A stretch of 64,000 nucleotides of DNA from Fodinicola acaciae (GTDB taxonomy: Bacteria > Actinomycetota > Actinomycetes > Mycobacteriales > HKI-0501). The notes under the pieces were generated by a model that searched no databases, was not told the origin of the DNA, and worked only from the letters and a program-made list of their open reading frames with translations. Positions 1 to 64,000 of the stretch are shown here, one piece after another. The position numbers and the translations under genes are program-made. The stretch is taken from positions 1,429,235 to 1,493,234 of the forward strand of contig NZ_WOTN01000001.1 in the NCBI RefSeq assembly GCF_010993745.1, written 5' to 3'. The stretch's first letter is position 1; the number at the start of each line of letters is the position of its first letter.

Positions 1-272
1 GGAATGCCGTATTCGCCGAGGTTGGCGAGGTTTGCTCCGAAGGTGTTGGTTTCGACCAGGTCGGCGCCGGCGTCGAAGTATGCCGCGTGAATGTGCCGGA
101 CGACATCCGGCCTGGTCAGGTTGAGGATCTCGTTACAGCCCTCCAGTCCCTGGAAGTCGTCCAGAGTGAGATCGGCGGCCTGGAGCATGGTCCCCATGGC
201 TCCGTCGGCGATCAACACTCGTTCGGACAGGGCTTCGAGAAGCGGGTGTCGCTCTCCGAGGTTGCCAGACAT
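1..272 (-). CDS. metH: Methionine synthase, cobalamin-dependent (N-terminal fragment)
   Basis: The first 90 codons of a gene that runs off the left edge. The product starts MSGNLGERHPLLEALSERVL and continues with IADGAMGTMLQ and a downstream VETNTFGAN segment, which are hallmarks of the homocysteine-binding (pfam02574) barrel of 5-methyltetrahydrofolate-homocysteine methyltransferase. That domain binds homocysteine through zinc; the zinc cysteines would lie outside the window. The ATG has a strong GAGGAGGG ribosome site about 8 nt upstream. The gene is divergent from the PAC2 gene with only 81 bp between, too short for a cobalamin riboswitch, and none is visible. A single-domain BHMT-like enzyme cannot be excluded from this fragment. 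Confidence 0.85.
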   Translation of the reverse strand, partial: MSGNLGERHPLLEALSERVLIADGAMGTMLQAADLTLDDFQGLEGCNEILNLTRPDVVRHIHAAYFDAGADLVETNTFGANLANLGEYGI

Positions 273-353
273 GTGTCAAGGTTACCCTCCTCGGCGCGCC
301 GGTCCACACCGGTTTGGCAGTGGCCCACTCCGCGCGAGACGTAGGGTGGACGG

Positions 354-1217
354 GTGAGTGAGTTCGACGGACTGCCGACCCTACGTTCGCCCATCGCGAT
401 CGCCGCCTTCGAAGGCTGGAACGACGCGGGCGATGCCGCCACCGCCGTGGTCGAACACCTGGAGGCGGTGTGGGAGGCGGAGCCACTGGCCGCGATAGAC
501 CCCGACGACTACTACGACTTCCAGGTCAACCGGCCGACGGTCTCGATGACCGAAGGAGACGGCCGCCGCATCGAGTGGCCGACGACCCGCCTGTCCGTGT
601 GCACACCACCCGGCTCCGAGCGCGACGTCGTGCTCGTACGCGGCTTGGAGCCGAACATGCGCTGGCGCGGCTTCTGCGAGGAGCTGCTGGAGATCCTGCA
701 CGCCCTGGAGGTCGACTCGGTCATCCTCCTCGGCGCGCTGCTGGCCGACGTGCCGCACACTCGGCCGCTTCCGGTCAGCGGCAGCGCGACCGACCCGGGA
801 CTGATCGACCGGCACGGTCTGTCGCCGTCCCGGTACGAGGGGCCGACCGGCATCACCGGTGTCATGCACGAGGCCTGCGCACGCGCCGAGCTGGAGACGA
901 TGTCCTTCTGGGTCCAGGTGCCGCACTACGTCGCCCAGCCGCCGTGCCCGAAGGCCACGCTCGCACTGCTCGGCCGGCTCGAGGACGTGCTGGACATCCC
1001 GGTGCCGACCGAGGACCTGCCGGACGCGGCCGCCGCCTGGGTCTCGACCGTCGACGAGCTGGCCACCCAGGACTCCGAGATGGCCGACTACGTACGCGCG
1101 CTGGAGGAACGCGACGGCGAGGCGATGGCGCAGACCAGCGGCGAGGAGCTGGCCGCCGAGTTCGAGAACTACCTGCGCCGCCGTCGCCAGGGCCCTCCCG
1201 GCGCCACCGGGGCCTGA
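354..1217 (+). CDS. PAC2 family protein (proteasome-assembly-chaperone-like)
   Basis: A 287-residue cytosolic protein, close to the family's usual size. The N-terminus (IAAFEGWNDAGDAA) and the GALLADVPHTRP and YEGPTGITGVM segments match the PAC2 (pfam09754) proteins common in actinobacteria. These are related to eukaryotic and archaeal proteasome-assembly chaperones, but their bacterial role is not settled. The start is a GTG with no strong ribosome site (only GGGTGG upstream). The acidic, low-complexity C-terminus ends in RRRRQGPPGATGA. It is divergent from metH and convergent with the response regulator, with a terminator-like hairpin between. The family call is firm; the function is unknown. 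Confidence 0.85.
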   Translation: MSEFDGLPTLRSPIAIAAFEGWNDAGDAATAVVEHLEAVWEAEPLAAIDPDDYYDFQVNRPTVSMTEGDGRRIEWPTTRLSVCTPPGSERDVVLVRGLEPNMRWRGFCEELLEILHALEVDSVILLGALLADVPHTRPLPVSGSATDPGLIDRHGLSPSRYEGPTGITGVMHEACARAELETMSFWVQVPHYVAQPPCPKATLALLGRLEDVLDIPVPTEDLPDAAAAWVSTVDELATQDSEMADYVRALEERDGEAMAQTSGEELAAEFENYLRRRRQGPPGATGA

Positions 1218-1220
1218 CAT

Positions 1221-1273
1221 TGCCGCAACGCCTCGTTACGGGCGCCTGGTGCCAGCAACAGGGCGTTGCGGCA
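1221..1273. terminator. Bidirectional terminator-like inverted repeat
   Basis: Perfect 12-bp inverted repeat TGCCGCAACGCC / GGCGTTGCGGCA (1221-1232 and 1262-1273). It sits exactly between the stop codons of two convergent genes. The loop is long (29 nt) and contains a smaller GGCGCC pairing. There is no U-tract, which is usual in high-GC actinobacteria. Confidence 0.6.
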
Positions 1274-1281
1274 GATTCGGC

Positions 1282-1947
1282 CTACCAGCGGCGGACGTGG
1301 CCGGCTTCCCAGGCCCACAGCGCGATCGCGATCCGGCTGCGTACGCCCAGCTTGTGCGCGATCTCGACGATCCGGCGCTGCACCGAGATCGGTGAGATGT
1401 AGAGCTCGTCGCCGATCTCCGCGTCCGTACGCCCCTGCGCGACCAGCTGCGCGATGTCGATCTCCCACTCGTTGAGCAGTTCGCCGTCGACGCGCTCGTC
1501 GCCGCGGGCGATCGCGGCGCGGGTCGACATCTGGCGGAGCAGTCGTACGGCCAGCTTCGGGCTGACCAGCGTCGCGCCAGCGGCGGCGACCCGTACGCCT
1601 TCGACCGCGGGCTTCGGCCGGGTCGGCTTGAGCAGGAATCCGCAGGCGCCTTCGCGGAGCGCGTTGTAGACATACCAGTCGAGCGCGAAGGTCGTCAGCA
1701 TCACGACCCGCACCGGCTTGCGCACTCGCGGCCCGGCCAGCTGCCGGGTGAACTCCAGCGCGTCCATGCCGCGCATCCGGATGTCGGCCAGCGCCACGTC
1801 CGGCCACTTGTCCCGCGCCACCCGGAGGGCGGCTTCGCCGTCCCGTACGTCGTCGATCACCTCGATGTCCGGCTGCGACTCCAGGGTCGCGCGCAGCTTC
1901 CGGCGGTGCGCCTCTTCGTCGTCGGCGATCAGTACGCGGATGGCCAT
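1282..1947 (-). CDS. Orphan response regulator, NarL/LuxR type
   Basis: A 221-residue protein with an N-terminal receiver domain (acidic pocket at residues 9-11 in IADDEE, probable phosphorylation site Asp55 in LADIRMRGMD, and the conserved Lys in LLKPTRP). A C-terminal LuxR-type helix-turn-helix follows (about 155-215, TDAEIGDELYISPISVQRRI). The HTH is less canonical than in NarL: Pro-Ile replaces the usual TVK of the recognition helix. GGGGAGA lies upstream of the ATG. No histidine kinase is adjacent, so its input is unknown. It would act as a DNA-binding transcription factor. Confidence 0.85.
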   Translation of the reverse strand: MAIRVLIADDEEAHRRKLRATLESQPDIEVIDDVRDGEAALRVARDKWPDVALADIRMRGMDALEFTRQLAGPRVRKPVRVVMLTTFALDWYVYNALREGACGFLLKPTRPKPAVEGVRVAAAGATLVSPKLAVRLLRQMSTRAAIARGDERVDGELLNEWEIDIAQLVAQGRTDAEIGDELYISPISVQRRIVEIAHKLGVRSRIAIALWAWEAGHVRRW

Positions 1948-2180
1948 ACCCGTCTCTCCCCGGTCGACGTACGGCCGGCTTGCTGGAGGTTCAGCGAATC
2001 GCGGTGAGAATATCGGGTCGGCGCACGCCTTTGGAGTCCGAATGGCAAAACGCCGCGTATCGTACTGGTCTCGCTACCAGGGGTAGCGCGGTTACGTACC
2101 GCTCACGTCGCCGGCCGATTCCTGCTACTCGCTGTCATTTAGGAACCCAATCTGCCTATACCACTGGCAAACTTCAGGAC

Positions 2181-3143
2181 GTGTTGGAGACCTCGGCAAG
2201 ACTGCTCCAGCTGCTGTCGCTGTTGCAGAGCCCGCGTGACTGGACCGGCTCGGAGTTGGCGGAGCGGCTTGAGGTGAGCACGCGGACCGTACGCAACGAC
2301 GTCGAGCGGCTGCGCGCACTCGGCTATCCGGTGCACGCGACGCGCGGCGCGGTCGGCGGCTATCGGCTCGGCTCCGGTGCCAACCTGCCGCCGCTGTTGT
2401 TGGACGACGACGAGGCGGTGGCCGTCACGGTCGGCCTGCGAACGGCGGCCGCCGGCACGGTCTCCGGGGTCGAGGACATTTCGCTGCGGGCGCTGGCCAA
2501 GCTCGAACGCGTGTTGCCGACCCGCCTGCGTCGCCGGGTCAACGCCCTGCAGACGTACGCGGTGCCGGTGCGGCCCGACCAGCCGGCGCCGGCCGTCGAC
2601 CCCAACACGCTCATCCTGCTCGCGCAGGCCTGCCGCGATCACGACCGCGTCCGATGCGACTACCGCAGCCACGGCGGCACGGTCACAGCTCGTACGGTCG
2701 AGCCACACCGGCTGGTGAACTGGGGCCGGCGCTGGTATCTGGTCGCATACGACACCGAGCGGCACGACTGGCGGACCTTCCGCGTCGACCGGCTCGATCC
2801 GCACCCGCCGGTCGGACCGCGGTTCGCGCCGCGCCAACCGCCGGCCGACGACATCGCCGCGTACGTGTCGCAGCGCGTCTCGGCGGCCGCGTGGCGCTAT
2901 CGAGCGCGCGTCACCGTGCACGCGCCGGCCGAGCAGGTCCTCGACCGGATCAACCCGGCGGTCGGCGTCGTCGAAACGGTCGACGAGCGTACGTGCGTGC
3001 TGGACACCGGCGCGGACAGCATCGAGACGCTGGCCGTCCACCTGAGCCTGCTCGGCGTCGACTTCACCGTGACCGAGCCGCCGGAGCTGGTGGCCCACCT
3101 CCGGCTGCTCGCGACCCGCTACGCCGGCGCTACGACTTCGTGA
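2181..3143 (+). CDS. WYL-domain transcriptional regulator (YafY family)
   Basis: A 320-residue DNA-binding protein with an N-terminal HTH (residues 1-60, with LAERLEVSTRTVRNDVERL) and the YGGYRL-like element GAVGGYRLG. A WYL sensor domain covers roughly 140-215 (RWYLVAYD, WRTFRVDRL), followed by the WCX C-terminal extension. WYL domains often bind nucleotides or nucleic acid. The frame stays open upstream to 1980, but homology starts at LETSARLLQLL, so the GTG at 2181 is preferred. A TATACC -10-like box at 2157 suggests a short or absent leader. The last 14 bp overlap the convergent lipoprotein gene. The target is unknown. Confidence 0.85.
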   Translation: MLETSARLLQLLSLLQSPRDWTGSELAERLEVSTRTVRNDVERLRALGYPVHATRGAVGGYRLGSGANLPPLLLDDDEAVAVTVGLRTAAAGTVSGVEDISLRALAKLERVLPTRLRRRVNALQTYAVPVRPDQPAPAVDPNTLILLAQACRDHDRVRCDYRSHGGTVTARTVEPHRLVNWGRRWYLVAYDTERHDWRTFRVDRLDPHPPVGPRFAPRQPPADDIAAYVSQRVSAAAWRYRARVTVHAPAEQVLDRINPAVGVVETVDERTCVLDTGADSIETLAVHLSLLGVDFTVTEPPELVAHLRLLATRYAGATTS

Positions 3144-4815
3144 AGCCGGTGGTCACGTAGTTCTGCGTGCCCAGACCGGTGGCACCTTCGTTGGCGATGG
3201 TGTGCCGGAAGGCCAGGATCTGCGGCGTCTGGTAGAGCTCCAGCGAGTGGCCGGCCTGCCAGATCAGCTTGTCGACCTGGTTGTAGAGCGCGATCGCGGC
3301 CTGCCGGTCGGTGCTCTGCTGCGCCTGCAGCAGCAGTTGATCGATCTGCGCCGAGCCGATCCGGCCGTAGTTCTGGTAGACGTTGTTGCCGCTCGGCTGC
3401 CGGAAGATGTCGTAGAGCATCGACGGAAAGACCTCGTCGACCTGCCGGAACACCGCCAGGTCGAAGTCGCCGACGTTGATGTACTTCTCGAAGTAGTCGT
3501 TGCCGGGCACCTGCTTGATCTGCACGTCGACGCCGACCTGGCCGAGCATGCTCTGGATCAGCTGGGCGGTGTCCTTGCTGCTCTGGTTGCCGCTGCCGTT
3601 CAGCACGTACGTGAGCGACAACGGCTTGCCGCCCTTGGTCCGCGGCTTGCCCTGCGCGCCGGCGGTCCAGCCGGCCGCGTCCAGCAGCTTCCTGGCCGCC
3701 GCCTGGTCGAACGTGCCGTAGATCCCGGAGTTGTCCTGGTAGCCGGCCTGGTTGGGCATGAAGAAGTGGTTGCCCAGCGGCGCCAGCGCGAACGGCAGGT
3801 CCTTGGAGATCGCGCGTACGAGCGCGTTGCGGTCGACGGCCATGCCGAGCGCCTGCCGCACGCGGACATCGGTGAGCGCACCGCGCGCACTGAAGGCCAG
3901 GTGCGTCTCGTCCCAGCGCGCACCGACCCGGATGTCGGTGTTTTTCGCCGGTTTCAGCCGCTTGTACGTCTCCGGCGTACGCGCCGGCGCCTCGTCGACC
4001 TCGTTGTTCAGGTAGGCGTCGGTGATGGCCGAGGAGTCCAGCGCGCGGAAGCTGATCGCCGCGAGCTTCGGCTTGGTCCCCCAGTACGCCGGATCCGGCA
4101 CGACCGTGATCGTCTGCGTCGTCTTGTTGAGCGAGCCGATCTTCCACGGTCCCGCGGTCACCGGCACCTTCTCGATCCAGCCGGCGTTGAACGCGGCCGG
4201 TGTGTCCATCGCGACCGCCGGAAACAGCGGGTCGAACAGCAGCTGCCAGTCGCCGAAGCCCTGTTTGAAGGTCACGACCACGGCGTTTGGCGACGCCCCC
4301 TGCGCGATGCTTTCGATCTTCTCGTAACCGGCCGACGAGGAGATCTGGTAGGCCGGATTGGTGCCGTTGAGCGCCTTCCACTGCGCCTCGAAGTCGCGCC
4401 AGGTGATCGGCTTGCCGTCGGACCATTTCGCCTTCGGGTTGATGACGTAGGTGACGACCTGTTTCGGGCTGGTCGCGGTCACCGCCGCCGAGACGAGCGT
4501 GTCGGTGTGCACTTTCGGAACGCCGTCCGCGCCGCGGTCGAAGAGCTGCGGCTCGACCAGCGCGACGATCGCCTCCGCGTCGCCCTGCGCTCCGTCGGTT
4601 TGGTATTTGTTGTACTGCGTGATCCACTGCTGGATGGCCCACCGGTAGGTGCCGCCGTCGCGCAGCTCACTGACCGGCTTGGGGTTGATGTCCTGACTGT
4701 GCACGGCCGGAGCGTTGCCCTGTGGCGTTTTCGGCGCCGCCGAACAGGCACCGAGCGCGGTGACCACCGCGGTGCCGATCGCCGCCATCACCAGAAACCG
4801 CCGCGCAACCGTCAT
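3130..4815 (-). CDS. ABC importer substrate-binding lipoprotein (SBP_bac_5)
   Basis: A 561-residue extracytoplasmic binding protein of the peptide/nickel importer family (DppA/OppA-like). A lipoprotein signal peptide ends in ALGAC, with Cys24 the probable lipidated residue. The mature chain has family features such as TYVINPKAKWSDGKPITWRDF and repeated VRQALGMAVDR-type segments. The start is the ATG preceded by AAGGAG 7 nt away; an upstream in-frame codon at 4833 lacks one. It is divergent from the permease and ATPase genes, which almost certainly form one transporter with it. Ligand not predictable; peptide is the default. Confidence 0.88.
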   Translation of the reverse strand: MTVARRFLVMAAIGTAVVTALGACSAAPKTPQGNAPAVHSQDINPKPVSELRDGGTYRWAIQQWITQYNKYQTDGAQGDAEAIVALVEPQLFDRGADGVPKVHTDTLVSAAVTATSPKQVVTYVINPKAKWSDGKPITWRDFEAQWKALNGTNPAYQISSSAGYEKIESIAQGASPNAVVVTFKQGFGDWQLLFDPLFPAVAMDTPAAFNAGWIEKVPVTAGPWKIGSLNKTTQTITVVPDPAYWGTKPKLAAISFRALDSSAITDAYLNNEVDEAPARTPETYKRLKPAKNTDIRVGARWDETHLAFSARGALTDVRVRQALGMAVDRNALVRAISKDLPFALAPLGNHFFMPNQAGYQDNSGIYGTFDQAAARKLLDAAGWTAGAQGKPRTKGGKPLSLTYVLNGSGNQSSKDTAQLIQSMLGQVGVDVQIKQVPGNDYFEKYINVGDFDLAVFRQVDEVFPSMLYDIFRQPSGNNVYQNYGRIGSAQIDQLLLQAQQSTDRQAAIALYNQVDKLIWQAGHSLELYQTPQILAFRHTIANEGATGLGTQNYVTTGFTKS

Positions 4816-4879
4816 TGGCTCGCTCCTTCGCATATGGACCGCGGATCAGATTAGCCGCGATCTCACCCGTTGGCCGTGC

Positions 4880-4909
4880 ATTCTGCATTGATCGTGATAT
4901 GAACTCCAA
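4880..4909 (-). promoter_or_regulatory. Promoter of the substrate-binding lipoprotein
   Basis: Read on the minus strand: TTGGAG (4909-4904), an 18-bp spacer, then CAGAAT (4885-4880), a good sigma70-like match 65 bp upstream of the lipoprotein ATG. An inverted repeat GGACACC (4910-4916) / GGTGTCC (4942-4948) flanks the -35 in the divergent intergenic region and could be an operator for both transcription units. The operator reading is inference. Confidence 0.45.
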
Positions 4910-4983
4910 GGACACCTGTTGGACACGAGATTCCGGATAGTGGTGTCCGATGTCGGCAGTTTGTCAGGTGCGGCGGAGGTTCG

Positions 4984-5967
4984 GTGGCGGGATATCTGCT
5001 GCGACGGCTCGGTTACTACGTCGTCCTGCTGGTGATGGCGACCTTTTTGTCATATTTGCTGGCATCCGCGGCGCTGTCGCCGCGCGCGTACTTCGAGGGC
5101 AAGATCCCGCCACCGCAGCCGGCGTCGGTCGACCGCCAGCTGACCGCTTTGGGCATCAACGACCACACACCGGTGATCGTCCGGTTCGGCAGCTGGGCCG
5201 GCGGCGTGTTGCACGGCGACTTCGGCCGTACGATCGACAACACCTCGGTCAACGAGGAGTTCGGCCGGCGGCTCGGCGTCAGCCTGCGGTTGTTGCTGCT
5301 CGGCACCATCGTCGGCACGATCGCCGGCATCGCCGCCGGCGCGTACAGCGCGCTGCGACAATATCGGTTTTCCGACCGGGCGATCACCATCATTTCCTTC
5401 GTATTGCTGTCCACTCCGGTGTTCCTGCTCGCCGTGCTGCTCAAAATCGGCGCCATCGCGTTCAACCAGGCGGTCGGCGCCGACGTCATCCTGTTCACCG
5501 GCGAGAGCTCGGCCGGCCTCACCGGCGGTTTCTGGACGCATGTCTGGGACGCGGCGATCCACCTGCTGCTGCCGACCATGTCGATCGGCCTGATGACGAT
5601 CGCACTTTACAGCCGATATCAACGAAGTACGATGCTCGACGTGCTCGGCGCCGACTATCTTCGCACGGCACGCGCCAAGGGGCTGACGCAGCGGCGCGCG
5701 GTTTTCAAGCACGGCCTGCGGATCGCGCTCATTCCGATGTCGACGTTCTTCGCGTACGGTTTCCTGGGGATCGTCACCGGCGCCATCTTCACCGAGAAGA
5801 TCTTCGGCTGGAACGGCATGGGGGCCTGGTTCATCGACGCGATCAACAAAAGTGACGTCAACTCGGTGGTCACCGTCAGCATGTTCACCGCGGTTTCGGT
5901 GCTGCTGGCCGGATTAGTCGCGGACGTGCTGCACGCGGCGCTCGATCCGCGGGTCCGGGTCGGCTGA
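4984..5967 (+). CDS. ABC transporter permease, DppB type
   Basis: A 327-residue inner-membrane permease of the DppB/OppB family. About six hydrophobic segments are visible, beginning with the usual N-terminal helix in LLRRLGYYVVLLVMATFLSYLLA. The EAA loop that docks the ATPase reads DYLRTARAKGLTQRRAVFKH (about residues 220-239), and the C-terminal GAIFTEKIFGWNGMG motif is typical. The GTG start follows GGAGG by 4 nt. Its stop overlaps the next start by 1 bp (TGATG). It is the first gene of the permease-permease-ATPase operon, divergent from the binding protein. Confidence 0.9.
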   Translation: MAGYLLRRLGYYVVLLVMATFLSYLLASAALSPRAYFEGKIPPPQPASVDRQLTALGINDHTPVIVRFGSWAGGVLHGDFGRTIDNTSVNEEFGRRLGVSLRLLLLGTIVGTIAGIAAGAYSALRQYRFSDRAITIISFVLLSTPVFLLAVLLKIGAIAFNQAVGADVILFTGESSAGLTGGFWTHVWDAAIHLLLPTMSIGLMTIALYSRYQRSTMLDVLGADYLRTARAKGLTQRRAVFKHGLRIALIPMSTFFAYGFLGIVTGAIFTEKIFGWNGMGAWFIDAINKSDVNSVVTVSMFTAVSVLLAGLVADVLHAALDPRVRVG

Positions 5968-6938
5968 TGTCGACCCAACCGGAAGCACCGCCGCAGACCG
6001 TACAGGCGGAAAGTGCCGGCACCGCGGCGGTCGTCGCCGAGCATCTGGCGACCGCGCCACCGAGCCGGTTTTCGGTGGTGTTCAAGCGGTTTCGCCGTAA
6101 CACCTCGGCACTGGCCGGGCTGATCGCCATCGTGCTGCTGTTCGTGCTGGCCTTCGCCGGACCCTTCATGACGCACTGGTCGTATGCGGACATCGACTAT
6201 TCGGCGCTGCGCGATCCGCCGTCGGTCGAGCATTGGCTCGGCACCAATCCGATCGGCCAGGACGTTTTCGCCCAGACCGTACGCGGCCTGCAGAAGTCGT
6301 TGCTGATCGGCCTGTTGGTAGCGGTCTTCTCCACCGGGGTGGCCGCCGCCGTCGGCACCGCGGCCGGCTATTTCGGCGGCTGGACCGACCGGATCGCGAT
6401 GTTCTTCGTCGACCTGCTGCTGGTTTTCCCGCCGCTGCTGATCATCGCGGTCGTCTCGCCCGGCATGCGCACCTACGGCTGGCTGGCGTTCGTGGGCATC
6501 CTGGCCGTCCTGGTGTGGATGATCACCGCGCGAGTGATCCGGTCGATGACGCTTTCGCTGAAACAGCAGGAGTTCGTCAGAGTCGCGCGGTTCGCCGGCG
6601 TGCGTCCGGTGCGGATCATCCTGCGCCACATCCTGCCGAACGTGGCCTCCTTCCTCATCATCGACGCGACCATCACGGTCGGTTCCGCGGTGATGTTCGA
6701 GACCGCCTTGTCCTACTTCGGATTCGGCGTGCAGCCGCCGGACGTGTCGCTCGGAACGCTGATCGCTGCCGGCACCGGATCCGCATTGACGTATCCGTGG
6801 ATGTTTTTCTTCTCGGCCGGGCTGCTGGTGGTTTTCGTGCTGGCGATCAACCTCGTCGGCGACGGCCTGCGGGACGCGCTCGACCCGACCTCCGACCGTA
6901 CGCGGCGACGCTTCTTCTCGCGGAAGGGGCGGCGGTGA
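5967..6938 (+). CDS. ABC transporter permease, DppC type
   Basis: A 323-residue partner permease. The N-terminal cytoplasmic tail of about 50 residues is followed by a first helix (LAGLIAIVLLFVLAFAGP). The family signature HWLGTNPIGQDVFAQ occurs near residue 90, and the EAA loop is FVRVARFAGVRPVRIILRHI. It shares 1 bp with dppB upstream and 4 bp (GTGA) with the ATPase gene downstream, so all three are translationally coupled. With DppB it forms the heterodimeric channel of a peptide/nickel-type importer. Confidence 0.9.
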   Translation: MSTQPEAPPQTVQAESAGTAAVVAEHLATAPPSRFSVVFKRFRRNTSALAGLIAIVLLFVLAFAGPFMTHWSYADIDYSALRDPPSVEHWLGTNPIGQDVFAQTVRGLQKSLLIGLLVAVFSTGVAAAVGTAAGYFGGWTDRIAMFFVDLLLVFPPLLIIAVVSPGMRTYGWLAFVGILAVLVWMITARVIRSMTLSLKQQEFVRVARFAGVRPVRIILRHILPNVASFLIIDATITVGSAVMFETALSYFGFGVQPPDVSLGTLIAAGTGSALTYPWMFFFSAGLLVVFVLAINLVGDGLRDALDPTSDRTRRRFFSRKGRR

Positions 6939-8968
6939 CCGAGCCAGTGGTGCGAGTCGATGACCTGTCGGTCACCTTCGACGCGGCGACGCCGGTGCCG
7001 GCCGTGCGCGGCGTCAGTTTCCAGGTCGCACCTGGCGAAGTGCTCGGCATCGTCGGCGAGTCCGGCTCCGGCAAGTCGGTCACCGCGCTGGCCCTGATGG
7101 GACTTCTGCCAGCCTCGGCAACGGTTTCCGGGTCCGTGACGATCGCCGGCGCGCAGGTCGTCGGCGCCTCCGACCGTGCGTTGTCGCAGCTGCGCGGCCG
7201 TAAGGTGGCGATGGTCTTCCAGGATCCGTTGTCGGCCTTCACCCCGGTCTACCGGATCGGTGAGCAGCTCGCCGAAGCCGTTATGGCGCACCAAAAGGTC
7301 AGCGGCCAGGCGGCGCGGTCGCGAGCCGTGGAGCTGCTCGACCTGGTCGGCATCCCGGACGCGCGCGTACGTGCCGACGCGTTTCCGCACGAGTTTTCCG
7401 GCGGCATGCGGCAACGCGCGATGATCGCGATGGCGATCGCCAACGACCCGGACGTGTTGGTCGCCGACGAGCCGACGACCGCTCTCGACGTGACCATCCA
7501 GGCGCAGATCCTCGACGTGCTGCGGCAAGCACAGCAACAGACCGGCGCGGCGCTGGTGCTGATCAGCCACGATCTCGGCGTCATCGCCGGCTCCGCCGAC
7601 CGAGTGGCCGTGATGTATGCCGGCAAAGTGGTGGAGTCGGCGCCGGTCGGCGAGTTTTTCCGGCGACCGGTGATGCCGTACAGCCTCGGCCTGATCGGCG
7701 CCGTCCCGCGCATCGACCGTGCCGAATCGCGACCGCTCGTACCGATCCCCGGCTCGCCGCCGTCGCCGACGCGGCTGCCGTCCGGCTGCCCGTTCAGCGA
7801 CCGCTGTCCGCTGGTCGAGCCACGCTGCCGCGAAGCCGCGCCGGATTTGCGTGCCATCGCTGGCGATCACACGGTCGCCTGCCATCGCGCCGAGCACGTC
7901 ATCGAGCACTCGCTGACCCCGGACACCGTCTATCACGTGCCGGCCGCACCACCGGCCAGGCCGGCGACCGGCGTCGAGGTGCTGCGCGTCGACCGGCTGA
8001 CCAAGACTTTCCCGCTGTTGAAGGGATCGGTGTTCAAGCGGCGGGTCGGCACGGTCTATCCGGTCGACGGCGTCGACCTGACCATCCGCACCGGTGAGAC
8101 GCTCGGTCTGGTCGGTGAGTCAGGAGCCGGCAAGAGCACGACCCTGTTCGAGATCCTGGCGATGACCAGGGTCGAGTCGGGGACGGTCACGATCCTCGGC
8201 CAGCGTACCGACCAGCTCTCCGCCTCGGCCGAGCACGCGTTGCGCGCCGACGTGCAGATCGTTTTCCAGGATCCGATGGGAAGTCTCGACCCGCGGATGC
8301 CGGTCGGCGACATCATCGCCGAGCCGTTGCGGGCACAGCGCGCCGACCGTGCCGACATCGGCCGGCGCGTACCGGAGCTGCTGAAGCTGGTCGGCCTCTC
8401 CCCCGCCGACGCGACCCGGTTTCCGCACGAGTTTTCCGGCGGGCAAAGGCAACGGATCTCCATCGCGCGAGCGCTGTCGGTGCGGCCGCGGCTGCTCGTG
8501 CTCGACGAGCCGGTGTCGGCACTGGACGTGTCGATCCAGGCCGGCATCCTGAACCTGTTGCAGCGCTTGAAAACCGAGCTTGGTCTGTCGTATCTGTTCG
8601 TTTCCCACGATCTTTCGGTGATCCGGCACCTCGCCGACCGGGTCGCGGTGATGTATCTCGGTCGTACGATCGAAAGCGGCGAGGTCGACCGGGTTTTCGA
8701 CCGGCCGGCGCATCCGTACACGCGCGCGCTCCTGTCCGCCGTGCCGGTGCCGGATCCGGAGATCGAGCGCGCTCGCGAACGGGTGCTGTTGCCAGGCGAT
8801 CCGCCGAGCCCGACCCGCCGGCACACCGGCTGCCGGTTTCGCGACCGCTGTCCGCTGCACCTCACGCTCGACGAGGACGACGCGAAGCGTTGCCGGACAA
8901 CCGATCCGGACATGATCCCGGTCGCCGGCCAGCACGCGGCGGCCTGCCATTTCACCAGCCGGGTTTGA
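6935..8968 (+). CDS. Fused dual ATPase of peptide ABC importer (DppD-DppF)
   Basis: A 677-residue protein carrying two complete ABC ATPases that are usually separate DppD and DppF subunits. The first has VGESGSGKS and SGGMRQR; the second has VGESGAGKS and SGGQRQR. Each is followed by the oligopeptide-transporter C-terminal extension with its cysteine-rich CPFSDRCPL or CRFRDRCPL motif. GTG at 6935 overlaps the permease stop (GTGA). The frame is also open far upstream inside the permease gene, but that is out of register with the permease and is not used. The fusion makes one chain supply both nucleotide-binding sites. Its last 17 bp overlap the convergent SRPBCC gene. Confidence 0.92.
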   Translation: MTEPVVRVDDLSVTFDAATPVPAVRGVSFQVAPGEVLGIVGESGSGKSVTALALMGLLPASATVSGSVTIAGAQVVGASDRALSQLRGRKVAMVFQDPLSAFTPVYRIGEQLAEAVMAHQKVSGQAARSRAVELLDLVGIPDARVRADAFPHEFSGGMRQRAMIAMAIANDPDVLVADEPTTALDVTIQAQILDVLRQAQQQTGAALVLISHDLGVIAGSADRVAVMYAGKVVESAPVGEFFRRPVMPYSLGLIGAVPRIDRAESRPLVPIPGSPPSPTRLPSGCPFSDRCPLVEPRCREAAPDLRAIAGDHTVACHRAEHVIEHSLTPDTVYHVPAAPPARPATGVEVLRVDRLTKTFPLLKGSVFKRRVGTVYPVDGVDLTIRTGETLGLVGESGAGKSTTLFEILAMTRVESGTVTILGQRTDQLSASAEHALRADVQIVFQDPMGSLDPRMPVGDIIAEPLRAQRADRADIGRRVPELLKLVGLSPADATRFPHEFSGGQRQRISIARALSVRPRLLVLDEPVSALDVSIQAGILNLLQRLKTELGLSYLFVSHDLSVIRHLADRVAVMYLGRTIESGEVDRVFDRPAHPYTRALLSAVPVPDPEIERARERVLLPGDPPSPTRRHTGCRFRDRCPLHLTLDEDDAKRCRTTDPDMIPVAGQHAAACHFTSRV

Positions 8969-9410
8969 GCAGCTCCGGATGCGCGTCGCGGACGGTGTTG
9001 AGCTGGACGTCCTGCTCCAGCAACGCTTTCGCGGCGCTCAGCATCCAGGTGAAGCCGCCGGTGGAGTCCGCGGCGTAGGCGACCATCTCCTCCAGCGTGC
9101 CGGTCATGCCGGTCTCCTTGACGGTCATGTGGGTCATCCCGTCGCCCCACGGCCGGAAGTCGAACTCGACCGTCGTCCTGCCTTCGTTCCAGTCGAAGAC
9201 GATGCGGCTGTCCGGCACGACCTCCTTGACGCGCACGTCACCGGAGACGCCGTACATCTCCCATGACCAGGTCAGCTGCGCGCCAGCGACCATCTTGCCG
9301 GTGCTCTTGGTGAACCAGAACCGGCTGGTCACGTCCGGGTCGGCGAATGCGTTGAAGACCTCCGCGCACGGCCGGCGGATCAGGATTTCGGTGTTGACAA
9401 CGGGAATCAT
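8952..9410 (-). CDS. SRPBCC (AHSA1-like) domain protein
   Basis: A 152-residue single-domain protein of the START/AHSA1 fold: RRPCAEVFNAFADPDVTSRFWF at the N-terminus, then the beta-rich core ending in a long C-terminal helix (GGFTWMLSAAKALLEQ). Such proteins bind small hydrophobic ligands, but the ligand cannot be predicted. The ATG is preceded by AGGAGG at 4 nt and overlaps the stop of the upstream ArsR-SRPBCC gene as ATGA, so the two are co-transcribed and coupled. The 3' end overlaps the convergent ATPase gene. Confidence 0.82.
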   Translation of the reverse strand: MIPVVNTEILIRRPCAEVFNAFADPDVTSRFWFTKSTGKMVAGAQLTWSWEMYGVSGDVRVKEVVPDSRIVFDWNEGRTTVEFDFRPWGDGMTHMTVKETGMTGTLEEMVAYAADSTGGFTWMLSAAKALLEQDVQLNTVRDAHPELLKPGW

Positions 9411-10285
9411 CGGGCCTCCTGTTTGATCGCGTCCTGCCAACGCTTGTCGTCGGCGCTGTCCGGCAGCGGCTCACCGGTCTCGATGAGCGACTTGAGGCCG
9501 GCGAGCACCTCCGGCCAGCCACCGCTCTCCAGCTGACCGCTGATGCCCTGGTACATCTTGCTGTCCGGTTCGAAATCGTCGTGAGTAACGGTGAGCTTCA
9601 CCGATCCGGCCGTCACCGGCTCGATGTCGAAGGTCACCTTGGACTGCTTTTCGTTCGCAGCCGCGGCGAACTCCTCGTCGCTCCAGCCGAAGTACTCCTG
9701 GTGTTCCGGCTGGTATTGGTGCCAGCGATAGGAAAGCCGCCGGTAGGGATCGGCGACCAGCACGACCTGCCCCTGGTCTTTTGGTTGCTGGTCACCGTAT
9801 TGCAGCAACACCGGCGACCCGACCCGCCAGTCGGAGACCAGTCCCAGGCCGCCCCAGTAACGCCTGGTGAAGGCCGGCTCGGTCAGCGCCTGCCAGAGTT
9901 TCTCCGGTGTGGTCTTGATGTAGGTCGTGTAGACGAACTCCGTGTTCATTTGCGGTGCCACTGGCTCCTTCTCCAATGCGGCTTTCAGGTCGGCGAGCGC
10001 GCCGGCCCGTGTGCGGTCGTACTGATTCATCCACCGGTCGGCGATCGCGTTGATCGGCACGGCGTTGAGAAAATGCAACTTCTCCCGGCCACGCCACGAG
10101 ATCGTCACCAGGTTGGCCACTTCCAGCACGGCCAGGTGTTTGCTGACCGACTGCCGCGCCATCTCCAGCCCCGCGCACAGCTCGCGCAGGCTCTGTCCGT
10201 TACGCGCGTTGAGGCTGTCGAGCAGGCGGCGGCGACTCGGGTCCGCCAGGGCTCGGAAGACCTCGTCCACGCCCACCTCCAACAT
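9407..10285 (-). CDS. ArsR-family repressor fused to an SRPBCC domain
   Basis: A 292-residue protein. Residues 1-95 are a winged-helix ArsR domain (VFRALADPSRRRLLDSLN, LCAGLEMARQSVSKHLAVLE), with no cysteine pair of the metal-sensing ArsR type. Residues about 115-292 are an AHSA1-like SRPBCC domain (TTPEKLWQALTEPAFTRRYWGG). This suggests a one-component sensor in which the SRPBCC pocket reads a small molecule. The chosen ATG matches the usual N-terminus and sits inside a palindrome. An in-frame ATG 18 nt upstream, 4 nt after the -10 box, is the alternative leaderless start. It is coupled to a stand-alone SRPBCC gene downstream. Confidence 0.85.
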   Translation of the reverse strand: MLEVGVDEVFRALADPSRRRLLDSLNARNGQSLRELCAGLEMARQSVSKHLAVLEVANLVTISWRGREKLHFLNAVPINAIADRWMNQYDRTRAGALADLKAALEKEPVAPQMNTEFVYTTYIKTTPEKLWQALTEPAFTRRYWGGLGLVSDWRVGSPVLLQYGDQQPKDQGQVVLVADPYRRLSYRWHQYQPEHQEYFGWSDEEFAAAANEKQSKVTFDIEPVTAGSVKLTVTHDDFEPDSKMYQGISGQLESGGWPEVLAGLKSLIETGEPLPDSADDKRWQDAIKQEAR

Positions 10286-10304
10286 GCAGCCACCCGGCTG
10301 CATG
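10283..10304. promoter_or_regulatory. Operator O1, overlapping the repressor start codon
   Basis: Perfect palindrome CATGCAGCC-ACCC-GGCTGCATG: 9-bp arms and a 4-nt centre. It covers the ATG of the ArsR-SRPBCC gene and the region just downstream of its -10 box. Occupancy would block initiation. It shares the GCAGCC-N4-GGCTGC core with O2. Confidence 0.7.
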
Positions 10305-10306
10305 TG

Positions 10307-10336
10307 ACTATAGGCAGCCATCCGGCTGCATGTCAA
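10307..10336 (-). promoter_or_regulatory. Promoter of arsR-SRPBCC with operator O2 in the spacer
   Basis: Minus-strand promoter TTGACA (10336-10331), an 18-bp spacer, then TATAGT (10312-10307): a near-consensus sigma70 match. The spacer is almost entirely a second operator, GCAGCC-ATCC-GGCTGC (10314-10329), 28 bp from O1. This layout is what a self-repressing ArsR-type protein would use. Confidence 0.7.
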
Positions 10337-10351
10337 TCCGACCCGGACGCT

Positions 10352-10983
10352 CGCATGGCCACCATGCGTGCGTTGAGCTTGGGTTTTAACTTCTGGGTTG
10401 TTCCGCGCCACTGGACGCCCGACGGTTGGCAACGTGAGGGTCCCCGGCTCGCCTACCCTGCTCCCAGAGCTGCCCATCCGGGTCATCGTCGGGTGGCGCA
10501 GCGACCGGGTGACGTACGTCCAGTCATCGGCTGCGCGGGCCGGCACGGAAGGTGTCATGGCAGGTGGCGACAAGGTCCACTACATGAGATCCACCGGGGC
10601 GTGTAACGCTAAATGACTGTCTTGTGAGGTATACCGGTGGCGTGAATGCCGAGTTACTGGCGCTAGATGCAAGGAACACGGCTTTCACGTCCGCGTGACT
10701 GCCAGCACCTGTGGTGGGTGTGACTACTGAGGCCAGTAATGCTGTTGTGGCTGCTCGCCTGGCCGGGCTCGATGTCCGGGGTGCCAATTGCCCGGGTTTG
10801 ATGTCTTGTTAACCAAGTATTACCCGGTCAGGCCGTCTCACTCGCATGGTTGGCCACGGCAGCCATACCAGCGGCCGCCCTAGCCGCCGCTGGATGTTCA
10901 CAGGGACTCCCTTACGCGCGCCTGGATCGCGGCGGCGTGGGAGTCGTTGCATGCCATGCGAGCGCACGCATGGTGGCCATGCG
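10352..10983. repeat. Repeat element copy 1 (632 bp, inverted ends)
   Basis: A non-coding stretch bounded by a 21-bp inverted repeat, identical at 10352-10372 and 10963-10983; each end is itself a palindrome (CGCATGG-CCA-CCATGCG). Its 10374-10607 part is repeated, with roughly four in five bases identical, at 27850-28060. Its 10819-10875 part recurs at about 28063-28120. A 67-nt piece (10642-10708) recurs at 59192-59258 on the other strand. 10603-10625 and 10902-10983 recur in order at 36655-36739 on the other strand. It fills the whole gap between the ArsR gene and the next gene. A MITE-like or structured-RNA repeat is possible. Confidence 0.65.
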
Positions 10984-10995
10984 ACCAAAGGCTGG

Positions 10996-11826
10996 TCAGC
11001 TGTCGAAGGCGGTGTCCCGCGAAACGGATTCCCATTCGTCCAGGTCGGCGGCCAGCAGGGCATGCTGCTGGCGCAGGCTGTCGACGGCGTCGCCGCCGAG
11101 CGCCAGCCGCAACGGCGTCTTCGGCGCGTCGAGGGCCTGGATGATCGCGCGTACGGCCTTCGCCGGGTCGCCAGCCTGCGAGCCGTCGCCACCGGTGACA
11201 TAGTCGCGCGTCGGGCCGACGGTCGCCGCGTACTCGGGCATCGGCGCGGACAGGTACGCGGCCGACGGGTCGAAAAGGCTCGTGCGGAAGGCTCCCGGCT
11301 CGACGATCAGAAACCGTACGCCGAAGTCGACCTCCTGGCTGAGCGTCTGCGTCAGCGCCTCCAGCGCGAACTTCGTGGCACAGTACGCGCCGAAACCGGG
11401 ACCGGTGATCTGACCGCCGACGCTGGACATCTGCACGACCGCACCACCACCCTGCCGGCGCATGTGCGGCAGCGCGGCACGCGTGAGCGCGGCAGGACCG
11501 AAGAAATGCAGGTCGAAAAGCGCACGCAGCTCCTGGTCGGTCGTCTCCTCCAGCGCACCGACCTGCGTACGGCCGGCGTTGTTGACAAGTACGTCGATGC
11601 GGCCGTGCCGCGCCACCACCTCGTCGACCAGCGCGCGACCGGCGTCGGCGTCGGTCACGTCCAGGCGCACCGGGAACACCTGTCGCGGATGCGCGCTCGC
11701 GAACTCCTCCAGTCGCTCAGGCTTCCGCGCGGCTCCGACGACGATGTCACCGGCCGCCACCGCCGCCTCGGCGAGCGAGCGTCCAAAACCCGAGGTGGCG
11801 CCGGTTATCAACCAAATCCGTGTCAT
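10996..11826 (-). CDS. Short-chain dehydrogenase/reductase
   Basis: A 276-residue classical SDR. The Rossmann motif TGATSGFG (residues 8-15), NNAG (86-89), a catalytic Ser in SSVGG and YCATK (YxxxK) are all present. Oxidises or reduces an alcohol/carbonyl with NAD(P)(H); the Arg in GAARKPERL favours NADP. Resembles the group annotated as oxidoreductases that convert small ketones or steroid-like substrates, but substrate is unknown. It lies alone, downstream of the repeat element on the minus strand. Confidence 0.88.
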   Translation of the reverse strand: MTRIWLITGATSGFGRSLAEAAVAAGDIVVGAARKPERLEEFASAHPRQVFPVRLDVTDADAGRALVDEVVARHGRIDVLVNNAGRTQVGALEETTDQELRALFDLHFFGPAALTRAALPHMRRQGGGAVVQMSSVGGQITGPGFGAYCATKFALEALTQTLSQEVDFGVRFLIVEPGAFRTSLFDPSAAYLSAPMPEYAATVGPTRDYVTGGDGSQAGDPAKAVRAIIQALDAPKTPLRLALGGDAVDSLRQQHALLAADLDEWESVSRDTAFDS

Positions 11827-11953
11827 GTGGCCAGTCTGACCCAGCCACCGCGTCGGACCCAGATCGGCCGGGACCTAGGTCTGCCAGTGCCAGCCTCAAT
11901 ATCCGAGTACGCGGCCCCAACCGAGCGTGACCTCGGCGCCAACCCCGGCTTAT

Positions 11954-12532
11954 TCAGTGGCGCCACCTACGTTGGCGCCACCAACGATAGCGCGGCCGCC
12001 AGCGCGACGACCGCTGGATCCGCAGCCCGTGGCGGGCCGCGGCGGCCACCAGCGCCGACTCGAAACGGCGGATCCGGCCGCTCATGTCGGACAGCAGCGC
12101 CTGTGCGATGACCGTGCGTACGGCCAGATAGCCGGCGCCGACGCTGACGTCGATCCGGCCGGACAGCAGATCGGCCAGCCCTGGCAGGACATCGCGGCGA
12201 CCGGCGTACGGCGGGACGCGCAGGTCGGCGACCACGTCGGCGTCGCTGGCCTCCCACACCTGGCGGACGGCCGCTGGGCCACCTCGCGCCGGCACCTGCT
12301 GCGCGTACACCTCGGGCAGCTCGGCGGCCAGCCGCCGCGCCACCAGCCAGCTCCCGTCCGTGCTGCCGGCGTCGGCGATCACCAGCCGGAAGGCGCCGGG
12401 CGCGGCCGCCAGCGCAGCGTGCAGGCAGGCGACGTCCTCGGCGAACTCGGGTCCGCGGTTGCGTACCGGCAGCACGACCTCGATCAGCGGAGCGGCCGCC
12501 TCCCCGTCCCGCTCGGCCGCCGCACTGGTCAT
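11954..12532 (-). CDS. Short GT2-like glycosyltransferase
   Basis: A 192-residue protein resembling the nucleotide-binding half of GT-A glycosyltransferases: [12 protein letters not shown] near residue 18, then [10 protein letters not shown] (cf. the family's VDDGSTDGS), and ADVVADLR where a DxD metal motif is expected but only loosely present. No membrane helix is visible. The C-terminus is very Arg/Trp-rich ([15 protein letters not shown]). At 192 residues it is shorter than most GT2 enzymes, and activity is uncertain. GGTGGAGG almost abuts the ATG. It is divergent from the response regulator gene. Confidence 0.6.
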
Positions 12533-12653
12533 GCCTCCACCATCGAAGCGACCGGTGAGCCCGCTGTCAGAGAGGCGTGAGAATTCGCTTAGAGATGCAC
12601 CACGTGACCTGGATAGCAGGCGATTTCGGACGGTGATGCCTACTGTTTGCATC

Positions 12654-13394
12654 ATGCAACCGAACGCCGAGCCGAGCGCGCCGCGGCACGTCCTCGTCGT
12701 CGACGACGAGCCGGCCGTACGGGACTCGCTGGCCCGCAGCCTCACCTTCGAGGGTTACCAGGTCAGCCTGGCCGCCGACGGCATCGAGGCGATGGAACGG
12801 ATCGCCGCCGACCATCCCGACGTCGTCGTCCTGGACGTACTCATGCCGCGTCGCGACGGCCTCACCACCTGCCGCCGGCTGCGCGCCGACGGCGACATGG
12901 TGCCGGTGCTGATGCTCACCGCGCGCGACACCGTCGGCGACCGCGTCACCGGTCTGGACGTCGGCGCCGACGACTACCTGGTCAAGCCGTTTGACCTGGA
13001 GGAGCTGCTGGCGCGGCTGCGTGCGCTGTTACGCCGCAGCGCGCTCGCCACCGCCGAGGCCCCGGCGGAGGCGGCCGGCGGGGAGACTGGCGCCACGCTG
13101 TCCTTCGACGACCTGGCGATGAACACCACCACGCGCGAGGTCTGGCGCGGCGACCAGCGGATCGAGCTGACCCGCACCGAGTACGCGCTGCTCGAGCTGT
13201 TCCTGTCGCATCCGCGGCAGGTCCTCACCCGTGCGCAGATCCTGAAGGCGGTGTGGGGGTTCGACTTCGAGCCGGCCTCGAACTCGCTGGACGTCTACAT
13301 GATGTATCTGCGCCGCAAGACCGAGCCGCCGGGCTCACCGCGGTTACTGCACACCGTACGCGGCGTCGGATACGTGCTGCGGCAACCGGGGTGA
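12654..13394 (+). CDS. OmpR-family response regulator (MprA-like)
   Basis: A 246-residue response regulator. The receiver domain occupies residues 10-125, with acidic residues DDE at 17-19, phosphorylation site Asp61 ([12 protein letters not shown]) and the conserved Lys in LVKPFDLEE. The winged-helix effector domain is about 150-244 ([24 protein letters not shown]). The ATG has no ribosome site; a TACTGT box 7 nt upstream suggests leaderless translation. The kinase gene follows after 7 bp. Similar pairs (MprAB) sense envelope stress in mycobacteria; that role is inference here. Confidence 0.9.
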
Positions 13395-13401
13395 GCCGGC
13401 G

Positions 13402-14814
13402 ATGAGTCATCGGCTCACCCTCCGCGGCCGGCTCGCGCTGATGTCCGCCGGCGCGGTCGCCATCGCCATCGCTCTGGCGGCCATCGCCGGCTGGCTCGTC
13501 ACGTACGTCCAGCTCTACCAGCAGTTCGACGGCACGCTGAAGCAGACCGCCAAGTCGTTCAGCCCGGTCGGCGACCTGCGCCAGTTCTGCCTGCCACAGC
13601 AGGCCAAACTGTGGAGCAACACGATCCGCATCCAGGTCGTCGACGCGCGCGGCTTCGGGATCTGCGGACAGGCCTCCTACCTCCCGCAGATCCGGGCCAG
13701 CGACCTCGCGATCGCCGGACGCGAGACCGACCAGACGTACGCCTTCCGGGACGAGACGCTGCCCAACGGCTCGCACCTGCGCGTACTCACCGTGCAGATC
13801 ACCAACGCTCCAGAGGCCGCGCTGATGATCGCGCAGCCGCTCGACGACATCGACAGTGCACTGCGCGCACTCGCGTTTCTCTACGCCGGCATCGCCGCGC
13901 TCGGTATCCTGCTGGCCGCCAGCAGCGGCCTGGTCATCGCGCGCGCCAGCCTCGCACCAGTCGACCGGCTGACACAGGCCGCCGAACACATCGCCCGTAC
14001 CGAGGACCTGTCAGTCAAGCTGCCGATCGAAGGCGACGACGAGATCGCGCGGCTCGGCGAGGCGTTCAACACGATGACCGGTGCGCTCGCGGTGTCACGT
14101 GAGCGGCAGCGGCGGCTGATCGAGGACGCCGGACACGAGCTGCGTACGCCGCTGACCAGCCTGCGGACGAACGTCGACCTGCTGCTGCGCAGCGCCGCCA
14201 CCGGCCGGCCGCTGCCGGAAGGTGAGGCGCCACGCATGCTGACCAGCATCGACGCCCAGCTGCGCGAGCTCTCCGACCTGGTCATCGACGTGCTCGCGCT
14301 GGCGCGCGGCGACGAGGCCGCGGTCGACGGAGTCAAACGCGAGGTGGCGCTGCACAAGGTCGTCGAGCGGGCGCTCGGGCGCGCCCGGCTGCGCGGGCCG
14401 GACCACGAGATCACCGCGACGACCGAGCCGTGGTACGTCGTCGGCAACCCGGCCAGCATGGAGCGCGCGGTGCTCAACATCCTGGACAACGCGATCAAGT
14501 TCAGTCCGCCGGCCGGCGCGATCGAAGTCGTGCTGCGCAACGGAAAACTGACCGTACGCGACCATGGCCCCGGCATCTCGACGGAGGACGCGACCGCGGT
14601 CTTCGAGCGGTTCTGGCGGTCGCCGACGGCCAGGGCGCTTCCCGGCTCAGGTCTCGGCCTGGCGATCGTCGCCCAGGTGATGCGCGAGATCGGCGGCACC
14701 GTCACGCTGGCCGCCGCTGCCGGTGGTGGCGCCATCGCCACCTGCGTTTTCCCCGGCAGTCCGAGCGAGACCAGCGCCGAACCGGTCGGTCCCCCGGTCC
14801 CCCAGCCGCACTGA
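13402..14814 (+). CDS. Sensor histidine kinase (MprB-like)
   Basis: A 470-residue membrane kinase. Helix 1 is about residues 14-36, followed by an extracytoplasmic sensor loop to about 150 and helix 2 at about 155-175 (ALAFLYAGIAALGILLAASSGLVIA). HAMP, HisKA (His245 in AGHELRTPLTSL) and HATPase (NILDNAIKF, DHGPGIS, GSGLGLAIV) domains follow. It partners the upstream OmpR-type regulator. The final 56 codons overlap the convergent MerR gene on the opposite strand by 168 bp. Confidence 0.9.
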   Translation: MSHRLTLRGRLALMSAGAVAIAIALAAIAGWLVTYVQLYQQFDGTLKQTAKSFSPVGDLRQFCLPQQAKLWSNTIRIQVVDARGFGICGQASYLPQIRASDLAIAGRETDQTYAFRDETLPNGSHLRVLTVQITNAPEAALMIAQPLDDIDSALRALAFLYAGIAALGILLAASSGLVIARASLAPVDRLTQAAEHIARTEDLSVKLPIEGDDEIARLGEAFNTMTGALAVSRERQRRLIEDAGHELRTPLTSLRTNVDLLLRSAATGRPLPEGEAPRMLTSIDAQLRELSDLVIDVLALARGDEAAVDGVKREVALHKVVERALGRARLRGPDHEITATTEPWYVVGNPASMERAVLNILDNAIKFSPPAGAIEVVLRNGKLTVRDHGPGISTEDATAVFERFWRSPTARALPGSGLGLAIVAQVMREIGGTVTLAAAAGGGAIATCVFPGSPSETSAEPVGPPVPQPH

Positions 14815-15195
14815 CCGCGCGTATGCGAGCAGCACCGGACACTCCAGCGGATCCGGCGCCGTACACAGCAGCGCGTGGTCGACCATCTCCTGGGCGCGGC
14901 GCAGGATGTCGATACGTCGCTGCAGGTCGTCACGATGCTCGCGCATCAGCTTGCGCCGCTGGCCGCCGTCGGCGGCCTGGAACGTCTCGCGCAGCCGCTC
15001 CAGGCTGAGCCCCACGTCCTTGCCGGCCAGGATCAGCGCCACCCGCGTCACGTCGCGCGGGCCATAGCGCCGGCGGCCGTTGCTCAGCCGGCTCGGCTCC
15101 AGCAGGCCCTCGGCCTCCCAGTGCCGGAGCACGTGTGTCGCCAGGCCGAACTGCTCGGCGAGCTCGCCGATGCCCAGATCCGCGGTTGACTTCAT
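14647..15195 (-). CDS. MerR-family transcriptional regulator
   Basis: A 182-residue protein. The winged HTH (LGIGELAEQFGLATHVLRHWEAEG, residues 8-31) is followed by RRRYGPRDV and a dimerising helix to about residue 110 (LQRRIDILRRAQEMVDHAL). The C-terminal 60 or so residues are low-complexity Gly/Ala/Arg sequence lying antisense to the kinase gene, so they may be a tail with little function. The ATG lies inside the 16-bp palindrome shared with the divergent methyltransferase gene, implying it controls both. The effector is unknown. Confidence 0.8.
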   Translation of the reverse strand: MKSTADLGIGELAEQFGLATHVLRHWEAEGLLEPSRLSNGRRRYGPRDVTRVALILAGKDVGLSLERLRETFQAADGGQRRKLMREHRDDLQRRIDILRRAQEMVDHALLCTAPDPLECPVLLAYARSVRLGDRGTDRFGAGLARTAGENAGGDGATTGSGGQRDGAADLAHHLGDDRQAET

Positions 15196-15206
15196 GTCGA
15201 CATGAA
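15191..15206. promoter_or_regulatory. Probable MerR operator palindrome
   Basis: Perfect 16-bp palindrome TTCATGTCGACATGAA between the divergent merR and methyltransferase genes. It begins at the last base of a TTGACT -35-like box (15186-15191) that reads towards the methyltransferase. MerR proteins classically bind between -35 and -10. The merR start codon is one arm of the palindrome. Confidence 0.65.
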
Positions 15207-15222
15207 ATTGCAGGCTCGTCGC

Positions 15223-15978
15223 ATGGTCAACGACACCGTCACAGGAAACCCTCAGCTCGACGAGCGTACGGCCGCGATGCTGGCCGCGCTCGACGCGGCG
15301 GAAACCCGGCCGGAGGCCGTCGCGTTGCGCCAGCGGTCGTACGAACTGCTCCGTCTCTCGCCCGGGTCCGTGGTCGCGGATATCGGCTGCGGCACAGGTC
15401 GTGCGGTCGCCGAGCTGGCGGCGGCTGGGCACGCCGCGGCAGGCGTCGATGTCGACGCACGGATGCTGGCGATCGCTCGACGGCGCCATCCGCGACTTGG
15501 GTTCGTCGAGGCCAGCGCGGAGAAACTCCCGTACGCCGACGGGGAAATCGACGGCTATCGGATGGACAAGGTGATGCACCAGCTCGCACAGCCGTCCGTC
15601 ACGGCCGCTGAGGCCCGGCGCGTGCTGCGGACCGGCGGTCGCATCGTGCTGGTCGGTCAGGACTGGGACACGATCGGTGTCGCGGCCGACGATCTGCCGC
15701 TGACGCGCGCGATCGTACGCGGCATGGCGGACAGCATGCCGAGCCCCGCGGTCGCTCGCGACTTCCGCGGTTTGTTGGTGGACAACGGATTCACCGACGT
15801 ACGCGTGGACGCCGTGCCGTTGGTCTTCACGGACCTGACGGTCATCGGATCGGCGCTGCGGATGGCCGCGGCGGCCAGCGGCGAGGCCGGCTGGCTCGCC
15901 GAGCAGGAAGCGCGCGCCGAGTCGGGCCGGCTGACGGTGTGCGTGGTGATGTACGTGGCGGCAGCCACGGCCGCTTAG
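15223..15978 (+). CDS. SAM-dependent methyltransferase (class I)
   Basis: A 251-residue Rossmann-fold methyltransferase. Motif I is VVADIGCGTGRAV (about residue 52), followed by VDVDARML, LPYADGEIDGYRMDKVMHQL and the post-motif RVLRTGGRIVLV. It resembles UbiE/MenG-type enzymes, but the substrate is not predictable. The ATG at 15223 has CAGG 8 nt upstream and lies about where a transcript from the TTGACT promoter would start. The alternative ATG at 15202 is inside the operator and lacks a ribosome site. Divergent from, and probably controlled by, the MerR regulator. Confidence 0.82.
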   Translation: MVNDTVTGNPQLDERTAAMLAALDAAETRPEAVALRQRSYELLRLSPGSVVADIGCGTGRAVAELAAAGHAAAGVDVDARMLAIARRRHPRLGFVEASAEKLPYADGEIDGYRMDKVMHQLAQPSVTAAEARRVLRTGGRIVLVGQDWDTIGVAADDLPLTRAIVRGMADSMPSPAVARDFRGLLVDNGFTDVRVDAVPLVFTDLTVIGSALRMAAAASGEAGWLAEQEARAESGRLTVCVVMYVAAATAA

Positions 15979-16007
15979 GCCCGAGTGTCCCGAGCCGTGA
16001 CACTGAT

Positions 16008-16030
16008 GTCCCGAGTCGCAAACTCGGGAC
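16008..16030. terminator. Bidirectional terminator hairpin
   Basis: Perfect hairpin GTCCCGAGT-CGCAA-ACTCGGGAC: 9-bp arms and a 5-nt loop. It lies between convergent genes and touches the stop codon of the minus-strand YciI gene. A partial extra GTCCCGAG copy occurs upstream at 15987. Confidence 0.7.
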
Positions 16031-16572
16031 TAGCGCCGGCCGCCGAAATCCCAGTCGTAGACCTCGACATCGGCATACCGGTCGACGGTCAGCACGGCGC
16101 GTGCGGCGTCGCGGTTTGCCTTGCGTACCAAGGCTGCCGTGCCGAGCCAGGCGGTGCCGTCGTCGGACAGCAGTGGACCGTATGCGATCAGGTCGTCCTT
16201 GTCCCCCGGCGGCTCGAGGTCGACGCCCGGACCGGCGCCGAGGCCGAGGACGAAATAGCGGTTGCCGGCCGTACGGTCCCCCGGAAAGTCCCACATCGTG
16301 CGGCCGAGCGCGTTGCGCCAGCGACGGATCAACACGTCCCGGTAGGCACCGGCCTGATAGCAGGGCTCCTCGAAGGCGAACGCCCGCGCGGCGGCCGCGT
16401 CCAACAGGTCGACGATGTGCACGCTGCCGAGCAGGGTGTCACCGTCGAAGGTCGGTCCACGTGCGATCAGCTCGTCGGCGAAACCGTCCATATAGGACCA
16501 GTGCTTCCCGTTCAGCTCCTCCCGCAAAGCGAGCGAGTCCACTCGATCGCGGTGATAGCAGAGAAACTCCAT
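16030..16572 (-). CDS. YciI-like domain protein
   Basis: A 180-residue protein whose first 95 residues fit the YCII/dimeric alpha-beta barrel fold: the LLGSVHIVDLLDAAAARAFAFEEPCYQAGAY pattern with VLIRRW matches the family. Part of the C-terminal half is a second, less clear segment (YGPLLSDDGTAWLGTAALVRKANRDAARAVL) that looks like a repeat of the same fold. YciI proteins are proposed muconolactone-isomerase-like enzymes, with roles mostly unknown. It follows the prim-pol-like gene after 6 bp, so the two form an operon. Confidence 0.7.
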   Translation of the reverse strand: MEFLCYHRDRVDSLALREELNGKHWSYMDGFADELIARGPTFDGDTLLGSVHIVDLLDAAAARAFAFEEPCYQAGAYRDVLIRRWRNALGRTMWDFPGDRTAGNRYFVLGLGAGPGVDLEPPGDKDDLIAYGPLLSDDGTAWLGTAALVRKANRDAARAVLTVDRYADVEVYDWDFGGRR

Positions 16573-16578
16573 CGCGCG

Positions 16579-17094
16579 TCAGTAAGCCTCTTGGAAAACC
16601 TGCTCCGAGCTGAGCTGGTGCGCGACGGTCAGCGCCTCCAGCACGGTGGCAAGGGCCGGCAGGCAGTGGTGGCGCAGCTCCCAGTGCCACACCCAGTGGC
16701 CGGCACCTGGCGACGGCGGTGCCTTGACCATGCCGCCGGGACCGCGGTGCAGGATGTCCAGCCGGGTGTCCCAGATCGGCTCGGATCCGGTGGCCGGCGC
16801 GGTGAAGAACAGCCAGCGGTCCGGCGTACGGATGGCCGCCGGATGCGGACCGGAGCGGCATTCCATGATCCGTACGGCGTGCGCCCCGAGCACGGTCGAC
16901 ACGTCGAGCACGTCGAAGCTGCGGCCAGTCGGCAGGCAGACCGCCTCCTGCGACCTGGCCCGCGGCCACCAGGCCGCGACCTGGTCCGGGTCGACGCTGG
17001 CCTGCGACAGGTCGACCACCGACTCCGGCAGCACGGCCCAGCCGCCGCGCGCGTATCGCAACGCGGCCGACCGCAACCGGGAACGGAACAACAT
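16579..17094 (-). CDS. Prim-pol-like domain protein, probably inactive
   Basis: A 171-residue protein resembling the small 'bifunctional DNA primase/polymerase' proteins of actinomycetes. It has an ALRYARGGWAVLP start, a central VAAWWPRA segment and a GGMVKAPPSPG end (cf. VVAPPS in the archaeo-eukaryotic primase fold). The expected DxD metal motif reads LDVS, so catalysis is unlikely; the cysteine cluster found in larger homologues is missing. It is the first gene of a two-gene operon with the YciI-like gene. A structural or regulatory role is possible but unsupported. Confidence 0.55.
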   Translation of the reverse strand: MLFRSRLRSAALRYARGGWAVLPESVVDLSQASVDPDQVAAWWPRARSQEAVCLPTGRSFDVLDVSTVLGAHAVRIMECRSGPHPAAIRTPDRWLFFTAPATGSEPIWDTRLDILHRGPGGMVKAPPSPGAGHWVWHWELRHHCLPALATVLEALTVAHQLSSEQVFQEAY

Positions 17095-17223
17095 GACGCG
17101 CGCCTCCGTACTCGTACTAACCCACCATCGCAGACCAGCCGCGAATCGTTAGCACCGACCCTCGATGATCAACGCAACGCCGCAGGTCAAAAACCGTTAG
17201 TCACCCGTCCTACGATTTGCTTT

Positions 17224-18009
17224 GTGTGGGACGAGACGCTTTATGCGGGAAGTGCCAGCCATTACGTCAGCGGACGGATGCCCTATCCGCCGCAAATCGC
17301 CACCGTTCTCGCCGAAACGCTCCGGCTCGACGGCACCGGCCGGCTGCTCGACATGGGGTGTGGTCCGGGTTCACTGACCGTCCTGCTCGCCCCGCTGTTC
17401 GCCGAGACGGTCGGTGTCGATCCGGATGCCGGCATGCTCGCCGAAGCGCGTCGACGCGACGACCGGATCAGCTGGCGGCAGTCGACCGCTGAGCGGGTGC
17501 CGGTGCAGTGGGGGCCGTTCCGGCTGGTCACCTTCGCGCAGTCGTTCCACTGGATGGACCAGCCGGCGGTGGCGACGCGCGTACGGCCGATGCTCGCGCC
17601 GGGCGGCGCCTGGGTCCACGTCGGCGCGACCACGCACCGCGGCATGGACGGCGCCGATCCGTTGCCACATCCGCGGCCGCCGCACGACGCGATCGACGAC
17701 CTCGTCGCCAAGTTCCTCGGCCCGGGCAGGCCTGCCGGCACGGGCAAGCCCGGTGGCGAGAAAGACGTGATGCGCGCCGCCGGCTACACACACCTGCGGC
17801 GGCTGGAGGTCGCCAGCCAGGTGATGACGCGTACCGAGGACCAGGTGGTGGCCGCTGTGTTCTCGCTGTCGTACGCGACGCCGCACCTGTTCGGTCAGCG
17901 CGCCGACGACTTCGAACGGCGGCTGCGCGCGCTGCTCCGTGCGGTCTCACCCGACCGGCTTTTCAGCGAGCACAGGCGAGAAATCGCGCTGGACATCTGG
18001 GTGCCCTGA
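17224..18009 (+). CDS. SAM-dependent methyltransferase (class I)
   Basis: A 261-residue methyltransferase. The N-terminus YAGSASHYVSGRMPYPPQ matches the typical 'YdrgRPpYP' lead-in, followed by motif I LLDMGCGPGSLTVLLA, VDPDAGMLAEARRR and FAQSFHWMDQ. The GTG start lies 7 nt after a TACGAT -10 box (17211-17216) and has no ribosome site, so translation is probably leaderless. The frame is open far upstream, but that part is antisense to the YciI and prim-pol genes. Its last 115 bp overlap the convergent efflux-pump gene. Substrate unknown. Confidence 0.82.
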   Translation: MWDETLYAGSASHYVSGRMPYPPQIATVLAETLRLDGTGRLLDMGCGPGSLTVLLAPLFAETVGVDPDAGMLAEARRRDDRISWRQSTAERVPVQWGPFRLVTFAQSFHWMDQPAVATRVRPMLAPGGAWVHVGATTHRGMDGADPLPHPRPPHDAIDDLVAKFLGPGRPAGTGKPGGEKDVMRAAGYTHLRRLEVASQVMTRTEDQVVAAVFSLSYATPHLFGQRADDFERRLRALLRAVSPDRLFSEHRREIALDIWVP

Positions 18010-19340
18010 ACGACGACGACCGCGAGGATCAGCGCCATTTGCAGCGCGGCCGCGTATCCCATCGCCACCTGATAGCCCGATTCGCTTTGTACGGTGAAGA
18101 AAACCGTACCGATGACGGCCACACCCGCGGCGCTCGCGAACTGCTGTGTCGTCGTCAGCATGCCGGAGCCGACACCGGCCTGCGCCGGCCGTACGTCCAC
18201 CAGCGACGCGCCGATCAGCCTCGGCAACGTCAGACCGTTTCCCAGGCCGACGATCGACACCGCGATGACGACCCAGGCCAAGCCGTTTCGCGGTCCCAGC
18301 AGCAAAATCGTCAGTCCACAAAGGATGGTCAGGCCGCCGGTCACGATGGCGACGCGGCCGGGGATCCGCGCGCCGAGCACCGACGCGACAGAGAACGTCA
18401 CTCCCATCGGCGCGAACGCCAGCCCGGCCTGGAAGGCGGTCAGCCCGAGTCCACCTTGCAACAGCAGCGTCAACGTGAACATGAAACTGCCGAAATAGAC
18501 CATGAAGGCGCCGCTGCTGCCGACGCCGGCGACGAACGACCTGACGCGAAACAACGCCAGCTCCAGCACCGGCTGGCCGCCGCGATCGTGCAAGGATCGT
18601 TGCCACCAAAGGGTTGCCAGACCGACCGGCAGTGCCGCCGCCGTCGCCAGCCAGGTCCACACCGGCCAGCCTTCCTCGCGGCCGAGCGCCAACGGTACGA
18701 GCACGAGTCCGAGCGCCAGAGCCAAACCCGCCGAGCCGAGCAGGTCGAGCCGTACGCGCGCCGGCGGTTCCACCCGTGGCAGCAGCCTCGCCGCCAGAGC
18801 CATCGCGACAATGCCGATCGGCACGTTCAGCAGGAAAATCGCCCGCCAGCCCAGGCCCGCCACGTTGGCGTCGAGCAGAAATCCACCAAGCACCTGCCCG
18901 GCGATCGAGCCCACACCGCCGGCCGTGCCGTACCAGCCGATGGCCCAACCGCGGCGCTCGGCCGGGAATCCGGCGGTGATGATCGCCAGCACCTGCGGCA
19001 CCATCAGCGCACCGGTCAGCCCTTGCGCGAGCCTCGCGATCACGAGTTGCAACGGATCGGCGGCCAAGCCGCACAACAGCGACGCGACGGCGAAAGCCGC
19101 CATCCCGATCAGGAAAAGCCGCCGATGACCGTACAGATCGCCGAGCCTGCCGCCGGTGATCATGCCGGCCGCGTACGTGAACGCGTAGCCGCCGACGATC
19201 AGCTCCAGCGCGGCCGGCGTGGCGTGCAGCTGGCGCTGGAACGACGGCGCCGCCACGTTCACAACGAAGAAGTCGAACTGTGCCATGAACCAGGCGGAGA
19301 GCAACACCACCAACACCGGTCCGTACCGCCGCTCAGTCAT
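17895..19340 (-). CDS. MFS drug-efflux transporter, DHA2 type
   Basis: A 481-residue inner-membrane protein with about 14 hydrophobic segments. Signature motifs: MAQFDFFVVNVAAPS in helix 1, GGRLGDLYGHRR in loop 2-3 (motif A), and GxxxGPxxGG-like GQVLGGFLL in helix 5 (motif C of antiporters). Predicted to export small hydrophobic compounds by proton antiport. The C-terminal ~40 residues (Ser/Arg-rich) are antisense to the methyltransferase end and are probably a loose tail. The ATG lies 9 nt after a TAGTAT box preceded at 18 nt by TGGACA. Confidence 0.88.
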   Translation of the reverse strand: MTERRYGPVLVVLLSAWFMAQFDFFVVNVAAPSFQRQLHATPAALELIVGGYAFTYAAGMITGGRLGDLYGHRRLFLIGMAAFAVASLLCGLAADPLQLVIARLAQGLTGALMVPQVLAIITAGFPAERRGWAIGWYGTAGGVGSIAGQVLGGFLLDANVAGLGWRAIFLLNVPIGIVAMALAARLLPRVEPPARVRLDLLGSAGLALALGLVLVPLALGREEGWPVWTWLATAAALPVGLATLWWQRSLHDRGGQPVLELALFRVRSFVAGVGSSGAFMVYFGSFMFTLTLLLQGGLGLTAFQAGLAFAPMGVTFSVASVLGARIPGRVAIVTGGLTILCGLTILLLGPRNGLAWVVIAVSIVGLGNGLTLPRLIGASLVDVRPAQAGVGSGMLTTTQQFASAAGVAVIGTVFFTVQSESGYQVAMGYAAALQMALILAVVVVQGTQMSSAISRLCSLKSRSGETARSSARSRRSKSSAR

Positions 19341-19452
19341 CAATTCTGGATACTAGATGTCCATAATTTGGCTTGTCCAGCGGCGAGCGTCACACTCGCC
19401 GCCGCTGTACGGTCGGTGGCGACCGCGGGTTTTCTGGGGAGGACCAACTTCG

Positions 19453-20424
19453 ATGAGGTATCGCAAGCTCGGCTCGACCGGCCTGGACGTCTCGGCGATC
19501 TGCCTGGGAACGATGAGCTTCGGCGGCGCGACCGGCCGTACGCACGTGTGGGGCTACGACGAGGAGGCCAGCCGGCCGTTCATCAAGGCCGCGCTGGAGG
19601 CCGGCGTCAACTTCTTCGACACGGCCAACATCTACTCGTACGGACGCAGCGAGGAGATCGTCGGCCGCGCGCTCAACGACTTCGCCAACCGCGACGAGAT
19701 CGTGCTCGCCACCAAGGTGCACGGCCAGATGCGGCCGGGACCCAACGGCGGTGGGCTGTCCCGCAAGGCGATCCTCACCGAGATCGACCACAGCCTGCGC
19801 CGGCTCGGCACCGACTACGTCGACCTCTACCAGATCCATCGGTGGGACTACAAAACACCTATCGAGGAGACCCTCGAGGCACTGCATGACGTGGTCAAGG
19901 CCGGGAAAGCACGCTATGTCGGCGCCTCTTCCATGTATGCCTGGCAGTTTTCGAAAGCTCTTTACCTGGCCGAAAAACACGGCTGGACGCGGTTTGTCAC
20001 CATGCAGAACCACTACAACCTGATCTATCGCGAGGAAGAGCGCGAGATGATCCCGCTGTGCGCCGACCAGGGCATCGGCGTCATCCCGTGGAGTCCGCTC
20101 GCGCGCGGCCGGCTGACCCGTGACTGGGACACCTCGACTGCCCGCAGCGAGACCGACGGCTTCGGCAAAGTCCTGTATGTGGACGAGGACCGTACGGTCG
20201 TGGAGCGTGTCGCGGAGGTGGCCAAGGCACGTGGCGTGTCCCGGGCACAGGTCGCTTTGGCTTGGCTGTCAAGCAAAAAGCAGGTGTCCGCGCCGATCGT
20301 CGGGGTGACCAAGCTCCAGCATCTCCAGGACGCCGTCGCGTCGGTCGACCTTGAGCTGACCGCCGAGGAAATCGCGCGGCTGGAGGAGCCCTACCAGCCA
20401 CACGCGACGGCCGGTTTCGTCTAA
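19453..20424 (+). CDS. Aldo/keto reductase (potassium-channel beta-like)
   Basis: A 323-residue (beta/alpha)8 NADPH-dependent reductase. Catalytic residues appear in order: Asp in FFDTANIYSYG, Tyr in the same motif, Lys in VLATKVHG and His in YQIHRWD. The closest matches are the 'L-glyceraldehyde 3-phosphate reductase / Kv-beta-like' group (IYREEEREMIPLC, WSPLARGRL). It reduces aldehydes or ketones; the substrate is unknown. The ATG is preceded by GGGGAGGA at about 9 nt. It is divergent from the DHA2 pump. Confidence 0.9.
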   Translation: MRYRKLGSTGLDVSAICLGTMSFGGATGRTHVWGYDEEASRPFIKAALEAGVNFFDTANIYSYGRSEEIVGRALNDFANRDEIVLATKVHGQMRPGPNGGGLSRKAILTEIDHSLRRLGTDYVDLYQIHRWDYKTPIEETLEALHDVVKAGKARYVGASSMYAWQFSKALYLAEKHGWTRFVTMQNHYNLIYREEEREMIPLCADQGIGVIPWSPLARGRLTRDWDTSTARSETDGFGKVLYVDEDRTVVERVAEVAKARGVSRAQVALAWLSSKKQVSAPIVGVTKLQHLQDAVASVDLELTAEEIARLEEPYQPHATAGFV

Positions 20425-20588
20425 TTCGCTGCACGAAGAAATGCCGGAAAGGACCACGATTACGTCGTAAACGCCGGACCTGCGGTACAGGAGACTCCGT
20501 GCGTAGATTCCTGACCGTCGGGTCTGCCCAGGGTCTGGTTGACATCTCACGTGTGAGGCTTCGGCCTTGCTTGGAAGGATGTCGTTTT

Positions 20589-21190
20589 ATGCCCAAGCCC
20601 CTACCTACGCCTTCCTGCTCGTCCGTGAACTGGCCGCGGCCGGCGCGCCGATCAGGGTGCCGGTCGCGGTGACGTGCGGGGTGCTGGGCCTGTCCCGGCA
20701 GGCCTACTACCAGTGGTGCCTACCAGTGGTGCCTACCAGTGGTGCGCTGCCCCGGTCTGTCAGCGGGGCTGGGACGATGCGCATCTGATCTGCTCGATGC
20801 AGCAGATCTTCTCGTTGCACGCCAGGAAGAAAGGACGGTCCAAGAAGGCGGGGTCGCCGGTGCACGACGACCTGATTCGCCGGAATTTCACCGCCGACGC
20901 TGCTACTCCAACAAGATCGTCGGATACTCCATCGCTTCGCACATGCGAGCCTCACTCGCGGTCAGCGCGCTGCGCAACGCGATCGCGCTGCGCGACCCGC
21001 GCGGTGTCGTCGTCCGCTCCGACTGGGGCGCCCTATTCCGGTCGGCGGCTCACCGGCGCCTGTTGCGCGCTCATGGGTTGGCCGGGTCGATGGGCCAGGT
21101 CGGCGCAGGTGGTGTCCTGGATCGAGACGAAGTGCCATCGCAAACGCCGGCAACGCCCCCTGGGCAAGCTCACGGTGTCAACCGAAGTCT
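20589..21190 (+). pseudogene. Decayed IS3-family transposase (orfAB remnant)
   Basis: Fragments in shifting frames spell an IS3-type transposase: an orfA-like start (ATGCCCAAGCCC), then LLVRELAAAGAP with CGVLGLSRQAYYQW (orfB start). Further on come VHDDLIRRNFTADA, IVGYSIASHMRASLAVSALRNAI, GVVVRSDWGALFRS (second DDE Asp region, with Trp replacing the usual Arg), and WIETKCHRKRRQRPLGKLT at the end. Most of orfA, the first catalytic segment and the 'NAAMESFF' Glu region are deleted. A 13-bp unit is present three times at 20708-20745, breaking the frame. Non-functional. No clear terminal inverted repeats were found. Confidence 0.8.
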
Positions 21191-21379
21191 GGGCAGACCC
21201 GTCACCGCGATGACGGTGATCGCGGCGAAAGCTGGTCGGCTGCCCGCCCAGCCACTGCAGCACGCCACGCTTGACGGCCGTGACCATCCAACCACGCGCT
21301 TGTTCCTCGTCTCGGCTTTCTGGTTGCTGAGGCGAGGAGCGAGCATGTGTGTTGTTGGTTGGTGGTCCACCTGTTCGGT

Positions 21380-22619
21380 TCAGCCGTACAGGTGGTAGGT
21401 ATTTCGGAGCGGCTTTTGCTCGTAGTCCACGTCGAGTGGTGGGATGAACTCGGGGTGGCCGTTGTTCATCCGTACGGTCCAGTCGGTGTGGTGAATTTCG
21501 CGGTGGTGCCGGTCGCAGAGCAGCACGCAATTTTCCAGGCAGGTGGTGCCACCATCGACCCACGACACGATGTGATGCGCTCTCGTGTGCCGGACCGGCC
21601 GCGTACAACCTTTGTCCCGTGCGATCAACGTTTTCCGCAGCTCTGGTCCGGCGAGGCGTTCCTTGCGGCCGACGTCTAGTGGTACGCCTTCGGAGTTGAG
21701 GATGACCGGAATAATGTCGGCGTCGCAGGCCAGTCGGCGGGCGGTTTCCGGGGCTGATGGTGAGGCCTTCGTAGGCGCGCGCCACACCCAGGCAGTCGCG
21801 GAGCATCTCCCAGGAGATGGTGACGGTCAGGTGCGGCCGTTCGGCGCCCTGGATCGGCAGCTTCCCGGTATCAGCCACGAGATTGAGGGTGTTGGCCAGC
21901 GCGTCACCGTTGCGCTGGGCCGCCGATCGAGGATCCGGCTTGCCGTCCTCGCCCTCTGGTTTGGCCAACGGCGACAACACGTCCTGCAACAGACAACCGG
22001 TCTCCGCGTCCAGGATGCCGCGCAACGCGAGGCGGCCGTCGCGACCGGTGTGCAGATGCAACTCCCGGCGCGGCTTCGCGGTTTCTTTGTCTGATGGTGC
22101 GGCGCCGTCGGGATCGAGGTAGGCGTGCAGCCGGGTGCCGAGCCGATAGAGCCGACCGGCGTCCATGTGCTTGGCGCCCTCGACCATCGCAGCCTCGGCT
22201 TCACGCCGCTGCTGGAAGTCCACGTGCGCCGGCAACCTCGTGATCACCGTACGGATCGCGTCCAACTGCGAGTCGGCCAGATCGCCGCGGCGCATGGCCT
22301 GGGCGGCGAGGTCCAGCTTCGGCGCCAACATTTCACCGGTCAGCGCCATGCCCGGGCAGAACGCGCGAGCGCGCTGCACCCTGCGACTGGCCTCGGTCGG
22401 GGAGAGCAACAACTGGTCTTCCAACAGCTGCTGGATATTCTTCGCCTGCAGCTGCTCGTACGCCTCTTTGTGCTCAATCGCCTTCACGATATTCAACACC
22501 CGCGCAGCGGCCTTGCGATACTCCCGCTCCGCCTCGCGCAGCATCGCCGCGAGCGCGTCCGCGTCTTCTTCCGGCCACGGGTCACCGACTGGCGCGGTGG
22601 TGACGGAAGGAGTGGTCAT
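21380..22619 (-). pseudogene. DUF222/HNH endonuclease-like gene, frameshifted
   Basis: The N-terminal two thirds is a good DUF222 domain (IVKAIEHKEAYEQLQAKNIQQLL, LSPTEASRRV). At about 21750-21753 a run of four G (three expected) shifts the frame. The other frame then continues seamlessly with PETARRLACDADIIPV and an HNH motif (HHIVSWVDGGTTCLENCVLLCDRHH). The zinc motif CTRP-VRHTRAHH also seems to lack the second Gly-Cys, as if about 15 bp were lost. These proteins occur in many copies in actinobacteria. A single-base sequencing error could explain the shift but not the missing cysteine. Confidence 0.75.
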
Positions 22620-22773
22620 GCCTCCAATAATACCGGCCACACCGACAAAACCACGCCACCACACACATCTGTGGACAATGTTTTCTTCGCTACAAGCGAA
22701 AAGCCCAACGCGTACATTCCCCCCCCGCCGCCAAGATCCGATCACCGTCTATCGACAACGCCTGGTAGTACTA

Positions 22774-24252
22774 CTAGCTCCGGTGTACGTCGGTGGCGGC
22801 TGCGGTTTCGGTCGTGGTCGCCGTGCCGGCACTGATACGCGAGTGTCGCGACCACAGTTCCCACAACGCGATCCCCAGCGCGACCAGCACGACGGCGACC
22901 GCGCCGAACATGGCGGCGGAGGCACCGCGTTCGTATGCGTTTCCTTCGCCGACACCGGCGCGATAGGCCGCCGCGAGCACCGCTGTGCCGATGGCCGTGC
23001 CGACCCGCTGGCCGGTCTGCAACGCGCCGCCGGCGACGCCGGCCATCCGCGTGGGTACGCATTCCAGCGTGAGCGTGGTGTTCGGCGAGATCACCGCACC
23101 ACCGCCGACACCGGCGACGAGCAGCGGAAACGCCACCCCGAAGCCGGCCGATGACGGCGGCACCAGCAGGACGATCACGGCTACGGACGCCAATCCGAGC
23201 ACGACAAGAACCAGGCCGGCGACCGTCACCTTCCGGCCCCAGCGCGCCACCGCTCGGCCGGCCACGACCGCGGCGACCGCCGAGCCGATCGCGAACGGGG
23301 TCACCGCCAAGCCGGACTCAAGTGGCGTGTAATGCAGGCCGTCCTGGAAGAACAGCGCCATCACCAGCCAGATGCCGGCGAAGCCACAGAAATACACCGC
23401 ACCGATGGCGGCGCCGGCCGAATATCCCGGCGTCTGGGTGAAAAGGCGTACGTCCAGCAGCGGCGCGCGACCGCGCCGTACGACCCTCGCTTCCCACCGG
23501 ATGAAGGCAAAACCGAGCACCGCGGCGATCGGAAACATCCACCAGTATTTCGCCAGTCCGTGATTTTCCGACTGCACCAGCGGAAACAGTACGCCGACGA
23601 CGGCCAACCCGAGCAGCAGCGCACCGACGACATCGATGTCCGCCGACGCCGATTTGCGTTGCCTGCCCGGCAGCAGGCGCATCGCCAGCAGCAGGGCGAC
23701 CGCGCCGATCGGTACGTTCACGTAGAAAACCCAGCGCCAACCGTGCTCCGCGCCGAACACGGCCAGGATCAGGCCGCCGAGCACCGGACCGACCGCGGTC
23801 GAGATCCCCACTGTCGCGCCGAAAAGGCCAAACGCGCGTCCTCTTTCCGCGCCACGGAACAGCTCCTGGATCAGGCCGGAGTTCTGCGGCGTGAGCAGGC
23901 CGGCGGCAAACCCCTGCAGCAGCCGGCCCATCACCAGCCACAGAGCTGTCGTGGCCGCACCGGCCAAAACGCTCGTCAGAATGAAGGCGGCGAGTGCGAT
24001 CAGGAACATCCGCTTACGTCCCCACCCGTCGCCGAGCCGGCCGCCGGCCACCAGCGCGAGGCCGAAGGTCAACGCGTATCCGGACACCACCCACTGCACA
24101 TCGCTGAGCGAAGCGTTGAGGGCGTGCTGCATCGACGGAAACGCGACGTTGACGATGCTCACGTCCAGCAGGCCCATGAAGCCGGCCAGCAGCGTCACCG
24201 CCAGGGCGCGCCAGCGACGCGGATCCTGACCCGGTGGATAGTCGTCGCTCAT
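22774..24252 (-). CDS. MFS drug-efflux transporter, DHA2 type
   Basis: A 492-residue 14-helix transporter (EmrB/QacA-like). GLLDVSIVNVAFPSMQ is in helix 1, GGRLGDGWGRKRMF is motif A, and GPVLGGLILAVFG lies in helix 5. An inserted hydrophilic loop with WRWVFYVNVPIG precedes helix 7. Predicted proton-coupled exporter of toxic compounds. It is separate in sequence from the other DHA2 pump in this window. It is divergent from the CDF metal exporter with 68 bp between. Its C-terminal tail is Thr/Ala-rich and short. Confidence 0.9.
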   Translation of the reverse strand: MSDDYPPGQDPRRWRALAVTLLAGFMGLLDVSIVNVAFPSMQHALNASLSDVQWVVSGYALTFGLALVAGGRLGDGWGRKRMFLIALAAFILTSVLAGAATTALWLVMGRLLQGFAAGLLTPQNSGLIQELFRGAERGRAFGLFGATVGISTAVGPVLGGLILAVFGAEHGWRWVFYVNVPIGAVALLLAMRLLPGRQRKSASADIDVVGALLLGLAVVGVLFPLVQSENHGLAKYWWMFPIAAVLGFAFIRWEARVVRRGRAPLLDVRLFTQTPGYSAGAAIGAVYFCGFAGIWLVMALFFQDGLHYTPLESGLAVTPFAIGSAVAAVVAGRAVARWGRKVTVAGLVLVVLGLASVAVIVLLVPPSSAGFGVAFPLLVAGVGGGAVISPNTTLTLECVPTRMAGVAGGALQTGQRVGTAIGTAVLAAAYRAGVGEGNAYERGASAAMFGAVAVVLVALGIALWELWSRHSRISAGTATTTETAAATDVHRS

Positions 24253-24320
24253 CCGCTCATCGTTCTACGCCGGCTCGTTTCTGGCTACGCGGCGTCAAAG
24301 CCGGCGGATACGATCAGGAC

Positions 24321-25337
24321 GTGACAGGCGATCACGGACACGCGCACGGTCACGGCCGGCGCCGGTTGTCGCAGCGCGTACGGCATCTCCTGACGCCGCA
24401 CTCGCACGACTCCGCCGACAAGGTCGACTCGGCGATGGAGGCCAGCCGCGACGGCATGCGCGCGCTCTGGCTGTCGTTGCTCGGCCTCGGCATCACCGCC
24501 GTCATCCAGGCCGGCGTCGTCGTCATCTCCGGCTCGGTCGCGTTGCTCGGCGACACCTTGCACAACGTCGCCGACGCGCTCACCGCGATCCCGCTCGGCC
24601 TGGCCTTCCTGGTCGGCCGGCGCGCCGCCAACCGCCGCTACACCTACGGCTATGGCCGCGCCGAGGACCTCGCCGGCATCGCGATCGTGCTGGTCATCGC
24701 CGGTTCGTCGGCGCTGGCCGGCTATGAGGCGGTCAACCGGCTGTTGCATCCGCAGCCGGTGCACAACCTGCTCGCCGTGGCGGCCGCGGCGCTGGTCGGC
24801 TTCGCCGGCAACGAGCTGGTGGCGCGTTATCGGATCCGCGTCGGCCGGCGGATCGGATCGGCCGCCTTGGTGGCCGATGGACTGCATGCGCGTACGGACG
24901 GGTTCACCTCACTGGCCGTCCTGCTCGGCGCCGGCGGCGTGGCGATCGGCTGGCCGTGGGCCGACCCGGCGGTCGGTCTGCTCATCACCGTCGCCATCCT
25001 GTTCGTGCTACGTGACGCGGCGCGCGAGGTCTATCGGCGGCTGATGGACGCGGTCGACCCGCGGCTGGTCGAGCAGGCCGAGCACGCGCTGCTGGACACC
25101 CCTGGCGTGCAGACGGTCGGCGCGCTGCGACTGCGCTGGATCGGCCACCACCTGCACGCCGAGACCGATGTCGTCGTCGACGCGGCACTCAGCCTGGTCG
25201 AGGCGCACTCCATCGCCGTCGACGCCGAGCACCGACTGCTGCACGCGGTGCCGCGGCTGGCCGGCGCGACCGTACACACCGACCCGGCGACCGCCGCCGG
25301 CGCCGACCACCACGCGCCCCTGTCGCACCACCGCTAG
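24321..25337 (+). CDS. Cation diffusion facilitator (Zn/Co/Cd exporter)
   Basis: A 338-residue CDF antiporter. A His-rich start (GDHGHAHGHG) is followed by six predicted helices; helix 2 carries LLGDTLHNVADALT (HxxxD metal site) and helix 5 carries ADGLHARTDGFTSLAVLLG. A C-terminal cytoplasmic ferredoxin-like domain (about 230-320) ends in another His cluster (GADHHAPLSHHR). It exports divalent metals by proton exchange. The GTG start lies 6 nt after TACGAT (24309-24314), with no ribosome site, so it is probably leaderless. The last 4 bp overlap the convergent RNA methyltransferase. Confidence 0.88.
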   Translation: MTGDHGHAHGHGRRRLSQRVRHLLTPHSHDSADKVDSAMEASRDGMRALWLSLLGLGITAVIQAGVVVISGSVALLGDTLHNVADALTAIPLGLAFLVGRRAANRRYTYGYGRAEDLAGIAIVLVIAGSSALAGYEAVNRLLHPQPVHNLLAVAAAALVGFAGNELVARYRIRVGRRIGSAALVADGLHARTDGFTSLAVLLGAGGVAIGWPWADPAVGLLITVAILFVLRDAAREVYRRLMDAVDPRLVEQAEHALLDTPGVQTVGALRLRWIGHHLHAETDVVVDAALSLVEAHSIAVDAEHRLLHAVPRLAGATVHTDPATAAGADHHAPLSHHR

Positions 25338-25855
25338 AGCATGCCGGCCAGCTTGTAGAGGACCAAGGATCCGGCGACGGCCACGTTGAGGCTCACTCCG
25401 CTGCCGATCATCGGGATCTCGACAGCGGTGTCGACCAGATCCAGCACCTCGTCCGGGATGCCGAGACTTTCGTGTCCCAGCAACGCAACCGTACGACCAC
25501 GGGCTGCCGGAAGGTCGCCGATCCGGATCGACTCGTCGGCGAGCTCGACGGCGACGATACGCGCGCCGGCGGCGCGTTCGGCCAGCAGCCAGTTGCGTGG
25601 ATTGTTCAGCCAGTGCACGCAGCTCGGCCGCCGCAGCGTGTTGCCGCGGTCGAGCGCGGCCGGGACCCAGTCGCGTCTCGGCACGGCCAGACAGGCGCCG
25701 ACGGCGTCGCACGTGCGCAGCAGAGTGCCGAGATTGACGCCGTACTTCGGCCACAGCGGCGCGGCGATCAGATGGCCCCAGCACGAATGCGAGCGGCGGC
25801 GGCGTCGACGGACCAGTTCCTTGCGCGGGCTCACCCGCGGTGAGCCGGTCACCGG
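25334..25855 (-). CDS. SpoU/TrmH-type RNA 2'-O-methyltransferase
   Basis: About 173 residues of the SPOUT fold: NLGTLLRTCDAVGACLAV (motif 1, with the NxGxxxRxA-like pattern), ALLGHESLGIPDEVLDLVD (motif 2) and VEIPMIGSGVSLNVAVAGSLVLY (motif 3, forming the knot that binds SAM). It methylates ribose in tRNA or rRNA. The start is uncertain: the frame is open to a GTG at 25966, but a TACGAT -10 box on this strand at 25957-25952 implies a downstream start. GTG at 25855 or 25834 is the best candidate. Confidence 0.8.
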   Translation of the reverse strand, partial: PVTGSPRVSPRKELVRRRRRRSHSCWGHLIAAPLWPKYGVNLGTLLRTCDAVGACLAVPRRDWVPAALDRGNTLRRPSCVHWLNNPRNWLLAERAAGARIVAVELADESIRIGDLPAARGRTVALLGHESLGIPDEVLDLVDTAVEIPMIGSGVSLNVAVAGSLVLYKLAGML

Positions 25856-26029
25856 CTCGGGGCCAACCGGCCCTTTCGTACGAATCGCAGCATTTTTCGC
25901 GCCATCTTGTCCGGCAGGCGCCGACCGGCTAGGAATCCGGAACGAAATTAATCGTACCGGAGCCACTCCTCAGGCGTTTCTTAGCCGCGAGGTGGAGGAT
26001 GGAAGCGACCGATCAGAAAGGAGCCGGTC

Positions 26030-26371
26030 ATGATGTACGGACCCCACGGCGGATTCTTCTTCCTCGGACCGCTGGTCTTCTTCGGCCTGCTCGTGCTGCT
26101 CGTGCTCTTCGTCCTGCTGGCGGTCGCGCTGATGCGCAAGCGTGGCGGTTTCGACCGCGCGCAGCTGATGGCGCAGAGGTTCGCCAACGGACCGTCCGCG
26201 ACCGCGTCGGCGGAGTCGATCCTGGCCGAGCGCTTCGCCCGCGGCGAGATCGACGCGGAGGACTACCAGACGCGCCGGTCGGTCCTGCGCGGCGAGCGTA
26301 CGCAGGAGCCGCCACCGCCACCTCCGCCCGTCGGCACCGAGAAGACCGAGCCCATCCCACCCACCTCCTGA
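26030..26371 (+). CDS. Small membrane protein with SHOCT domain
   Basis: A 113-residue protein: one strongly hydrophobic helix (residues 8-34, GPLVFFGLLVLLVLFVLLAVAL), a basic stop (MRKRGG), then a SHOCT motif near 65-85 (ILAERFARGEIDAEDYQTRRSVL) and a proline run at the end. SHOCT domains often sit at the C-terminus of membrane proteins and may help oligomerisation; the specific role is unknown. AAAGGAG lies 6 nt before the first ATG. It is convergent with the EamA transporter across a long hairpin. Confidence 0.8.
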   Translation: MMYGPHGGFFFLGPLVFFGLLVLLVLFVLLAVALMRKRGGFDRAQLMAQRFANGPSATASAESILAERFARGEIDAEDYQTRRSVLRGERTQEPPPPPPPVGTEKTEPIPPTS

Positions 26372-26374
26372 CCA

Positions 26375-26437
26375 CCGCGAGGGTGGCGTTTCGGCGGTCG
26401 ACTCGCCGACCAGCCCGCTGAGACGTCACCCTCGCGG
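26375..26437. terminator. Bidirectional terminator-like hairpin
   Basis: Inverted repeat CCGCGAGGGTGGCGT (26375-26389) / ACGTCACCCTCGCGG (26423-26437): 15-bp arms with a single G-T wobble. It encloses a smaller CGGCGGTCGACTCGCCG fold. It separates two convergent genes and overlaps the last codons of the minus-strand EamA gene. Confidence 0.65.
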
Positions 26438-27292
26438 CGCATTGTGCAGCGCCACGCCGGCGATCACCAGCACGATGCCGGCGAGCTCGGTCAGGGTCGG
26501 CACCTGATGAAGGATGGCGACGCCGATGAGCGTCGCGGTGGCCGGCAGAAGTGCCAGCATCAAAGCGAAAGTCGCGCGCGACAGCCGCGCCATCGCCAGT
26601 TGGTCGCACACGTAGGGCACCACCGACGAACAGATCCCTACGCCGACACCGGCGGCGATCAGCAATGGCGCGGAAAACGCGGCGACCGCGTCGGTCAGCC
26701 CGACCGGACTCACGATCACCAGCGCGATCAGCATCGACGCACCGAGCCGGTCGATGCCGGAAGCGCCGCCGTCGGCGGCGACACGGTGACCGAGCAGCAC
26801 GTAGAGCACGAAACCGGCGCAGTTCAGGAACGCGAACACATAGCCGAGCGGCTCACCGGCCAGCCGCACCTCGGTGAGCAACGCGACACCGCCGACGGCC
26901 AGCACCAGGGCCGCCAGGTTGCGCCACGTGCGTACGCCGGCCGCCGCCAGCAGGATCGGTCCGAGAAACTCGATCGCGCCGACGGTGCTCAGCGGCAGCC
27001 GCGCGATCGCCAGGTAGAACACCGCGTTCATCAGGCCGAGGGTCGCGCCGAGCGCGACCAACAGCAGCCGCTGCCGCCGGTCCGCGGCGACGAGTACGCG
27101 CCACGGCCGCCGCCAGACCGCGAAAACCGCGGCGGCCGCGGCGATCCGCAGCCACGCCACTCCGAGCACGCCGACGCGCGCGAACAGCAGCACGGCCATC
27201 GACGGCCCGAGGTAGTGGAAGACGGCGCTGGTGACGAAGTACGCGTGCGGCGGGATGCGTGCGGTCGTACGCTGGCCAGCGGTTGTGGTCAC
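26426..27292 (-). CDS. EamA-family transporter (RhtA-like)
   Basis: A 288-residue membrane protein with about ten short helices in two EamA halves (about 15-140 and 155-285). The second half carries GVGVGICSSVVPYVCDQLAMARL and LLPATATLIGVAILHQVPT, typical of the RhtA threonine/homoserine exporter branch. Predicted to export amino acids or related metabolites. The GTG at 27292 is chosen because homology begins near IPPHAYFVTSAVFHYLG. It is divergent from the Lrp-type regulator, a common arrangement for amino-acid exporters controlled by the neighbour. Confidence 0.85.
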   Translation of the reverse strand: MTTTAGQRTTARIPPHAYFVTSAVFHYLGPSMAVLLFARVGVLGVAWLRIAAAAAVFAVWRRPWRVLVAADRRQRLLLVALGATLGLMNAVFYLAIARLPLSTVGAIEFLGPILLAAAGVRTWRNLAALVLAVGGVALLTEVRLAGEPLGYVFAFLNCAGFVLYVLLGHRVAADGGASGIDRLGASMLIALVIVSPVGLTDAVAAFSAPLLIAAGVGVGICSSVVPYVCDQLAMARLSRATFALMLALLPATATLIGVAILHQVPTLTELAGIVLVIAGVALHNAPRG

Positions 27293-27354
27293 CCCACCAT
27301 GGTCGAAGGCTACGACGACTGTGTGAATGGCACTTTCCAGGTCAGGAGCGCGAC

Positions 27355-27849
27355 ATGGCGTCAACCCGAGCGGCCAGGCCGGCGATCGGCATTGCGAACG
27401 GAAAGCCACTGCTGGACGAGGTCAACCTCCGGCTGCTCGCCGAGCTGCGCGACGACCCGCGGCTGAGCATGTCCGAGCTCGCCCGCCGGGTCGGCATGTC
27501 GCCGCCGGCGGTGACCGAGCGGGTCGGCCGGCTGGAACAGGCCGGCGTCATCCGCGGCTATCGCCTCGAGATCGACCCGGCGGCGATCGGCCTGCCGGTG
27601 TCGGCGTGGGTCCGCGTGCGGCCGGGACCCGGCCAGCTGCACCGCGTCGCCGAGGTCGTCAGGCGTACGCCGCAGGTCACCGAGTGCCACCGGATCACCG
27701 GCGACGACTGCTTCCTGCTGCACGTCTTCGTGGCGGCCGTGCCGGACCTGGAGGACGTGCTCGACGAGATCCGCCAGTACGGCACGACCACCACGGCCGT
27801 CGTCGTCTCGACGCCCGTGGAGCCGCGACCTCTCCCGCTGTCTTCTTAG
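27355..27849 (+). CDS. Lrp/AsnC-family transcriptional regulator
   Basis: A 164-residue protein. The HTH is at about 25-70 (LLAELRDDPRLSMSELARRVGMSPPAVTERV), followed by a RAM (ligand-binding) domain (VSAWVRVRPGPGQLHRV, TECHRITGDDCFLLHVFV). Lrp proteins sense amino acids and form octamers or dimers. CAGGAG lies 6 nt before the ATG. The divergent EamA exporter is the probable target. The stop codon is followed directly by a repeat-family copy. Confidence 0.9.
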   Translation: MASTRAARPAIGIANGKPLLDEVNLRLLAELRDDPRLSMSELARRVGMSPPAVTERVGRLEQAGVIRGYRLEIDPAAIGLPVSAWVRVRPGPGQLHRVAEVVRRTPQVTECHRITGDDCFLLHVFVAAVPDLEDVLDEIRQYGTTTTAVVVSTPVEPRPLPLSS

Positions 27850-28143
27850 CTTGAGTTTTAACCTCTGGGTTGGTGAGCCACTGGGCGCTCGACGGCTGGC
27901 CTCCCCTGCTCTCAGAGCCGCCCATCCGGGTCATCGTCCGGCAACGCAGCGACCGGGTGGTGTCCTTCCAGCCATCGGCTGCGCGGACCGGCGCCGAAGG
28001 TGTCAAGGCGTCCCAGTAGATGGCGAAAAGGTCCACCACATGGGATCCAGGCGTGTGTAGGTATTCTCCGGTCGGGCCGTCTCACCTGCATGGTTGGCCA
28101 CAGCAGCCACACCAGCACCACCACCAGGTCCACGGATCGAGGC
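27850..28143. repeat. Repeat element copy 2 (fills the intergenic gap)
   Basis: Non-coding. 27850-28060 matches 10374-10607 at about four bases in five, for example CTCTCAGAGCCGCCCATCCG against CTCCCAGAGCTGCCCATCCG. From about 28063 it resumes with the part found at 10819-10875 (GGCCGTCTCAC, GCATGGTTGGCCAC), so copy 1 has about 210 bp that copy 2 lacks. The 21-bp inverted ends of copy 1 are absent here. Base changes do not favour third codon positions in either open frame, so I read it as non-coding. Confidence 0.6.
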
Positions 28144-29115
28144 TTAGGGCTCGGTCGGGCCCTCCGGACTCGAGCCGCCGATCTGCGCGCCCTTCGCGGT
28201 GATGGCGTCGATCCGTGCCAGCGTGTCGGCGTCGAGCCGTACGTCCGCGGCACCGATCGCGTCGGTGATGTGGTCGGCGTTGCGGGTGCCGATGATCGCC
28301 ACCTGTACGGCCGGATTGGCCAGCGTCCACGCGGTCGCCAGCTGCGTCAGCGTGACCTCCAGCTCGGTGGCCACCTTCGCCAGCTCGTCGACGACGGCCA
28401 GGTTGGCGACGAACTTGTCGTCCTTGAAGGCCGGATGCCGCGAACGCCAGTCGTCGGAGGAAAATGTCGTCGACGCGTTGAGCGCGCCGGTCAGCAGGCC
28501 GTGCCCGAGCGGACCGTAGACCAGGACGCCGATGTCGTTTTCCCTGGCGTACGGCAAAATGTCGGCCTCGGCGGTCCGGCGAAACAGGTGATACGGCGGC
28601 TGCAGTGTCTCGACCGGCAGCGTCTCGCCGAAGGCGGCCATCTGCGCGGCGTCGTAGTTGGACACGCCGACGTGCTTGATTTTTCCTTCGTCCACCAGCT
28701 CTTTCAGCGCCCCGGCCGTCTCCTCGAACGGCGTTTTCGGGTCCGGCCAGTGCACCTGGTAGAGGTCGATCGCCTCGACGCCGAGGTTGGTCAGGCTCTG
28801 CTCGACACCCGCGCGCAGAAACTCCGGGCTGGAGTCACGGGTGCGACCGGTCTCGGTCTTGCGTACGCCCCCTTTGGTCGCCAGCACGACCGAGTCGCGC
28901 ACGTCGTGCAGAGCCTTGCCGAGAATCCGTTCGGATGCACCGAAACCGTACGCCTGCGCGGTGTCGAAGAAGTTGATGCCGCGGTCGTAGGCGGCACGGA
29001 TCGCCGCGATCGCGGTCTGCTCCTCGAAGGCACCCCAGTCGCCGCCGAGCTGCCATGTCCCGAAGGCGATCGGCGACACCGGGAGGCCGGTCCGGCCAAG
29101 CGTGACCCGCTGCAT
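28144..29115 (-). CDS. Aldo/keto reductase
   Basis: A 323-residue AKR with the catalytic tetrad in order: Asp in FFDTAQAYGFG, Tyr in the same motif, Lys in VLATKGG, His in YQVHWPD. A C-terminal NADP-binding segment (AIIGTRNADHI) is present. It resembles the general-stress AKRs (YhdN-like). It is 113 bp from, and divergent to, the LysR regulator that probably controls it. AAAGGAA lies 11 nt upstream of the ATG. Distinct from the AKR near 19.5 kb. Substrate unknown. Confidence 0.9.
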   Translation of the reverse strand: MQRVTLGRTGLPVSPIAFGTWQLGGDWGAFEEQTAIAAIRAAYDRGINFFDTAQAYGFGASERILGKALHDVRDSVVLATKGGVRKTETGRTRDSSPEFLRAGVEQSLTNLGVEAIDLYQVHWPDPKTPFEETAGALKELVDEGKIKHVGVSNYDAAQMAAFGETLPVETLQPPYHLFRRTAEADILPYARENDIGVLVYGPLGHGLLTGALNASTTFSSDDWRSRHPAFKDDKFVANLAVVDELAKVATELEVTLTQLATAWTLANPAVQVAIIGTRNADHITDAIGAADVRLDADTLARIDAITAKGAQIGGSSPEGPTEP

Positions 29116-29228
29116 AGAACACCAGTTCCTTTCAGCACAATGTCGGATCTTTACCCCATCCTCACCGGAGCACACCGCCGGCGTCCAACAGCGAAACGTG
29201 CACACACTCAGCAGCTAGAGTGATGAAC

Positions 29229-30131
29229 GTGGAACTGCGACACCTCGAATACTTCGTCACGGTGGCGGAGGAGCGACATTTCACCCGCGCCGCGGCACGC
29301 CTGCACATCGCACAGTCGGGGCTGTCCGCCTCGATCCGGTCGCTCGAGCAGGAGCTGGGCGCGCCGCTGTTCACCAGGTCGACGCGGCGTGTGGAGCTGA
29401 CCGACGCCGGTCGTGCGCTGCTGGGCGAGGCCAGGCGTACGCTCGACGGCGCCGCGGCCGCCAAGGACGCGGTTGCCGCCGTGCGTGGTCTCCTGCGTGG
29501 CACGCTCGCGGTCGGCACCGAGCAGTGTCTGGGCGCGCCGGACGTGCCGGCCACGCTCGCCGCGTTCCGGTTGCGCCATCCGGGCGTACGCGTCGAGTTG
29601 CTGCAGGACGGCTCGGCGAGCCTGATCGACAAGGTGCGCCAAGGTCAGCTCGACGTGGCTTTCGTGGCCGTGGACGGCATCGGCGACACGCCGGGCCTGC
29701 TGCCGATGATGGTCCGGCCGATGGTGGTGCTCTGCCATCCGTCGCACTGGCTGGCTGGACAGTCCACAGTGGACCTCGCGGCCATCGCGGCCGAGGTTTT
29801 CATCGACTTCCCGGCAAACTGGGCCGTACGCGCGATGGCCGACGCGGCCTTCGCCAGGGCCGGCCTGCGCCGCAAGGTCGGCCTGCAGGTCAACGACGTC
29901 CACACGCAGCTCGATCTGCTCGGCCACGGCCTCGGGATCGCGGTCGTACCGGAGCCGATCGCCGGCAAGCCGCAGGCCGCCAGCCTGCGCCGGATCGCGC
30001 TGGAAGGCCAGCCGATGCGCTGGCACGTCTGCGCCGCGATCCCGCCGGACGGCCGGCCGACGCCGGCCGCGCGCGCTTTGCTCGACCAGATCCCTCAGCT
30101 CACTCTGGACACCACACCGGCGCTTTCCTGA
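29229..30131 (+). CDS. LysR-family transcriptional regulator
   Basis: A 300-residue regulator with the LysR winged HTH at residues 1-60 (HLEYFVTVAEERHFTRAAARLHIAQSGLSASI) and a two-lobed effector domain (about 88-295). The GTG at 29229 gives the classic V-ELRHLEYF start and lies exactly 7 nt after a TAGAGT -10 box (29216-29221), so leaderless translation is probable. An ATG two codons upstream is the alternative. Divergent from the AKR gene, its likely target. Its last 37 bp overlap the convergent membrane-protein gene. Confidence 0.88.
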   Translation: MELRHLEYFVTVAEERHFTRAAARLHIAQSGLSASIRSLEQELGAPLFTRSTRRVELTDAGRALLGEARRTLDGAAAAKDAVAAVRGLLRGTLAVGTEQCLGAPDVPATLAAFRLRHPGVRVELLQDGSASLIDKVRQGQLDVAFVAVDGIGDTPGLLPMMVRPMVVLCHPSHWLAGQSTVDLAAIAAEVFIDFPANWAVRAMADAAFARAGLRRKVGLQVNDVHTQLDLLGHGLGIAVVPEPIAGKPQAASLRRIALEGQPMRWHVCAAIPPDGRPTPAARALLDQIPQLTLDTTPALS

Positions 30132-30718
30132 CGGAGTCGCCGTGATCGCCAGACCGGATACGCGATCACCACGATCAGCTCGAACAATGGTGACGGAAAA
30201 CCCAGCCGCAACCCCAAAACAAGGTCAGCGACGACGACAGCGATGCACGCGGCGAACATCCATTGTGGAGCAGGCGGCAGCCTTCTGGCGTCGCTCCACG
30301 GCGTCCTCTTCCACGGTTTCGCCACCGACATCCACGCCTGCAGGCCGAGTGCCGAGGCCATCAGCGCGGCGGCACCCATGCTCAGCGGGGTGGCGTCCGG
30401 ATCGAGGAAGAAGACGCCGATCGTCAGCTGGACCACGCTGATCGACGCTTTCGCGAGGACCCACCAATAGCGGAAATAGCCCCACATCGTCAACGCCGAC
30501 AGCATGAATCCAGTGAACGCCGACGCGTTGGCCAGCACGGCGAGCAGCTGCTTGTCGAGCAACCGCGCGAAATGTACGGCCGCGTCGTGCCAGACCCGGT
30601 TGCTCATCGCGAAAACCATCAGCGTGAGCAGCACCAGGGCCTGGCTCATCCAACCAACCGACGCCACGATGTGCAGCCACACCAGCAGGTTGCGGCCGAC
30701 CTGAGAGCTTCGTTTCAT
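30095..30718 (-). CDS. DUF2269-like integral membrane protein
   Basis: A 207-residue protein with about five helices (LLVWLHIVASVGWMSQALVLLTL at the N-terminus, then VLANASAFTGFMLSALTMWG, and so on). It resembles the DUF2269 family. The early His (WLHI) could be a ligand site, but nothing is established. The ATG overlaps the cydC stop as ATGA, so it is the last gene of the cyd operon. A role near the oxidase or its assembly is suggested only by position. Confidence 0.7.
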   Translation of the reverse strand: MKRSSQVGRNLLVWLHIVASVGWMSQALVLLTLMVFAMSNRVWHDAAVHFARLLDKQLLAVLANASAFTGFMLSALTMWGYFRYWWVLAKASISVVQLTIGVFFLDPDATPLSMGAAALMASALGLQAWMSVAKPWKRTPWSDARRLPPAPQWMFAACIAVVVADLVLGLRLGFPSPLFELIVVIAYPVWRSRRLRQESAGVVSRVS

Positions 30719-32289
30719 GCCACCATCAGTTCCGCGTTCCAGAGGTCTCGGTAAGGTCCCGGCCGGCGGGTCAGCTCGGTGTGCGAGCCACGCTGGACGA
30801 TCCGGCCGCGGTCCAGCACCACGATGTCGTCCACATCGGACAGTGCGGCGAGCCGGTGCGTGACGAGGACGGTCGTACGACCGGCACGTGTCGCCAGGAT
30901 CTCGGTCAGGACCTGGTCAGCCATGACCGTGTCCAGACCTTCGGTCGGTTCGTCCAACAACAGCACGTCGGCATCTGCCAGCAAAGCACGCGCGAGCAGC
31001 AGGCGTTGGCGTTCGCCACCGGAAAGACCATCGATCGACGCATCGAGCGCGTGGTCGCCGCAATGGCTCGTGGCCATGGCGTCGGCGATCGCGTCGTCGG
31101 TCGCCGACGGTCGCGCCAGCAGCAGGTTTTTCCGAATGGTCGCGCGGAAAAGGTGCGCGTCCTGCGTCAACGCCCGGGTCTCCGGAAGGCGTACGACGCC
31201 GCTGTCCGGCTCCACCAACCCAGCGATGACGCCGAGCAGCGTACTCTTGCCGGCTCCGCTGGCACCGACGATCGCCACCGATCGTCCGTGCTCGACGCAT
31301 AGAGAGACACCATCGAGCGCCGGCGTGGGACCAAAACTCAGGCGTACGTCTCGCAGCGTGATCGTGCCTGCCGTCATCAGATGCGGTTTTGGTTGCTGTG
31401 CCGGCAGATCCAGCGCGGCTCGTACGCGCGTGAACGCCGGCCACAGCTCGACCAGCCGCGCCGCCGCCTCCGCCAGCGGAAGGATTGGCTCGAACGCTGC
31501 CAAACTCGTGAGAGCCACGACCGCGATGACCACGCTGCTCGCGCCGGACTGAGTCGCTGTCAACGTGACGGCGGCCGCGGTCGCGCCTTGCACCAAGACG
31601 CCACAGCCGACGAGCGCCGAACCGAGCCGACCAGCCAAGCGCTCCTGCCGCGCGAGGCTCCGCGCCGCAGCGTCCGCCTTGGCAACCGCGACATCGACAG
31701 CGCCAAACGCCACCAGGTCCTGGTGGCCATCGACCAGATCCAGGCTGCGTACGGCCAGGTCGGCGCGCAGCTCCGCCAGCCGCGCATCCAGCTTTCGGGT
31801 GACAAGAGCGCCAATCGCCGGCAGCAGCACAGCTGCGACCAGCAGACCAGCCAGCAACCAGCTCGCCGTGACCGGCAGGACGAGTGCACAGATCGTCAGC
31901 GCCACGCTGCCAACCGACACAGCCACCACGGCCGGCAATGCGCACCTCAGCAACAGGTCCTGCACACTGTCCACATCGGACACCATCCGCGACAGCGCGT
32001 CGCCGTCGCTCAGGTTCGCGCGCCGGCGCACCAGCGCTGCGTAGATCCTCGACCTTAGCCGAGCCACCGCGCGAAGGGTCACGTCATGCCCGGAAAGCCT
32101 TTCCGCGTAACGAAAGGTGCCACGGAAGATGGCAAACGCGCGTACACCGACGATCGCCAGTCCGAGCGCGGCGATCGACGGCTGCTCGGCGGCACGCGCG
32201 ATCAGCCACGCGGCCGTCGCCGTCAGCCCGATGCCGCACACCTCCGCCAGCGTGCCGGTCGCCACGGCCAACGCCAACCGTGCTTTCAT
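30715..32289 (-). CDS. cydC: ABC exporter subunit CydC (cytochrome bd assembly)
   Basis: A 524-residue half-transporter with an N-terminal six-helix transmembrane domain (about 1-290) and a C-terminal ABC ATPase: Walker A VGASGAGKST, LSGGERQR and DADVLLLDEPTEG. In E. coli CydDC exports glutathione/cysteine to the periplasm and binds heme, supporting cytochrome bd assembly. It is shorter than the usual 570-580 residues. It overlaps cydD by 4 bp upstream and the DUF2269 gene by 4 bp downstream. Confidence 0.85.
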   Translation of the reverse strand: MKARLALAVATGTLAEVCGIGLTATAAWLIARAAEQPSIAALGLAIVGVRAFAIFRGTFRYAERLSGHDVTLRAVARLRSRIYAALVRRRANLSDGDALSRMVSDVDSVQDLLLRCALPAVVAVSVGSVALTICALVLPVTASWLLAGLLVAAVLLPAIGALVTRKLDARLAELRADLAVRSLDLVDGHQDLVAFGAVDVAVAKADAAARSLARQERLAGRLGSALVGCGVLVQGATAAAVTLTATQSGASSVVIAVVALTSLAAFEPILPLAEAAARLVELWPAFTRVRAALDLPAQQPKPHLMTAGTITLRDVRLSFGPTPALDGVSLCVEHGRSVAIVGASGAGKSTLLGVIAGLVEPDSGVVRLPETRALTQDAHLFRATIRKNLLLARPSATDDAIADAMATSHCGDHALDASIDGLSGGERQRLLLARALLADADVLLLDEPTEGLDTVMADQVLTEILATRAGRTTVLVTHRLAALSDVDDIVVLDRGRIVQRGSHTELTRRPGPYRDLWNAELMVA

Positions 32290-33836
32290 GCCGCCACCTC
32301 CGCCGGCACTTCGACGCGTCCGTCGCGCAGGCGGATCACGCGATCGGCGGCTGCCAGCATCGCCGGCCGATGTGCCACCATCACGGCCGTACGGCCGCGC
32401 AGCAGCCGTTGTGCCGAGTCCACGATCAGTCCTTCGCTGAGCAGATCGAGGCGTGCGGTCGGCTCGTCCAGCAACACAATCGCCGCGTCACGCAGAAAAG
32501 CTCGCGCCAACGCCACTCGCTGCCGCTGCCCTGCCGACAGTTCTTCCGGTTGTTTGTCGAGAAACTCGTCAGCAGATGCGGCGCGCGCGGCGGCCAGGAC
32601 ATCACCGGTCGACCCCAGCCGGATGTTTTCCTCGACGGATCCGGCGAAAAGATGCGGACGCTGCGGGACCCAGGCCAGCTGTCGTCGCCACGCCGGCAGG
32701 TCGAGGTCGGCCAGGTCGATGCCGTCAACCAGGACGCGACCGCTCTCCGGCCGTACGAAACCAAGCAGCAGATGCAAAAGCGTCGACTTTCCGGCGCCGC
32801 TCGGCCCGACGATCGCCAGCCGCTCCCCCGGCCGGATCGTCAGCGACACCCGGTCCAGCGCCGGCTCGGCACGACCCGGAAAGCGTACCGTGACCTCCTC
32901 CAGCCGGATCTCGCCAGCATCGACGAGCCGATCGCCGTGAGACCTTTCCTCCGTGCGGTCCAGGATCTCGTACGCCTGCTCCGCGACCGCCAAGCCTTCG
33001 GCACCGGCGTGAAAGCGCGTGCCAAGCGCGCGTATCGGCAGAAACGCTTCTGGCGTCAGCAAAAGTACGATCAGGCCGGTCGTCAGGCCGATGCTGCCGT
33101 CCAGCAGCCGGAGTCCGATCGGCACGGCGACCAGCGCGACGGACAACGCGCACACCAGCTCGATGACAAATCCCGACAGAAACGCCACACGCAGCGCGCT
33201 CATCGTCGCTTTTCGGTGCGCGTCAGCCATTTCCCTGATGACATTGGCCTGATGCTCGGTCCTGCGGAACACGCGCAAGGTCGAGAGGCCGGAGAGTACG
33301 TCACGGAAGTGACCGCCGAGGTGCTGGAGATGATCCCACTGCCGTCGGGTGACATCGCGCGTACGCATTCCGACGAGCGCACCGAAAATCGGGACGAGCG
33401 GCAGCGTGATCAACACGATCGCCGCGGACAGCGGATCGGCGAAGCCAATGCGTGCCAGCACGATCACCGGAACGACGGTCGCGGCGGCGAGCTGCGGCAG
33501 ATAGCCGCCGACGTACGGATCGAGGGCGTCCAGTCCGCGGCCGACGAGCGTTCCGAAAGCTCCGCCGTCCGATCCGCCGGCTCGCCGGAACAGCGACCTG
33601 CGGAGCTTTTCCTTGGCGACAACGGCTTCCCGCCGAGCGACCTGCGCGGTGATCCAGCCGACCGCCGCACGGCCTGCGACCGCGGCGATGAGCCACGGAA
33701 TCCACGACACCTCGCGCTCGGCGATCGTACGCGCCAGCAAATCCGCCTGCGCGACGATCAGCAACGCCTGAAGCACAGCCAGTCCGCGCAGGATCAAGAG
33801 CCCGCGTCGTGACATCAGCGCCTTTCGCCGGTTCAC
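32286..33836 (-). CDS. cydD: ABC exporter subunit CydD (cytochrome bd assembly)
   Basis: A 516-residue half-transporter: transmembrane domain (about 1-300, beginning LILRGLAVLQALLIVAQADLLA) and ABC ATPase with VGPSGAGKST, LSAGQRQR and AIVLLDEPTARLD. The GTG start overlaps the cydB stop (GTGA); an ATG seven codons in is the alternative. It pairs with CydC. Order cydA-cydB-cydD-cydC is usual in actinobacteria. Confidence 0.87.
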   Translation of the reverse strand: MNRRKALMSRRGLLILRGLAVLQALLIVAQADLLARTIAEREVSWIPWLIAAVAGRAAVGWITAQVARREAVVAKEKLRRSLFRRAGGSDGGAFGTLVGRGLDALDPYVGGYLPQLAAATVVPVIVLARIGFADPLSAAIVLITLPLVPIFGALVGMRTRDVTRRQWDHLQHLGGHFRDVLSGLSTLRVFRRTEHQANVIREMADAHRKATMSALRVAFLSGFVIELVCALSVALVAVPIGLRLLDGSIGLTTGLIVLLLTPEAFLPIRALGTRFHAGAEGLAVAEQAYEILDRTEERSHGDRLVDAGEIRLEEVTVRFPGRAEPALDRVSLTIRPGERLAIVGPSGAGKSTLLHLLLGFVRPESGRVLVDGIDLADLDLPAWRRQLAWVPQRPHLFAGSVEENIRLGSTGDVLAAARAASADEFLDKQPEELSAGQRQRVALARAFLRDAAIVLLDEPTARLDLLSEGLIVDSAQRLLRGRTAVMVAHRPAMLAAADRVIRLRDGRVEVPAEVAA

Positions 33837-34606
33837 AGGTACGACGGTCCCGTGACACGGCCGCGAAACAGCAGCCAGACGACCAGTTGGGCGAGCAGCA
33901 GGAACGGCAGGATCAGCGCCGTGCCAGGCAAAAGGAAAGCCAGCGTCTGCGGATCAGCGGCAGAGGTGAGCAGTGGCAACCGCAGGCCGAGCACGACCCC
34001 CAAGGTGACCATGCCGGCGGCGGTGAGCAGATACGTACGCAGCTCACCGGACGGCTTGGACAGCACGCCGGCCCGCCGCCGCACCTCACCGGTCGACCGC
34101 AACGCCGCGTAGGCCAGCCCGTGCAGGCCGAACAGCGCGGCCACCGCGAGCACGACGAAAATCGTGCCCGGACCGGTCGCAAGACCGTCGCTGGTCAGCA
34201 CGCTGGCCGCGACCCAGCCCCAACTGAGTGCCAGGAGCCAGCTGCCGCCGGTCACCGCCCCGTCGCATATCCCCCACCAGGCACGCGCGTTTGTCCTGCC
34301 GCGCAGCCAAAGTCCGAGGTCGCGGAGGATCCAACCGAGCAACAGCGTGACCACCGCCGGGAACATGCCGCTGAGCAGTTTTCCTTCCAGCGACGGAAAG
34401 GCGCCGACGAGCAGGCCGGCCGCCGCGACCAACCAGACCTCGTTTGCCAAGAAGAACGGGGCGATGGTGGCGATCACCAGCCGCCGCTCGTACGCACTGC
34501 GGCCGAGGAACGGCAGCGCCATGCCGACACCGATGTCGGCGCCAGCCAGCACGAAATAGCCGAGGGTGAAAAACCCGAGTACGACGATCGCGATGATGTC
34601 CATCAT
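33833..34606 (-). CDS. cydB: Cytochrome bd oxidase subunit II (short)
   Basis: A 257-residue membrane protein, well below the 330-380 of most CydB. The N-terminal signature FVLAGADIGVGMALPFLG and NEVWLVAAAGLLVGAFP match CydB. About seven or eight helices are visible; the C-terminal part is where the missing length would be. CydB supports CydA and has no heme itself. It begins 4 bp after cydA. The frame is intact at both ends, so the short length is probably natural rather than a frameshift. Confidence 0.85.
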   Translation of the reverse strand: MMDIIAIVVLGFFTLGYFVLAGADIGVGMALPFLGRSAYERRLVIATIAPFFLANEVWLVAAAGLLVGAFPSLEGKLLSGMFPAVVTLLLGWILRDLGLWLRGRTNARAWWGICDGAVTGGSWLLALSWGWVAASVLTSDGLATGPGTIFVVLAVAALFGLHGLAYAALRSTGEVRRRAGVLSKPSGELRTYLLTAAGMVTLGVVLGLRLPLLTSAADPQTLAFLLPGTALILPFLLLAQLVVWLLFRGRVTGPSYL

Positions 34607-34610
34607 TGTC

Positions 34611-35879
34611 CTAGAAACTCGCGGCCGGCAGTGGCGCCGGCTGGTCGGTGGATTCGTCCCGTCCGAGGCCGAGCGCGTCCGGTCCGCGCCGCGCCGCCCT
34701 GGCCAGCAGCCACACGTTGAGCGCGATCAGCAGAGCGAAAAGTGAGGTGAACGCGATCAGCGAAAACCGCATCTCGCCCGCTGACACCGGCGAGACCGCG
34801 GACGAGGTCTTCAACAGTCCGTTGACCAACCACGGTTGTCGGCCTGCCTCCCGGAAAATCCAGCCGGCCGTCATCGCCACGTAAGGCAGCGGAATGGCCG
34901 CGATCAACAGCACGTGCCACGGATAGAAATACCGTACGACCGGACGGATGAAGGCGAGCAGATTGTTCAGCAGCGCTAAGACGAACATCAGCGCGAAAAG
35001 TCCCAGCATCACGTTGGCGCCGGTCTGCACCAAGGCCGTGTCCGGCACGTAGTTGCCGGGTCCGTAGCGTGCCGCCATCTGGTCCTGCAGCTGTGCGATC
35101 CGGTCCGGATGCAACGCCGCGATCTTCATCGGCTGCGCGTCGCCGACGACGTCGAACTGGATGCCACCGGCGATGACCGTCCAGATCAGCGCCGGCACCG
35201 TCACGAAAACACCGATCCGCAGCGACTTGCGAAACATGTCCTGCTCCGGGGTCTTGCGCATCAGTTTGTACGCGCTCACCCCGGCCACGAAGAATCCGGC
35301 GGTGACCATCGCCGCGCCGGCGATGTGGAAAAACGCGACGATCGCGTTTGGATTGGACAGCACGGCCGCCGCGTCGGTCAGCTTCAGCACACCGTTGTCG
35401 ACCGCGAATCCGCGCGGATTCTGCAGGAACCCGTTGGAGACCAGGATCCAGTAGGCCGAGGCGTACGAGGTGATCGTCACGACCCAGATGACACCGAGAT
35501 GCGCCCACCGGTTCAGCCGGTGCCAGCCGAAGATCCACAGGCCGAGGAAGGTCGACTCGACGAAGAACGCCACCAGCGTCTCCATCGCCAGCGAGGCGCC
35601 GAAAATGTTGCCGGCGAAATGGGTCAGGCCACTCCAGCTCAGACCGAACTGGAACTCCATCACCAAGCCGGTCAAAATGCCCATCGCGTAGTTGATCACG
35701 TACAGCTGGCCCCAGAACCGGACCATCCGCTCGTGCACCGGGTTGCGGCTCAGCGTGGCCCAGGTCTGCACGCACGCGACGACGGTGGCCAAACCGATCG
35801 TCAAGGCCACGAAAAGAAAGTGTCCACCGGCGGTCAGCGCGAACTGCAGCCGGGCCAGTTCCAGGGTTTCTTCGGTCAC
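34611..35879 (-). CDS. cydA: Cytochrome bd-type terminal oxidase subunit I
   Basis: A 422-residue heme protein with about nine helices. By eye against E. coli CydA the heme ligands are kept: His20 (b595), His185 and Met291 (b558), Glu75 and Glu100, and Glu344/Arg347 in REAGRQPW. In the quinol loop Lys252 is present, but the next acidic residue (E. coli Glu257) is His, and E. coli Arg391 corresponds to Asn289. The Q-loop is short. The GTG start lies 7 nt after CATTCT and has no ribosome site. First gene of the operon. Confidence 0.87.
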   Translation of the reverse strand: MTEETLELARLQFALTAGGHFLFVALTIGLATVVACVQTWATLSRNPVHERMVRFWGQLYVINYAMGILTGLVMEFQFGLSWSGLTHFAGNIFGASLAMETLVAFFVESTFLGLWIFGWHRLNRWAHLGVIWVVTITSYASAYWILVSNGFLQNPRGFAVDNGVLKLTDAAAVLSNPNAIVAFFHIAGAAMVTAGFFVAGVSAYKLMRKTPEQDMFRKSLRIGVFVTVPALIWTVIAGGIQFDVVGDAQPMKIAALHPDRIAQLQDQMAARYGPGNYVPDTALVQTGANVMLGLFALMFVLALLNNLLAFIRPVVRYFYPWHVLLIAAIPLPYVAMTAGWIFREAGRQPWLVNGLLKTSSAVSPVSAGEMRFSLIAFTSLFALLIALNVWLLARAARRGPDALGLGRDESTDQPAPLPAASF

Positions 35880-36074
35880 AGCAAAGAGAATGGCCGCCAG
35901 GGCATGCCCGAGTCGTCATGCTGGCGCGTGCACTGTGCGTACCACCGGAGTTGCGGCTCAGGGATTCCCCTTACTCCACCGGTTGCAAACCCCTGACGCA
36001 GCCCGGTCAGGGCCGCGTGCCGCAAACCGACTACTATGCCGCGGAACCATCCAACAGCCGACGGCGGAGGTCCC

Positions 36075-36569
36075 ATGGCCAGCGTGGGTAGGCACTTCAT
36101 GCTGACATCCGAGCAGGACGACCAACTCCTGAAAGCCGCTGACGACGCCGCTCGGCTCGCCGTCGTCGAGCGGCTCGGCAAGGCCGTCGACGACGAGAAC
36201 TCGCTGGTCACCGGCGGAGCGTGGGACGCCATCCACCGCTGCCTCACCGACGGCACGCTCAACCTCGACGGCGGCGACGACCCACTGGCGCACGCCGTCC
36301 TCGGCGGCCGTCACCTGTGCGAGTCGGACCACTCGTTCATCAGCCACCTGACCGCACAGCAGGTCGCGGCGACCGCCACGGCGCTGGACGGTTTGGACAA
36401 GGACTGGCTGCTCAGCCGCTATCGCAAGCTCACCTCGACCGACTACGACGGTCCGTACGACAGTGACGACTTCATCGCCACCTGGGACAACCTGACCAAC
36501 CTGCGCGGCTTCCTCCAGCGCGCGGCAACCGCCAGACGCGCGGTCATCTTCACCGTCGACTTCGACTAG
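36075..36569 (+). CDS. DUF1877 family protein
   Basis: A 164-residue soluble protein. MASVGRHFMLTSEQ, WDAIHRCLTDGTLN, DDPLAHAVLGGRHL and VAATATALDGL match the DUF1877/YfbM family (unknown function). Start chosen for the GGAGG 5 nt upstream. It stands alone between the cyd operon (divergent) and a 439-bp non-coding region. No function can be proposed from context. Confidence 0.82.
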   Translation: MASVGRHFMLTSEQDDQLLKAADDAARLAVVERLGKAVDDENSLVTGGAWDAIHRCLTDGTLNLDGGDDPLAHAVLGGRHLCESDHSFISHLTAQQVAATATALDGLDKDWLLSRYRKLTSTDYDGPYDSDDFIATWDNLTNLRGFLQRAATARRAVIFTVDFD

Positions 36570-37008
36570 CTGTGGCTTACGCAGCCAAGCCGCCTCACCG
36601 GCATTATCAGCCACACGAGTCACACCAGCACCACCCCGACCGCCACTCAATGTTCGCATGGCCCCATACGTGCGTCAGGCGCACGTAAGGCGTCCCTACT
36701 ACCAAAAGACAAACCGACAAGACGGTCATTTAGCGTTACAGCATGTGGTTTCCTCCGGGCGCCGACGGGGAGAACGAGCAAGCCCAGAAAACCCAGACCC
36801 GCCCACCAACCGCCACCCCACGCACACCGATTGGCGTTCCCGCGCCCCCTCCCCTTGAGGTCGCCCTCCGCGCAGGAGCGCCAGCCGCGCAGGCGAAAAC
36901 CCACCCAACGCAACAACCAGGAGACGCAACAACCTCCCCACCGCAATGAACAAGAGACGCACCACCCGCACAACGCACCACCAAGAAACGCACCATCTCG
37001 CCACTCAT
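36570..37008. other. Non-coding gap with repeat remnants
   Basis: No credible gene. 36582-36637 resembles the end part of copy 2 (GCCGCCTCACCGGCAT, CACACCAGCACCACC). 36655-36739 is a compact minus-strand repeat copy, listed separately. The rest (about 36740-37008) is low-complexity, with repeated ACGCACCACC-like units and no codon bias typical of this genome. Confidence 0.5.
36655..36739 (-). repeat. Repeat element copy 3 (compact, reversed)
   Basis: On the minus strand the order is GTAACGCTAAATGACCGTCT (36739-36720; 22 of 23 bases match 10603-10625), then AGGGACGCCTTACGTGCGCC (cf. 10902-10925). The terminal sequence (36674-36655) is one gap and one mismatch from the 21-bp end of copy 1. The collinear order with copy 1, with internal parts missing, shows a shared right end. 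A 7-bp hairpin ACGTGCG-TCAGG-CGCACGT lies at 36668-36686. Confidence 0.6.
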
Positions 37009-37665
37009 CTAGTCGACCCAGCCCGGCGTCACCATCCCGGCCTCATACGCGAGAACCACCAGCTGCGCCCTGTCGCGTACGCCCAGTTTCGTCATGATCC
37101 GGCTGACGTGCGTCTTCGCGGTCGCCGGGCTCAGCATCAGCCGAGCCGCGATCTCGTCGTTGGACAGGCCGGTCGCGACCAGCGTCATCACCTCACGCTC
37201 ACGGTCGGTGAGGCCGGCGACCGGCGCGGCCGGCAGCGGCTTGGTCCGGCTGGCGAACTCGGCGATCAGCCGCCGCGTCACCGACGGCGCGATCAACGCG
37301 TCGCCACGCGCCACGACGCGTACGGCGTGGATGAGCTCCATCGGCTCGGTGTCCTTGACCAGGAAGCCGCTGGCACCCGACCGCAGCGCTCCGTAGACGT
37401 ATTCGTCGAGGTCGAAGGTGGTCAGGATGATCACCTTGGCGGCGGAGTCGGTGGCGACGATCCGCCGGGTCGCCTCCAGGCCGTCCATCTCCGGCATCCG
37501 GATGTCCATCAGCACCACGTCCGGCCGCCGCTCGGCGCACAGCCGCACCGCGGTGGGGCCGTCCGGCGCCTCGGCCTCGACGGAAATGTCGGCCTCTCCG
37601 TCCAGGATGGAACGGAAGCCGGCCCGTACGAGGGTCTGGTCGTCGGCGAGGAGGACTCTGATCAT
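37009..37665 (-). CDS. Response regulator, NarL/LuxR type
   Basis: A 218-residue regulator: receiver domain with LADDQ at residues 6-10, Asp54 (VVLMDIRMPEMDG) and the Lys in FLVKDTEP. LuxR HTH near 150-210 (LTDREREVMTLVATGLSNDEIAARLMLSPATAKTHVSRIM). Its ATG overlaps the kinase stop (ATGA), so it is translated with its cognate kinase. Start chosen at MIRVLLADDQ; six further in-frame residues upstream are unlikely. Targets unknown. Confidence 0.92.
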   Translation of the reverse strand: MIRVLLADDQTLVRAGFRSILDGEADISVEAEAPDGPTAVRLCAERRPDVVLMDIRMPEMDGLEATRRIVATDSAAKVIILTTFDLDEYVYGALRSGASGFLVKDTEPMELIHAVRVVARGDALIAPSVTRRLIAEFASRTKPLPAAPVAGLTDREREVMTLVATGLSNDEIAARLMLSPATAKTHVSRIMTKLGVRDRAQLVVLAYEAGMVTPGWVD

Positions 37666-38750
37666 CGCGGCAGCCTGGCACACACCTGGAAGCCGCCGCC
37701 GGCGCGGTCGCCGGTGGTCAGCTCTCCGCCAAGCGCAGCGACCCGCTCACGCATGCCGCGCAGGCCGTTGCCTTCGGCGGCCGAGCCACCTCCCCGGCCG
37801 TCGTCCTCGACGCGTACGCACACGTGGTCCGCCGCATACGCGATGCCGACGGTCGCCGTCGTGGCGGCCGCGTGGCGTGTGACGTTGGTGAGCGCCTCCT
37901 GCACGATCCGGTACGCGGCGAGGTCGATCTCCGACGGCAGCGCGGTGGCCGGCCCGCTGATGTCGGTCCGTACGGCCACGCCGGCCGTCTGCGCGGCCCG
38001 CACCAGGTCCTCGAGCCGCGCGAGGCCGGGAGCCGGGGCGGTCGGGGCGCTCTCGTCCACCTGGCGCAGCACGCCGAGGGTCGCGCGCAGCTCGCGCAGC
38101 GCCACCTTACTGCTGTCCTTGATGGCCCGCAGCGAGTCGGCCGGGTCGTCCGGCAGCCGGTGCAGCGCGGCGCTGGCCTGCACGTTGATCAGCGAGATGT
38201 GGTGGCCGAGCACGTCGTGCAGCTCGCGCGCGATCCGCAGCCGCTCGTCGGTGGCGCGCTCACGCAGCTCACGCTCGCGGTTGCGGCTCGCCTGCGACAC
38301 CACGGCGCCGAGCGCCACGGCGGCCACCAGCCAGCCAGTGAGCAGCAGGAAGGTCAGGTCGTCGAGCTGGCGCGGCCGGCCGGCGAGGACCAGCGTCAGT
38401 TCGCCGTAAGCGAGCAGCAGCACGCTCGTGACACCGAGGCCGATCGCGGCGGCCAGCCGACCGGCGGCGGCGACCGCGTGCAGCGCCACCACGAACGTCA
38501 GCACGATCGGGCCGTCCGGCTCGGTGATCGGGTAGTAGATGCCGCAGGTGACCATCGTGAGCACGCAGACGGTGACCGGATAGCGGCGGCGGAACAGCAG
38601 CGCCAGGCAGGCAACCCCGATCAGGCCCCAGCCGACCAGGTTGAGCCGCGGCGGCCCGGCCCCCGGCCGGAACGTGCCGGCGGTGACGACCGCGGCGACC
38701 GCGACGACGATCGCGATGTCGATGGTCCGCGCGCTCGGTCGCCAGGTCAT
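37662..38750 (-). CDS. Sensor histidine kinase, NarL-partner type (HisKA_3)
   Basis: A 362-residue kinase with about five N-terminal hydrophobic segments (to residue 150) and almost no periplasmic loop, so it may sense within the membrane. The HisKA_3 region has His178 in ARELHDVLGHHISL, and the HATPase has EALTNVTRHA and DDGRGGG, GNGLRGMRERV. First gene of a two-gene operon with the NarL-type regulator; divergent from the HAD gene with only 32 bp between. Confidence 0.9.
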   Translation of the reverse strand: MTWRPSARTIDIAIVVAVAAVVTAGTFRPGAGPPRLNLVGWGLIGVACLALLFRRRYPVTVCVLTMVTCGIYYPITEPDGPIVLTFVVALHAVAAAGRLAAAIGLGVTSVLLLAYGELTLVLAGRPRQLDDLTFLLLTGWLVAAVALGAVVSQASRNRERELRERATDERLRIARELHDVLGHHISLINVQASAALHRLPDDPADSLRAIKDSSKVALRELRATLGVLRQVDESAPTAPAPGLARLEDLVRAAQTAGVAVRTDISGPATALPSEIDLAAYRIVQEALTNVTRHAAATTATVGIAYAADHVCVRVEDDGRGGGSAAEGNGLRGMRERVAALGGELTTGDRAGGGFQVCARLPR

Positions 38751-38782
38751 GACCGAACGATAACGACCGGCAGAATGGTCCG

Positions 38783-39415
38783 GTGAGCATCTGGCACGTC
38801 TTCGACATGGACGGCACGCTGCTGGCCGGCAGCACCGCGAGTGTGCAGGTCGCGCGGCAGCTCGGCCGGGTCGGGGAACTGACGGCGCTGGAGGGCCGGT
38901 TCGCCAGCGGCGACCTGGACACGCGTGGTTTCGCGCTGGCGCTGCGCGAGCTCTGGCAGGACCTGACGCCCGCGGTGGTGGCCGCCGCGTACGAATCGAG
39001 TCCGTGGCTCGACCGGATCGAGGACGTCTGCGCCGACATCCGAGCGCGCGGCGAGCACTCCGCGGTGATCACCATGTCGCCGGACTTTTTCGCGCGCCTG
39101 CTGGCATCCCGCGGCTTCGACCGGGTCGTCGCGTCGACGTTTCCGGCCCTGCCATTCAGCATGCCGATCGATCCGGCGCTGATCCTCACCCCGGCCGACA
39201 AGGTGCGCATCGTCGACGAGCTGCGCCGCGAACGACCGGCGCGAACGTGCGTCGCGTACGGCGACTCGATCTCTGACGCGCCGCTGTTTCGCCACCTGTC
39301 CGCGACGGTCGCCGTCAACGCCGACCACCACCTCGTCGACATCGCCGCCGCACACTATCGCGGCAACGACCTCTTCGAGGCGTACGAGGTCGGCCGCGCG
39401 TTAGTCGCGGACTAG
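38783..39415 (+). CDS. HAD-family phosphatase (subfamily IB, SerB-like)
   Basis: A 210-residue HAD phosphatase. Motif I is FDMDGTLL (nucleophile Asp8), motif II is the VITMS-type stretch (Ser), motif III is a Lys in DKVRIVDEL, and motif IV is YGDSISDAPLF. Similar to phosphoserine phosphatases, but no specific substrate can be assigned. The GTG start is 6 nt after CAGAAT (38771-38776), with no ribosome site, so it is probably leaderless. Its last 15 bp overlap the convergent MBL gene. Confidence 0.85.
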   Translation: MSIWHVFDMDGTLLAGSTASVQVARQLGRVGELTALEGRFASGDLDTRGFALALRELWQDLTPAVVAAAYESSPWLDRIEDVCADIRARGEHSAVITMSPDFFARLLASRGFDRVVASTFPALPFSMPIDPALILTPADKVRIVDELRRERPARTCVAYGDSISDAPLFRHLSATVAVNADHHLVDIAAAHYRGNDLFEAYEVGRALVAD

Positions 39416-40105
39416 GCCGACAGCGGCCTGCATACGTGCCGCCGCGCCGCCGACGATCGCGTCGCCGTGGCCGAAGCACGCGGTGTCCACGTCGAGCTCG
39501 GCGAGCCGGTGGAACGACTCGATCGCCTTCGGCCGGTCCTGGTTGAAGACGCCGAGCATGACGTTGGCGTCCACGTTCGCGGCCGTGTCGCCGGTGAAGA
39601 GTACGCCGTGTTTTGGCAGGTAGATGCCGATGCTGCCGGCTGTGTGACCGGGGCCCCAGATGACCTGCGCGCCGCCGCCGAAGTCGAGGACGTCGCCGTC
39701 CTCGAGCTCGCGGTCGACGGCCGCCGGCGCGCTCGGACCGATGCCGGCCGAGGCCACGAGCGACCCGTACAGCGGCCGGTCGTGGTCGGTCAGCACTGGC
39801 GGCGGCATCGGCAGGTCACCGCGTACGACCGGCGCGTCCAGCCGGTGCGCGCAGACCTCCGCGCCGTTCCACTCGGCGATCTCGGCGACCGAGCCGACGT
39901 GGTCGGGATGCGCGTGCGTCACGACGACGCGGGTGACCTCCTCCGGCTGCCGGCCGATCCGGCGAATGGCGTCCGCGATCGACCGCGCCGAGCCGGCCAT
40001 GCCGGTGTCGATCAATGTCAGCGACGCGGCCTCGTGCCACAGGTAGACCTGCGCGCGCGGGAATCGCACCATGCACAGGTTGGGGAGCAGGGCCACCGTT
40101 TCCAC
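39401..40105 (-). CDS. Metallo-beta-lactamase-fold hydrolase
   Basis: A 234-residue MBL protein with THAHPDHVGS (zinc HxHxDH, about residue 63), a His in GPGHTAGS, an Asp in FTGDTAANV and a His in CFGHGDAIVGG. Glyoxalase-II-like or lactonase-like activity is possible; the fold alone does not decide. No signal peptide. It stands between the HAD gene (convergent) and the imine-reductase-like gene (same strand). Confidence 0.87.
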   Translation of the reverse strand: METVALLPNLCMVRFPRAQVYLWHEAASLTLIDTGMAGSARSIADAIRRIGRQPEEVTRVVVTHAHPDHVGSVAEIAEWNGAEVCAHRLDAPVVRGDLPMPPPVLTDHDRPLYGSLVASAGIGPSAPAAVDRELEDGDVLDFGGGAQVIWGPGHTAGSIGIYLPKHGVLFTGDTAANVDANVMLGVFNQDRPKAIESFHRLAELDVDTACFGHGDAIVGGAAARMQAAVGLVRD

Positions 40106-40194
40106 GTGTTCACCGTAGGCCGCCGCCAGGAACCCAACCCAGCCCTTTCGCGCAGCGCAACGGTGCCTTCCATCCTTCCCCGGCGGGTAACCGG

Positions 40195-41016
40195 TCAGGT
40201 CTGTTCATCCGCATTGCGAAGGAGTTCCGCGATTGGCCGGCCGGTCGCCACTTCCTCCTTCATCATCTCGTACATCGGCCGGACGAAGTCGAGCCGTACG
40301 CCTTCGTCGCGGCTGGCGTCGAACAGGTTCGGATAGACGGCCAGCTGCATCTCGGCGCTCGCTACCACCTCGGCGTCGGGCGGCCGCGACACCATGGCGT
40401 GCGTGGCGGTCAGCCACTCCACCAGCATCCCGGCGAACTCCTGTCGCGGCAGGTTTGCCTTCGCGGTCAACGCGAACGCGTGCCACACGCCGCCGAACAT
40501 GCCATACATCGCGCTGAGCAAAGCGAGGTCGACCAGCGCAGCCTCCCCCGGATCCGTGCCGAGAAACCGGCTCCGGCCGAGCAGGCTCAGCGTCGTGGCG
40601 TGCCGGTCGTACGCGTCGGCGTCGCCGCTGTAGAGCACGGTCGCGGCCGGCTGGCCGATCATCGGCGGGATCGCCATGATGCCTCCGTCGACGTACACGC
40701 CGCCGGCTTTCTCCACGCGCGCCGCGGTTTCCCTTGCCTGGCGCGGTGTTCCGTTGGTGAGGTTGACGATCGTACGGCCGCTCACGTCGACCTTGTCCAG
40801 AATCTCGGTCACCACCGCGTAGTCGAGCACGCACACGACGACCAGGTCGCTGGCCGCCGCGGCGCTGGCCGCCGTCGCACTTTCGTTGACATCGTTCAGA
40901 TCTGCCGCACGGCCAGGCGTACGGTTCCACACCGTCACGCCGAGGCCGCCGGTCACAAGGGCTTTCGCCAGGGCCTGGCCCATCAGGCCGAGGCCGAGGA
41001 CTGTCACATCGGTCAT
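40195..41016 (-). CDS. NAD(P)-dependent imine-reductase-like oxidoreductase
   Basis: A 273-residue protein of the 6-phosphogluconate/beta-hydroxyacid dehydrogenase superfamily. Rossmann motif VLGLGLMGQALA with VWNRTPGRA (NADP-type Arg), and NLTNGTPRQAR. The all-alpha C-terminal half carries ALVDLALLSAMYGMFGGVWHA, which resembles imine reductases, where an Asp at this site is the proton donor. The ATG at 41016 follows AAGGA by 8 nt. Divergent from the HxlR gene, with the operator between. Confidence 0.82.
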   Translation of the reverse strand: MTDVTVLGLGLMGQALAKALVTGGLGVTVWNRTPGRAADLNDVNESATAASAAAASDLVVVCVLDYAVVTEILDKVDVSGRTIVNLTNGTPRQARETAARVEKAGGVYVDGGIMAIPPMIGQPAATVLYSGDADAYDRHATTLSLLGRSRFLGTDPGEAALVDLALLSAMYGMFGGVWHAFALTAKANLPRQEFAGMLVEWLTATHAMVSRPPDAEVVASAEMQLAVYPNLFDASRDEGVRLDFVRPMYEMMKEEVATGRPIAELLRNADEQT

Positions 41017-41051
41017 GTTTTCCATCCTTGGTCCAAAGCTTTATCGTGCTC

Positions 41052-41078
41052 AAGTACCGACTAATTTGTGCGGTACTT
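41052..41078. promoter_or_regulatory. HxlR-type operator
   Basis: Inverted repeat AAGTACCG-N11-CGGTACTT: perfect 8-bp arms, with centre at 41065. It is located between the imine-reductase-like gene and the HxlR regulator. HxlR-family proteins bind such spaced GTAC-containing repeats. It probably represses both divergent genes. Confidence 0.7.
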
Positions 41079-41096
41079 ACCTGGAGGTCAGTGCTG

Positions 41097-41441
41097 GTGA
41101 AGAGCAGGCTGCCGTACCACTGCGGCATCGACGCCGCCATCGACGTGATCGGTGGCAGGTGGAAAGTGCTGATCCTGTGGGCTTTGGACAGCGGAACGAC
41201 GTTGCGTTTCGCACAGCTGCGCCGCGCTTTGTCCGGCGTGTCGGAGAAGGTGCTCATCCAGCAGCTGCGTGAGCTGGAGGCCGACGAGGTGGTGCACCGC
41301 GAGGTCTTCCGCGAGGTGCCGCCGCGCGTCGAGTATTCGCTGACGGAGCTGGGACAGTCGCTCAACGAGGCACTCGCCCCGCTCGGCGAGTGGGGCCGCC
41401 GGCACCGCGCCAAGATCGAGAGCAACCGCCAGCCGGTCTGA
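41097..41441 (+). CDS. HxlR-family transcriptional regulator
   Basis: A 114-residue winged-helix regulator: RLPYHCGIDAAIDVIGGRWK at the start, with the conserved Cys9, then LRFAQLRRALSGVSEKVLIQQLRELEADEVVHREVF. In several HxlR proteins this Cys senses thiol-reactive quinones or aldehydes (established for YodB/HypR). GTG at 41097 lies 9 nt after GGAGG; GTG at 41091 is closer (3 nt). Probably responds to an electrophile and controls the reductase next door; inference. Confidence 0.9.
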   Translation: MKSRLPYHCGIDAAIDVIGGRWKVLILWALDSGTTLRFAQLRRALSGVSEKVLIQQLRELEADEVVHREVFREVPPRVEYSLTELGQSLNEALAPLGEWGRRHRAKIESNRQPV

Positions 41442-41513
41442 TCCCGGTGTGCGCGTGGCCGCGATGGTCGAGAGAATGCACCTGACAGCGCAACAACGCG
41501 TGGAGAGGCGGAG

Positions 41514-42941
41514 ATGACAGCGGTCGACGCGGTCGTGGTCGGATCCGGTCCCAACGGTCTGACCGCGGCCGTCACGCTGGCGCGAGCCGGCCTGTCCGTC
41601 GAGGTTTACGAGGCGGCCGACGGCATCGGTGGCGGCGCGCGTACGGAGGAGCTGACCCTGCCGGGGTTCCGGCACGATCCGTGCTCTGCCGTACATCCGC
41701 TCGGTTTGGGCTCGCCGGCCTTCAAGAACATGCCGCTGGCCGAGCACGGGCTTCGTTGGTTGCAGCCGGATTTCGCGCTCGCGCACCCGTTCGCGGACCG
41801 GCCGGCGGTGCTGCTCGACCGCGGATTCCGGACGACGATGCCGACGTTGCGCCGCGATGGCCAGCGATATCGCCGGCTGCTCCGGCCGTTCGCCGACAAC
41901 TGGGACGCGCTGGCCGACGGCATCCTTCGCGCGCCACTGGACGGTTTTCCGCGGCATCTGCCGTTGCTCGCCGGCTTCGGACCGCCGGCCGCGTTGCCGG
42001 TGGCGGCGTTGGCGAAGTTTTTCCGTGAGCCGGCAACGCGCGCGATGCTCGCCGGCCTCGCCGGACACGCGATCACGCCGCTGACCACGCCGGCGACCGG
42101 CGGTGTCGCGCTGATGTTCGCCGCCGCCGCGCATGCCGGCGGCTGGCCGATCCCGGCCGGTGGCTCACAGTCCATATCGGACGCCTTGGCGGGTTATCTG
42201 GCCTCGCTCGGTGGAAAAATCCACACCGGCACGCTCGTACGGTCGCTCGAGGACCTGCCCAGCGCCAAGGCGTACGTCCTGGACGTGTCGCCGCGCGACC
42301 TCGCGAGGATCGGCGGCCGGTCGTTGAGCCGCGGCTATTTGGCCGCACTGCGCCGATACGCGTACGGACCAGCCGTCTACAAGATCGACTACGCGCTGTC
42401 CGAACCGGTGCCGTGGCGCGATCCGGCCTGCCGGCGCGCCGGCACCGTCCACATCGGACCGACGCTGCCGGACATCGCCGAAGCGCTGCGGCTCGTCCAA
42501 CACGGCAGGCCGCCGCGCCGGCCGTTCCTGATCACCTCGCAGCCGACCGTCCTCGATCCGAGCCGCGCGCCGGACGGAAAGAGCGTTTTCTGGGTCTACG
42601 CTCACGTACCGGCCGGTTGGCCAGGCGATCTGACCGAGGCGATCGAGCGGCAGATCGAGGATTTCGCACCTGGCTTTCGTGACATCGTGCTGGCTCGCTC
42701 GGTCCGCCGGCCGGCGGATGTGGCGGCGGCAAACCGCAACTATGTCAACGGAGACATTTCGTGCGGTGCATTCAGCGGCACGCAGCTGCTGCTGCGGCCG
42801 GTGCCGTTGCCGGTGCCGTACGCGACTCCCGATCCGCGGATTTTCCTTTGTTCGGCCGCGACCCCACCAGGGCCAGGCGTGCACGGCATGTGTGGATTTC
42901 ACGCCGCACGCACGGCGTTGCGGCGCGTTTTCGGAGCCTGA
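41514..42941 (+). CDS. FAD-dependent oxidoreductase (CrtI/phytoene-dehydrogenase-like)
   Basis: A 475-residue flavoprotein with dinucleotide motif VVVGSGPNGLTAAVTLARAG at residues 7-26 and the GGGARTEELTLPGF continuation typical of the phytoene-desaturase-like NAD(P)/FAD family. A C-terminal GPGVHGMCGFHAAR closes the FAD site. Substrate unknown; the family includes carotenoid, retinol and fatty-acid-related dehydrogenases. GGAG lies next to the ATG. The next gene starts 2 bp after its stop, so the two are almost certainly one unit. Confidence 0.88.
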   Translation: MTAVDAVVVGSGPNGLTAAVTLARAGLSVEVYEAADGIGGGARTEELTLPGFRHDPCSAVHPLGLGSPAFKNMPLAEHGLRWLQPDFALAHPFADRPAVLLDRGFRTTMPTLRRDGQRYRRLLRPFADNWDALADGILRAPLDGFPRHLPLLAGFGPPAALPVAALAKFFREPATRAMLAGLAGHAITPLTTPATGGVALMFAAAAHAGGWPIPAGGSQSISDALAGYLASLGGKIHTGTLVRSLEDLPSAKAYVLDVSPRDLARIGGRSLSRGYLAALRRYAYGPAVYKIDYALSEPVPWRDPACRRAGTVHIGPTLPDIAEALRLVQHGRPPRRPFLITSQPTVLDPSRAPDGKSVFWVYAHVPAGWPGDLTEAIERQIEDFAPGFRDIVLARSVRRPADVAAANRNYVNGDISCGAFSGTQLLLRPVPLPVPYATPDPRIFLCSAATPPGPGVHGMCGFHAARTALRRVFGA

Positions 42942-42943
42942 CC

Positions 42944-44395
42944 GTGCCGCCGGACTGGTTTTTCGCCGCCGACTACTCGCTGGCTCGGCTGCTGTTCGCT
43001 CGCGGTGTCGCGCTGATCTACCTGGTGGCGTTCATCAGCTCGGTCCGGCAGTTTCGTGGCCTGCTCGGCCACAACGGTGTGACGCCGATCCGCCGTTTCG
43101 TCGCCGCGCGTACGTTTCGGCAGGCACCGAGCATCTTCCAGTTTCGTTATTCCGACGGTTATTTCGCCACCGCCAGCTGGGCCGGCGTGGTCGTCTCCGC
43201 CGCTTTGTTGCTCGGTGGCGGCGATTTCCTGCCGGTCGTGGCGACGATGTCGTGCTGGCTGGTGCTGTGGATCATTTATGTCTCGATCATCAACGTGGGG
43301 CAGATCTGGTATGGCTTCGGCTGGGAGTCTCTGCTCGCCGAGACCGGCTTTCTGGCGATTTTCCTCGGATCCGGCACGTTCGTACCGGCCGCGCCGATGT
43401 TGTGGCTGGTGTGGTGGCTGCTGTTCCGGCTGGAATTCGGCGCCGGCCTGATCAAGATGCGCGGCGACCGGTGCTGGAAGGACCTGAGCTGCCTGTTCTA
43501 TCACCACGAAACCCAGCCGATGCCGGGACCACTCAGCTGGCACTTCCATCACCTGCCCAAACCGCTGCATCGCATCGAGGTCGCCACCAACCACGCCACG
43601 CAGTTGCTCGTGCCGTTCCTGCTGTTCGCGCCGCCGCCGGTGCGGACGGTCGCCGCCGTCGTCATCGCGGTCACCCAGTTCTGGCTGGTCATCAGCGGAA
43701 ACTTCGCCTGGCTCAACGCGCTCAGCATCGTGCTGACGTTGAGCGCTCTGGACAACGGCGTGCTGCGTTTCGTCCTGCCGCTCGCGACGCCGACGACCTA
43801 TCCGCCGCTGTGGTATGACATCGCCGTCGCCGTTGTTTTCGTTGTCTGTGTCGCGCTCAGCTATTTCCCCGTACGCAACATGGTCGGTCCTGGCCAGATC
43901 ATGAACCGCAGCTTCAACAAAGTGCATCTGGTGAACACGTACGGCGCCTTCGGCAGCATCACCAGGCTGCGCCACGAAATCGTCATCGAGGGCACGTACG
44001 ATCGGACGCTCACGCCGGACACCGACTGGCGCGTCTACGAATTTCGCGGGAAGCCAGGCGATCCGACGCGCCGGCCGCGCCAGTTCGCGCCATACCATCT
44101 GCGCCTGGACTGGCTGATGTGGTTTGCCGCGCTCGGCTCGCGGCACAGCCGCGTGTGGATGACGCCTTTCATCGACAAGCTCCTCAAGGGTGAGCCGGAC
44201 GTGTTGCGGCTGCTGCGGCACAATCCTTTCCCTGACCGGCCACCGGTTTTCGTACGCGCCCGGATGTATCGCTATCGCTACACGAGTCGCGCGGAGCGAA
44301 AGGCCACCAAAGCGTGGTGGCATCGCGAGTTGCTCGGTGACTATCGCAAACCCGTACGCCTCCGCCTCCCCACCGACCCCCGCTCGACTACCTAA
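42944..44395 (+). CDS. Lipase-maturation-factor-like membrane protein
   Basis: A 483-residue protein: six or seven helices in residues 1-330, and a conserved soluble C-terminus with LRLDWLMWFAALGS and LLRHNPFPDRPPVFVRARMYRYRYT. The NFAWLNALSIVL and HHETQPMPGPLSWHFHHLPKPLHRIE motifs match the LMF (DUF1222) family, which in animals helps fold secreted lipases in the ER. In bacteria the role is unknown. It is coupled to an FAD oxidoreductase. GTG start. Confidence 0.85.
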   Translation: MPPDWFFAADYSLARLLFARGVALIYLVAFISSVRQFRGLLGHNGVTPIRRFVAARTFRQAPSIFQFRYSDGYFATASWAGVVVSAALLLGGGDFLPVVATMSCWLVLWIIYVSIINVGQIWYGFGWESLLAETGFLAIFLGSGTFVPAAPMLWLVWWLLFRLEFGAGLIKMRGDRCWKDLSCLFYHHETQPMPGPLSWHFHHLPKPLHRIEVATNHATQLLVPFLLFAPPPVRTVAAVVIAVTQFWLVISGNFAWLNALSIVLTLSALDNGVLRFVLPLATPTTYPPLWYDIAVAVVFVVCVALSYFPVRNMVGPGQIMNRSFNKVHLVNTYGAFGSITRLRHEIVIEGTYDRTLTPDTDWRVYEFRGKPGDPTRRPRQFAPYHLRLDWLMWFAALGSRHSRVWMTPFIDKLLKGEPDVLRLLRHNPFPDRPPVFVRARMYRYRYTSRAERKATKAWWHRELLGDYRKPVRLRLPTDPRSTT

Positions 44396-44436
44396 GAGTT
44401 GGGGACTTCGAGCCGCCGAAGTCCCCGACTCTTAGG
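44391..44436. terminator. Bidirectional terminator hairpin
   Basis: Nearly perfect 20-bp arms (44391-44410 and 44417-44436) with one G-T wobble and a 6-nt loop AGCCGC. It begins within the stop region of the LMF gene and ends 30 bp before the stop of the convergent beta-propeller gene. Confidence 0.8.
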
Positions 44437-44465
44437 CACCCGACCTCGGCGCGCCGGCACAACGT

Positions 44466-45746
44466 TCAGTTGCCGAGCGGATCGAGCCGCTGGAACGGCG
44501 GGTCGGCCACTCGCCACCAGTGCGCGCCGTCCAACGACCAGAGCACGACCGGCACGCTGCCCCGCTGCACCTGAGCGACGACCGCGTCGCTGTCCAGTGC
44601 GTGCGCGATCTCGCCACCGGAAAAGCTCGGTACGGTCGTGAAGGTGCGGCCCCCGTTGGTGCTGAGCCGGATCGTCCCGCTCGAGAAGTCGCTCGCGACG
44701 ATGGCACCGCTCTTCAGCACGACCGGGTTGACCAGCCCGCCCGACTGGTCGGCAACCGGCGACCAGGTCCGGCCGCCGTCACCGGTGGCGTAGACGGCCG
44801 TCCGGTTGGGAGTCTGGCGCCACTTGAACTGGTACGCCGTCCGGCCGTCGTAGGTGTCCTCGTACGGCCGGTTCGGCGCGTTGTCCGCCTTCTCGTCGGT
44901 GATCAGCGACCGCGCGTGGTTCCAGGTGCGGCCGCCGTCGCGGCTCACCGACGGGAAGTCGGCGAACTTCGCCGGCTGGCCGCGGTTGACCCAGATCGAG
45001 CCGTCGGTGGCCTGCCGGATGCCGGTGATCCCCATCCCCGTCGACAGGCCGAGGTCCGCGTCCGGTGGCTGGTGCACCAGCGATCGTACGGAGCCGCTTG
45101 CCGGATCGACGGCGGCGAGCCTGCCGTCCACGGCGGTGACGTACGCACCGGCCGGCGCCTGGTCGATCGCCTTGCCCGTCACCAGCGTCGTCCAGCTCTG
45201 GCCGCCGTCGCGGCTCAGGTACGTGGCGCCGTTCTTGAAGGTGTCGCCGTCCTGCCGAACGAGGTCGTTGAGGATGAGGACCACGTCTCGGACCGCGGTC
45301 AGCATCGGCTGGTGCGCTCCGGGGATGCGCCAGGCCTGCCAGCTCTGGCCGCCGTCCAGCGTACGCACCAGCGCGACTCCACCGCCCTTGATCTTGCCGA
45401 CGCCGTAGGTGATCAGCGGTCCGAGCACGCTTGTCGTCGTCGTGCCGTCGATCTGGTCCAGGGGCACGGCCGCGCCGCTGATCTGACCGTGCGATGCCGG
45501 CGGCTGGCTCGGCGTCGGCAACACCGACGCCGGCGCGACCGGTAGGACCACCGCCGGTGGCCGGTTGACGAGCACCACCGTGCCACCGGCGACCACGACG
45601 ACCGCTGCCGCGACCGCGGCGATCGCCATCGCGCTCCGCCTGCGGTGGCGCCGCCGGCCGGCCTGCCACAAGGCACCGAATCCCGGTGGCGTCGTGGTCT
45701 GTTCGCGTACGGCGGCCCGCACGTCCTCGAAGTCGAGCTTGCTCAT
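44466..45746 (-). CDS. Membrane-anchored BNR-repeat beta-propeller protein
   Basis: A 426-residue protein: a short cytoplasmic N-terminus (1-37, ending GRRRHRRRS), one helix (about 39-61), a Pro-rich linker, then a large extracellular domain with BNR/Asp-box motifs (LSRDGGQSW, VSRDGGRTW, ATGDGGRTW, LSTNGGRTF) consistent with a beta-propeller. Coupled to the ECF sigma gene (ATGA overlap). The topology fits a membrane partner of the sigma factor, but the N-terminal piece is too short and different for a ZAS anti-sigma. Confidence 0.75.
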   Translation of the reverse strand: MSKLDFEDVRAAVREQTTTPPGFGALWQAGRRRHRRRSAMAIAAVAAAVVVVAGGTVVLVNRPPAVVLPVAPASVLPTPSQPPASHGQISGAAVPLDQIDGTTTTSVLGPLITYGVGKIKGGGVALVRTLDGGQSWQAWRIPGAHQPMLTAVRDVVLILNDLVRQDGDTFKNGATYLSRDGGQSWTTLVTGKAIDQAPAGAYVTAVDGRLAAVDPASGSVRSLVHQPPDADLGLSTGMGITGIRQATDGSIWVNRGQPAKFADFPSVSRDGGRTWNHARSLITDEKADNAPNRPYEDTYDGRTAYQFKWRQTPNRTAVYATGDGGRTWSPVADQSGGLVNPVVLKSGAIVASDFSSGTIRLSTNGGRTFTTVPSFSGGEIAHALDSDAVVAQVQRGSVPVVLWSLDGAHWWRVADPPFQRLDPLGN

Positions 45747-46300
45747 CGGGCTACCTCCTCGCCGTCCAGGGCCGCGAACGTGTCGTCGTCCAGCAGCCGC
45801 GCGAGCGCCGCGCGACCGCGGACCAGCCGGGTCTTGATGGTGTTGGCGGAGGTACGCAACGTCCGCGCCACCTCCTCGACGCTCAGGTCCGCGAGGTGGT
45901 GCAGCGCGATCGCCTCGGCCTGCACGGCCGGCAGTTTGCGCATCGCGGCCATGATCTCCAGCCGTTCCGAGCCGATCCCCGGCAGCGTCGTCGGCGGCGG
46001 CTCGCGGCGTATCAGCGTGTCCAGCCGGACTCTTCGGCGAAACCTGCTGCGTGCGACGTTCAGCGCCACCGTACGCAGCCAGGCCTCCGGACTGTCCGCG
46101 GCCAACGCCTTCGCCGGCCGCGCGATCGCCTTGAGAAACGCTTCCTGGACGGCGTCCTGAGCCTCCGGCAGGTCACCGGTCAGGGCGTACGCGGCCAGCA
46201 CCAGCCGCTGGTAGGTGGCGCGATAGATCTCCTCCAGCCGCCGCGCGACCTCGCCGCCGGACGCCACCGCTGGTTCCCCGTCCGCCATCGCATATGTCAT
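45743..46300 (-). CDS. ECF RNA polymerase sigma factor (SigE-like)
   Basis: A 185-residue ECF sigma: region 2 has RATYQRLVLAAYALTGDLPEAQDAVQEAFLKAI, and region 4 has RKLPAVQAEAIALHHLADLSVEEVARTLRTSANTIKTRL. GAGGAGATGGG precedes the ATG. It directs polymerase to a small regulon when released. The downstream overlapping gene encodes a membrane protein with an outside beta-propeller, a candidate sensor or anti-sigma partner. Confidence 0.9.
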   Translation of the reverse strand: MTYAMADGEPAVASGGEVARRLEEIYRATYQRLVLAAYALTGDLPEAQDAVQEAFLKAIARPAKALAADSPEAWLRTVALNVARSRFRRRVRLDTLIRREPPPTTLPGIGSERLEIMAAMRKLPAVQAEAIALHHLADLSVEEVARTLRTSANTIKTRLVRGRAALARLLDDDTFAALDGEEVAR

Positions 46301-46359
46301 CCCATCTCCTCATGACCAACCGCCATGAGTGAGAGACTCCTGCCGCCGTCCGTACGGTT

Positions 46360-49300
46360 TCAGGCGCTGTCGATCGCGCGGAGCACGCGCTTCTCCGAGA
46401 CCGGATAAGCGGTGCCGAGCGACTGCGCGAACAGGCCGATCCGCAGCTCCTCGATCATCCAGCGCACGTCCGCCAGCTCGGCGGGCACCGGCAGACCTGC
46501 CGGCACCCGCGCCAGCCGCCGCTGGTATTCCTCCTGCACGTACGCGACCACGCGCATGTTGAGCGTGTCGCGCGGCAGGTCCCGGCGCAGCCGCTCGATC
46601 CGGTGCGCGATCGCGGCCAGATAGCGCGGCAGGTCGGCCAGCCGCTGCCAGCCGGTCGCGGTGACGAAACCGCGGTAGACCAGGCCGTCCAGCTGCCGCC
46701 GGATGTCCGTGACGGCCGGCTGAAGCGTCGCGTTGCGCAGGTCGGCCAGCGCGGCCTCGACCTGGTGGCTGGTCGTCAGGACGATCTCGACCGAGCGTAC
46801 GACCGCGAGCGTCGCCTCCGGCAGGCCGTCGCGCACTTTCCGCACCAGCGCGTCGAAAGCCGGACCTTCCCAGGCCGGACCGCCGGCCTCGGTGATGAGT
46901 TTGTCGGCCGCACAGCCGATGCAGTCCTGCAGCATGTCCGAGACATCGCGGTGCGGGTTTTTGCTGAGCGTCAGCTTGCTGCGGTTGTCGAGCCGGCCGT
47001 TGACGTACGCGACCGGCGATGGCACGTTGAGCAGGACGAGCCGCCGCGTGCCGTCCCACATCGCCTTCTGTTGCTCGGCTTCGGTGTCGTACAAGCGAAT
47101 CGCGACGCTGTCGCGCTCGTCGGTCAGCGCCGGATACGCCTTCACCGTGTGGCCGCCGCGGCGCTTCTCGAAGACCTTCGGCACGTCCTGGAAGCTGCGC
47201 AGGCCGGCTTTCTCGACGCCGCGCGGCCCGGACGCCATCTCCGCCCGCATCCGCTTCTGCAGGCGTTCCTTCAGGACGTACAGGTCCTTGCCTTCGGCGA
47301 CCGTCTTCTTCCGGTCGACCACGCGGAAGGTGACCTTCAGATGGTCGGGCACCTTGGCCAGGTCCCATTCCTCCCGCGGCACGCGGATGCCGGTCATCCT
47401 GGCCAGCTCGTCCTCGACCGCACCGAGCAGTTCGCCTTCGCTCGGCTCGATGGCCGCGACGACCGCCGCGGCCACGTCCGGCGCCGGCACGAAGTTTCGG
47501 CGCCAGGCCTTGGGAAGCGACTTGATCAGCGCGGCCACCAGGTCTCTGCGCAGGCCGGGCACTTGCCAGTCGAAACCGTCCGGCGACACCTGGTTGAGGA
47601 TGGACAGCGGAATGTGTACGGTCACGCCGTCCGCGTCGGTCCCCGGCTCGAACTGGTAGGTCAACGACAGCCGCAACGAACCCTGCTGCCAGCTGTCCGG
47701 ATAGTCCTGCGCGCTGACCAGCTTCGCCGGATCGTTGATCAGCATGGACTTCTCGAAGTTCAGCAGGTCCGGCCGGTCGCGCCGGGTTTTCTTCCACCAG
47801 CTGTCGAAATGCCTGCCGGACACGACGTCCGCGCCGATCCGTTGGTCGTAGAACTCGAAAAGCGCCTCGTCGTCGACCAAAATGTCGCGGCGGCGAGCAC
47901 GGTTTTCCAGATCCTCGACTTCTTCGAGAAGTTTGCGGTTGTCGTGGAAAAACTGGTGATGGGTGTCCCACTCGCCGTCGACCAGCGCGTGCCGGATGAA
48001 CAGCTCGCGGCTCAGCTCCGGGTCGATCCGGCCGTAGTTGACCTGTCGTCGCGGGATCACCGGCAGGCCGTAGAGCGTCACCTTTTCGAAGGCCAGCACC
48101 GCTCCGCGCTCGGCGTCCCAATGCGGTTCGCTGTACGTCCGCGCAATCAGGTGCTCGGCGAGCGGCTCGATCCACTCCGGGTTGATGGCCGCGACCGTAC
48201 GCGCCCACAGCCGCGTCGTCTCCACCAGCTCGGCGGCCATCACCCAGCGCGGCTGTTTCTTGAACAGGCCGGAGCCGGGGAAAATCGAGAAATGCGCGTT
48301 GCGCGCGCCGGCGTAGTCCTGTTTTTCCGGGTCTTTCAGGCCGATCTGCGAGAGCAGGCCGGACAGCAGGCTGAGGTGCACCTTGTCCGGATCGGCGTTC
48401 GCGGTGTTCGGCGAGATGCCGATGCCACGGGAGATCTGCCGCAGCTGGCCGTAGAGGTCCTGCCACTCGCGTACGCGGAGGTAGTTGAGGAAGTCGGTGC
48501 GGCACAGCTTGCGAAACTGGTTGCCGGACAACGCTTTCTGCTGCTCGGTCAGATACGACCAGAGGTTGAGGTAGGCGAGGAAGTCCGAGTGCGGCTCGGC
48601 GAACCGCCGGTGTTTCTCCGCCGCCTGCTCCTGCTTGTCCACCGGTCGTTCGCGCGGGTCCTGGATGGACAGTGCGCTCACGATGATGGTGACCTCGCGT
48701 ACGCAGCCGTTGCGGTCGGCCTCCAGGATCATCCGGCCGAGCCGGGGATCCACCGGCAGCGACGACAAACGCCGGCCCAGCGGGGTCAGCGCACCCGACT
48801 TTTCCAACGCACCAAGCTCCTGCAGCAGCTGTACGCCGGCGGCGATGTTGCGTTTGTCCGGCGGGTCAAGGAAACCGAAGGCCGCGATGTCGCCGAGGTC
48901 GAGGGCGGTCATCTGCAGGATCACCGACGCGAGGTTGGTGCGCAGGATCTCCGGATCGGTGAACTCCGGCCGAGAGTCGAAGTCGTCCTCGGTGTAGAGC
49001 CGGATACAGATGCCGTCGGACGTACGGCCGCACCGGCCCTTGCGCTGGTTGGCGGACGCCTGCGAGATCCGCTCGATCGGCAGCCGCTGCACCTTCAACC
49101 GGTTGCTGTAGCGGGAAATCCTGGCCTGGCCGGGGTCGATGACGTACTTGATGCCGGGGACCGTCAGCGAGGTCTCGGCCACGTTGGTGGCCAGCACGAT
49201 CCGCCGGCCGCTGTGCGACTGGAAGACCCGGTGTTGCTCGGCGGCGGACAGTCGCGCGTACAGCGGCAGGATCTCGGTGTTGCGCAGGTTCTGCTTGCTG

Positions 49301-50241
49301 AGAAAGTCGGCGGTGTCCCGGATTTCTCTCTCACCGCTGAGAAAGACCAGGATGTCGCCGGGGCCTTCCGCGGACAGCTCGGCGACCGCGTCGCCGATGG
49401 CCGACATCTGGTCGCGGTCCTCGTCGGCCCGCGGATCGTCGGGGTCGACCACCGGCCGATAACGCACCTCGACCGGATACGTGCGGCCGGAGACCTCCAC
49501 GATCGGCGCGTCGCCGAAATGCCGCGAGAACCGCTCCGGGTCGATGGTCGCCGAGGTGATGATCACCTTCAGGTCCGGCCGGCGCGGCAGCAGCTGCTTG
49601 AGATAGCCGAGGATGAAGTCGATGTTGAGGCTGCGCTCGTGCGCCTCGTCGATGATCAGCGTGTCGTACTGCCGAAGCGCGCGGTCCGAGCCGATCTCGG
49701 CCAGCAGGATGCCGTCGGTCATCAGCTTGACCAGGCTGTCGTCGCCGACCTGGTCGGTGAACCTGACCTTGTAGCCGACAGTCGCCCCGATGGTCGTGCC
49801 GAGCTCCTCGGCGACCCGCTCGGCGACCGTACGCGCGGCGATCCGGCGCGGCTGCGTGTGGCCGATGGTGCCGCGTACGCCACGGCCGAGCTCCAGGCAG
49901 ATCTTCGGCAGCTGCGTCGTCTTCCCGGAGCCCGTCTCCCCCGCGACGATCACGACCTGATGGTCGCGGATCGCGGCGGCGATCTCGTCGCGCTTCTGGC
50001 TGACGGGAAGCGCGGCCGGATAGCTGATCGCCGGCACGGCTTGGCGGCGGCGCTGGACGCGTGCCTCGGCCTTCTCGAGGTCGGCGGCCAGCTGGGTCGC
50101 GACGTGCGCCAGGCGGGCCGGGTCACGGAGCTTGCGAGCGCCTTCGATGCGACGGCGCAGCCGGCGCTCGTCGCGTCCCATCAGGTCGGGGAGGCGTTGC
50201 GAGAGCCCGGCGAGTGGCGACGGAACGGTTGAGGAAGGCAT
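46360..50241 (-). CDS. hrpA: ATP-dependent RNA helicase HrpA
   Basis: A 1,293-residue DEAH-box helicase. In order: Walker A VAGETGSGKTTQ near residue 100, DEAH in IIDEAHERS, SAT in TSATIDPE, then helicase C with NVAETSLTVPGIKYVID and QRKGRCGR. HA2/OB domains follow, and a long C-terminal DUF3418 region characteristic of HrpA rather than HrpB. It remodels RNA or ribosomal complexes. The ATG at 50241 lies 10 nt after TATCCT; 11 further residues are open upstream but lie above this promoter box. Divergent from the Ddn-type gene. Confidence 0.93.
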   Translation of the reverse strand: MPSSTVPSPLAGLSQRLPDLMGRDERRLRRRIEGARKLRDPARLAHVATQLAADLEKAEARVQRRRQAVPAISYPAALPVSQKRDEIAAAIRDHQVVIVAGETGSGKTTQLPKICLELGRGVRGTIGHTQPRRIAARTVAERVAEELGTTIGATVGYKVRFTDQVGDDSLVKLMTDGILLAEIGSDRALRQYDTLIIDEAHERSLNIDFILGYLKQLLPRRPDLKVIITSATIDPERFSRHFGDAPIVEVSGRTYPVEVRYRPVVDPDDPRADEDRDQMSAIGDAVAELSAEGPGDILVFLSGEREIRDTADFLSKQNLRNTEILPLYARLSAAEQHRVFQSHSGRRIVLATNVAETSLTVPGIKYVIDPGQARISRYSNRLKVQRLPIERISQASANQRKGRCGRTSDGICIRLYTEDDFDSRPEFTDPEILRTNLASVILQMTALDLGDIAAFGFLDPPDKRNIAAGVQLLQELGALEKSGALTPLGRRLSSLPVDPRLGRMILEADRNGCVREVTIIVSALSIQDPRERPVDKQEQAAEKHRRFAEPHSDFLAYLNLWSYLTEQQKALSGNQFRKLCRTDFLNYLRVREWQDLYGQLRQISRGIGISPNTANADPDKVHLSLLSGLLSQIGLKDPEKQDYAGARNAHFSIFPGSGLFKKQPRWVMAAELVETTRLWARTVAAINPEWIEPLAEHLIARTYSEPHWDAERGAVLAFEKVTLYGLPVIPRRQVNYGRIDPELSRELFIRHALVDGEWDTHHQFFHDNRKLLEEVEDLENRARRRDILVDDEALFEFYDQRIGADVVSGRHFDSWWKKTRRDRPDLLNFEKSMLINDPAKLVSAQDYPDSWQQGSLRLSLTYQFEPGTDADGVTVHIPLSILNQVSPDGFDWQVPGLRRDLVAALIKSLPKAWRRNFVPAPDVAAAVVAAIEPSEGELLGAVEDELARMTGIRVPREEWDLAKVPDHLKVTFRVVDRKKTVAEGKDLYVLKERLQKRMRAEMASGPRGVEKAGLRSFQDVPKVFEKRRGGHTVKAYPALTDERDSVAIRLYDTEAEQQKAMWDGTRRLVLLNVPSPVAYVNGRLDNRSKLTLSKNPHRDVSDMLQDCIGCAADKLITEAGGPAWEGPAFDALVRKVRDGLPEATLAVVRSVEIVLTTSHQVEAALADLRNATLQPAVTDIRRQLDGLVYRGFVTATGWQRLADLPRYLAAIAHRIERLRRDLPRDTLNMRVVAYVQEEYQRRLARVPAGLPVPAELADVRWMIEELRIGLFAQSLGTAYPVSEKRVLRAIDSA

Positions 50242-50388
50242 ACCGCGATCAAGGATAGGCGTACGGACCGTCACGACGCTTCTGCATTTCCGCGTTCGCT
50301 GTGAGCGAACGACCTACGGACATAAAACCAACCGGCCACACGTTAGTGATAGTCGACTGTCGGATAACTGTCCCGAAAGGACCGGTAT

Positions 50389-50886
50389 ATGGCCGAGACC
50401 AGCGCTCTCACGGCGGACGAGCTCAAGGAGTTCCTCGAGTCGCAACAGGAAGGCACCCCGCCGACCGCCGAGCAGATCAACCGCTTCAACGTGACGATCA
50501 TCGAGGACTTCCGCGCCCACAACGGCACCGTCACGATCCCGCCGTTCGCCGGCGGTCCGATCGTACTTCTCCACCACAAAGGCGCGAAGTCCGGCAAGGA
50601 GCGGGTGGCCCCGCTCGCGTACGACCGCGACGGTGACGACGTGATCATCATCGCGTCCAAGGGTGGCGCGCCGGAGAACCCGGCCTGGTATCACAACCTG
50701 CTCGCCAACCCAGACACCACGATCGAGCTCGGACCGGACACCTGGGACGTACGCGCCGAGGCGCTGACCGAGGGACCCGAGCGTGACCGGCTCTACCAGG
50801 CGATGGCCGACAAGATGCCGAACTTCCACGAATACCAGAAGAACACCGACCGGATCATCCCGGTCGTACGGCTGCGCCGCCGCTAG
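50389..50886 (+). CDS. Deazaflavin (F420)-dependent nitroreductase-family oxidoreductase
   Basis: A 165-residue split-barrel protein of the Ddn family: IVLLHHKGAKSGKERVAPLAYDRDGDDVIIIASKGGAPENPAWYHNLLANPDTTIEL carries the F420-binding signature GxKSGxxR and PxWyhNL. Reduces quinones or nitro compounds with F420H2 in mycobacteria. AAAGGA lies 7 nt before the ATG. A palindrome GTTCGCT-GTG-AGCGAAC (50294-50310) sits in the intergenic region with hrpA. Confidence 0.9.
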   Translation: MAETSALTADELKEFLESQQEGTPPTAEQINRFNVTIIEDFRAHNGTVTIPPFAGGPIVLLHHKGAKSGKERVAPLAYDRDGDDVIIIASKGGAPENPAWYHNLLANPDTTIELGPDTWDVRAEALTEGPERDRLYQAMADKMPNFHEYQKNTDRIIPVVRLRRR

Positions 50887-50900
50887 ACGTCCCGCCAGGG

Positions 50901-50953
50901 CGCCGGATGCGACGGAACCGCACCCCGTCTCGGCGGTTCCATCGCATCCGGCG
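50901..50953. terminator. Terminator hairpin after the Ddn-type gene
   Basis: 20-bp arms 50901-50920 and 50934-50953 with one mismatch and a 13-nt loop, 15 bp after the stop codon. The following sequence (AAGGAGGAGAGAG) contains no T-run. Confidence 0.75.
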
Positions 50954-51078
50954 AAGGAGGAGAGAGCAGCAGCCCCCCGTTATGTTGCACAGCTCCTGTT
51001 CTCAGCGTCGCGCGACGGAAGCATGACTGTCCGGCGCCGGCCATAGCATTGGGGGAATCCCCTATACCGTCTCCGCGG

Positions 51079-51813
51079 TCAGCCGCGACCGACGTACGGC
51101 ATCGTCGTCGCCATCACCGTGATGAACTGCACGTTCACCTCCAGCGGCAGCTCGGCCATGTAGCGGATCGCGGTGCCGACGTGCGCCACGTCGAAGACCG
51201 GCTCGGCCATGATCTGTCCGTTTGGCTGAGGCACGCCGTCGGCCATTCGGCTCCCCATCGCGGTGGCCGCGTTGCCGATGTCGATCTGTCCGCAGGCGAT
51301 CCCGTACGCCCGGCCGTCCAGCGAGATCGACCTGGTCAGGCCGGTGATCGCGTGCTTGGTGGCGGTGTAGGCGACGCTGGCCGGCCGTGGCGCGTACGCG
51401 GAGATCGAGCCGTTGTTGATGATCCGGCCGCCCCGCGGGTCCTGGCCGCGCATCACGTTGAACGCCTCCCTGGCGCACAGGAACGAGCCGGTCAGGTTGA
51501 CCGCGACGATCCGGTTCCAGTCGTCCAGTGAGATGTCGCCGACCGTGCCGGCCGCGGCGCTGCCGGCGTTGTTGAACAGCAGGTCGACCCGGCCGTACGC
51601 ACCGACCGCCGCCTGGAACAACGCCCGCACCGACGCCTCGTCGGTCACGTCCGTGCGGACCGCGAGCGCGTCTGGCGATCCGGCAGCTGCCTCCTTGAGC
51701 ACGTCCTCGCGGCGACCGGCCAGGACGACGCGATAACCAGAGTCCAGCAGCGATCGCGCCGCGGCCAGGCCGATCCCCGTACCGGCTCCGGTGACAACCG
51801 CGACCTTCGTCAT
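51079..51813 (-). CDS. Short-chain dehydrogenase/reductase
   Basis: A 244-residue [11 protein letters not shown] (residues 9-16), [30 protein letters not shown] (Ser and YxxxK). Its ATG overlaps the stop of the hydratase gene by 4 bp, making the last gene of an acyl-CoA operon. With an acyl-CoA dehydrogenase and an enoyl-CoA-hydratase-like protein it may catalyse the next step, oxidation of a hydroxyacyl intermediate. The substrate cannot be named. Confidence 0.88.
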
Positions 51814-52646
51814 TCCTCGTCCTTCCGCAATGTCGCGATGCCGGTCACGGCGTCCGGCGCCCCGGCCGCGCCGGCGCTCAACTCCACCGTGTCCCCCATC
51901 GGCTGACCGGACACGGTGACCAGCTGATGGTCGTAAAGCGTGCGCTTGGCCCGCCAGGAAAACTCGGTCACCCGGCGGCCGTCCCGGCGTGGCAGCTCGA
52001 GCAGCAGCAACGCCAGCAGCGGTCCGTGCACGACCAGTCCTGGATGGCCTTCGACCTCGGTCGTGTACGGCTGGTCGTAATGGATGCGGTGCGCATTGTT
52101 GGTCAACGCGCTGAACCTGAACAACAGCACCGGATCCGGCCGGATCTCCAGTCGCCACGGTCCGCGATGCGATGCCTCGGCGGCCGGCTGCGGCCGCGCG
52201 GCCATGTCGGCGGCGTCGCGATAGATGATGTCCTGCTCCTCCACCGCGTACGTCTGGTCGCCGACCAGGAAGTCGTACTTCACCGTCACCAGCAACAGCT
52301 GACCGGTGCTGCCCTGCTTGACGCGCACGGACTTCAGGCTGGCCTGTCGGCGTACGGCCTGGCCGAAGGTCAGCTGCCGGTGGACGGTCAGCCGGCCGCC
52401 GCCGAACATCCGGCGCCGGTTTTCCAGCGGTGGAGTGAAAGCCGCGTCGGCCGGATGGCCGTCCTCACCGAGCGCGCTCTGCCGGTGGATCGGTTGGAAG
52501 GAGAACCAGTGCCACAGCGGCGGCAGCTCGTCGGGCACCGGCTGGTCGAGGATCGCGGCGAAGGTTTCGGCCGGCCGGCGGTCGATCTCGTCCTGTGTCG
52601 TCTCCGGCTCGGGCCGCCAGTTTGCCGCTACCTCGGCGAAACTCAC
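51810..52646 (-). CDS. MaoC-like acyl dehydratase (mesaconyl-C4-CoA hydratase-like)
   Basis: A 278-residue hot-dog-fold protein. [22 protein letters not shown] with [13 protein letters not shown] and [13 protein letters not shown] match the FAS1-like dehydratase family (COG3777), which includes mesaconyl-C4-CoA and 3-methylfumaryl-CoA hydratases. A second hot-dog half carries [34 protein letters not shown] start (GTGA overlap with the acyl-CoA dehydrogenase). Frame is open upstream inside that gene but unused. Confidence 0.85.
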
Positions 52647-53788
52647 TGAGCCGCCTTGACCAGCGCGCGGCCGATCACCAGCTGCTGGATCTCGCTGGTG
52701 CCCTCGTAGATCCGGAACAGCCGTGCGTCGCGATAGAAGCGCTCGACCGCCGTGCCGCGCATGTAACCCATGCCGCCGTGCACCTGCACGCCGCGGTCGG
52801 CGACCCGGCCGACCATCTCGCTGCAGAACAGCTTCGCGGCGGCCGGACCGGTCGAGGTGTCCGTGCCGCTGTCGTAGTCGTCCGCGGCCTCCGTCACCAG
52901 CGCGCGACCGGCCCGGATTTCGGTGTAGGAGTCGGCAAGATGAGCCTGTACGAGCTGGTAGTCGCCGATCGGCCGGCCACCCTGTTTGGTGACCGCGGCA
53001 TGACGTACGGACTCGTCCAGGATCCGCTGCGCCAAGCCGACACACACGGCGGCGATGTGCAGACGGCCGCGCGCGAGCACGCTCAGCGCCGCCTGATAAC
53101 CGCGGTTGGCCTGGGTTCCGAGCAGCCGGCCGGCGTCGACGCGTACGTCGTCGAAGGTCACGTCCGCGGTCCACGCGCCGGCCTGCCCCATCTTGTGGTC
53201 CTTCGGGCCAACCGTCAGGCCGTCGCTGCCGGCGTCCACGATGAACGCCGAGATGCCGCGACCGCCGGCCGCCTCCGGGTCCGTACGCGCGAAAACCACG
53301 AAGTAGTCGGCAAGGGGTGCGTTGGTGATGAACCGCTTGCCGCCGTTGATGACGTACGCGTCGCCGTCCTTTCGCGCCGTCGTACGCAGACCGGCCGGGT
53401 CGGAGCCGGCCTCCGGCTCGGTCAGCGCGAACGAACCGATCGCCTCGCCGGCGGCGAGCTTGGGCAGGAACTCCTGTTTCTGTTCCTCGGTGCCGAACTT
53501 CGCGATCATCTGGCCGGCGATCGAGTTGTTGGTGCCGAACATGGACCGGAACGCCGGCGTGGTGTAGCCGAGCTCGAAGCCGAGCCGCACGTCCTCGGCC
53601 ATCGTCAACCCGAGTCCGCCGTAGCGCTCCGGCAGCGCGAACCCGAACAACCCCATCTCGGCCGCCAGCGCGCGCAGCTCGTCCGGGATCCGGTCGGTGT
53701 CCTCGATCTCCTGCTCGGCCGGGATCACCCGGTCGCGCACCAACTGCCGCACCGTGGACAACACCTGCTGGAACGAGGCCGCATCCAT
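52643..53788 (-). CDS. Acyl-CoA dehydrogenase
   Basis: A 381-residue flavoenzyme of the ACAD family: ALTEPEAGSDPAGL (FAD/substrate site), FITNAPLADYFVVFARTD, and C-terminal VQVHGGMGYMRGTAVERFYRDARLFRIYEGTSEIQQLVI with the probable catalytic Glu in YEGTSE. Oxidises an acyl-CoA to the 2-enoyl-CoA. It is the first gene of the operon, followed by the hydratase and the SDR, each with a 4-bp overlap. Confidence 0.92.
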   Translation of the reverse strand: MDAASFQQVLSTVRQLVRDRVIPAEQEIEDTDRIPDELRALAAEMGLFGFALPERYGGLGLTMAEDVRLGFELGYTTPAFRSMFGTNNSIAGQMIAKFGTEEQKQEFLPKLAAGEAIGSFALTEPEAGSDPAGLRTTARKDGDAYVINGGKRFITNAPLADYFVVFARTDPEAAGGRGISAFIVDAGSDGLTVGPKDHKMGQAGAWTADVTFDDVRVDAGRLLGTQANRGYQAALSVLARGRLHIAAVCVGLAQRILDESVRHAAVTKQGGRPIGDYQLVQAHLADSYTEIRAGRALVTEAADDYDSGTDTSTGPAAAKLFCSEMVGRVADRGVQVHGGMGYMRGTAVERFYRDARLFRIYEGTSEIQQLVIGRALVKAAQ

Positions 53789-53812
53789 GCCGGTCAGCCT
53801 ACGTCCTGCGGG

Positions 53813-56800
53813 TCACGGCATGCGACGGCTCGGCTGTGGCCATTCGTCGTTGACGCAGAAGTGGTGGTGCCACAGCCATCCGTCGTCGGGGAACCTCGTT
53901 CCGTCCGAGTGCGAGACGTAGACGGCGCCAGTCGTGCCGCGGACGAAGGTGACGACGTCGGACTTGCCGTCACCGGTGAAGTCGCCGACACCGGGAATTT
54001 CCGTACCACCGGCGAAATGTGGACTCCACAGCTGACCGTTTCCGTTGAACCTGGTGCCGTCCGAGGTCGCCACGTACGCCTGACCGCCAGGCGTGAACGT
54101 GACGATGTCGTCGCGACCGTCGCCGGTGAAGTCGCCGACCGCAGGGGTTTCACCGCCGCCACCGAACGCGCCGTGCCAGAGCCAGCCGTTGCCGCTGAAA
54201 TACGTGGCGTTGGACAGGGCCACGAAAACCGATCCGGTTCCGGCGGTTGGCGGCGTGGTGAACGTCGCGATGTCGTCCATGCCATCGCCGTTGAAGTCAC
54301 CGGCGATCGGGATTTCTCCCGGCATGCCGAAGAAGTAGTGCCATTCCCAGCCGTTGCCGGCGAACGACGATCCGGTCGACAGAGCGACGTAGACGCGGTG
54401 CGTGTCGCGGTTCACCGTGGCGATGTCGTCCATGCCGTCGCCGTTGAAGTCGCCCACCAACGGGATTTCGGTGCCGAAACAGAAGGACGAGTGCCAGGAG
54501 GCGCCGAGCGCGAAGCCGGATCCGGTGGACAGGCCGACGTACACCTGACCCGCCCCGGCCGTGCCGGCGGTTCCTCTGGTGAAGGTCGCGATGTCCGCCT
54601 TACCGTCGCCGTTGAAGTCGCCGACCATCGGGATCTCGTTGTTGATGGCGAAAAAGTTCGTCTGCCAGGTGACGCCGTCGTCGATGAATCCGGAGCCGCT
54701 CGACCGCGAGACGTAAACTTTGCCACCAGTGGTCGAATCGCCGCGGGTGAAGCTCAACACGTCGTCTTTTCCGTCACCGTTGATGTCGCTGCGCAGCCGT
54801 TTCGTGGCTGTCGCCGACATCACCGACGACGCCGTGCCGGCATTGCCGGCGCCGTCGACCGCGACGACACGGTAGTAATACGTGGTGCCGGTGGTCACGC
54901 CTTGGTGGACGAAACTTGTCGTACGACTCGTGCCCAGCAGGGTCGAACCGCCGATCGGCACGTCCGGCGAGGTCGAGCCGTACACGCGATATTGCCGCAC
55001 GACGGCATTGTCGAGCGGCTCCTTCCAGACCAGCCGGATCGCGTGCCGCGTGCCGGTGACCGCCAGGCCGGTCGGTGCCACCGGCGCGGTGGTGTCCGCG
55101 TACGGCGCGACGATCGAGTCCGCCGCATACCGGCTCGCGCTCCACGAGCCGTTCGGTGTGAGCGTCACGGTGATGCTGTTTTTGTTGGCTGTCAAGGCTG
55201 GCGGCAACGCGTACGTGTCGGCGAGCCACCGCTGTGTCGGATTTGCGAGCGGTTCCTGCCAGGTGCCGGCGGCTGCGCCGTCGACGCTGACCACCGCCGT
55301 TTGGTAGGAACTGTTCTGGTCGGACGTACGCCTCAGCAGCACGCCGGCATTGTTTTGGTCGATCTTGACGCTGAAGCTGATCGGACTGCTGGTCGCTCTC
55401 GTACGATCGGTGATCGGCAGGTTGTCGTCGTCACCTTCGTACTGGCTGCGCAAACTCGCCTCGGTCGCCGCGCTGTCGGCGTACGCGTGGTCGGCTCGGC
55501 TTTGCGCGTCGGTGGTGTCCACGACATCACCGCGGCGCAGGCTCACCGTCGGCCTGGTGTAAAGGAAAGCGGTCGAGCTGTAGGTCGCCGCGATGTCGTT
55601 GTTCTGGCCGTGTTCCATGCCGAAGCGCAGTGCCGTCTGGTAGTTCACCGCGTCGGCCAGCATGACCCGATAGACGGCGTCGGCGCAGTTGCCCGAGCAG
55701 TCGGTGCGGCCGGCCAGGTCGACGTGCCGAGGGTTTCCGGTGAACGCGTTGTGCGACTCGCCGCGGTTGAAATACCAGCCGGACTCGTAGAAATCCTCCG
55801 TACCCGTGCCGTAAAGCTGAGGACTCAACGAACCGTCGGTGTAGACGCGCTCATCTCCCTCGAAGTAGGTCTGTCCCGGCGTGGCGCCGCGGATCGTCTC
55901 GGCGACGCCGACGAACTTGCCGTGTCCGCTCTCGTCGGCGAACAGCCAGTCCTGGCCTGGTGTGGTGGCCGCGGATCGCGACCGTGCGGTGAAAAGTCCG
56001 GCGCTGCCGTTGGCGAGCGCGTCGGTCCACTGGCCGTCCGGCGCGTAGGTCACCTGCGTGTCCACTCCGGACACCGCCGAGCCGGTGGTGTTCACCAGGC
56101 TTATCGTGGCGTTGCTGGCGAACGGCATCGGCCACCAACACGAATACCAGCCGCCGGACGTGCTCTCGGAGGCGAACATCAACGCGCGTGCCGTGGACGC
56201 CCCCAGTCCGCTGCCGAAGAACTCCCCGACCGGAGAGTCCACTGTGGACTGTCCGTCGAAGCTGATCCGCAACCGCAGACCGGCCAGCACGGCCGGAGCC
56301 GCTACGCCGGGGAATCTCAGCCGCAGAGCCGAAACGCTGGCCGGGCCGGTCAGCTGCGCGACCGCCGTCGTGCCACCAGCGGGCACGTTGACCGTGCCGG
56401 TGATCGTCTGCGCGCCGGTCGCGGCCGGCTTCGGATCGCGAGTGCCGGCGGCGGTCAGCATCGACAGCACGTCCTGCGCCTGGTCCGTCCGATCGAACGT
56501 CGACACGCCGGCGCTGTCCGGGAAATGCTGGTAGTCGACGTGGTAATAGCCGGGCTGGTTGGTCGTACTGATCTGCATCGAGGACCGGTAGGTCATCGGC
56601 ACCTTGACAAACACACCGCCCGACGACTGCGCGGCGTCCGCGACCAGCGGATAGACGAAAGGCGCACCGAGCTTGCCCTCGACGACGTCCTCGAACGGCG
56701 CGTCCAGCACGGTCACGCCGTCGAGGACGATCCGCAGGTTGCCGTCGTCGTACACCGGACCGCTTTCCGGCAGCGAGCGGTAAAAATGGGTCGACCAGAT

Positions 56801-57106
56801 GGACGTGATCTCGCCCGGCCCGGTGTCCTCGGCCAGCACGCAGCCGGCGCCGCCGTTGCGCAGGCAGAAATGCGTGTCGCCGCCGTCGGCGACGTATCCC
56901 CGCCGGTCGAAGCTCGAATACTGCCGGCTCTGCACGCCTGAGGTGAGATAGGGCAACTGGTCCAGATGCCGGTAGGTGTCCCACCCGACCGGTCCCTTGG
57001 TGGCCAGTGTTGCCGCCGGTGTTGCCGCGGCGCTGCCGGCCGGCGTGACCGGTACGAGCAACAGGGCGGCAGTCGCGACGGCGGCTGCGGAACGGAACCA
57101 GCTCAT
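53813..57106 (-). CDS. Secreted GH172-family glycosidase with FnIII and FG-GAP repeats
   Basis: A 1,097-residue secreted protein. A signal peptide covers about residues 1-26 (MSWFRSAAAVATAALLLVPV). The DUF2961/GH172 core follows, with FEGDERVYTDG (Glu416) and YGTGTEDFYESGW (Glu437), 21 residues apart, as in characterised GH172 alpha-fructofuranosidases, where they are nucleophile and acid/base. Next come an accessory region, one FnIII domain (VAPTGLAVTG...VVAVDGAG), and six Ca-binding FG-GAP/VCBS repeats (DFNGDGKADI, DFTGDGRDDI). GGAG lies 9 nt before the ATG. Fructan or arabinan substrate is possible; inferred from the family. Confidence 0.85.
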   Translation of the reverse strand: MSWFRSAAAVATAALLLVPVTPAGSAAATPAATLATKGPVGWDTYRHLDQLPYLTSGVQSRQYSSFDRRGYVADGGDTHFCLRNGGAGCVLAEDTGPGEITSIWSTHFYRSLPESGPVYDDGNLRIVLDGVTVLDAPFEDVVEGKLGAPFVYPLVADAAQSSGGVFVKVPMTYRSSMQISTTNQPGYYHVDYQHFPDSAGVSTFDRTDQAQDVLSMLTAAGTRDPKPAATGAQTITGTVNVPAGGTTAVAQLTGPASVSALRLRFPGVAAPAVLAGLRLRISFDGQSTVDSPVGEFFGSGLGASTARALMFASESTSGGWYSCWWPMPFASNATISLVNTTGSAVSGVDTQVTYAPDGQWTDALANGSAGLFTARSRSAATTPGQDWLFADESGHGKFVGVAETIRGATPGQTYFEGDERVYTDGSLSPQLYGTGTEDFYESGWYFNRGESHNAFTGNPRHVDLAGRTDCSGNCADAVYRVMLADAVNYQTALRFGMEHGQNNDIAATYSSTAFLYTRPTVSLRRGDVVDTTDAQSRADHAYADSAATEASLRSQYEGDDDNLPITDRTRATSSPISFSVKIDQNNAGVLLRRTSDQNSSYQTAVVSVDGAAAGTWQEPLANPTQRWLADTYALPPALTANKNSITVTLTPNGSWSASRYAADSIVAPYADTTAPVAPTGLAVTGTRHAIRLVWKEPLDNAVVRQYRVYGSTSPDVPIGGSTLLGTSRTTSFVHQGVTTGTTYYYRVVAVDGAGNAGTASSVMSATATKRLRSDINGDGKDDVLSFTRGDSTTGGKVYVSRSSGSGFIDDGVTWQTNFFAINNEIPMVGDFNGDGKADIATFTRGTAGTAGAGQVYVGLSTGSGFALGASWHSSFCFGTEIPLVGDFNGDGMDDIATVNRDTHRVYVALSTGSSFAGNGWEWHYFFGMPGEIPIAGDFNGDGMDDIATFTTPPTAGTGSVFVALSNATYFSGNGWLWHGAFGGGGETPAVGDFTGDGRDDIVTFTPGGQAYVATSDGTRFNGNGQLWSPHFAGGTEIPGVGDFTGDGKSDVVTFVRGTTGAVYVSHSDGTRFPDDGWLWHHHFCVNDEWPQPSRRMP

Positions 57107-57329
57107 CGATACGCTCCAGGTCGGCGGACCGAGAAAACGATTGCCGAGCGGCACCGTACGGTCAGACCCGGCACGCGTCAAGAGCGATTGGCCGATCAGC
57201 GACAAGTCCGCGATTTCGGCGGGAACCCCCGGATGGGGTCGGACGTCTTCAGAATGTCGCGCGCTGCCGGAAAATCGCCGGCGAAACCGATGGTTTGGTA
57301 AAGCATAGGCAACAAAGGAGTTGGCTAGG

Positions 57330-58391
57330 TTGACAGTCTACGGTTCGCCGCGGCAGAAAGACCGGCCCGGCAAGAAACGTTCGCCGCGGTGGGCCCGGAT
57401 CGCGGTCGTGCTGGGAGTCGTCGTCCTCCTGTTCGGCGGCGGTGCGTACGCGGTCAACCTGGTCGCCGATCACTACGCCAACCAGGTCAAGAAGGACGAC
57501 TTCCTGGCCGGCGTGCCACAAAACGAGCGCGCCAGCGAGCCGCCGTCCGGTGCGCCGGTGTCCGGTCCGATGAACATCCTGCTGCTGGGCTCGGACAACG
57601 CCGACAACTCGCGGGCCAAGTCGCAGGGAGTGGACGGACAGCGGTCGGACTCGATCGTGCTTTTCCACATCGACAAGACCTTCAGCCACGTGTACGCGTT
57701 TTCGATCGAGCGCGACTCCTACGTCCACATCCCGGCCGCGGGTTCGTGGCAGGGTGGCCGGACGAAGCTCAACGCGGCGCTGCAGTATGGCGGGCCGGCA
57801 CTGGCCGTACGGACCGTGCAGGACCTGCTGGGGATCAAGATCGACCACGTCGTCGTGGTCAGTTTCGCCGCGCTGATCAAGGCGGTCGACGCGGTCGGCG
57901 GGGTGGACGTGTACGTCGACAAGACGACCTACGACGACCAGTTTCACCGCACGTGGACCAAGGGCTGGCACCATCTCAACGGCACCGACGCGCAGTTTTT
58001 CGTACGCCAGCGGCACGGCCTGGCCGGCGGCGACTACGACCGGATGAAGCGCCAGCAGCAGGTGATGCGCGCGCTGGTCAAGCAGGCCACGACGGCCGGT
58101 GTGCTGAGCAATCCGTACAAGCTCAACGATCTGATCCAGGCGGTCACGTCCGCGCTCGTGGTCGACAGCGGCATGCCGGTCAAGGACCTCGCCTTCGCGG
58201 CGCGCGGACTCGGCCTGAGTGCGGTCACCTTCAGCACGCTGCCGACCAGTGGCACGATGGTGATCGGCGGCACGGACTACGAGCGGGTGAACAAGGCGGC
58301 CAGTGAGGCGTTGGGAAAGGCGATCAGCAGCGACGACTTCACCGCCTATTTCAAGCAGTATCCGCCAAATGACGCTTCGCACGGCCTCTAG
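57330..58391 (+). CDS. LytR-CpsA-Psr (LCP) family cell-wall ligase
   Basis: A 353-residue membrane protein: cytoplasmic basic start (KDRPGKKRSPRW), one helix (about 22-46), then the LCP catalytic domain: LLLGSDNADNS, RSDSIVLFHID, SIERDSYVHIP (conserved Arg), KLNAALQYGGP and FVRQRHGLAGGDYDRMKRQQQ. LCP enzymes transfer undecaprenyl-linked glycopolymers to peptidoglycan. TTG at 57330 is 9 nt after AAAGGAG; TTG at 57321 is the alternative. It overlaps the metzincin gene by 23 bp. Confidence 0.88.
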   Translation: MTVYGSPRQKDRPGKKRSPRWARIAVVLGVVVLLFGGGAYAVNLVADHYANQVKKDDFLAGVPQNERASEPPSGAPVSGPMNILLLGSDNADNSRAKSQGVDGQRSDSIVLFHIDKTFSHVYAFSIERDSYVHIPAAGSWQGGRTKLNAALQYGGPALAVRTVQDLLGIKIDHVVVVSFAALIKAVDAVGGVDVYVDKTTYDDQFHRTWTKGWHHLNGTDAQFFVRQRHGLAGGDYDRMKRQQQVMRALVKQATTAGVLSNPYKLNDLIQAVTSALVVDSGMPVKDLAFAARGLGLSAVTFSTLPTSGTMVIGGTDYERVNKAASEALGKAISSDDFTAYFKQYPPNDASHGL

Positions 58392-59124
58392 GCTCGCGGT
58401 TGTCCTTGGCGCGCTGCTGCTGGTCCTGATTGTGGTGGCGCCGTGGCCGGGGCAGACCGGAGCGGTGCCGGACGACGCGCAGTCGGTGCCGCTCGGCCAT
58501 CCGGTGGCGCGGCCGGTCGCATCCGGGCCGTACGCGTTCACGCTCACCCAGGGCAGCGACTCGCGGCCGGTCGCCTATGACCCGTGCCGGCCGGTGCATT
58601 TCGTCGTCAACAACAGCAGGAAACCAGCCGCCGCGACCGCATCGCTGACGGCCGCGCTGACCCGGCTGCAGGCCGCCACCGGACTGGTTTTTCGTTACGA
58701 CGGACCGACAACCGAGACCCCGGTGGCGCACCGTCCGGCGTACCAGCCGGGCCGCTACGGCAGTCGGTGGGCTCCGGTGCTGATCTCATGGTCCGACCCG
58801 GCGCACACCGCCGCGCTCGACGGCACCGTGATCGGCACCGGCTACAGCGACGCGTACGGTTCGCCGGGTGCGCGACGCTATGTGACTGGCGTCGTGGTGC
58901 TGGACGGGCCGCAGATTTCCCGGCTGCTCGGCACTTCCGGCGGCCGGAGCCGGGTGAGGGCGATCATCGAGCACGAGCTCGGCCACCTGGTCGGTCTGGC
59001 GCACGTCCACGACCCGCACGAGATCATGAATCCCGACGCGACCATCACCGCCACCGACTACGGCCCAGGCGACCTACGCGGACTGGCGCTGCTCGGCTCC
59101 GGCCCCTGCTATCAGGACACCTAA
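58369..59124 (+). CDS. Secreted metzincin-type zinc protease
   Basis: A 251-residue protein with an N-terminal hydrophobic segment (residues 9-27, likely signal or anchor) and the zinc motif HELGHLVGLAH (His202, Glu203, His206, His212) followed by the Met-turn IMNP (Met220). This is the matrixin-like HExxHxxGxxH pattern. It probably degrades extracellular protein. The ATG overlaps the LCP gene's end; a second start at 58303 is possible but gives no signal peptide. Not linked by function to LCP. Confidence 0.85.
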   Translation: MTLRTASRLAVVLGALLLVLIVVAPWPGQTGAVPDDAQSVPLGHPVARPVASGPYAFTLTQGSDSRPVAYDPCRPVHFVVNNSRKPAAATASLTAALTRLQAATGLVFRYDGPTTETPVAHRPAYQPGRYGSRWAPVLISWSDPAHTAALDGTVIGTGYSDAYGSPGARRYVTGVVVLDGPQISRLLGTSGGRSRVRAIIEHELGHLVGLAHVHDPHEIMNPDATITATDYGPGDLRGLALLGSGPCYQDT

Positions 59125-59164
59125 CCGGATACGAGTCATGTCGGGCGCGCGTCAGCGCCACGCA

Positions 59165-59310
59165 TACTTTAGCGCTAAATGCCCGCTTCCAGTGCTGGCG
59201 GTCACGCAGGCGTGAATGCCGTATTTCTCGCATCCAGCGCCAGTAACTCGACATTCACACCTCCAGCAAGCCTCACGCCATGACACCTTCCGAGCCGGTC
59301 CGCGTAACAC
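59165..59310 (-). repeat. Repeat element copy 4 (contains the 67-nt core)
   Basis: On the minus strand it starts with CGCGGACCGG (59303-59294) and GGAAGGTGTCATGGC, matching 10533-10562. It then skips about 80 nt present in copy 1 and continues with the 67-nt core (59258-59192), identical to 10642-10708 at 58 of 67 positions and of exactly the same length. It ends near GCATTTAGCGCTAAA. Confidence 0.65.
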
Positions 59311-59341
59311 TTGCTTAAAGCGGCTCGTACGCCGCTAACCA

Positions 59342-59370
59342 TTGACTTGGCGGCCGATTGGTCCTAGCTT
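59342..59370 (+). promoter_or_regulatory. Promoter of the lacI-glycosidase operon
   Basis: TTGACT (59342-59347), 17-bp spacer, TAGCTT (59365-59370): a good sigma70-like promoter whose predicted start falls within the first operator. Confidence 0.6.
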
Positions 59371-59415
59371 GCGGAAGCGCTTACGCATCCGGACCTGCGG
59401 AAGCGCTTACGCATC
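59370..59415. promoter_or_regulatory. Tandem LacI-type operators
   Basis: Two identical 20-bp sites TGCGGAAGCGCTTACGCATC at 59370-59389 and 59396-59415, 26 bp apart, each built on the near-palindrome GCGNAAGCGCTTNCGC. They start at the -10 box and lie 20 bp before the ribosome site of the LacI gene. They fit autoregulation by the LacI protein; AAGCGCTT is the usual core of LacI-family sites. Confidence 0.75.
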
Positions 59416-59434
59416 GGCGGTCGGAGGACATCGC

Positions 59435-60466
59435 ATGGTGACCGTGTACGACGTGGCGACGACCGCTGGCGTGTCGATCGCCACGGTTTCCCGCGCGTTG
59501 AACGACCGTGGCCGCATCTCGGCCGCGACGCGCGCGCATGTGCTGGAGGTGGCCGGACAACTCGGCTACCAGCCGAACGACCTGGCTCGCGGCCTCGTCG
59601 GCATGTCCACCAAGACGATCGCCCTGCTCCTCCCCGACATCGCCAACCCGTATTTTCCAGAGCTGGTCAAAGGCGTGCAGACGGTCGCCGACGAATACGG
59701 CCACCTGCTGCTGCTTTGCCACGATGCCGACGATGAGAAGAAGGCGCTGGCCGACATCGCGACGCTGCGCCGCAAACAGGTCGACGGGATCATGTTGCCG
59801 TCGGGCACCCTGTCCGGCAGCCGGTTGGCGGCCGCCGTGGAGGGGCTGCCACTCGTCCTGCTCGACCGCACCGTACGGGGCGTGTCCGCAGCCCACATCT
59901 CCGTCGACAACCGCGCCGGCGCGCGAAACGCCGTACGCCATCTGCTCGACCTCGGTCACCAGCGGATCGCGCATGTCAGCGGACCGGCCGGGATCATCAG
60001 TGCCAGACAACGAAAAGCTGGCTGGGCCGACGCACTGCGCGAGGCCGGCCACGAGCCAACACTGGTGGAAACCGGCAACTTCCTCGAGGACGGCGGATAC
60101 GCGGCGGCGCGTACGCTGCTCGCCGGAAACACCGACTTCACCGCGGTTTTCGCCGCCAACGACCTCACCGCGATCGGCGTGCTCGCCGCGTTTGCCGACG
60201 CGGGGCTGCGGGTTCCGCGGGATGTCAGCGTGGTCGGGTTCGACGGCCTCCAGCTCACCTCCTACCTGACCCCGAAACTCACCACGGTCGCGCAACCGAT
60301 CGGCGACATCGGTCGCGCGGCAGCGACCCTGCTGCTCCAACAGATTTCCGGCGAGCTCACCGGCACGCCGCGCTCGGTCATCCTCCCCACCCACCTGCTG
60401 GTCCGGGACAGCAGCGGCCCGCCGCCGCGGCGACCGGTGACCAGCGGAAAGAAGGCTTTCCGATGA
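59435..60466 (+). CDS. LacI-family transcriptional regulator
   Basis: A 343-residue repressor: HTH with TVYDVATTAGVSIATVSRALNDRG (residues 3-26), hinge helix QPNDLARGLVG, and a periplasmic-binding-protein-like sugar-sensing domain (LLLPDIANPYFPELVKGVQ, AVFAANDLTAIGVL, VVGFDGL). CGGAGGA lies 7 nt before the ATG. The glycosidase gene follows with a 4-bp overlap, so the regulator and the enzyme are one operon. The inducer is probably a sugar released by that enzyme. Confidence 0.92.
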   Translation: MVTVYDVATTAGVSIATVSRALNDRGRISAATRAHVLEVAGQLGYQPNDLARGLVGMSTKTIALLLPDIANPYFPELVKGVQTVADEYGHLLLLCHDADDEKKALADIATLRRKQVDGIMLPSGTLSGSRLAAAVEGLPLVLLDRTVRGVSAAHISVDNRAGARNAVRHLLDLGHQRIAHVSGPAGIISARQRKAGWADALREAGHEPTLVETGNFLEDGGYAAARTLLAGNTDFTAVFAANDLTAIGVLAAFADAGLRVPRDVSVVGFDGLQLTSYLTPKLTTVAQPIGDIGRAAATLLLQQISGELTGTPRSVILPTHLLVRDSSGPPPRRPVTSGKKAFR

Positions 60467-63171
60467 GATGGCTGATCCCCGCGCTGGCCGTGCTTCTGGT
60501 GTCCGGCATGGTCACCAACCCCGCGCCGTCCGCGGCCGCACCAGCCGGCCGGTTGACCGGCAGCGCGACGGCTTCGTCCGTCGCCGGCCCGGATTTCGTT
60601 GCTGACAAAGTAATCGACGACGATCCTCGCACCGGTTGGCAGGCCGGAGCAGGTGGCAGCCAGTGGCTGCGGGTCGACCTCGGCTGGCCGTACGCACTGA
60701 CCTCGGTACGGCAGACGTTCGGCGCGATCGACCTCTGGACGTTCACCGTTTCGGGATCGCTGAACGGATCCGACTGGGTCACGCTGATGGACCGCTCGAC
60801 CGGTCTCGCCGGCCAGACGTTCGCCACCAGCGTCAGCGGCACCTACCGGTACGTCCGCCTCACCGTCACCGGCGCCAAGCACGGACATCCCCCGTCCAGC
60901 AACGATTTCGTGCTGACCGGGTCGCGCGAGGCCGACATCGCGGCCGGTCGGCCAGTCGCCACCAGCAGCAACATTTCCGGTTACGAAGGCGGACACGCGG
61001 TCGACGGCGACACCTCCACCTACTGGTGCGCCGGCAGCGGGTCGCTGCCGCAGTGGCTCCAGGTGGATCTCGGCGCGCCGACCGCGATCACCGGCGTCGA
61101 GCAGGACTTCAAGGACTACGACCATGTCGCATTCGTCATCGAAGCGTCGAACGATCCTGACGCAAACTACGTTGCGCTCGTCGACCATCGGAGCGACAAC
61201 AGCTATGGCCAGAGCTTCCGCGACGCTGTTTCCGGCACGTACCGTTTCGTCCGCCTCACCGTCACCGGCACCGAACACGGTCACTGGGCCGGAAGCACCG
61301 GCTTCAAGGTTTTCGCGCCGATCCACGACAATCCGGCGCCGCGCGACCTCGCCGTCGGCGCCGTCGCGACCTCGTCCTCGCTGAGTGTCGGCTACGAGCC
61401 GTGGCATGCCCTCGACGCGTCGACCGGCCACTCCTGGATCGCGGCCGATCCGGGCAGCACTTTCGGCGTGGGACCACAGAAGCTGACCGTCGATCTGGGC
61501 AATGCCAGCCGGCTCACCGGCATCGAGCAGGCGTTTCTCGACAACGACACCTGGCATTTCGTCCTGGACGGATCGTTGGACGGCACGACCTGGCAGCGGC
61601 TGGTCGACCACGGCTCGGGCGCGGCCGGACAGGTGTTCTCCGACCAGGTGTCCGGCACCTACCGGTACGTACGGCTGACCATCGCCGGGCCGTCCGACTC
61701 CGGCAAGCATTGGCCGTGCAGCCAGGAACTGAAGATTTTCGGCTTCGGATCACCGGTGGCCAACCGGCGCTGGGTCGAGCATTCCGGACCGGTCATGCGT
61801 TATTACCCGAAGCATTACGGCACCAAGCTGACCACGATCATCGGCCAGCTGGACGGCCTGCAAGAGCAGGGATACCAGGCGATCGAGGTCGCCGCGCCGT
61901 ACGCCGGTCCGCGTACGCCGTGGGCCGGACTCGGCGCCACCGACAATTACGCCATCGACCCGTCGATCGGCACCATGGCCGATTTCGAGCAGCTCATCCG
62001 CGAAGTCCACAGCCGCGGCATGAAGATCAGCATGTTCGGCAACGTCGGCTACGCGAGCCCGCAGGCACCGTTCTGGTTGACAGCACAGGACGATCCCAAC
62101 AGCGCCGAACGAAAATGGTTCGACATCGTGCCGGCCGACGGGCCAGCGAGTTGCGACGAGACGGCACATCGATGGTGGAGCGACCGGGCGCACGGCTGCT
62201 ATTTCGCCTTCTGGACCGACCCCGCCGACGCCAACGCGCACATGCCCTCGTACAACTTCGCCAACCAGGAATGGCGCGACGAAGCGAGTCGTTATTTGGC
62301 ATTCTGGATGAACAAGGGGCTCGACGGCTTCGGAATGGACGCGCCGCGCGCGTATCTCAACATCAACGACGACATCAGCAATCGCTATCTGACCAATGTC
62401 CTCAACAACTACAACGCGTGGACGTTGCCGGAGGGCCTGCAGGCCAGCGCCGACGGTCCTGGCGATCTGCTGAACGGCGTGCCCGGGCTGCATTACAACA
62501 CGATCCAGGATCTTTACGTGAGCTGGTGGGGATGTGCCGATCCGTGCAGCCGCATCGTGCCGGCGATCAGGAATGGGGATCCGAGCCAGCTCGAGGATTT
62601 CTTCAAGGCCAGCCGCGACGCGATCAACCAGCAGGGCGGCGTGACGATGAGCATGCCGAGCTGGGACTCCGACATCAACCAGTCCGACGGCTCGACCGTG
62701 CCCGACCGCGTGCAGCCGGCGGACGTACGGTTGCTGGAAATGGCCACGATCGCCACGATGGGTGCGCAGTTTTATCTGCACAACGGCAATCACATGTATC
62801 TGCCGCAGGAGCGCACCATTCCGACCTGGACGGCCGACCAGCAGGCGATGGTCGGCAAGCTGCTCCGCGCGCAGAGCGACTATCCGGCGCTGGATCCGCG
62901 CGGCCTGCGCTGCCGGCTGCCGCTCGGCACCGACGACAGCCGGGCATACGCGTATCTGCGCACCGACAAGACCGGCGGCGTCCGCGCGATCGTCGTGCTG
63001 AACTTCCAGAACGCGCCGCTCACCGTGAAGGTGCCGGTCGGCAACGCCGGCATCGCCATCGGCCAGACGCCGGTCGACCTGATGGAAAACACGCCGGCGC
63101 CGCCGATCACCTCCAGCGACTACACCGTTTCGTTGCCGGCACGCGGCTTCACGATCCTGGCCGTACGCTGA
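60463..63171 (+). CDS. Secreted GH13-like glycosidase with three discoidin (F5/8 type C) domains
   Basis: A 902-residue secreted enzyme. Signal peptide (1-26) followed by three F5/8-type-C/CBM32-like domains (about 30-155, 160-290, 295-430), each ending SGTYRyVRLTvTG. A (beta/alpha)8 domain resembles GH13: YAIDPSIGTMADFEQLIREVHSRGMKISMF. Candidate acids are Asp626 (GFGMDAP), Glu657 (WTLPEGL) and Asp735 (MPSWDSD). A C-terminal beta domain ends in SLPARGFTILAV. ATG overlaps the LacI stop. Substrate unknown; the discoidin domains suggest a glycan-binding surface. Confidence 0.82.
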   Translation: MRWLIPALAVLLVSGMVTNPAPSAAAPAGRLTGSATASSVAGPDFVADKVIDDDPRTGWQAGAGGSQWLRVDLGWPYALTSVRQTFGAIDLWTFTVSGSLNGSDWVTLMDRSTGLAGQTFATSVSGTYRYVRLTVTGAKHGHPPSSNDFVLTGSREADIAAGRPVATSSNISGYEGGHAVDGDTSTYWCAGSGSLPQWLQVDLGAPTAITGVEQDFKDYDHVAFVIEASNDPDANYVALVDHRSDNSYGQSFRDAVSGTYRFVRLTVTGTEHGHWAGSTGFKVFAPIHDNPAPRDLAVGAVATSSSLSVGYEPWHALDASTGHSWIAADPGSTFGVGPQKLTVDLGNASRLTGIEQAFLDNDTWHFVLDGSLDGTTWQRLVDHGSGAAGQVFSDQVSGTYRYVRLTIAGPSDSGKHWPCSQELKIFGFGSPVANRRWVEHSGPVMRYYPKHYGTKLTTIIGQLDGLQEQGYQAIEVAAPYAGPRTPWAGLGATDNYAIDPSIGTMADFEQLIREVHSRGMKISMFGNVGYASPQAPFWLTAQDDPNSAERKWFDIVPADGPASCDETAHRWWSDRAHGCYFAFWTDPADANAHMPSYNFANQEWRDEASRYLAFWMNKGLDGFGMDAPRAYLNINDDISNRYLTNVLNNYNAWTLPEGLQASADGPGDLLNGVPGLHYNTIQDLYVSWWGCADPCSRIVPAIRNGDPSQLEDFFKASRDAINQQGGVTMSMPSWDSDINQSDGSTVPDRVQPADVRLLEMATIATMGAQFYLHNGNHMYLPQERTIPTWTADQQAMVGKLLRAQSDYPALDPRGLRCRLPLGTDDSRAYAYLRTDKTGGVRAIVVLNFQNAPLTVKVPVGNAGIAIGQTPVDLMENTPAPPITSSDYTVSLPARGFTILAVR

Positions 63172-63198
63172 CCCGCCGGACGGACAGACCAGCGAAAA

Positions 63199-63230
63199 CC
63201 CCTCTACCGGAGGTCGATCCGGTAGAGGGG
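63199..63230. terminator. Terminator hairpin after the glycosidase operon
   Basis: Perfect 12-bp arms CCCCTCTACCGG (63199-63210) and CCGGTAGAGGGG (63219-63230) with an 8-nt loop, 28 bp after the glycosidase stop and 43 bp before the stop of the convergent NlpC/P60 gene. It probably works in both directions. Confidence 0.85.
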
Positions 63231-63272
63231 TCAACCAGGCCTGGGCGTGCCTGGAAGCGGTGTTTCGCGCGG

Positions 63273-63779
63273 TCAGCTGCCGGTGATGTGCTTGTAGCGG
63301 TAGGGCTTGAAGGTGCCGTAGCCGGAGAAGTACGGGTAGGTGATCGTGCGGTGGTGGATGCCGCTGCCGGACAGCTCGTAGCCGACGTACGAGCTGTGCG
63401 CGCTGTTGGCCCACTTCTCGAAGATCGCCACGTGACCGGCGTTGCCCGGCGACTTGTTCAGCAGGATGTCACCGCGCTTCAGCTCACCCTTGGAGATGGC
63501 GTTGGAGATGCCCGGGAAACTCGGTGTGGTGAGGCCGGGCTTGGCCAGCCCCCACGTGTAGGAGACGTAGCCGGAGCAGTCGGTGCGATAGCCGTCGTGG
63601 CGGCCGCCCTGGTTGTACGTGACGTGGTCGTTGACCCATTTCTGGGCTCGCGAGATGACCGTCGCGCGGGACACCGCGGCGTCGGCGGCCGGGCTGACCG
63701 CGCTGATCACGCCGGCGGACACCGCGAGCGTGACGCCGGCGACGGCCAGCCGGCCGAGGACCCGCCTACTGATCTTCAT
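63273..63779 (-). CDS. Secreted NlpC/P60-type cysteine peptidase
   Basis: A 168-residue protein with a signal peptide (1-34, MKISRRVLGRLAVAGVTLAV) and a compact NlpC/P60 or amidase fold: catalytic Cys68 in RTDCSGYVSYTWGL and His116 in NAGHVAIFEKW. Likely a cell-wall or amide hydrolase. No cell-wall-binding domain is present. GAGGAG lies 11 nt before the ATG. It is convergent with the glycosidase operon. A LacI-type operator core lies 32 bp upstream. Confidence 0.8.
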   Translation of the reverse strand: MKISRRVLGRLAVAGVTLAVSAGVISAVSPAADAAVSRATVISRAQKWVNDHVTYNQGGRHDGYRTDCSGYVSYTWGLAKPGLTTPSFPGISNAISKGELKRGDILLNKSPGNAGHVAIFEKWANSAHSSYVGYELSGSGIHHRTITYPYFSGYGTFKPYRYKHITGS

Positions 63780-63810
63780 CTGAGCCGTTCTCCTCTCGCT
63801 GGGTGATCGG

Positions 63811-63822
63811 TGAAGCGCTTAC
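63811..63822. promoter_or_regulatory. Third LacI-type operator core
   Basis: TGAAGCGCTTAC, sharing the 11-base GAAGCGCTTAC with both operators of the lacI operon. It is placed 32-43 bp upstream of the NlpC/P60 start codon. The flanks differ (GCG/CGC arms are missing), so affinity would be lower. Confidence 0.5.
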
Positions 63823-63871
63823 AGCTAAGCCGGCTCGGATACAAATTTCCTACAAAATTCGACCATCATGA

Positions 63872-64000
63872 TTAATTCCCACGTTTACCAGGCGTAGTTT
63901 GGTCAATAACCCGGCAAGCTTGTGCGAGCCGGGTACCGTTTGCACCGAACGCCAGCTTTGCCGGTCCGAGCAGGGACTTTCCACGCCAACCGGGGTGAGC
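63872..64000 (-). CDS. Possible C-terminal end of an unknown gene
   Basis: An open frame of 42 codons enters from the right edge and stops at TAA (63874-63872). It reads AHPGWRGKSLLGPAKLAFG, ends TTPGKRGN, and looks protein-like but unfamiliar. Third-position G+C is lower than in neighbouring genes, and a 7-bp hairpin ACCCGGC/GCCGGGT (63909-63934) lies inside it. It may instead be an untranslated leader of the NlpC gene. Unrecognised. Confidence 0.3.
   Translation of the reverse strand, partial: AHPGWRGKSLLGPAKLAFGANGTRLAQACRVIDQTTPGKRGN

Follow-up and report, generated by a model that had tools for sequence, protein, structure and literature searches.

A non-coding, MITE-like element of Fodinicola acaciae and its very probable insertion into the loop of a separate repeated hairpin

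The locus

We analysed a 64,000-nucleotide stretch of the Fodinicola acaciae genome (the window), in which a repeat designated copy 1 (10352-10983) lies between an ArsR-type regulator gene on its left (9407-10285, minus strand) and a short-chain dehydrogenase gene on its right (10996-11826, minus strand). An earlier note on this DNA had described copy 1 as bounded by identical inverted 21-mers, each an internal palindrome. Both statements hold for 10352-10372 and 10963-10983, which are exact inverted copies of each other, and the inverted match extends to 22 nt (10351-10372 and 10963-10984). A distance of 12 bp separates the right 21-mer from the stop codon of the dehydrogenase gene. The repeat features of the window are as follows.

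10352-10372, unstranded: left arm of the target hairpin, CGCATGGCCACCATGCGTGCG; this 21-mer occurs 430 times genome-wide, mostly in an intact 21-5-21 hairpin
10373-10377, unstranded: TTGAG, hairpin loop and left copy of the 5-bp target-site duplication
10378-10957, plus strand: body of copy 1, with the left terminal repeat CTTGGGTTTTAACT first (consensus CTTGAGTTTTAACC)
10960-10962, unstranded: GAG, read from the sequence as a possible remnant of the right TTGAG duplication copy
10963-10983, unstranded: right arm of the target hairpin
27850-28122, plus strand: second element copy, consensus 1-244 and 456-517 (blastn of the consensus)
36577-36658, plus strand: element fragment, consensus 459-540 (76%, E 8e-11)
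36651-36704, unstranded: intact hairpin whose arms are of the divergent type (AGGGACGCCTTACGTGCG); on the minus strand its loop reads CCTGA (covariance model R1)
36717-36740, minus strand: element fragment, consensus 241-264
59194-59304, minus strand: element fragments, consensus 165-194 and 263-345

The body of copy 1 corresponds to consensus positions 1-595 of 716, at 89% over 597 columns when the consensus was compared with the window by blastn, and the right ~120 bp of the element are deleted. Copy 1 is very probably an element inserted in a hairpin loop, with its right ~120 bp missing. Its loop sequence, TTGAG, also occurs among the loops of 78 intact hairpins collected from the genome.

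The further copies reported for the window were compared with copy 1 by blastn. The one near 27850-28143 was recovered at 27848-28116 (82-88%), and the minus-strand copy near 59310-59165 at 59304-59192 (minus strand, 87-93%). The second element copy has an intact left end and immediately follows the stop codon at the end (27849) of a plus-strand gene, with no hairpin arm adjoining. The minus-strand copy placed at 36739-36655 stands only in part: there is a short match at 36740-36717 (minus strand, 96% over 24 nt), but the piece consists mostly of the hairpin at 36651-36704, which scores 50.7 bits (E 7e-11) with covariance model R1, and has short element fragments beside it.

A dispersed non-coding element with its own ends

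Searching the 8.86-Mb genome (four contigs) with copy 1 returned 68 matching pieces on all four contigs, with E-values down to 1e-195, which were merged by hand into about 40 sites. Searches with the element ends added five more, giving at least 45 decayed copies. Copies thus occur far beyond the window with conserved ends, which excludes the chance similarity that the earlier note had allowed for, and their presence on all four contigs rules out a tandem or local duplication. From 29 aligned copies we derived a consensus of ~716 bp that begins CTTGAGTTTTAACC and finishes GGTTAAAACTCAAG. The terminal inverted repeats are 14 bp long, CTTGAGTTTTAACC, and are found at both ends in 13 copies. Median pairwise identity among copies is 80%. 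Some have large internal deletions, and the blocks lost differ from copy to copy, as had been noticed within the window.

The body was read as non-coding and free of a transposase, and this was borne out: it gave no Pfam domain match and has no codon periodicity, variation being even over codon positions and short indels mostly not multiples of three. Many element sites are intergenic, and one (L012) stands between divergent genes. Terminal inverted repeats, target-site duplications, differing internal deletions and many intergenic copies without coding capacity together agree with the description as MITE-like. The other suggestion, a structured repeat RNA, fits the hairpin but not the body, since an Rfam search gave zero matches for the repeat and the single-strand fold of the body is only modestly better than that of shuffled sequence (z only -2.4).

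A search for an autonomous element with the same ends, by terminal-repeat pattern and by ends only, found none in the genome itself and no end pairs more than 1 kb apart. Nor did any autonomous relative with these ends turn up in 398 further genomes of the order or in the plasmids and phages searched. The region C2:1293177-1295631 was rejected as an autonomous copy, since two partial copies there merely bracket what we read as an amidase-like host gene. An IS200/IS605-derived element (PATE) does not fit the 5-bp duplications or the lack of Y1_Tnp (PF01797), which was absent from this genome and from five relatives (G001, G002, G008, G027 and G036) in a search that was positive in E. coli.

Very probable insertion into the loop of a repeated hairpin

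At up to three mismatches the 21-mer has 218 + 212 = 430 occurrences in the genome (reversed control, 0 + 0), and most of the listed matches form opposite-strand pairs starting 26 bases apart, that is, the 21-mer, 5 nt and the inverted 21-mer. The 21-mers had been taken for the ends of the element; they are instead arms of a separate and more numerous hairpin, the element having its own ends, CTTGAGTTTTAACC. The 78 intact hairpins were collected with a scoring scheme that fixed the loop at 5 nt and at loci partly chosen via the 21-mer; a looser, independent scan in which the loop was free to vary returned the same arrangement in 22 of 22. The hairpin repeat has a ~21-bp stem of conserved sequence, a 5-nt loop (most commonly CTGGA/TCCAG, TCTGA, TCCAA or TTGGA) and roughly 200 copies; the copy counts for both repeats are lower bounds. 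Its density is uneven, since an unselected 400-kb stretch of contig 4 held 4 hairpins and zero elements. Along the long stem, changes on both sides are seen at 9 pairs. Each arm is itself palindromic, 96% of its cells being paired, and shows compensatory changes; the fold is very stable (energy z -9 to -11). No flanking duplication was found around intact hairpins.

The 13 two-ended element copies were examined for target-site duplications, which are exact over 5 bp in 10, carry one mismatch in 1 and do not match in 2 (L002 and L081). The duplicated sequence varies by copy (TCCAA, ACCAA, GTGGA, CCGGG, TCCAG, TAAAG, TTTAA), and hairpin arms flank it on both sides in 11 of the 13. Given the observed loop spectrum, we estimate that two unrelated loops would agree ~9% of the time and that 10 identical duplications among 13 would arise by chance with a probability of about 1e-8. 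At L017 the target hairpin closes with A-T while the first element base is C, which places the boundary at 5 bp, not 6 or 7. Since the identical 5 bases outside the element ends are followed by the arms, the loop was the insertion site and the target duplication is the loop itself. Two copies, L011 and L026, lie outside any hairpin yet retain the same ends (CTTGAG) and a 5-bp duplication, that of L011 being read from the copy alignment. The arms must therefore belong to the target and not to the element, and the preference for hairpins is not absolute.

Copy 1 is thus very probably a decayed, non-autonomous, MITE-like DNA transposon inserted in the 5-nt loop of a separate repeated hairpin. A transposase recognising the CTTGAGTTTTAACC ends would have made a cut staggered by 5 nt in the hairpin loop and placed the element there, so that exactly the loop was duplicated as the 5-bp target-site duplication; it may have recognised the hairpin as stem sequence or as an extruded cruciform. 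The copies would later have decayed by point changes and block deletions, leaving no source element. The two repeat families, their nesting, the duplications, the surrounding genes and the absence of the element from the relatives sampled can be read from the DNA itself; mobilisation by a transposase now lost, its recognition of the hairpin and the 3'-end function of the hairpin are inferred. Weighing against the account are the failure to find an autonomous relative with these ends or a clean empty site, the unmatched flanks of L002 and L081, and the position of L012 between divergent genes.

The hairpin model also aligned an arm-like stretch (CAGGGACTCCCTTACGCGCG) within the element body at window positions 10895-10987, hinting at nested insertions inside the element.

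Hairpins at gene ends

Neighbouring genes, called with a simple codon-model gene caller, were available for 77 hairpins, of which 31 lie in convergent, 39 in co-directional and 7 in divergent gaps. A stop codon is found within 25 bp of 50 of these hairpins, whereas 10,000 simulations of uniform placement in the same gaps averaged 31 and went no higher than 41. In co-directional gaps the upstream stop is the nearer one for 35 of 39 hairpins, and one hairpin is often common to both genes of a convergent pair. The hairpin thus resembles an intrinsic terminator in being stable, GC-rich and placed just downstream of genes; a U-tract 3' of the stem is absent, T reaching at most 0.47 at one position before the sequence turns GC-rich. 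It is probably a two-way 3'-end hairpin, acting as a terminator or as a protector of mRNA ends. Because no U-tract follows, the case for termination is drawn from position and fold.

Relatives and hairpin turnover

The comparison with relatives that the earlier note proposed did not extend the family: a search of 398 other genomes sampled from the order gave no copy of the element, only a single match of 36 bp (E 8e-7). Matches of 35-45 bp at E ~1e-4, mostly to one GC-rich stretch, were treated as chance; they vanish at E 1e-6, where one different match, the 36-bp one, remains. A scan of the genome collection (own genome not included) for arms joined to the terminal repeat gave 3 matches, about the chance number.

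Hairpins are more widely shared. With both strands counted, model R1 matched 101 times in G001, the only congener in the sample (74% complete), in which no element was found, and 7 times in G027, 5 in G036, 2 in G008 and 0 in G002. The congener has similar hairpins plus a variant GCATCGACGCGATGCGTGCG-N5-, and arms of the kind GCCCCCAAGGTGCCCTTGGGGGCG occur in G036 and G027, where they enclose a TTGAG or CTCAA loop; across these variants the double palindrome and 5-nt loop persist while the sequence changes. Few palindromes emerged when 400 kb of G001 and 400 kb of G036 were surveyed de novo, so the divergent families there are sparse. In orthologous spacers a hairpin is common to both congeners at L074, while G001 is without it at L061, L097 and L126; hairpins therefore turn over between congeners. 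The search for a clean empty site in G001 gave none: its spacers orthologous to L003 and L009 lack both the hairpin and the element, the counterpart of the L020 spacer, which we take to be hemH-fabI, holds other DNA, and the right neighbour of copy 1 is not syntenic there. Five loci in G036 and G027 (L142, L143, L145, L148 and L150) show a second genus with double-palindrome hairpins of its own, mostly near gene 3' ends.

Discussion

If the 21-mers were the terminal repeats of a single element, the back-to-back pairs would be internally deleted or excised copies. The identical arms that bound copy 1 and the large internal deletions in some copies are compatible with this, but the arms are several-fold more numerous than the bodies, the direct repeats lie inside the arms and not outside them, intact hairpins have no flanking duplication, L011 and L026 keep CTTGAG ends and duplications without arms, and the congener has hairpins but no body that we could find. 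This reading is already largely refuted, and we regard it as highly improbable.

What the hairpins themselves are is a separate matter. They may be ordinary intrinsic terminators, immobile, kept alike by selection and gene conversion, and used by the element as safe sites. We give this reading real weight, short of calling it probable: the excess near stop codons (50 of 77, against 31 expected and a maximum of 41), the 35 of 39 co-directional hairpins nearer the upstream stop and the very stable fold speak for it, whereas the missing U-tract, the uneven density and the hairpin-free spacers of G001, with sharing at L074 only, speak against it. Alternatively, the hairpins could be REPs or REPINs multiplied by a RAYT (Y1) transposase, the element merely targeting them as IS of five families target REPs (PMC1525189). 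Short palindromic arms kept paired by compensatory change, inverted extragenic pairs in more than 100 copies, species-specific sequence, the lack of flanking duplications and presence or absence that differs between congeners would all suit such an origin. A cognate RAYT is nevertheless missing here and in the five relatives, and the association of RAYTs with REPs has been described as obligate (PMC2817692), which leaves this origin unlikely. It is similarly doubtful, though conceivable, that the hairpins are mobile, portable gene-end double palindromes that spread to stop codons without a RAYT and keep their architecture while their sequence changes between species and between genera, the transposase that moved the element having recognised them by their shape, a cruciform loop.

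Very probable insertion of a MITE-like element into a hairpin loop can be set beside several known systems. TRIT, reportedly a hairpin family of conserved sequence downstream of genes, is another actinobacterial case and is not known to be a transposon target. It is the sequence-conserved terminator of M. tuberculosis (Gardner et al. 2011, cited in PMC3526491). The REP-targeting IS (IS1397, ISKpn1, IS621 and ISRm22; Tobes & Pareja 2006, PMC1525189) are, like the element here, mobile and specific for a repeated extragenic palindrome; unlike them, the present element is non-coding, duplicates the whole 5-nt loop and has a target that lies at the 3' ends of genes, in a genome that lacks a RAYT. 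MITEs of bacteria such as RUP, BOX, Correia and CIR (PMC10969869) share non-coding content, terminal inverted repeats, target duplications, intergenic location and internal deletions, but our element is longer (~716 bp), has no known autonomous partner, and its target site is strict and structural. In Streptococcus pneumoniae, SPRITE is an AT-rich, terminator-like repeat of 30 copies with a U-rich tract (PMC3049150), found near the 3' ends of genes and near convergent genes like the hairpin here, which is instead GC-rich, lacks a U-tract and has a fixed 5-nt loop; pneumococcal repeats, SPRITE included, insert in one another (PMC3049150). REP/REPIN-RAYT systems also consist of inverted short-palindrome pairs, species-specific and in many copies (PMC2817692), but no Y1 transposase occurs in this genome or the relatives tested. 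The present case would be a clear natural example of a transposon that has inserted exactly in the loop of a repeated 3'-end hairpin, a site at which genes are spared. Structure-directed target choice thereby becomes testable, and a lineage-specific, sequence-conserved gene-end hairpin family is exposed without the transposase usually held responsible.

Other palindromic arrangements

At L078:1154-1277, between divergent genes, hairpin arms form a tandem array in one orientation, with GTCCGCATGGCCACCATGCGTGCGTTCAGC repeated. Immediately upstream of the ArsR-type gene beside copy 1, two 20-bp palindromic copies (GCAGCCAYCCGGCTGCATGT) occupy window positions 10284-10334 and are probably its operator. 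The homologue of this gene in G001 is preceded by a similar palindrome pair (L172:1331-1382).

Follow-up and report, generated by a model that had tools for sequence, protein, structure and literature searches.

CnrY, the class II anti-sigma factor of Cupriavidus metallidurans, spans the membrane once and has a short tail, and some ECF sigma factors of planctomycetes are linked to WD40 propellers, which differ in propeller repeat and in phylum from the propeller discussed here. According to PMC7406223, two anti-sigma helices of CnrY contact sigma4 and sigma2 of CnrH, the class I anti-sigma domain (ASDI) has an average length of 101 ± 33 residues, and for approximately a third (32%) of ECF sigma factors a gene for a class I anti-sigma factor lies in the vicinity. 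In PMC8999054, activation by proteolysis is reported for IutY and expected for ECF48, ECF52 and ECF53. Among the matches listed in a literature search, whose reach did not extend to the ECF reclassification tables (10.1093/nar/gkaa1229) and PMC4518836, there was no paper on a sigma factor paired with a short-tail propeller protein.

Such a pair is found on the minus strand of the window, the whole stretch of 64,000 nucleotides of Fodinicola acaciae DNA that was analysed. It exhibits similarities to each of the described systems, but there are also differences. As with the class I regulators RseA, RsiW and RskA, which are often membrane-bound, the presumed regulator is encoded beside an ECF sigma gene; unlike class I ASDI/ZAS proteins, it has a tail of approximately 40 residues that matches no ZAS or RskA model. 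A short two-helix tail followed by one membrane helix resembles CnrY–CnrH in predicted architecture only, and the pair departs from CnrY–CnrH in its outside propeller, its start–stop overlap and its SigE-like sigma factor, with no detectable sequence similarity. Related loci carry fusions that, as in ECF48/52/53 and IutY, join the sigma factor, a membrane helix and a further part in one chain; these fusions have a short tail only, whereas the actinobacterial ECF48/52/53 fusions are described with a zinc-finger domain, and the window's own sigma factor and partner, unlike both ECF48/52/53 and IutY, are separate genes. The features of the locus are as follows.

45743..46300, minus strand: ECF sigma factor gene, SigE-like, 185 aa, with sigma2 and sigma4 (open reading frame and domain matches)
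45743..45746, minus strand: ATGA, the sigma stop overlapping the partner start, which suggests translational coupling
44466..45746, minus strand: partner gene, 426 aa, predicted single-pass N-in membrane protein with an outside Asp-box propeller
45624..45746, minus strand: predicted cytoplasmic tail, residues 1-41, with a helix at 6-18, a proline turn and a basic helix from 23; proposed sigma-binding module
45567..45623, minus strand: predicted membrane helix, residues 42-60 (Kyte-Doolittle hydropathy window; AlphaFold helix 23-54)
44517..45485, minus strand: predicted outside beta-propeller, residues 88-410 (AlphaFold2 model, Foldseek)
45339..45362, minus strand: Asp box 1, TLDGGQSW
45192..45215, minus strand: Asp box 2, SRDGGQSW
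44922..44945, minus strand: Asp box 3, SRDGGRTW
44763..44786, minus strand: Asp box 4, TGDGGRTW
44640..44663, minus strand: Asp box 5, STNGGRTF
46332..46362, minus strand: weak ECF-promoter-like element, TGAAACC-N18-GTCTCT, which overlaps the stop codon at the end of the open reading frame upstream (46360-50274)

The first-pass annotation had described a sigma gene overlapping its partner gene by ATGA, and both open reading frames are indeed present on the minus strand at the coordinates that it gave. The sigma factor matches Sigma70_r2 and Sigma70 r4_2 above the Pfam cut-offs, passes TIGR02937 (62.2 bits against a cut-off of 42.9) and consists of sigma2 and sigma4 only, as befits an ECF sigma factor. 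Its top NCBIfam match is SigE-fam_strep, TIGR02983, and because this best match, at 121.8 bits, does not reach the curated cut-off of 141.55, the factor is here called SigE-like. Upstream, 59 bases separate the sigma gene from the end of a long open reading frame on the same strand (46360-50274), which by eye looks like a DEAH-type, HrpA-like helicase.

The same annotation had proposed an N-in, single-helix protein with an outside Asp-box propeller and 37 cytoplasmic residues; hydropathy, charge, Asp boxes and the structural model agree with this anatomy. Judged from the position of the membrane helix, the tail has approximately 37-41 residues, close to the proposed value, and the six Lys/Arg in residues 26-41 as against one in 61-75 point to an N-in orientation. 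In the AlphaFold2 model (mean pLDDT 70.9), helices are predicted at 6-18 and 23-54 and beta strands from 88 onward; the tail forms two predicted helices (pLDDT blocks 57-71), of which the second enters the membrane. The outside part matches BNR/Asp-box PF02012 above the Pfam cut-off and contains five Asp boxes of the strict form and a sixth of a relaxed form. Sortilin, GH74, YCF48 and TolB propellers are the best Foldseek matches (E from 3.5e-9), with low TM-scores (0.24-0.49 among the matches listed, normalised to query length), so that the predicted structure is clear as to propeller fold type, and membership of the Asp-box (BNR) propellers is indicated by PF02012, the five strict boxes and these low-scoring propeller matches together. 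The partner sequence itself gave a single match, at E 0.1, among solved structures. The FRIP motif is the mark of sialidases (GH33); a sialidase identity was considered and rejected, as no [FYLVI]R[IVL]P occurs from residue 86 on.

This arrangement is not confined to one locus of the 8.86-Mb genome. A search with the partner found 15 match places, corresponding to 13 loci, at E<=1, and a comparison of coordinates placed all 15 next to a SigE-type sigma gene or in frame with one. A search for sigma genes (150 of 193 candidates scored) gave 75 matches, of which the best-scoring 38 (>=86 bits) were examined. A coupled short-tail partner is present at 27 of these 38 SigE-type loci (26 by script, L041 by eye), and three further loci (L053, L061 and L063) encode intact single-chain fusions of sigma factor, tail, helix and propeller. 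L069 is a shortened fusion that ends after 323 aa, and L058 has an apparently frame-shifted partner. Three of the remaining six loci have a ZAS match nearby, and the genome thus uses at least two layouts for its sigma factors.

The outside domains of the 27 partners are not all alike: at E<=0.001, 16 match BNR, one YkuD (L,D-transpeptidase) and one FG-GAP. One of the 27 also matches a bacterial Ig model, which, like the YkuD match, hints at a link to the cell wall. At least three Asp boxes are found in 16 separate partners and in the three fusions. In the sigma tree described below, the window sigma factor sits in a clade of 18 members (support 98), all from this genome, so the propeller/sigma set looks like a lineage expansion. 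Four sigma/propeller pairs stand in tandem on one strand at G000:C1:2265805-2272087 (L046), which would be a local expansion. Broken or shortened copies of the unit were also seen (L058, L069 and L274 in this genome, and L272), among them a sigma fragment that runs into propeller sequence; such damaged copies suggest fast gene turnover.

The layout also recurs in other actinomycetes. A scan with the three fusions as query, in which the 80 best of 154 relatives were retained, gave 78 actinomycete loci. In 57 of these the sigma factor and its partner are separate genes and a membrane helix is called, in 15 the two are in frame, and among the other six, L114, L119, L122 and L144 have a tail by eye and a helix under the threshold, L123 stops at a contig end, and L162 is without a partner. 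By eye, 13 of the 15 in-frame loci are convincing fusions, found in Catellatospora and relatives, and 11 of these have an Asp-box outside domain. L153 appears to contain a frame shift, and the same may be true of L154. In a class-wide sample, which consists of the better-scoring sigma matches rather than a random draw, the layout was present at 29 of 29 loci in the first set, and a short-tail partner at 100 of 107 high-scoring loci after enlargement (L274 of these being from the own genome); the same test was passed by 10 of 116 open reading frames of the window (>=200 aa, shadow frames included). The rest of the 107 comprise five classed as 'other', of which L198 and L215 have a tail by eye, and L272 and L274, which are in frame and apparently broken genes. 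At least three Asp boxes occur in 8 of the 100 class-wide partners.

Close relatives of the window sigma factor, at the cut-offs used, were found in just 30 of 79 and 61 of 296 sampled genomes. The window partner protein matched 7 of 41 genomes at E<=0.001; the matches are strong only within the genus, and those in five genomes outside it have E values of 5e-5 to 6e-4. No direct ortholog of the partner was seen in the same-genus genome G001 (74% complete), in which the best match is 37% identical. The expectation of conserved synteny in other actinobacteria therefore holds for the layout, which is widespread, but not for the exact pair, for which strong partner matches are found only in the genus itself. 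Nor is the coupling of a sigma factor to a propeller an isolated oddity: as a rule, the sampled relatives of the sigma factor have a short-tail partner, and the outside domains of these partners are of several kinds, the propeller among them.

The fusions provide a second line of evidence. A FastTree tree was built from 151 sigma domains after thinning of near-identical sigma factors, leaving out L153, L123, L162 and the pairs without a called membrane helix. On it, the fused state requires five changes, each beside separate-gene sisters, and includes two multi-member clades: the three own-genome fusions cluster together (support 100), and the Catellatospora fusions group together (support 97) beside a separate Micromonospora pair. 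These two clades can be regarded as firm on the sequence data; L154, L155 and L157 are placed singly and might each reflect an assembly error, which is likeliest for L154. Because sigma factor and propeller are joined in one chain, the topology of a fusion is fixed, with the sigma factor inside and the propeller outside. In the model of a fusion, pLDDT is 65-73 in the tail, a modest confidence as in the model of the window partner, and below 50 in much of the membrane part, and comparison with known structures recovered sigma chains and propellers and hardly covered the tail.

Across 184 separate pairs, the tail has a conserved pattern, in which an amphipathic helix is followed by a proline-rich turn and then by a basic helix that continues into the membrane. 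Large hydrophobic residues occupy columns 4, 8, 11 and 15 in 76, 93, 78 and 50% of the tails and column 26 in 73%, a degree of conservation that, as judged from the alignment, is more than a positive-inside signal needs. When a profile built on 25 tails of other species was run against the own genome (150 of 1198 candidates scored), the 11 top matches (E<=0.04) were all SigE-type partners or fusions, as were 17 of 26 matches at E<=1; the window's own tail ranked 21 of 26, with E 0.43. Compared with solved anti-sigma chains, CnrY included, the tail profile, a very short query, gave no match at E<=10. At L143:3506-4711, the first helix of the partner resembles, in an alignment, the end of sigma region 4 of fused relatives, as if from a split fusion or a copied segment; this is one case and may be chance.

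Taken together, the recurrence, the tail pattern and the scattered fusions lead to a sigma/anti-sigma-like unit with exchangeable outside domains, which appears to be built like the CnrY type without detectable sequence kinship. We consider it probable that the sigma factor and a membrane-anchored regulator are made as one unit, in which the tail holds the sigma factor and the propeller senses the outside. The tail of approximately 40 residues, with its two short helices, would probably keep the sigma factor at the membrane, in the way that CnrH is held by the short domain of CnrY; the anatomy of the partner argues for such direct binding, and the action on the sigma factor would be inhibition rather than activation. 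The outside propeller would sense a surface or extracellular ligand, and the signal would pass through the single helix, most simply, as a guess, by regulated proteolysis of the anchor, upon which the sigma factor would be freed to transcribe its targets, probably including its own operon.

Alternatively, the partner might be co-expressed without binding the sigma factor, its N-terminus being only a long signal-anchor, with the sigma factor controlled by its promoter or by another system. Streptomyces coelicolor SigE, for example, is under the CseBC two-component system, as reviewed, and PMC8999054 lists some ECF39 members, SigE included, without an anti-sigma factor. Covariation, which was computed over the 184 separate pairs with fusions left out and with shuffles within sigma clusters, gives no clear contact signal either. 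With coarser and finer clustering, respectively, the mean mutual information between sigma factor and tail is equalled or exceeded by 0 and 1 of 100 shuffles and thus lies above them, but the strongest single coupling is equalled or exceeded by 96 and 99 of 100, and the top ten by 24 and 92 of 100. A pre-specified contrast based on the CnrY topology failed, its value being equalled or exceeded by 193 and 76 of 200 shuffles. Mantel tests on 30 pairs gave r 0.30 for sigma factor and tail and r 0.69 for sigma factor and outside domain, which indicates co-inheritance of the sigma factor with the whole partner and does not single out the tail; a weaker r would be expected of a short, noisy segment, yet it gives the tail no favour. 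Mean identity is likewise similar in the tail and the outside domain (25 versus 23% over 30 pairs, and 26 versus 27% over 19 propeller pairs).

However, an amphipathic helix precedes the basic stretch throughout the 184 pairs, the outside domains vary while the tail pattern and the sigma type stay, and shared expression alone hardly explains why sigma factor and propeller were joined into a single chain in no fewer than two lineages with several members. A non-binding partner is thus unlikely. As for the proposal that the tail holds the sigma factor directly, the tail pattern and the fusions make it the likely sigma-binding part, while the covariation results are negative or inconclusive.

A second alternative retains the contact and changes its sign: the partner could be an activator, or a dual activator-inhibitor, if the sigma factor needs the tail or a cleaved fragment for stability or activity. 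RskA is reported (PMC7509140) as a dual activator-inhibitor of SigK, and a fused sigma–tail chain would presumably retain its tail after cleavage. We give this reading a slim chance beside the inhibitory one set out above.

That a canonical anti-sigma factor encoded elsewhere controls the window sigma factor, with the propeller protein only modulating it, is very improbable: the genome does contain at least seven ZAS domains and one RskA match, but all of these lie at other sigma loci and none in the window. Each of the seven ZAS matches, from a search that scored 150 of 183 candidates, is near or inside such a locus, with one of them encoded on the strand opposite to its neighbour, and the single RskA match (32 of 32 candidates scored) adjoins the sigma gene at C4:1091358, a locus that also has a ZAS match. 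Neither Pfam nor NCBIfam models of class I anti-sigma domains (ASDI/ZAS, RskA) matched the window partner. None of the 27 short-tail partners of the genome matched such models in Pfam, and in NCBIfam there was one weak match to NF052375 (E 3.6e-5). The earlier statement that no ZAS- or RskA-type anti-sigma factor is present at the locus is therefore borne out.

The probable inhibitory unit may also act on its own promoter. The TGAAACC-N18-GTCTCT element of the window resembles TGCAACC-N17-GT upstream of related sigma genes, a form that came from unbiased word counts and was chosen after looking. Upstream of sigma genes from other genomes, GCAACC occurs in 44 of 85 regions versus 4.0 in dinucleotide shuffles, 38 of 53 -35 sites are followed by GT at a distance of 17 bases, and the bipartite form is found in 41 of 87 sense regions as against 8 antisense and 1 in-gene; there are 54 GCAACC sites in all, some of them far from the gene and maybe due to chance. 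In these relatives, the element fits an autoregulated ECF promoter. Within the own genome the signal is weak, as a loose TGCAACC form occurs in 5 of 31 sense regions versus 1 antisense, and a looser one in 11 versus 4. None of the 31 own-genome upstream regions contains the preset GGAAC-CGTC form, and two looser versions of it, present in 1 and 5 of these regions, do not go beyond the shuffles.

Finally, it is possible, though we put this forward tentatively, that these proteins are a widespread and largely undescribed type of one-helix sigma receptor in actinomycetes. Such receptors would share a two-helix tail of approximately 40 residues and would have exchanged their outside domains, which include propeller, transpeptidase, FG-GAP and others; in several lineages they would have merged with their sigma factor into a self-restrained membrane protein that needs to be cut to act, and the own genome would possess approximately 19 parallel propeller sensors. 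ECF sigma factors are a principal means by which signals from outside are passed into the cell, and if a short tail explains the control of a common actinomycete sigma type, the question of that control becomes directly testable, with the natural fusions as ready-made constructs. In addition, the TGCAACC-N17-GT element could be used to predict regulons of the SigE-type sigma group, and short-tail sigma receptors could give insulated sensors for engineering.
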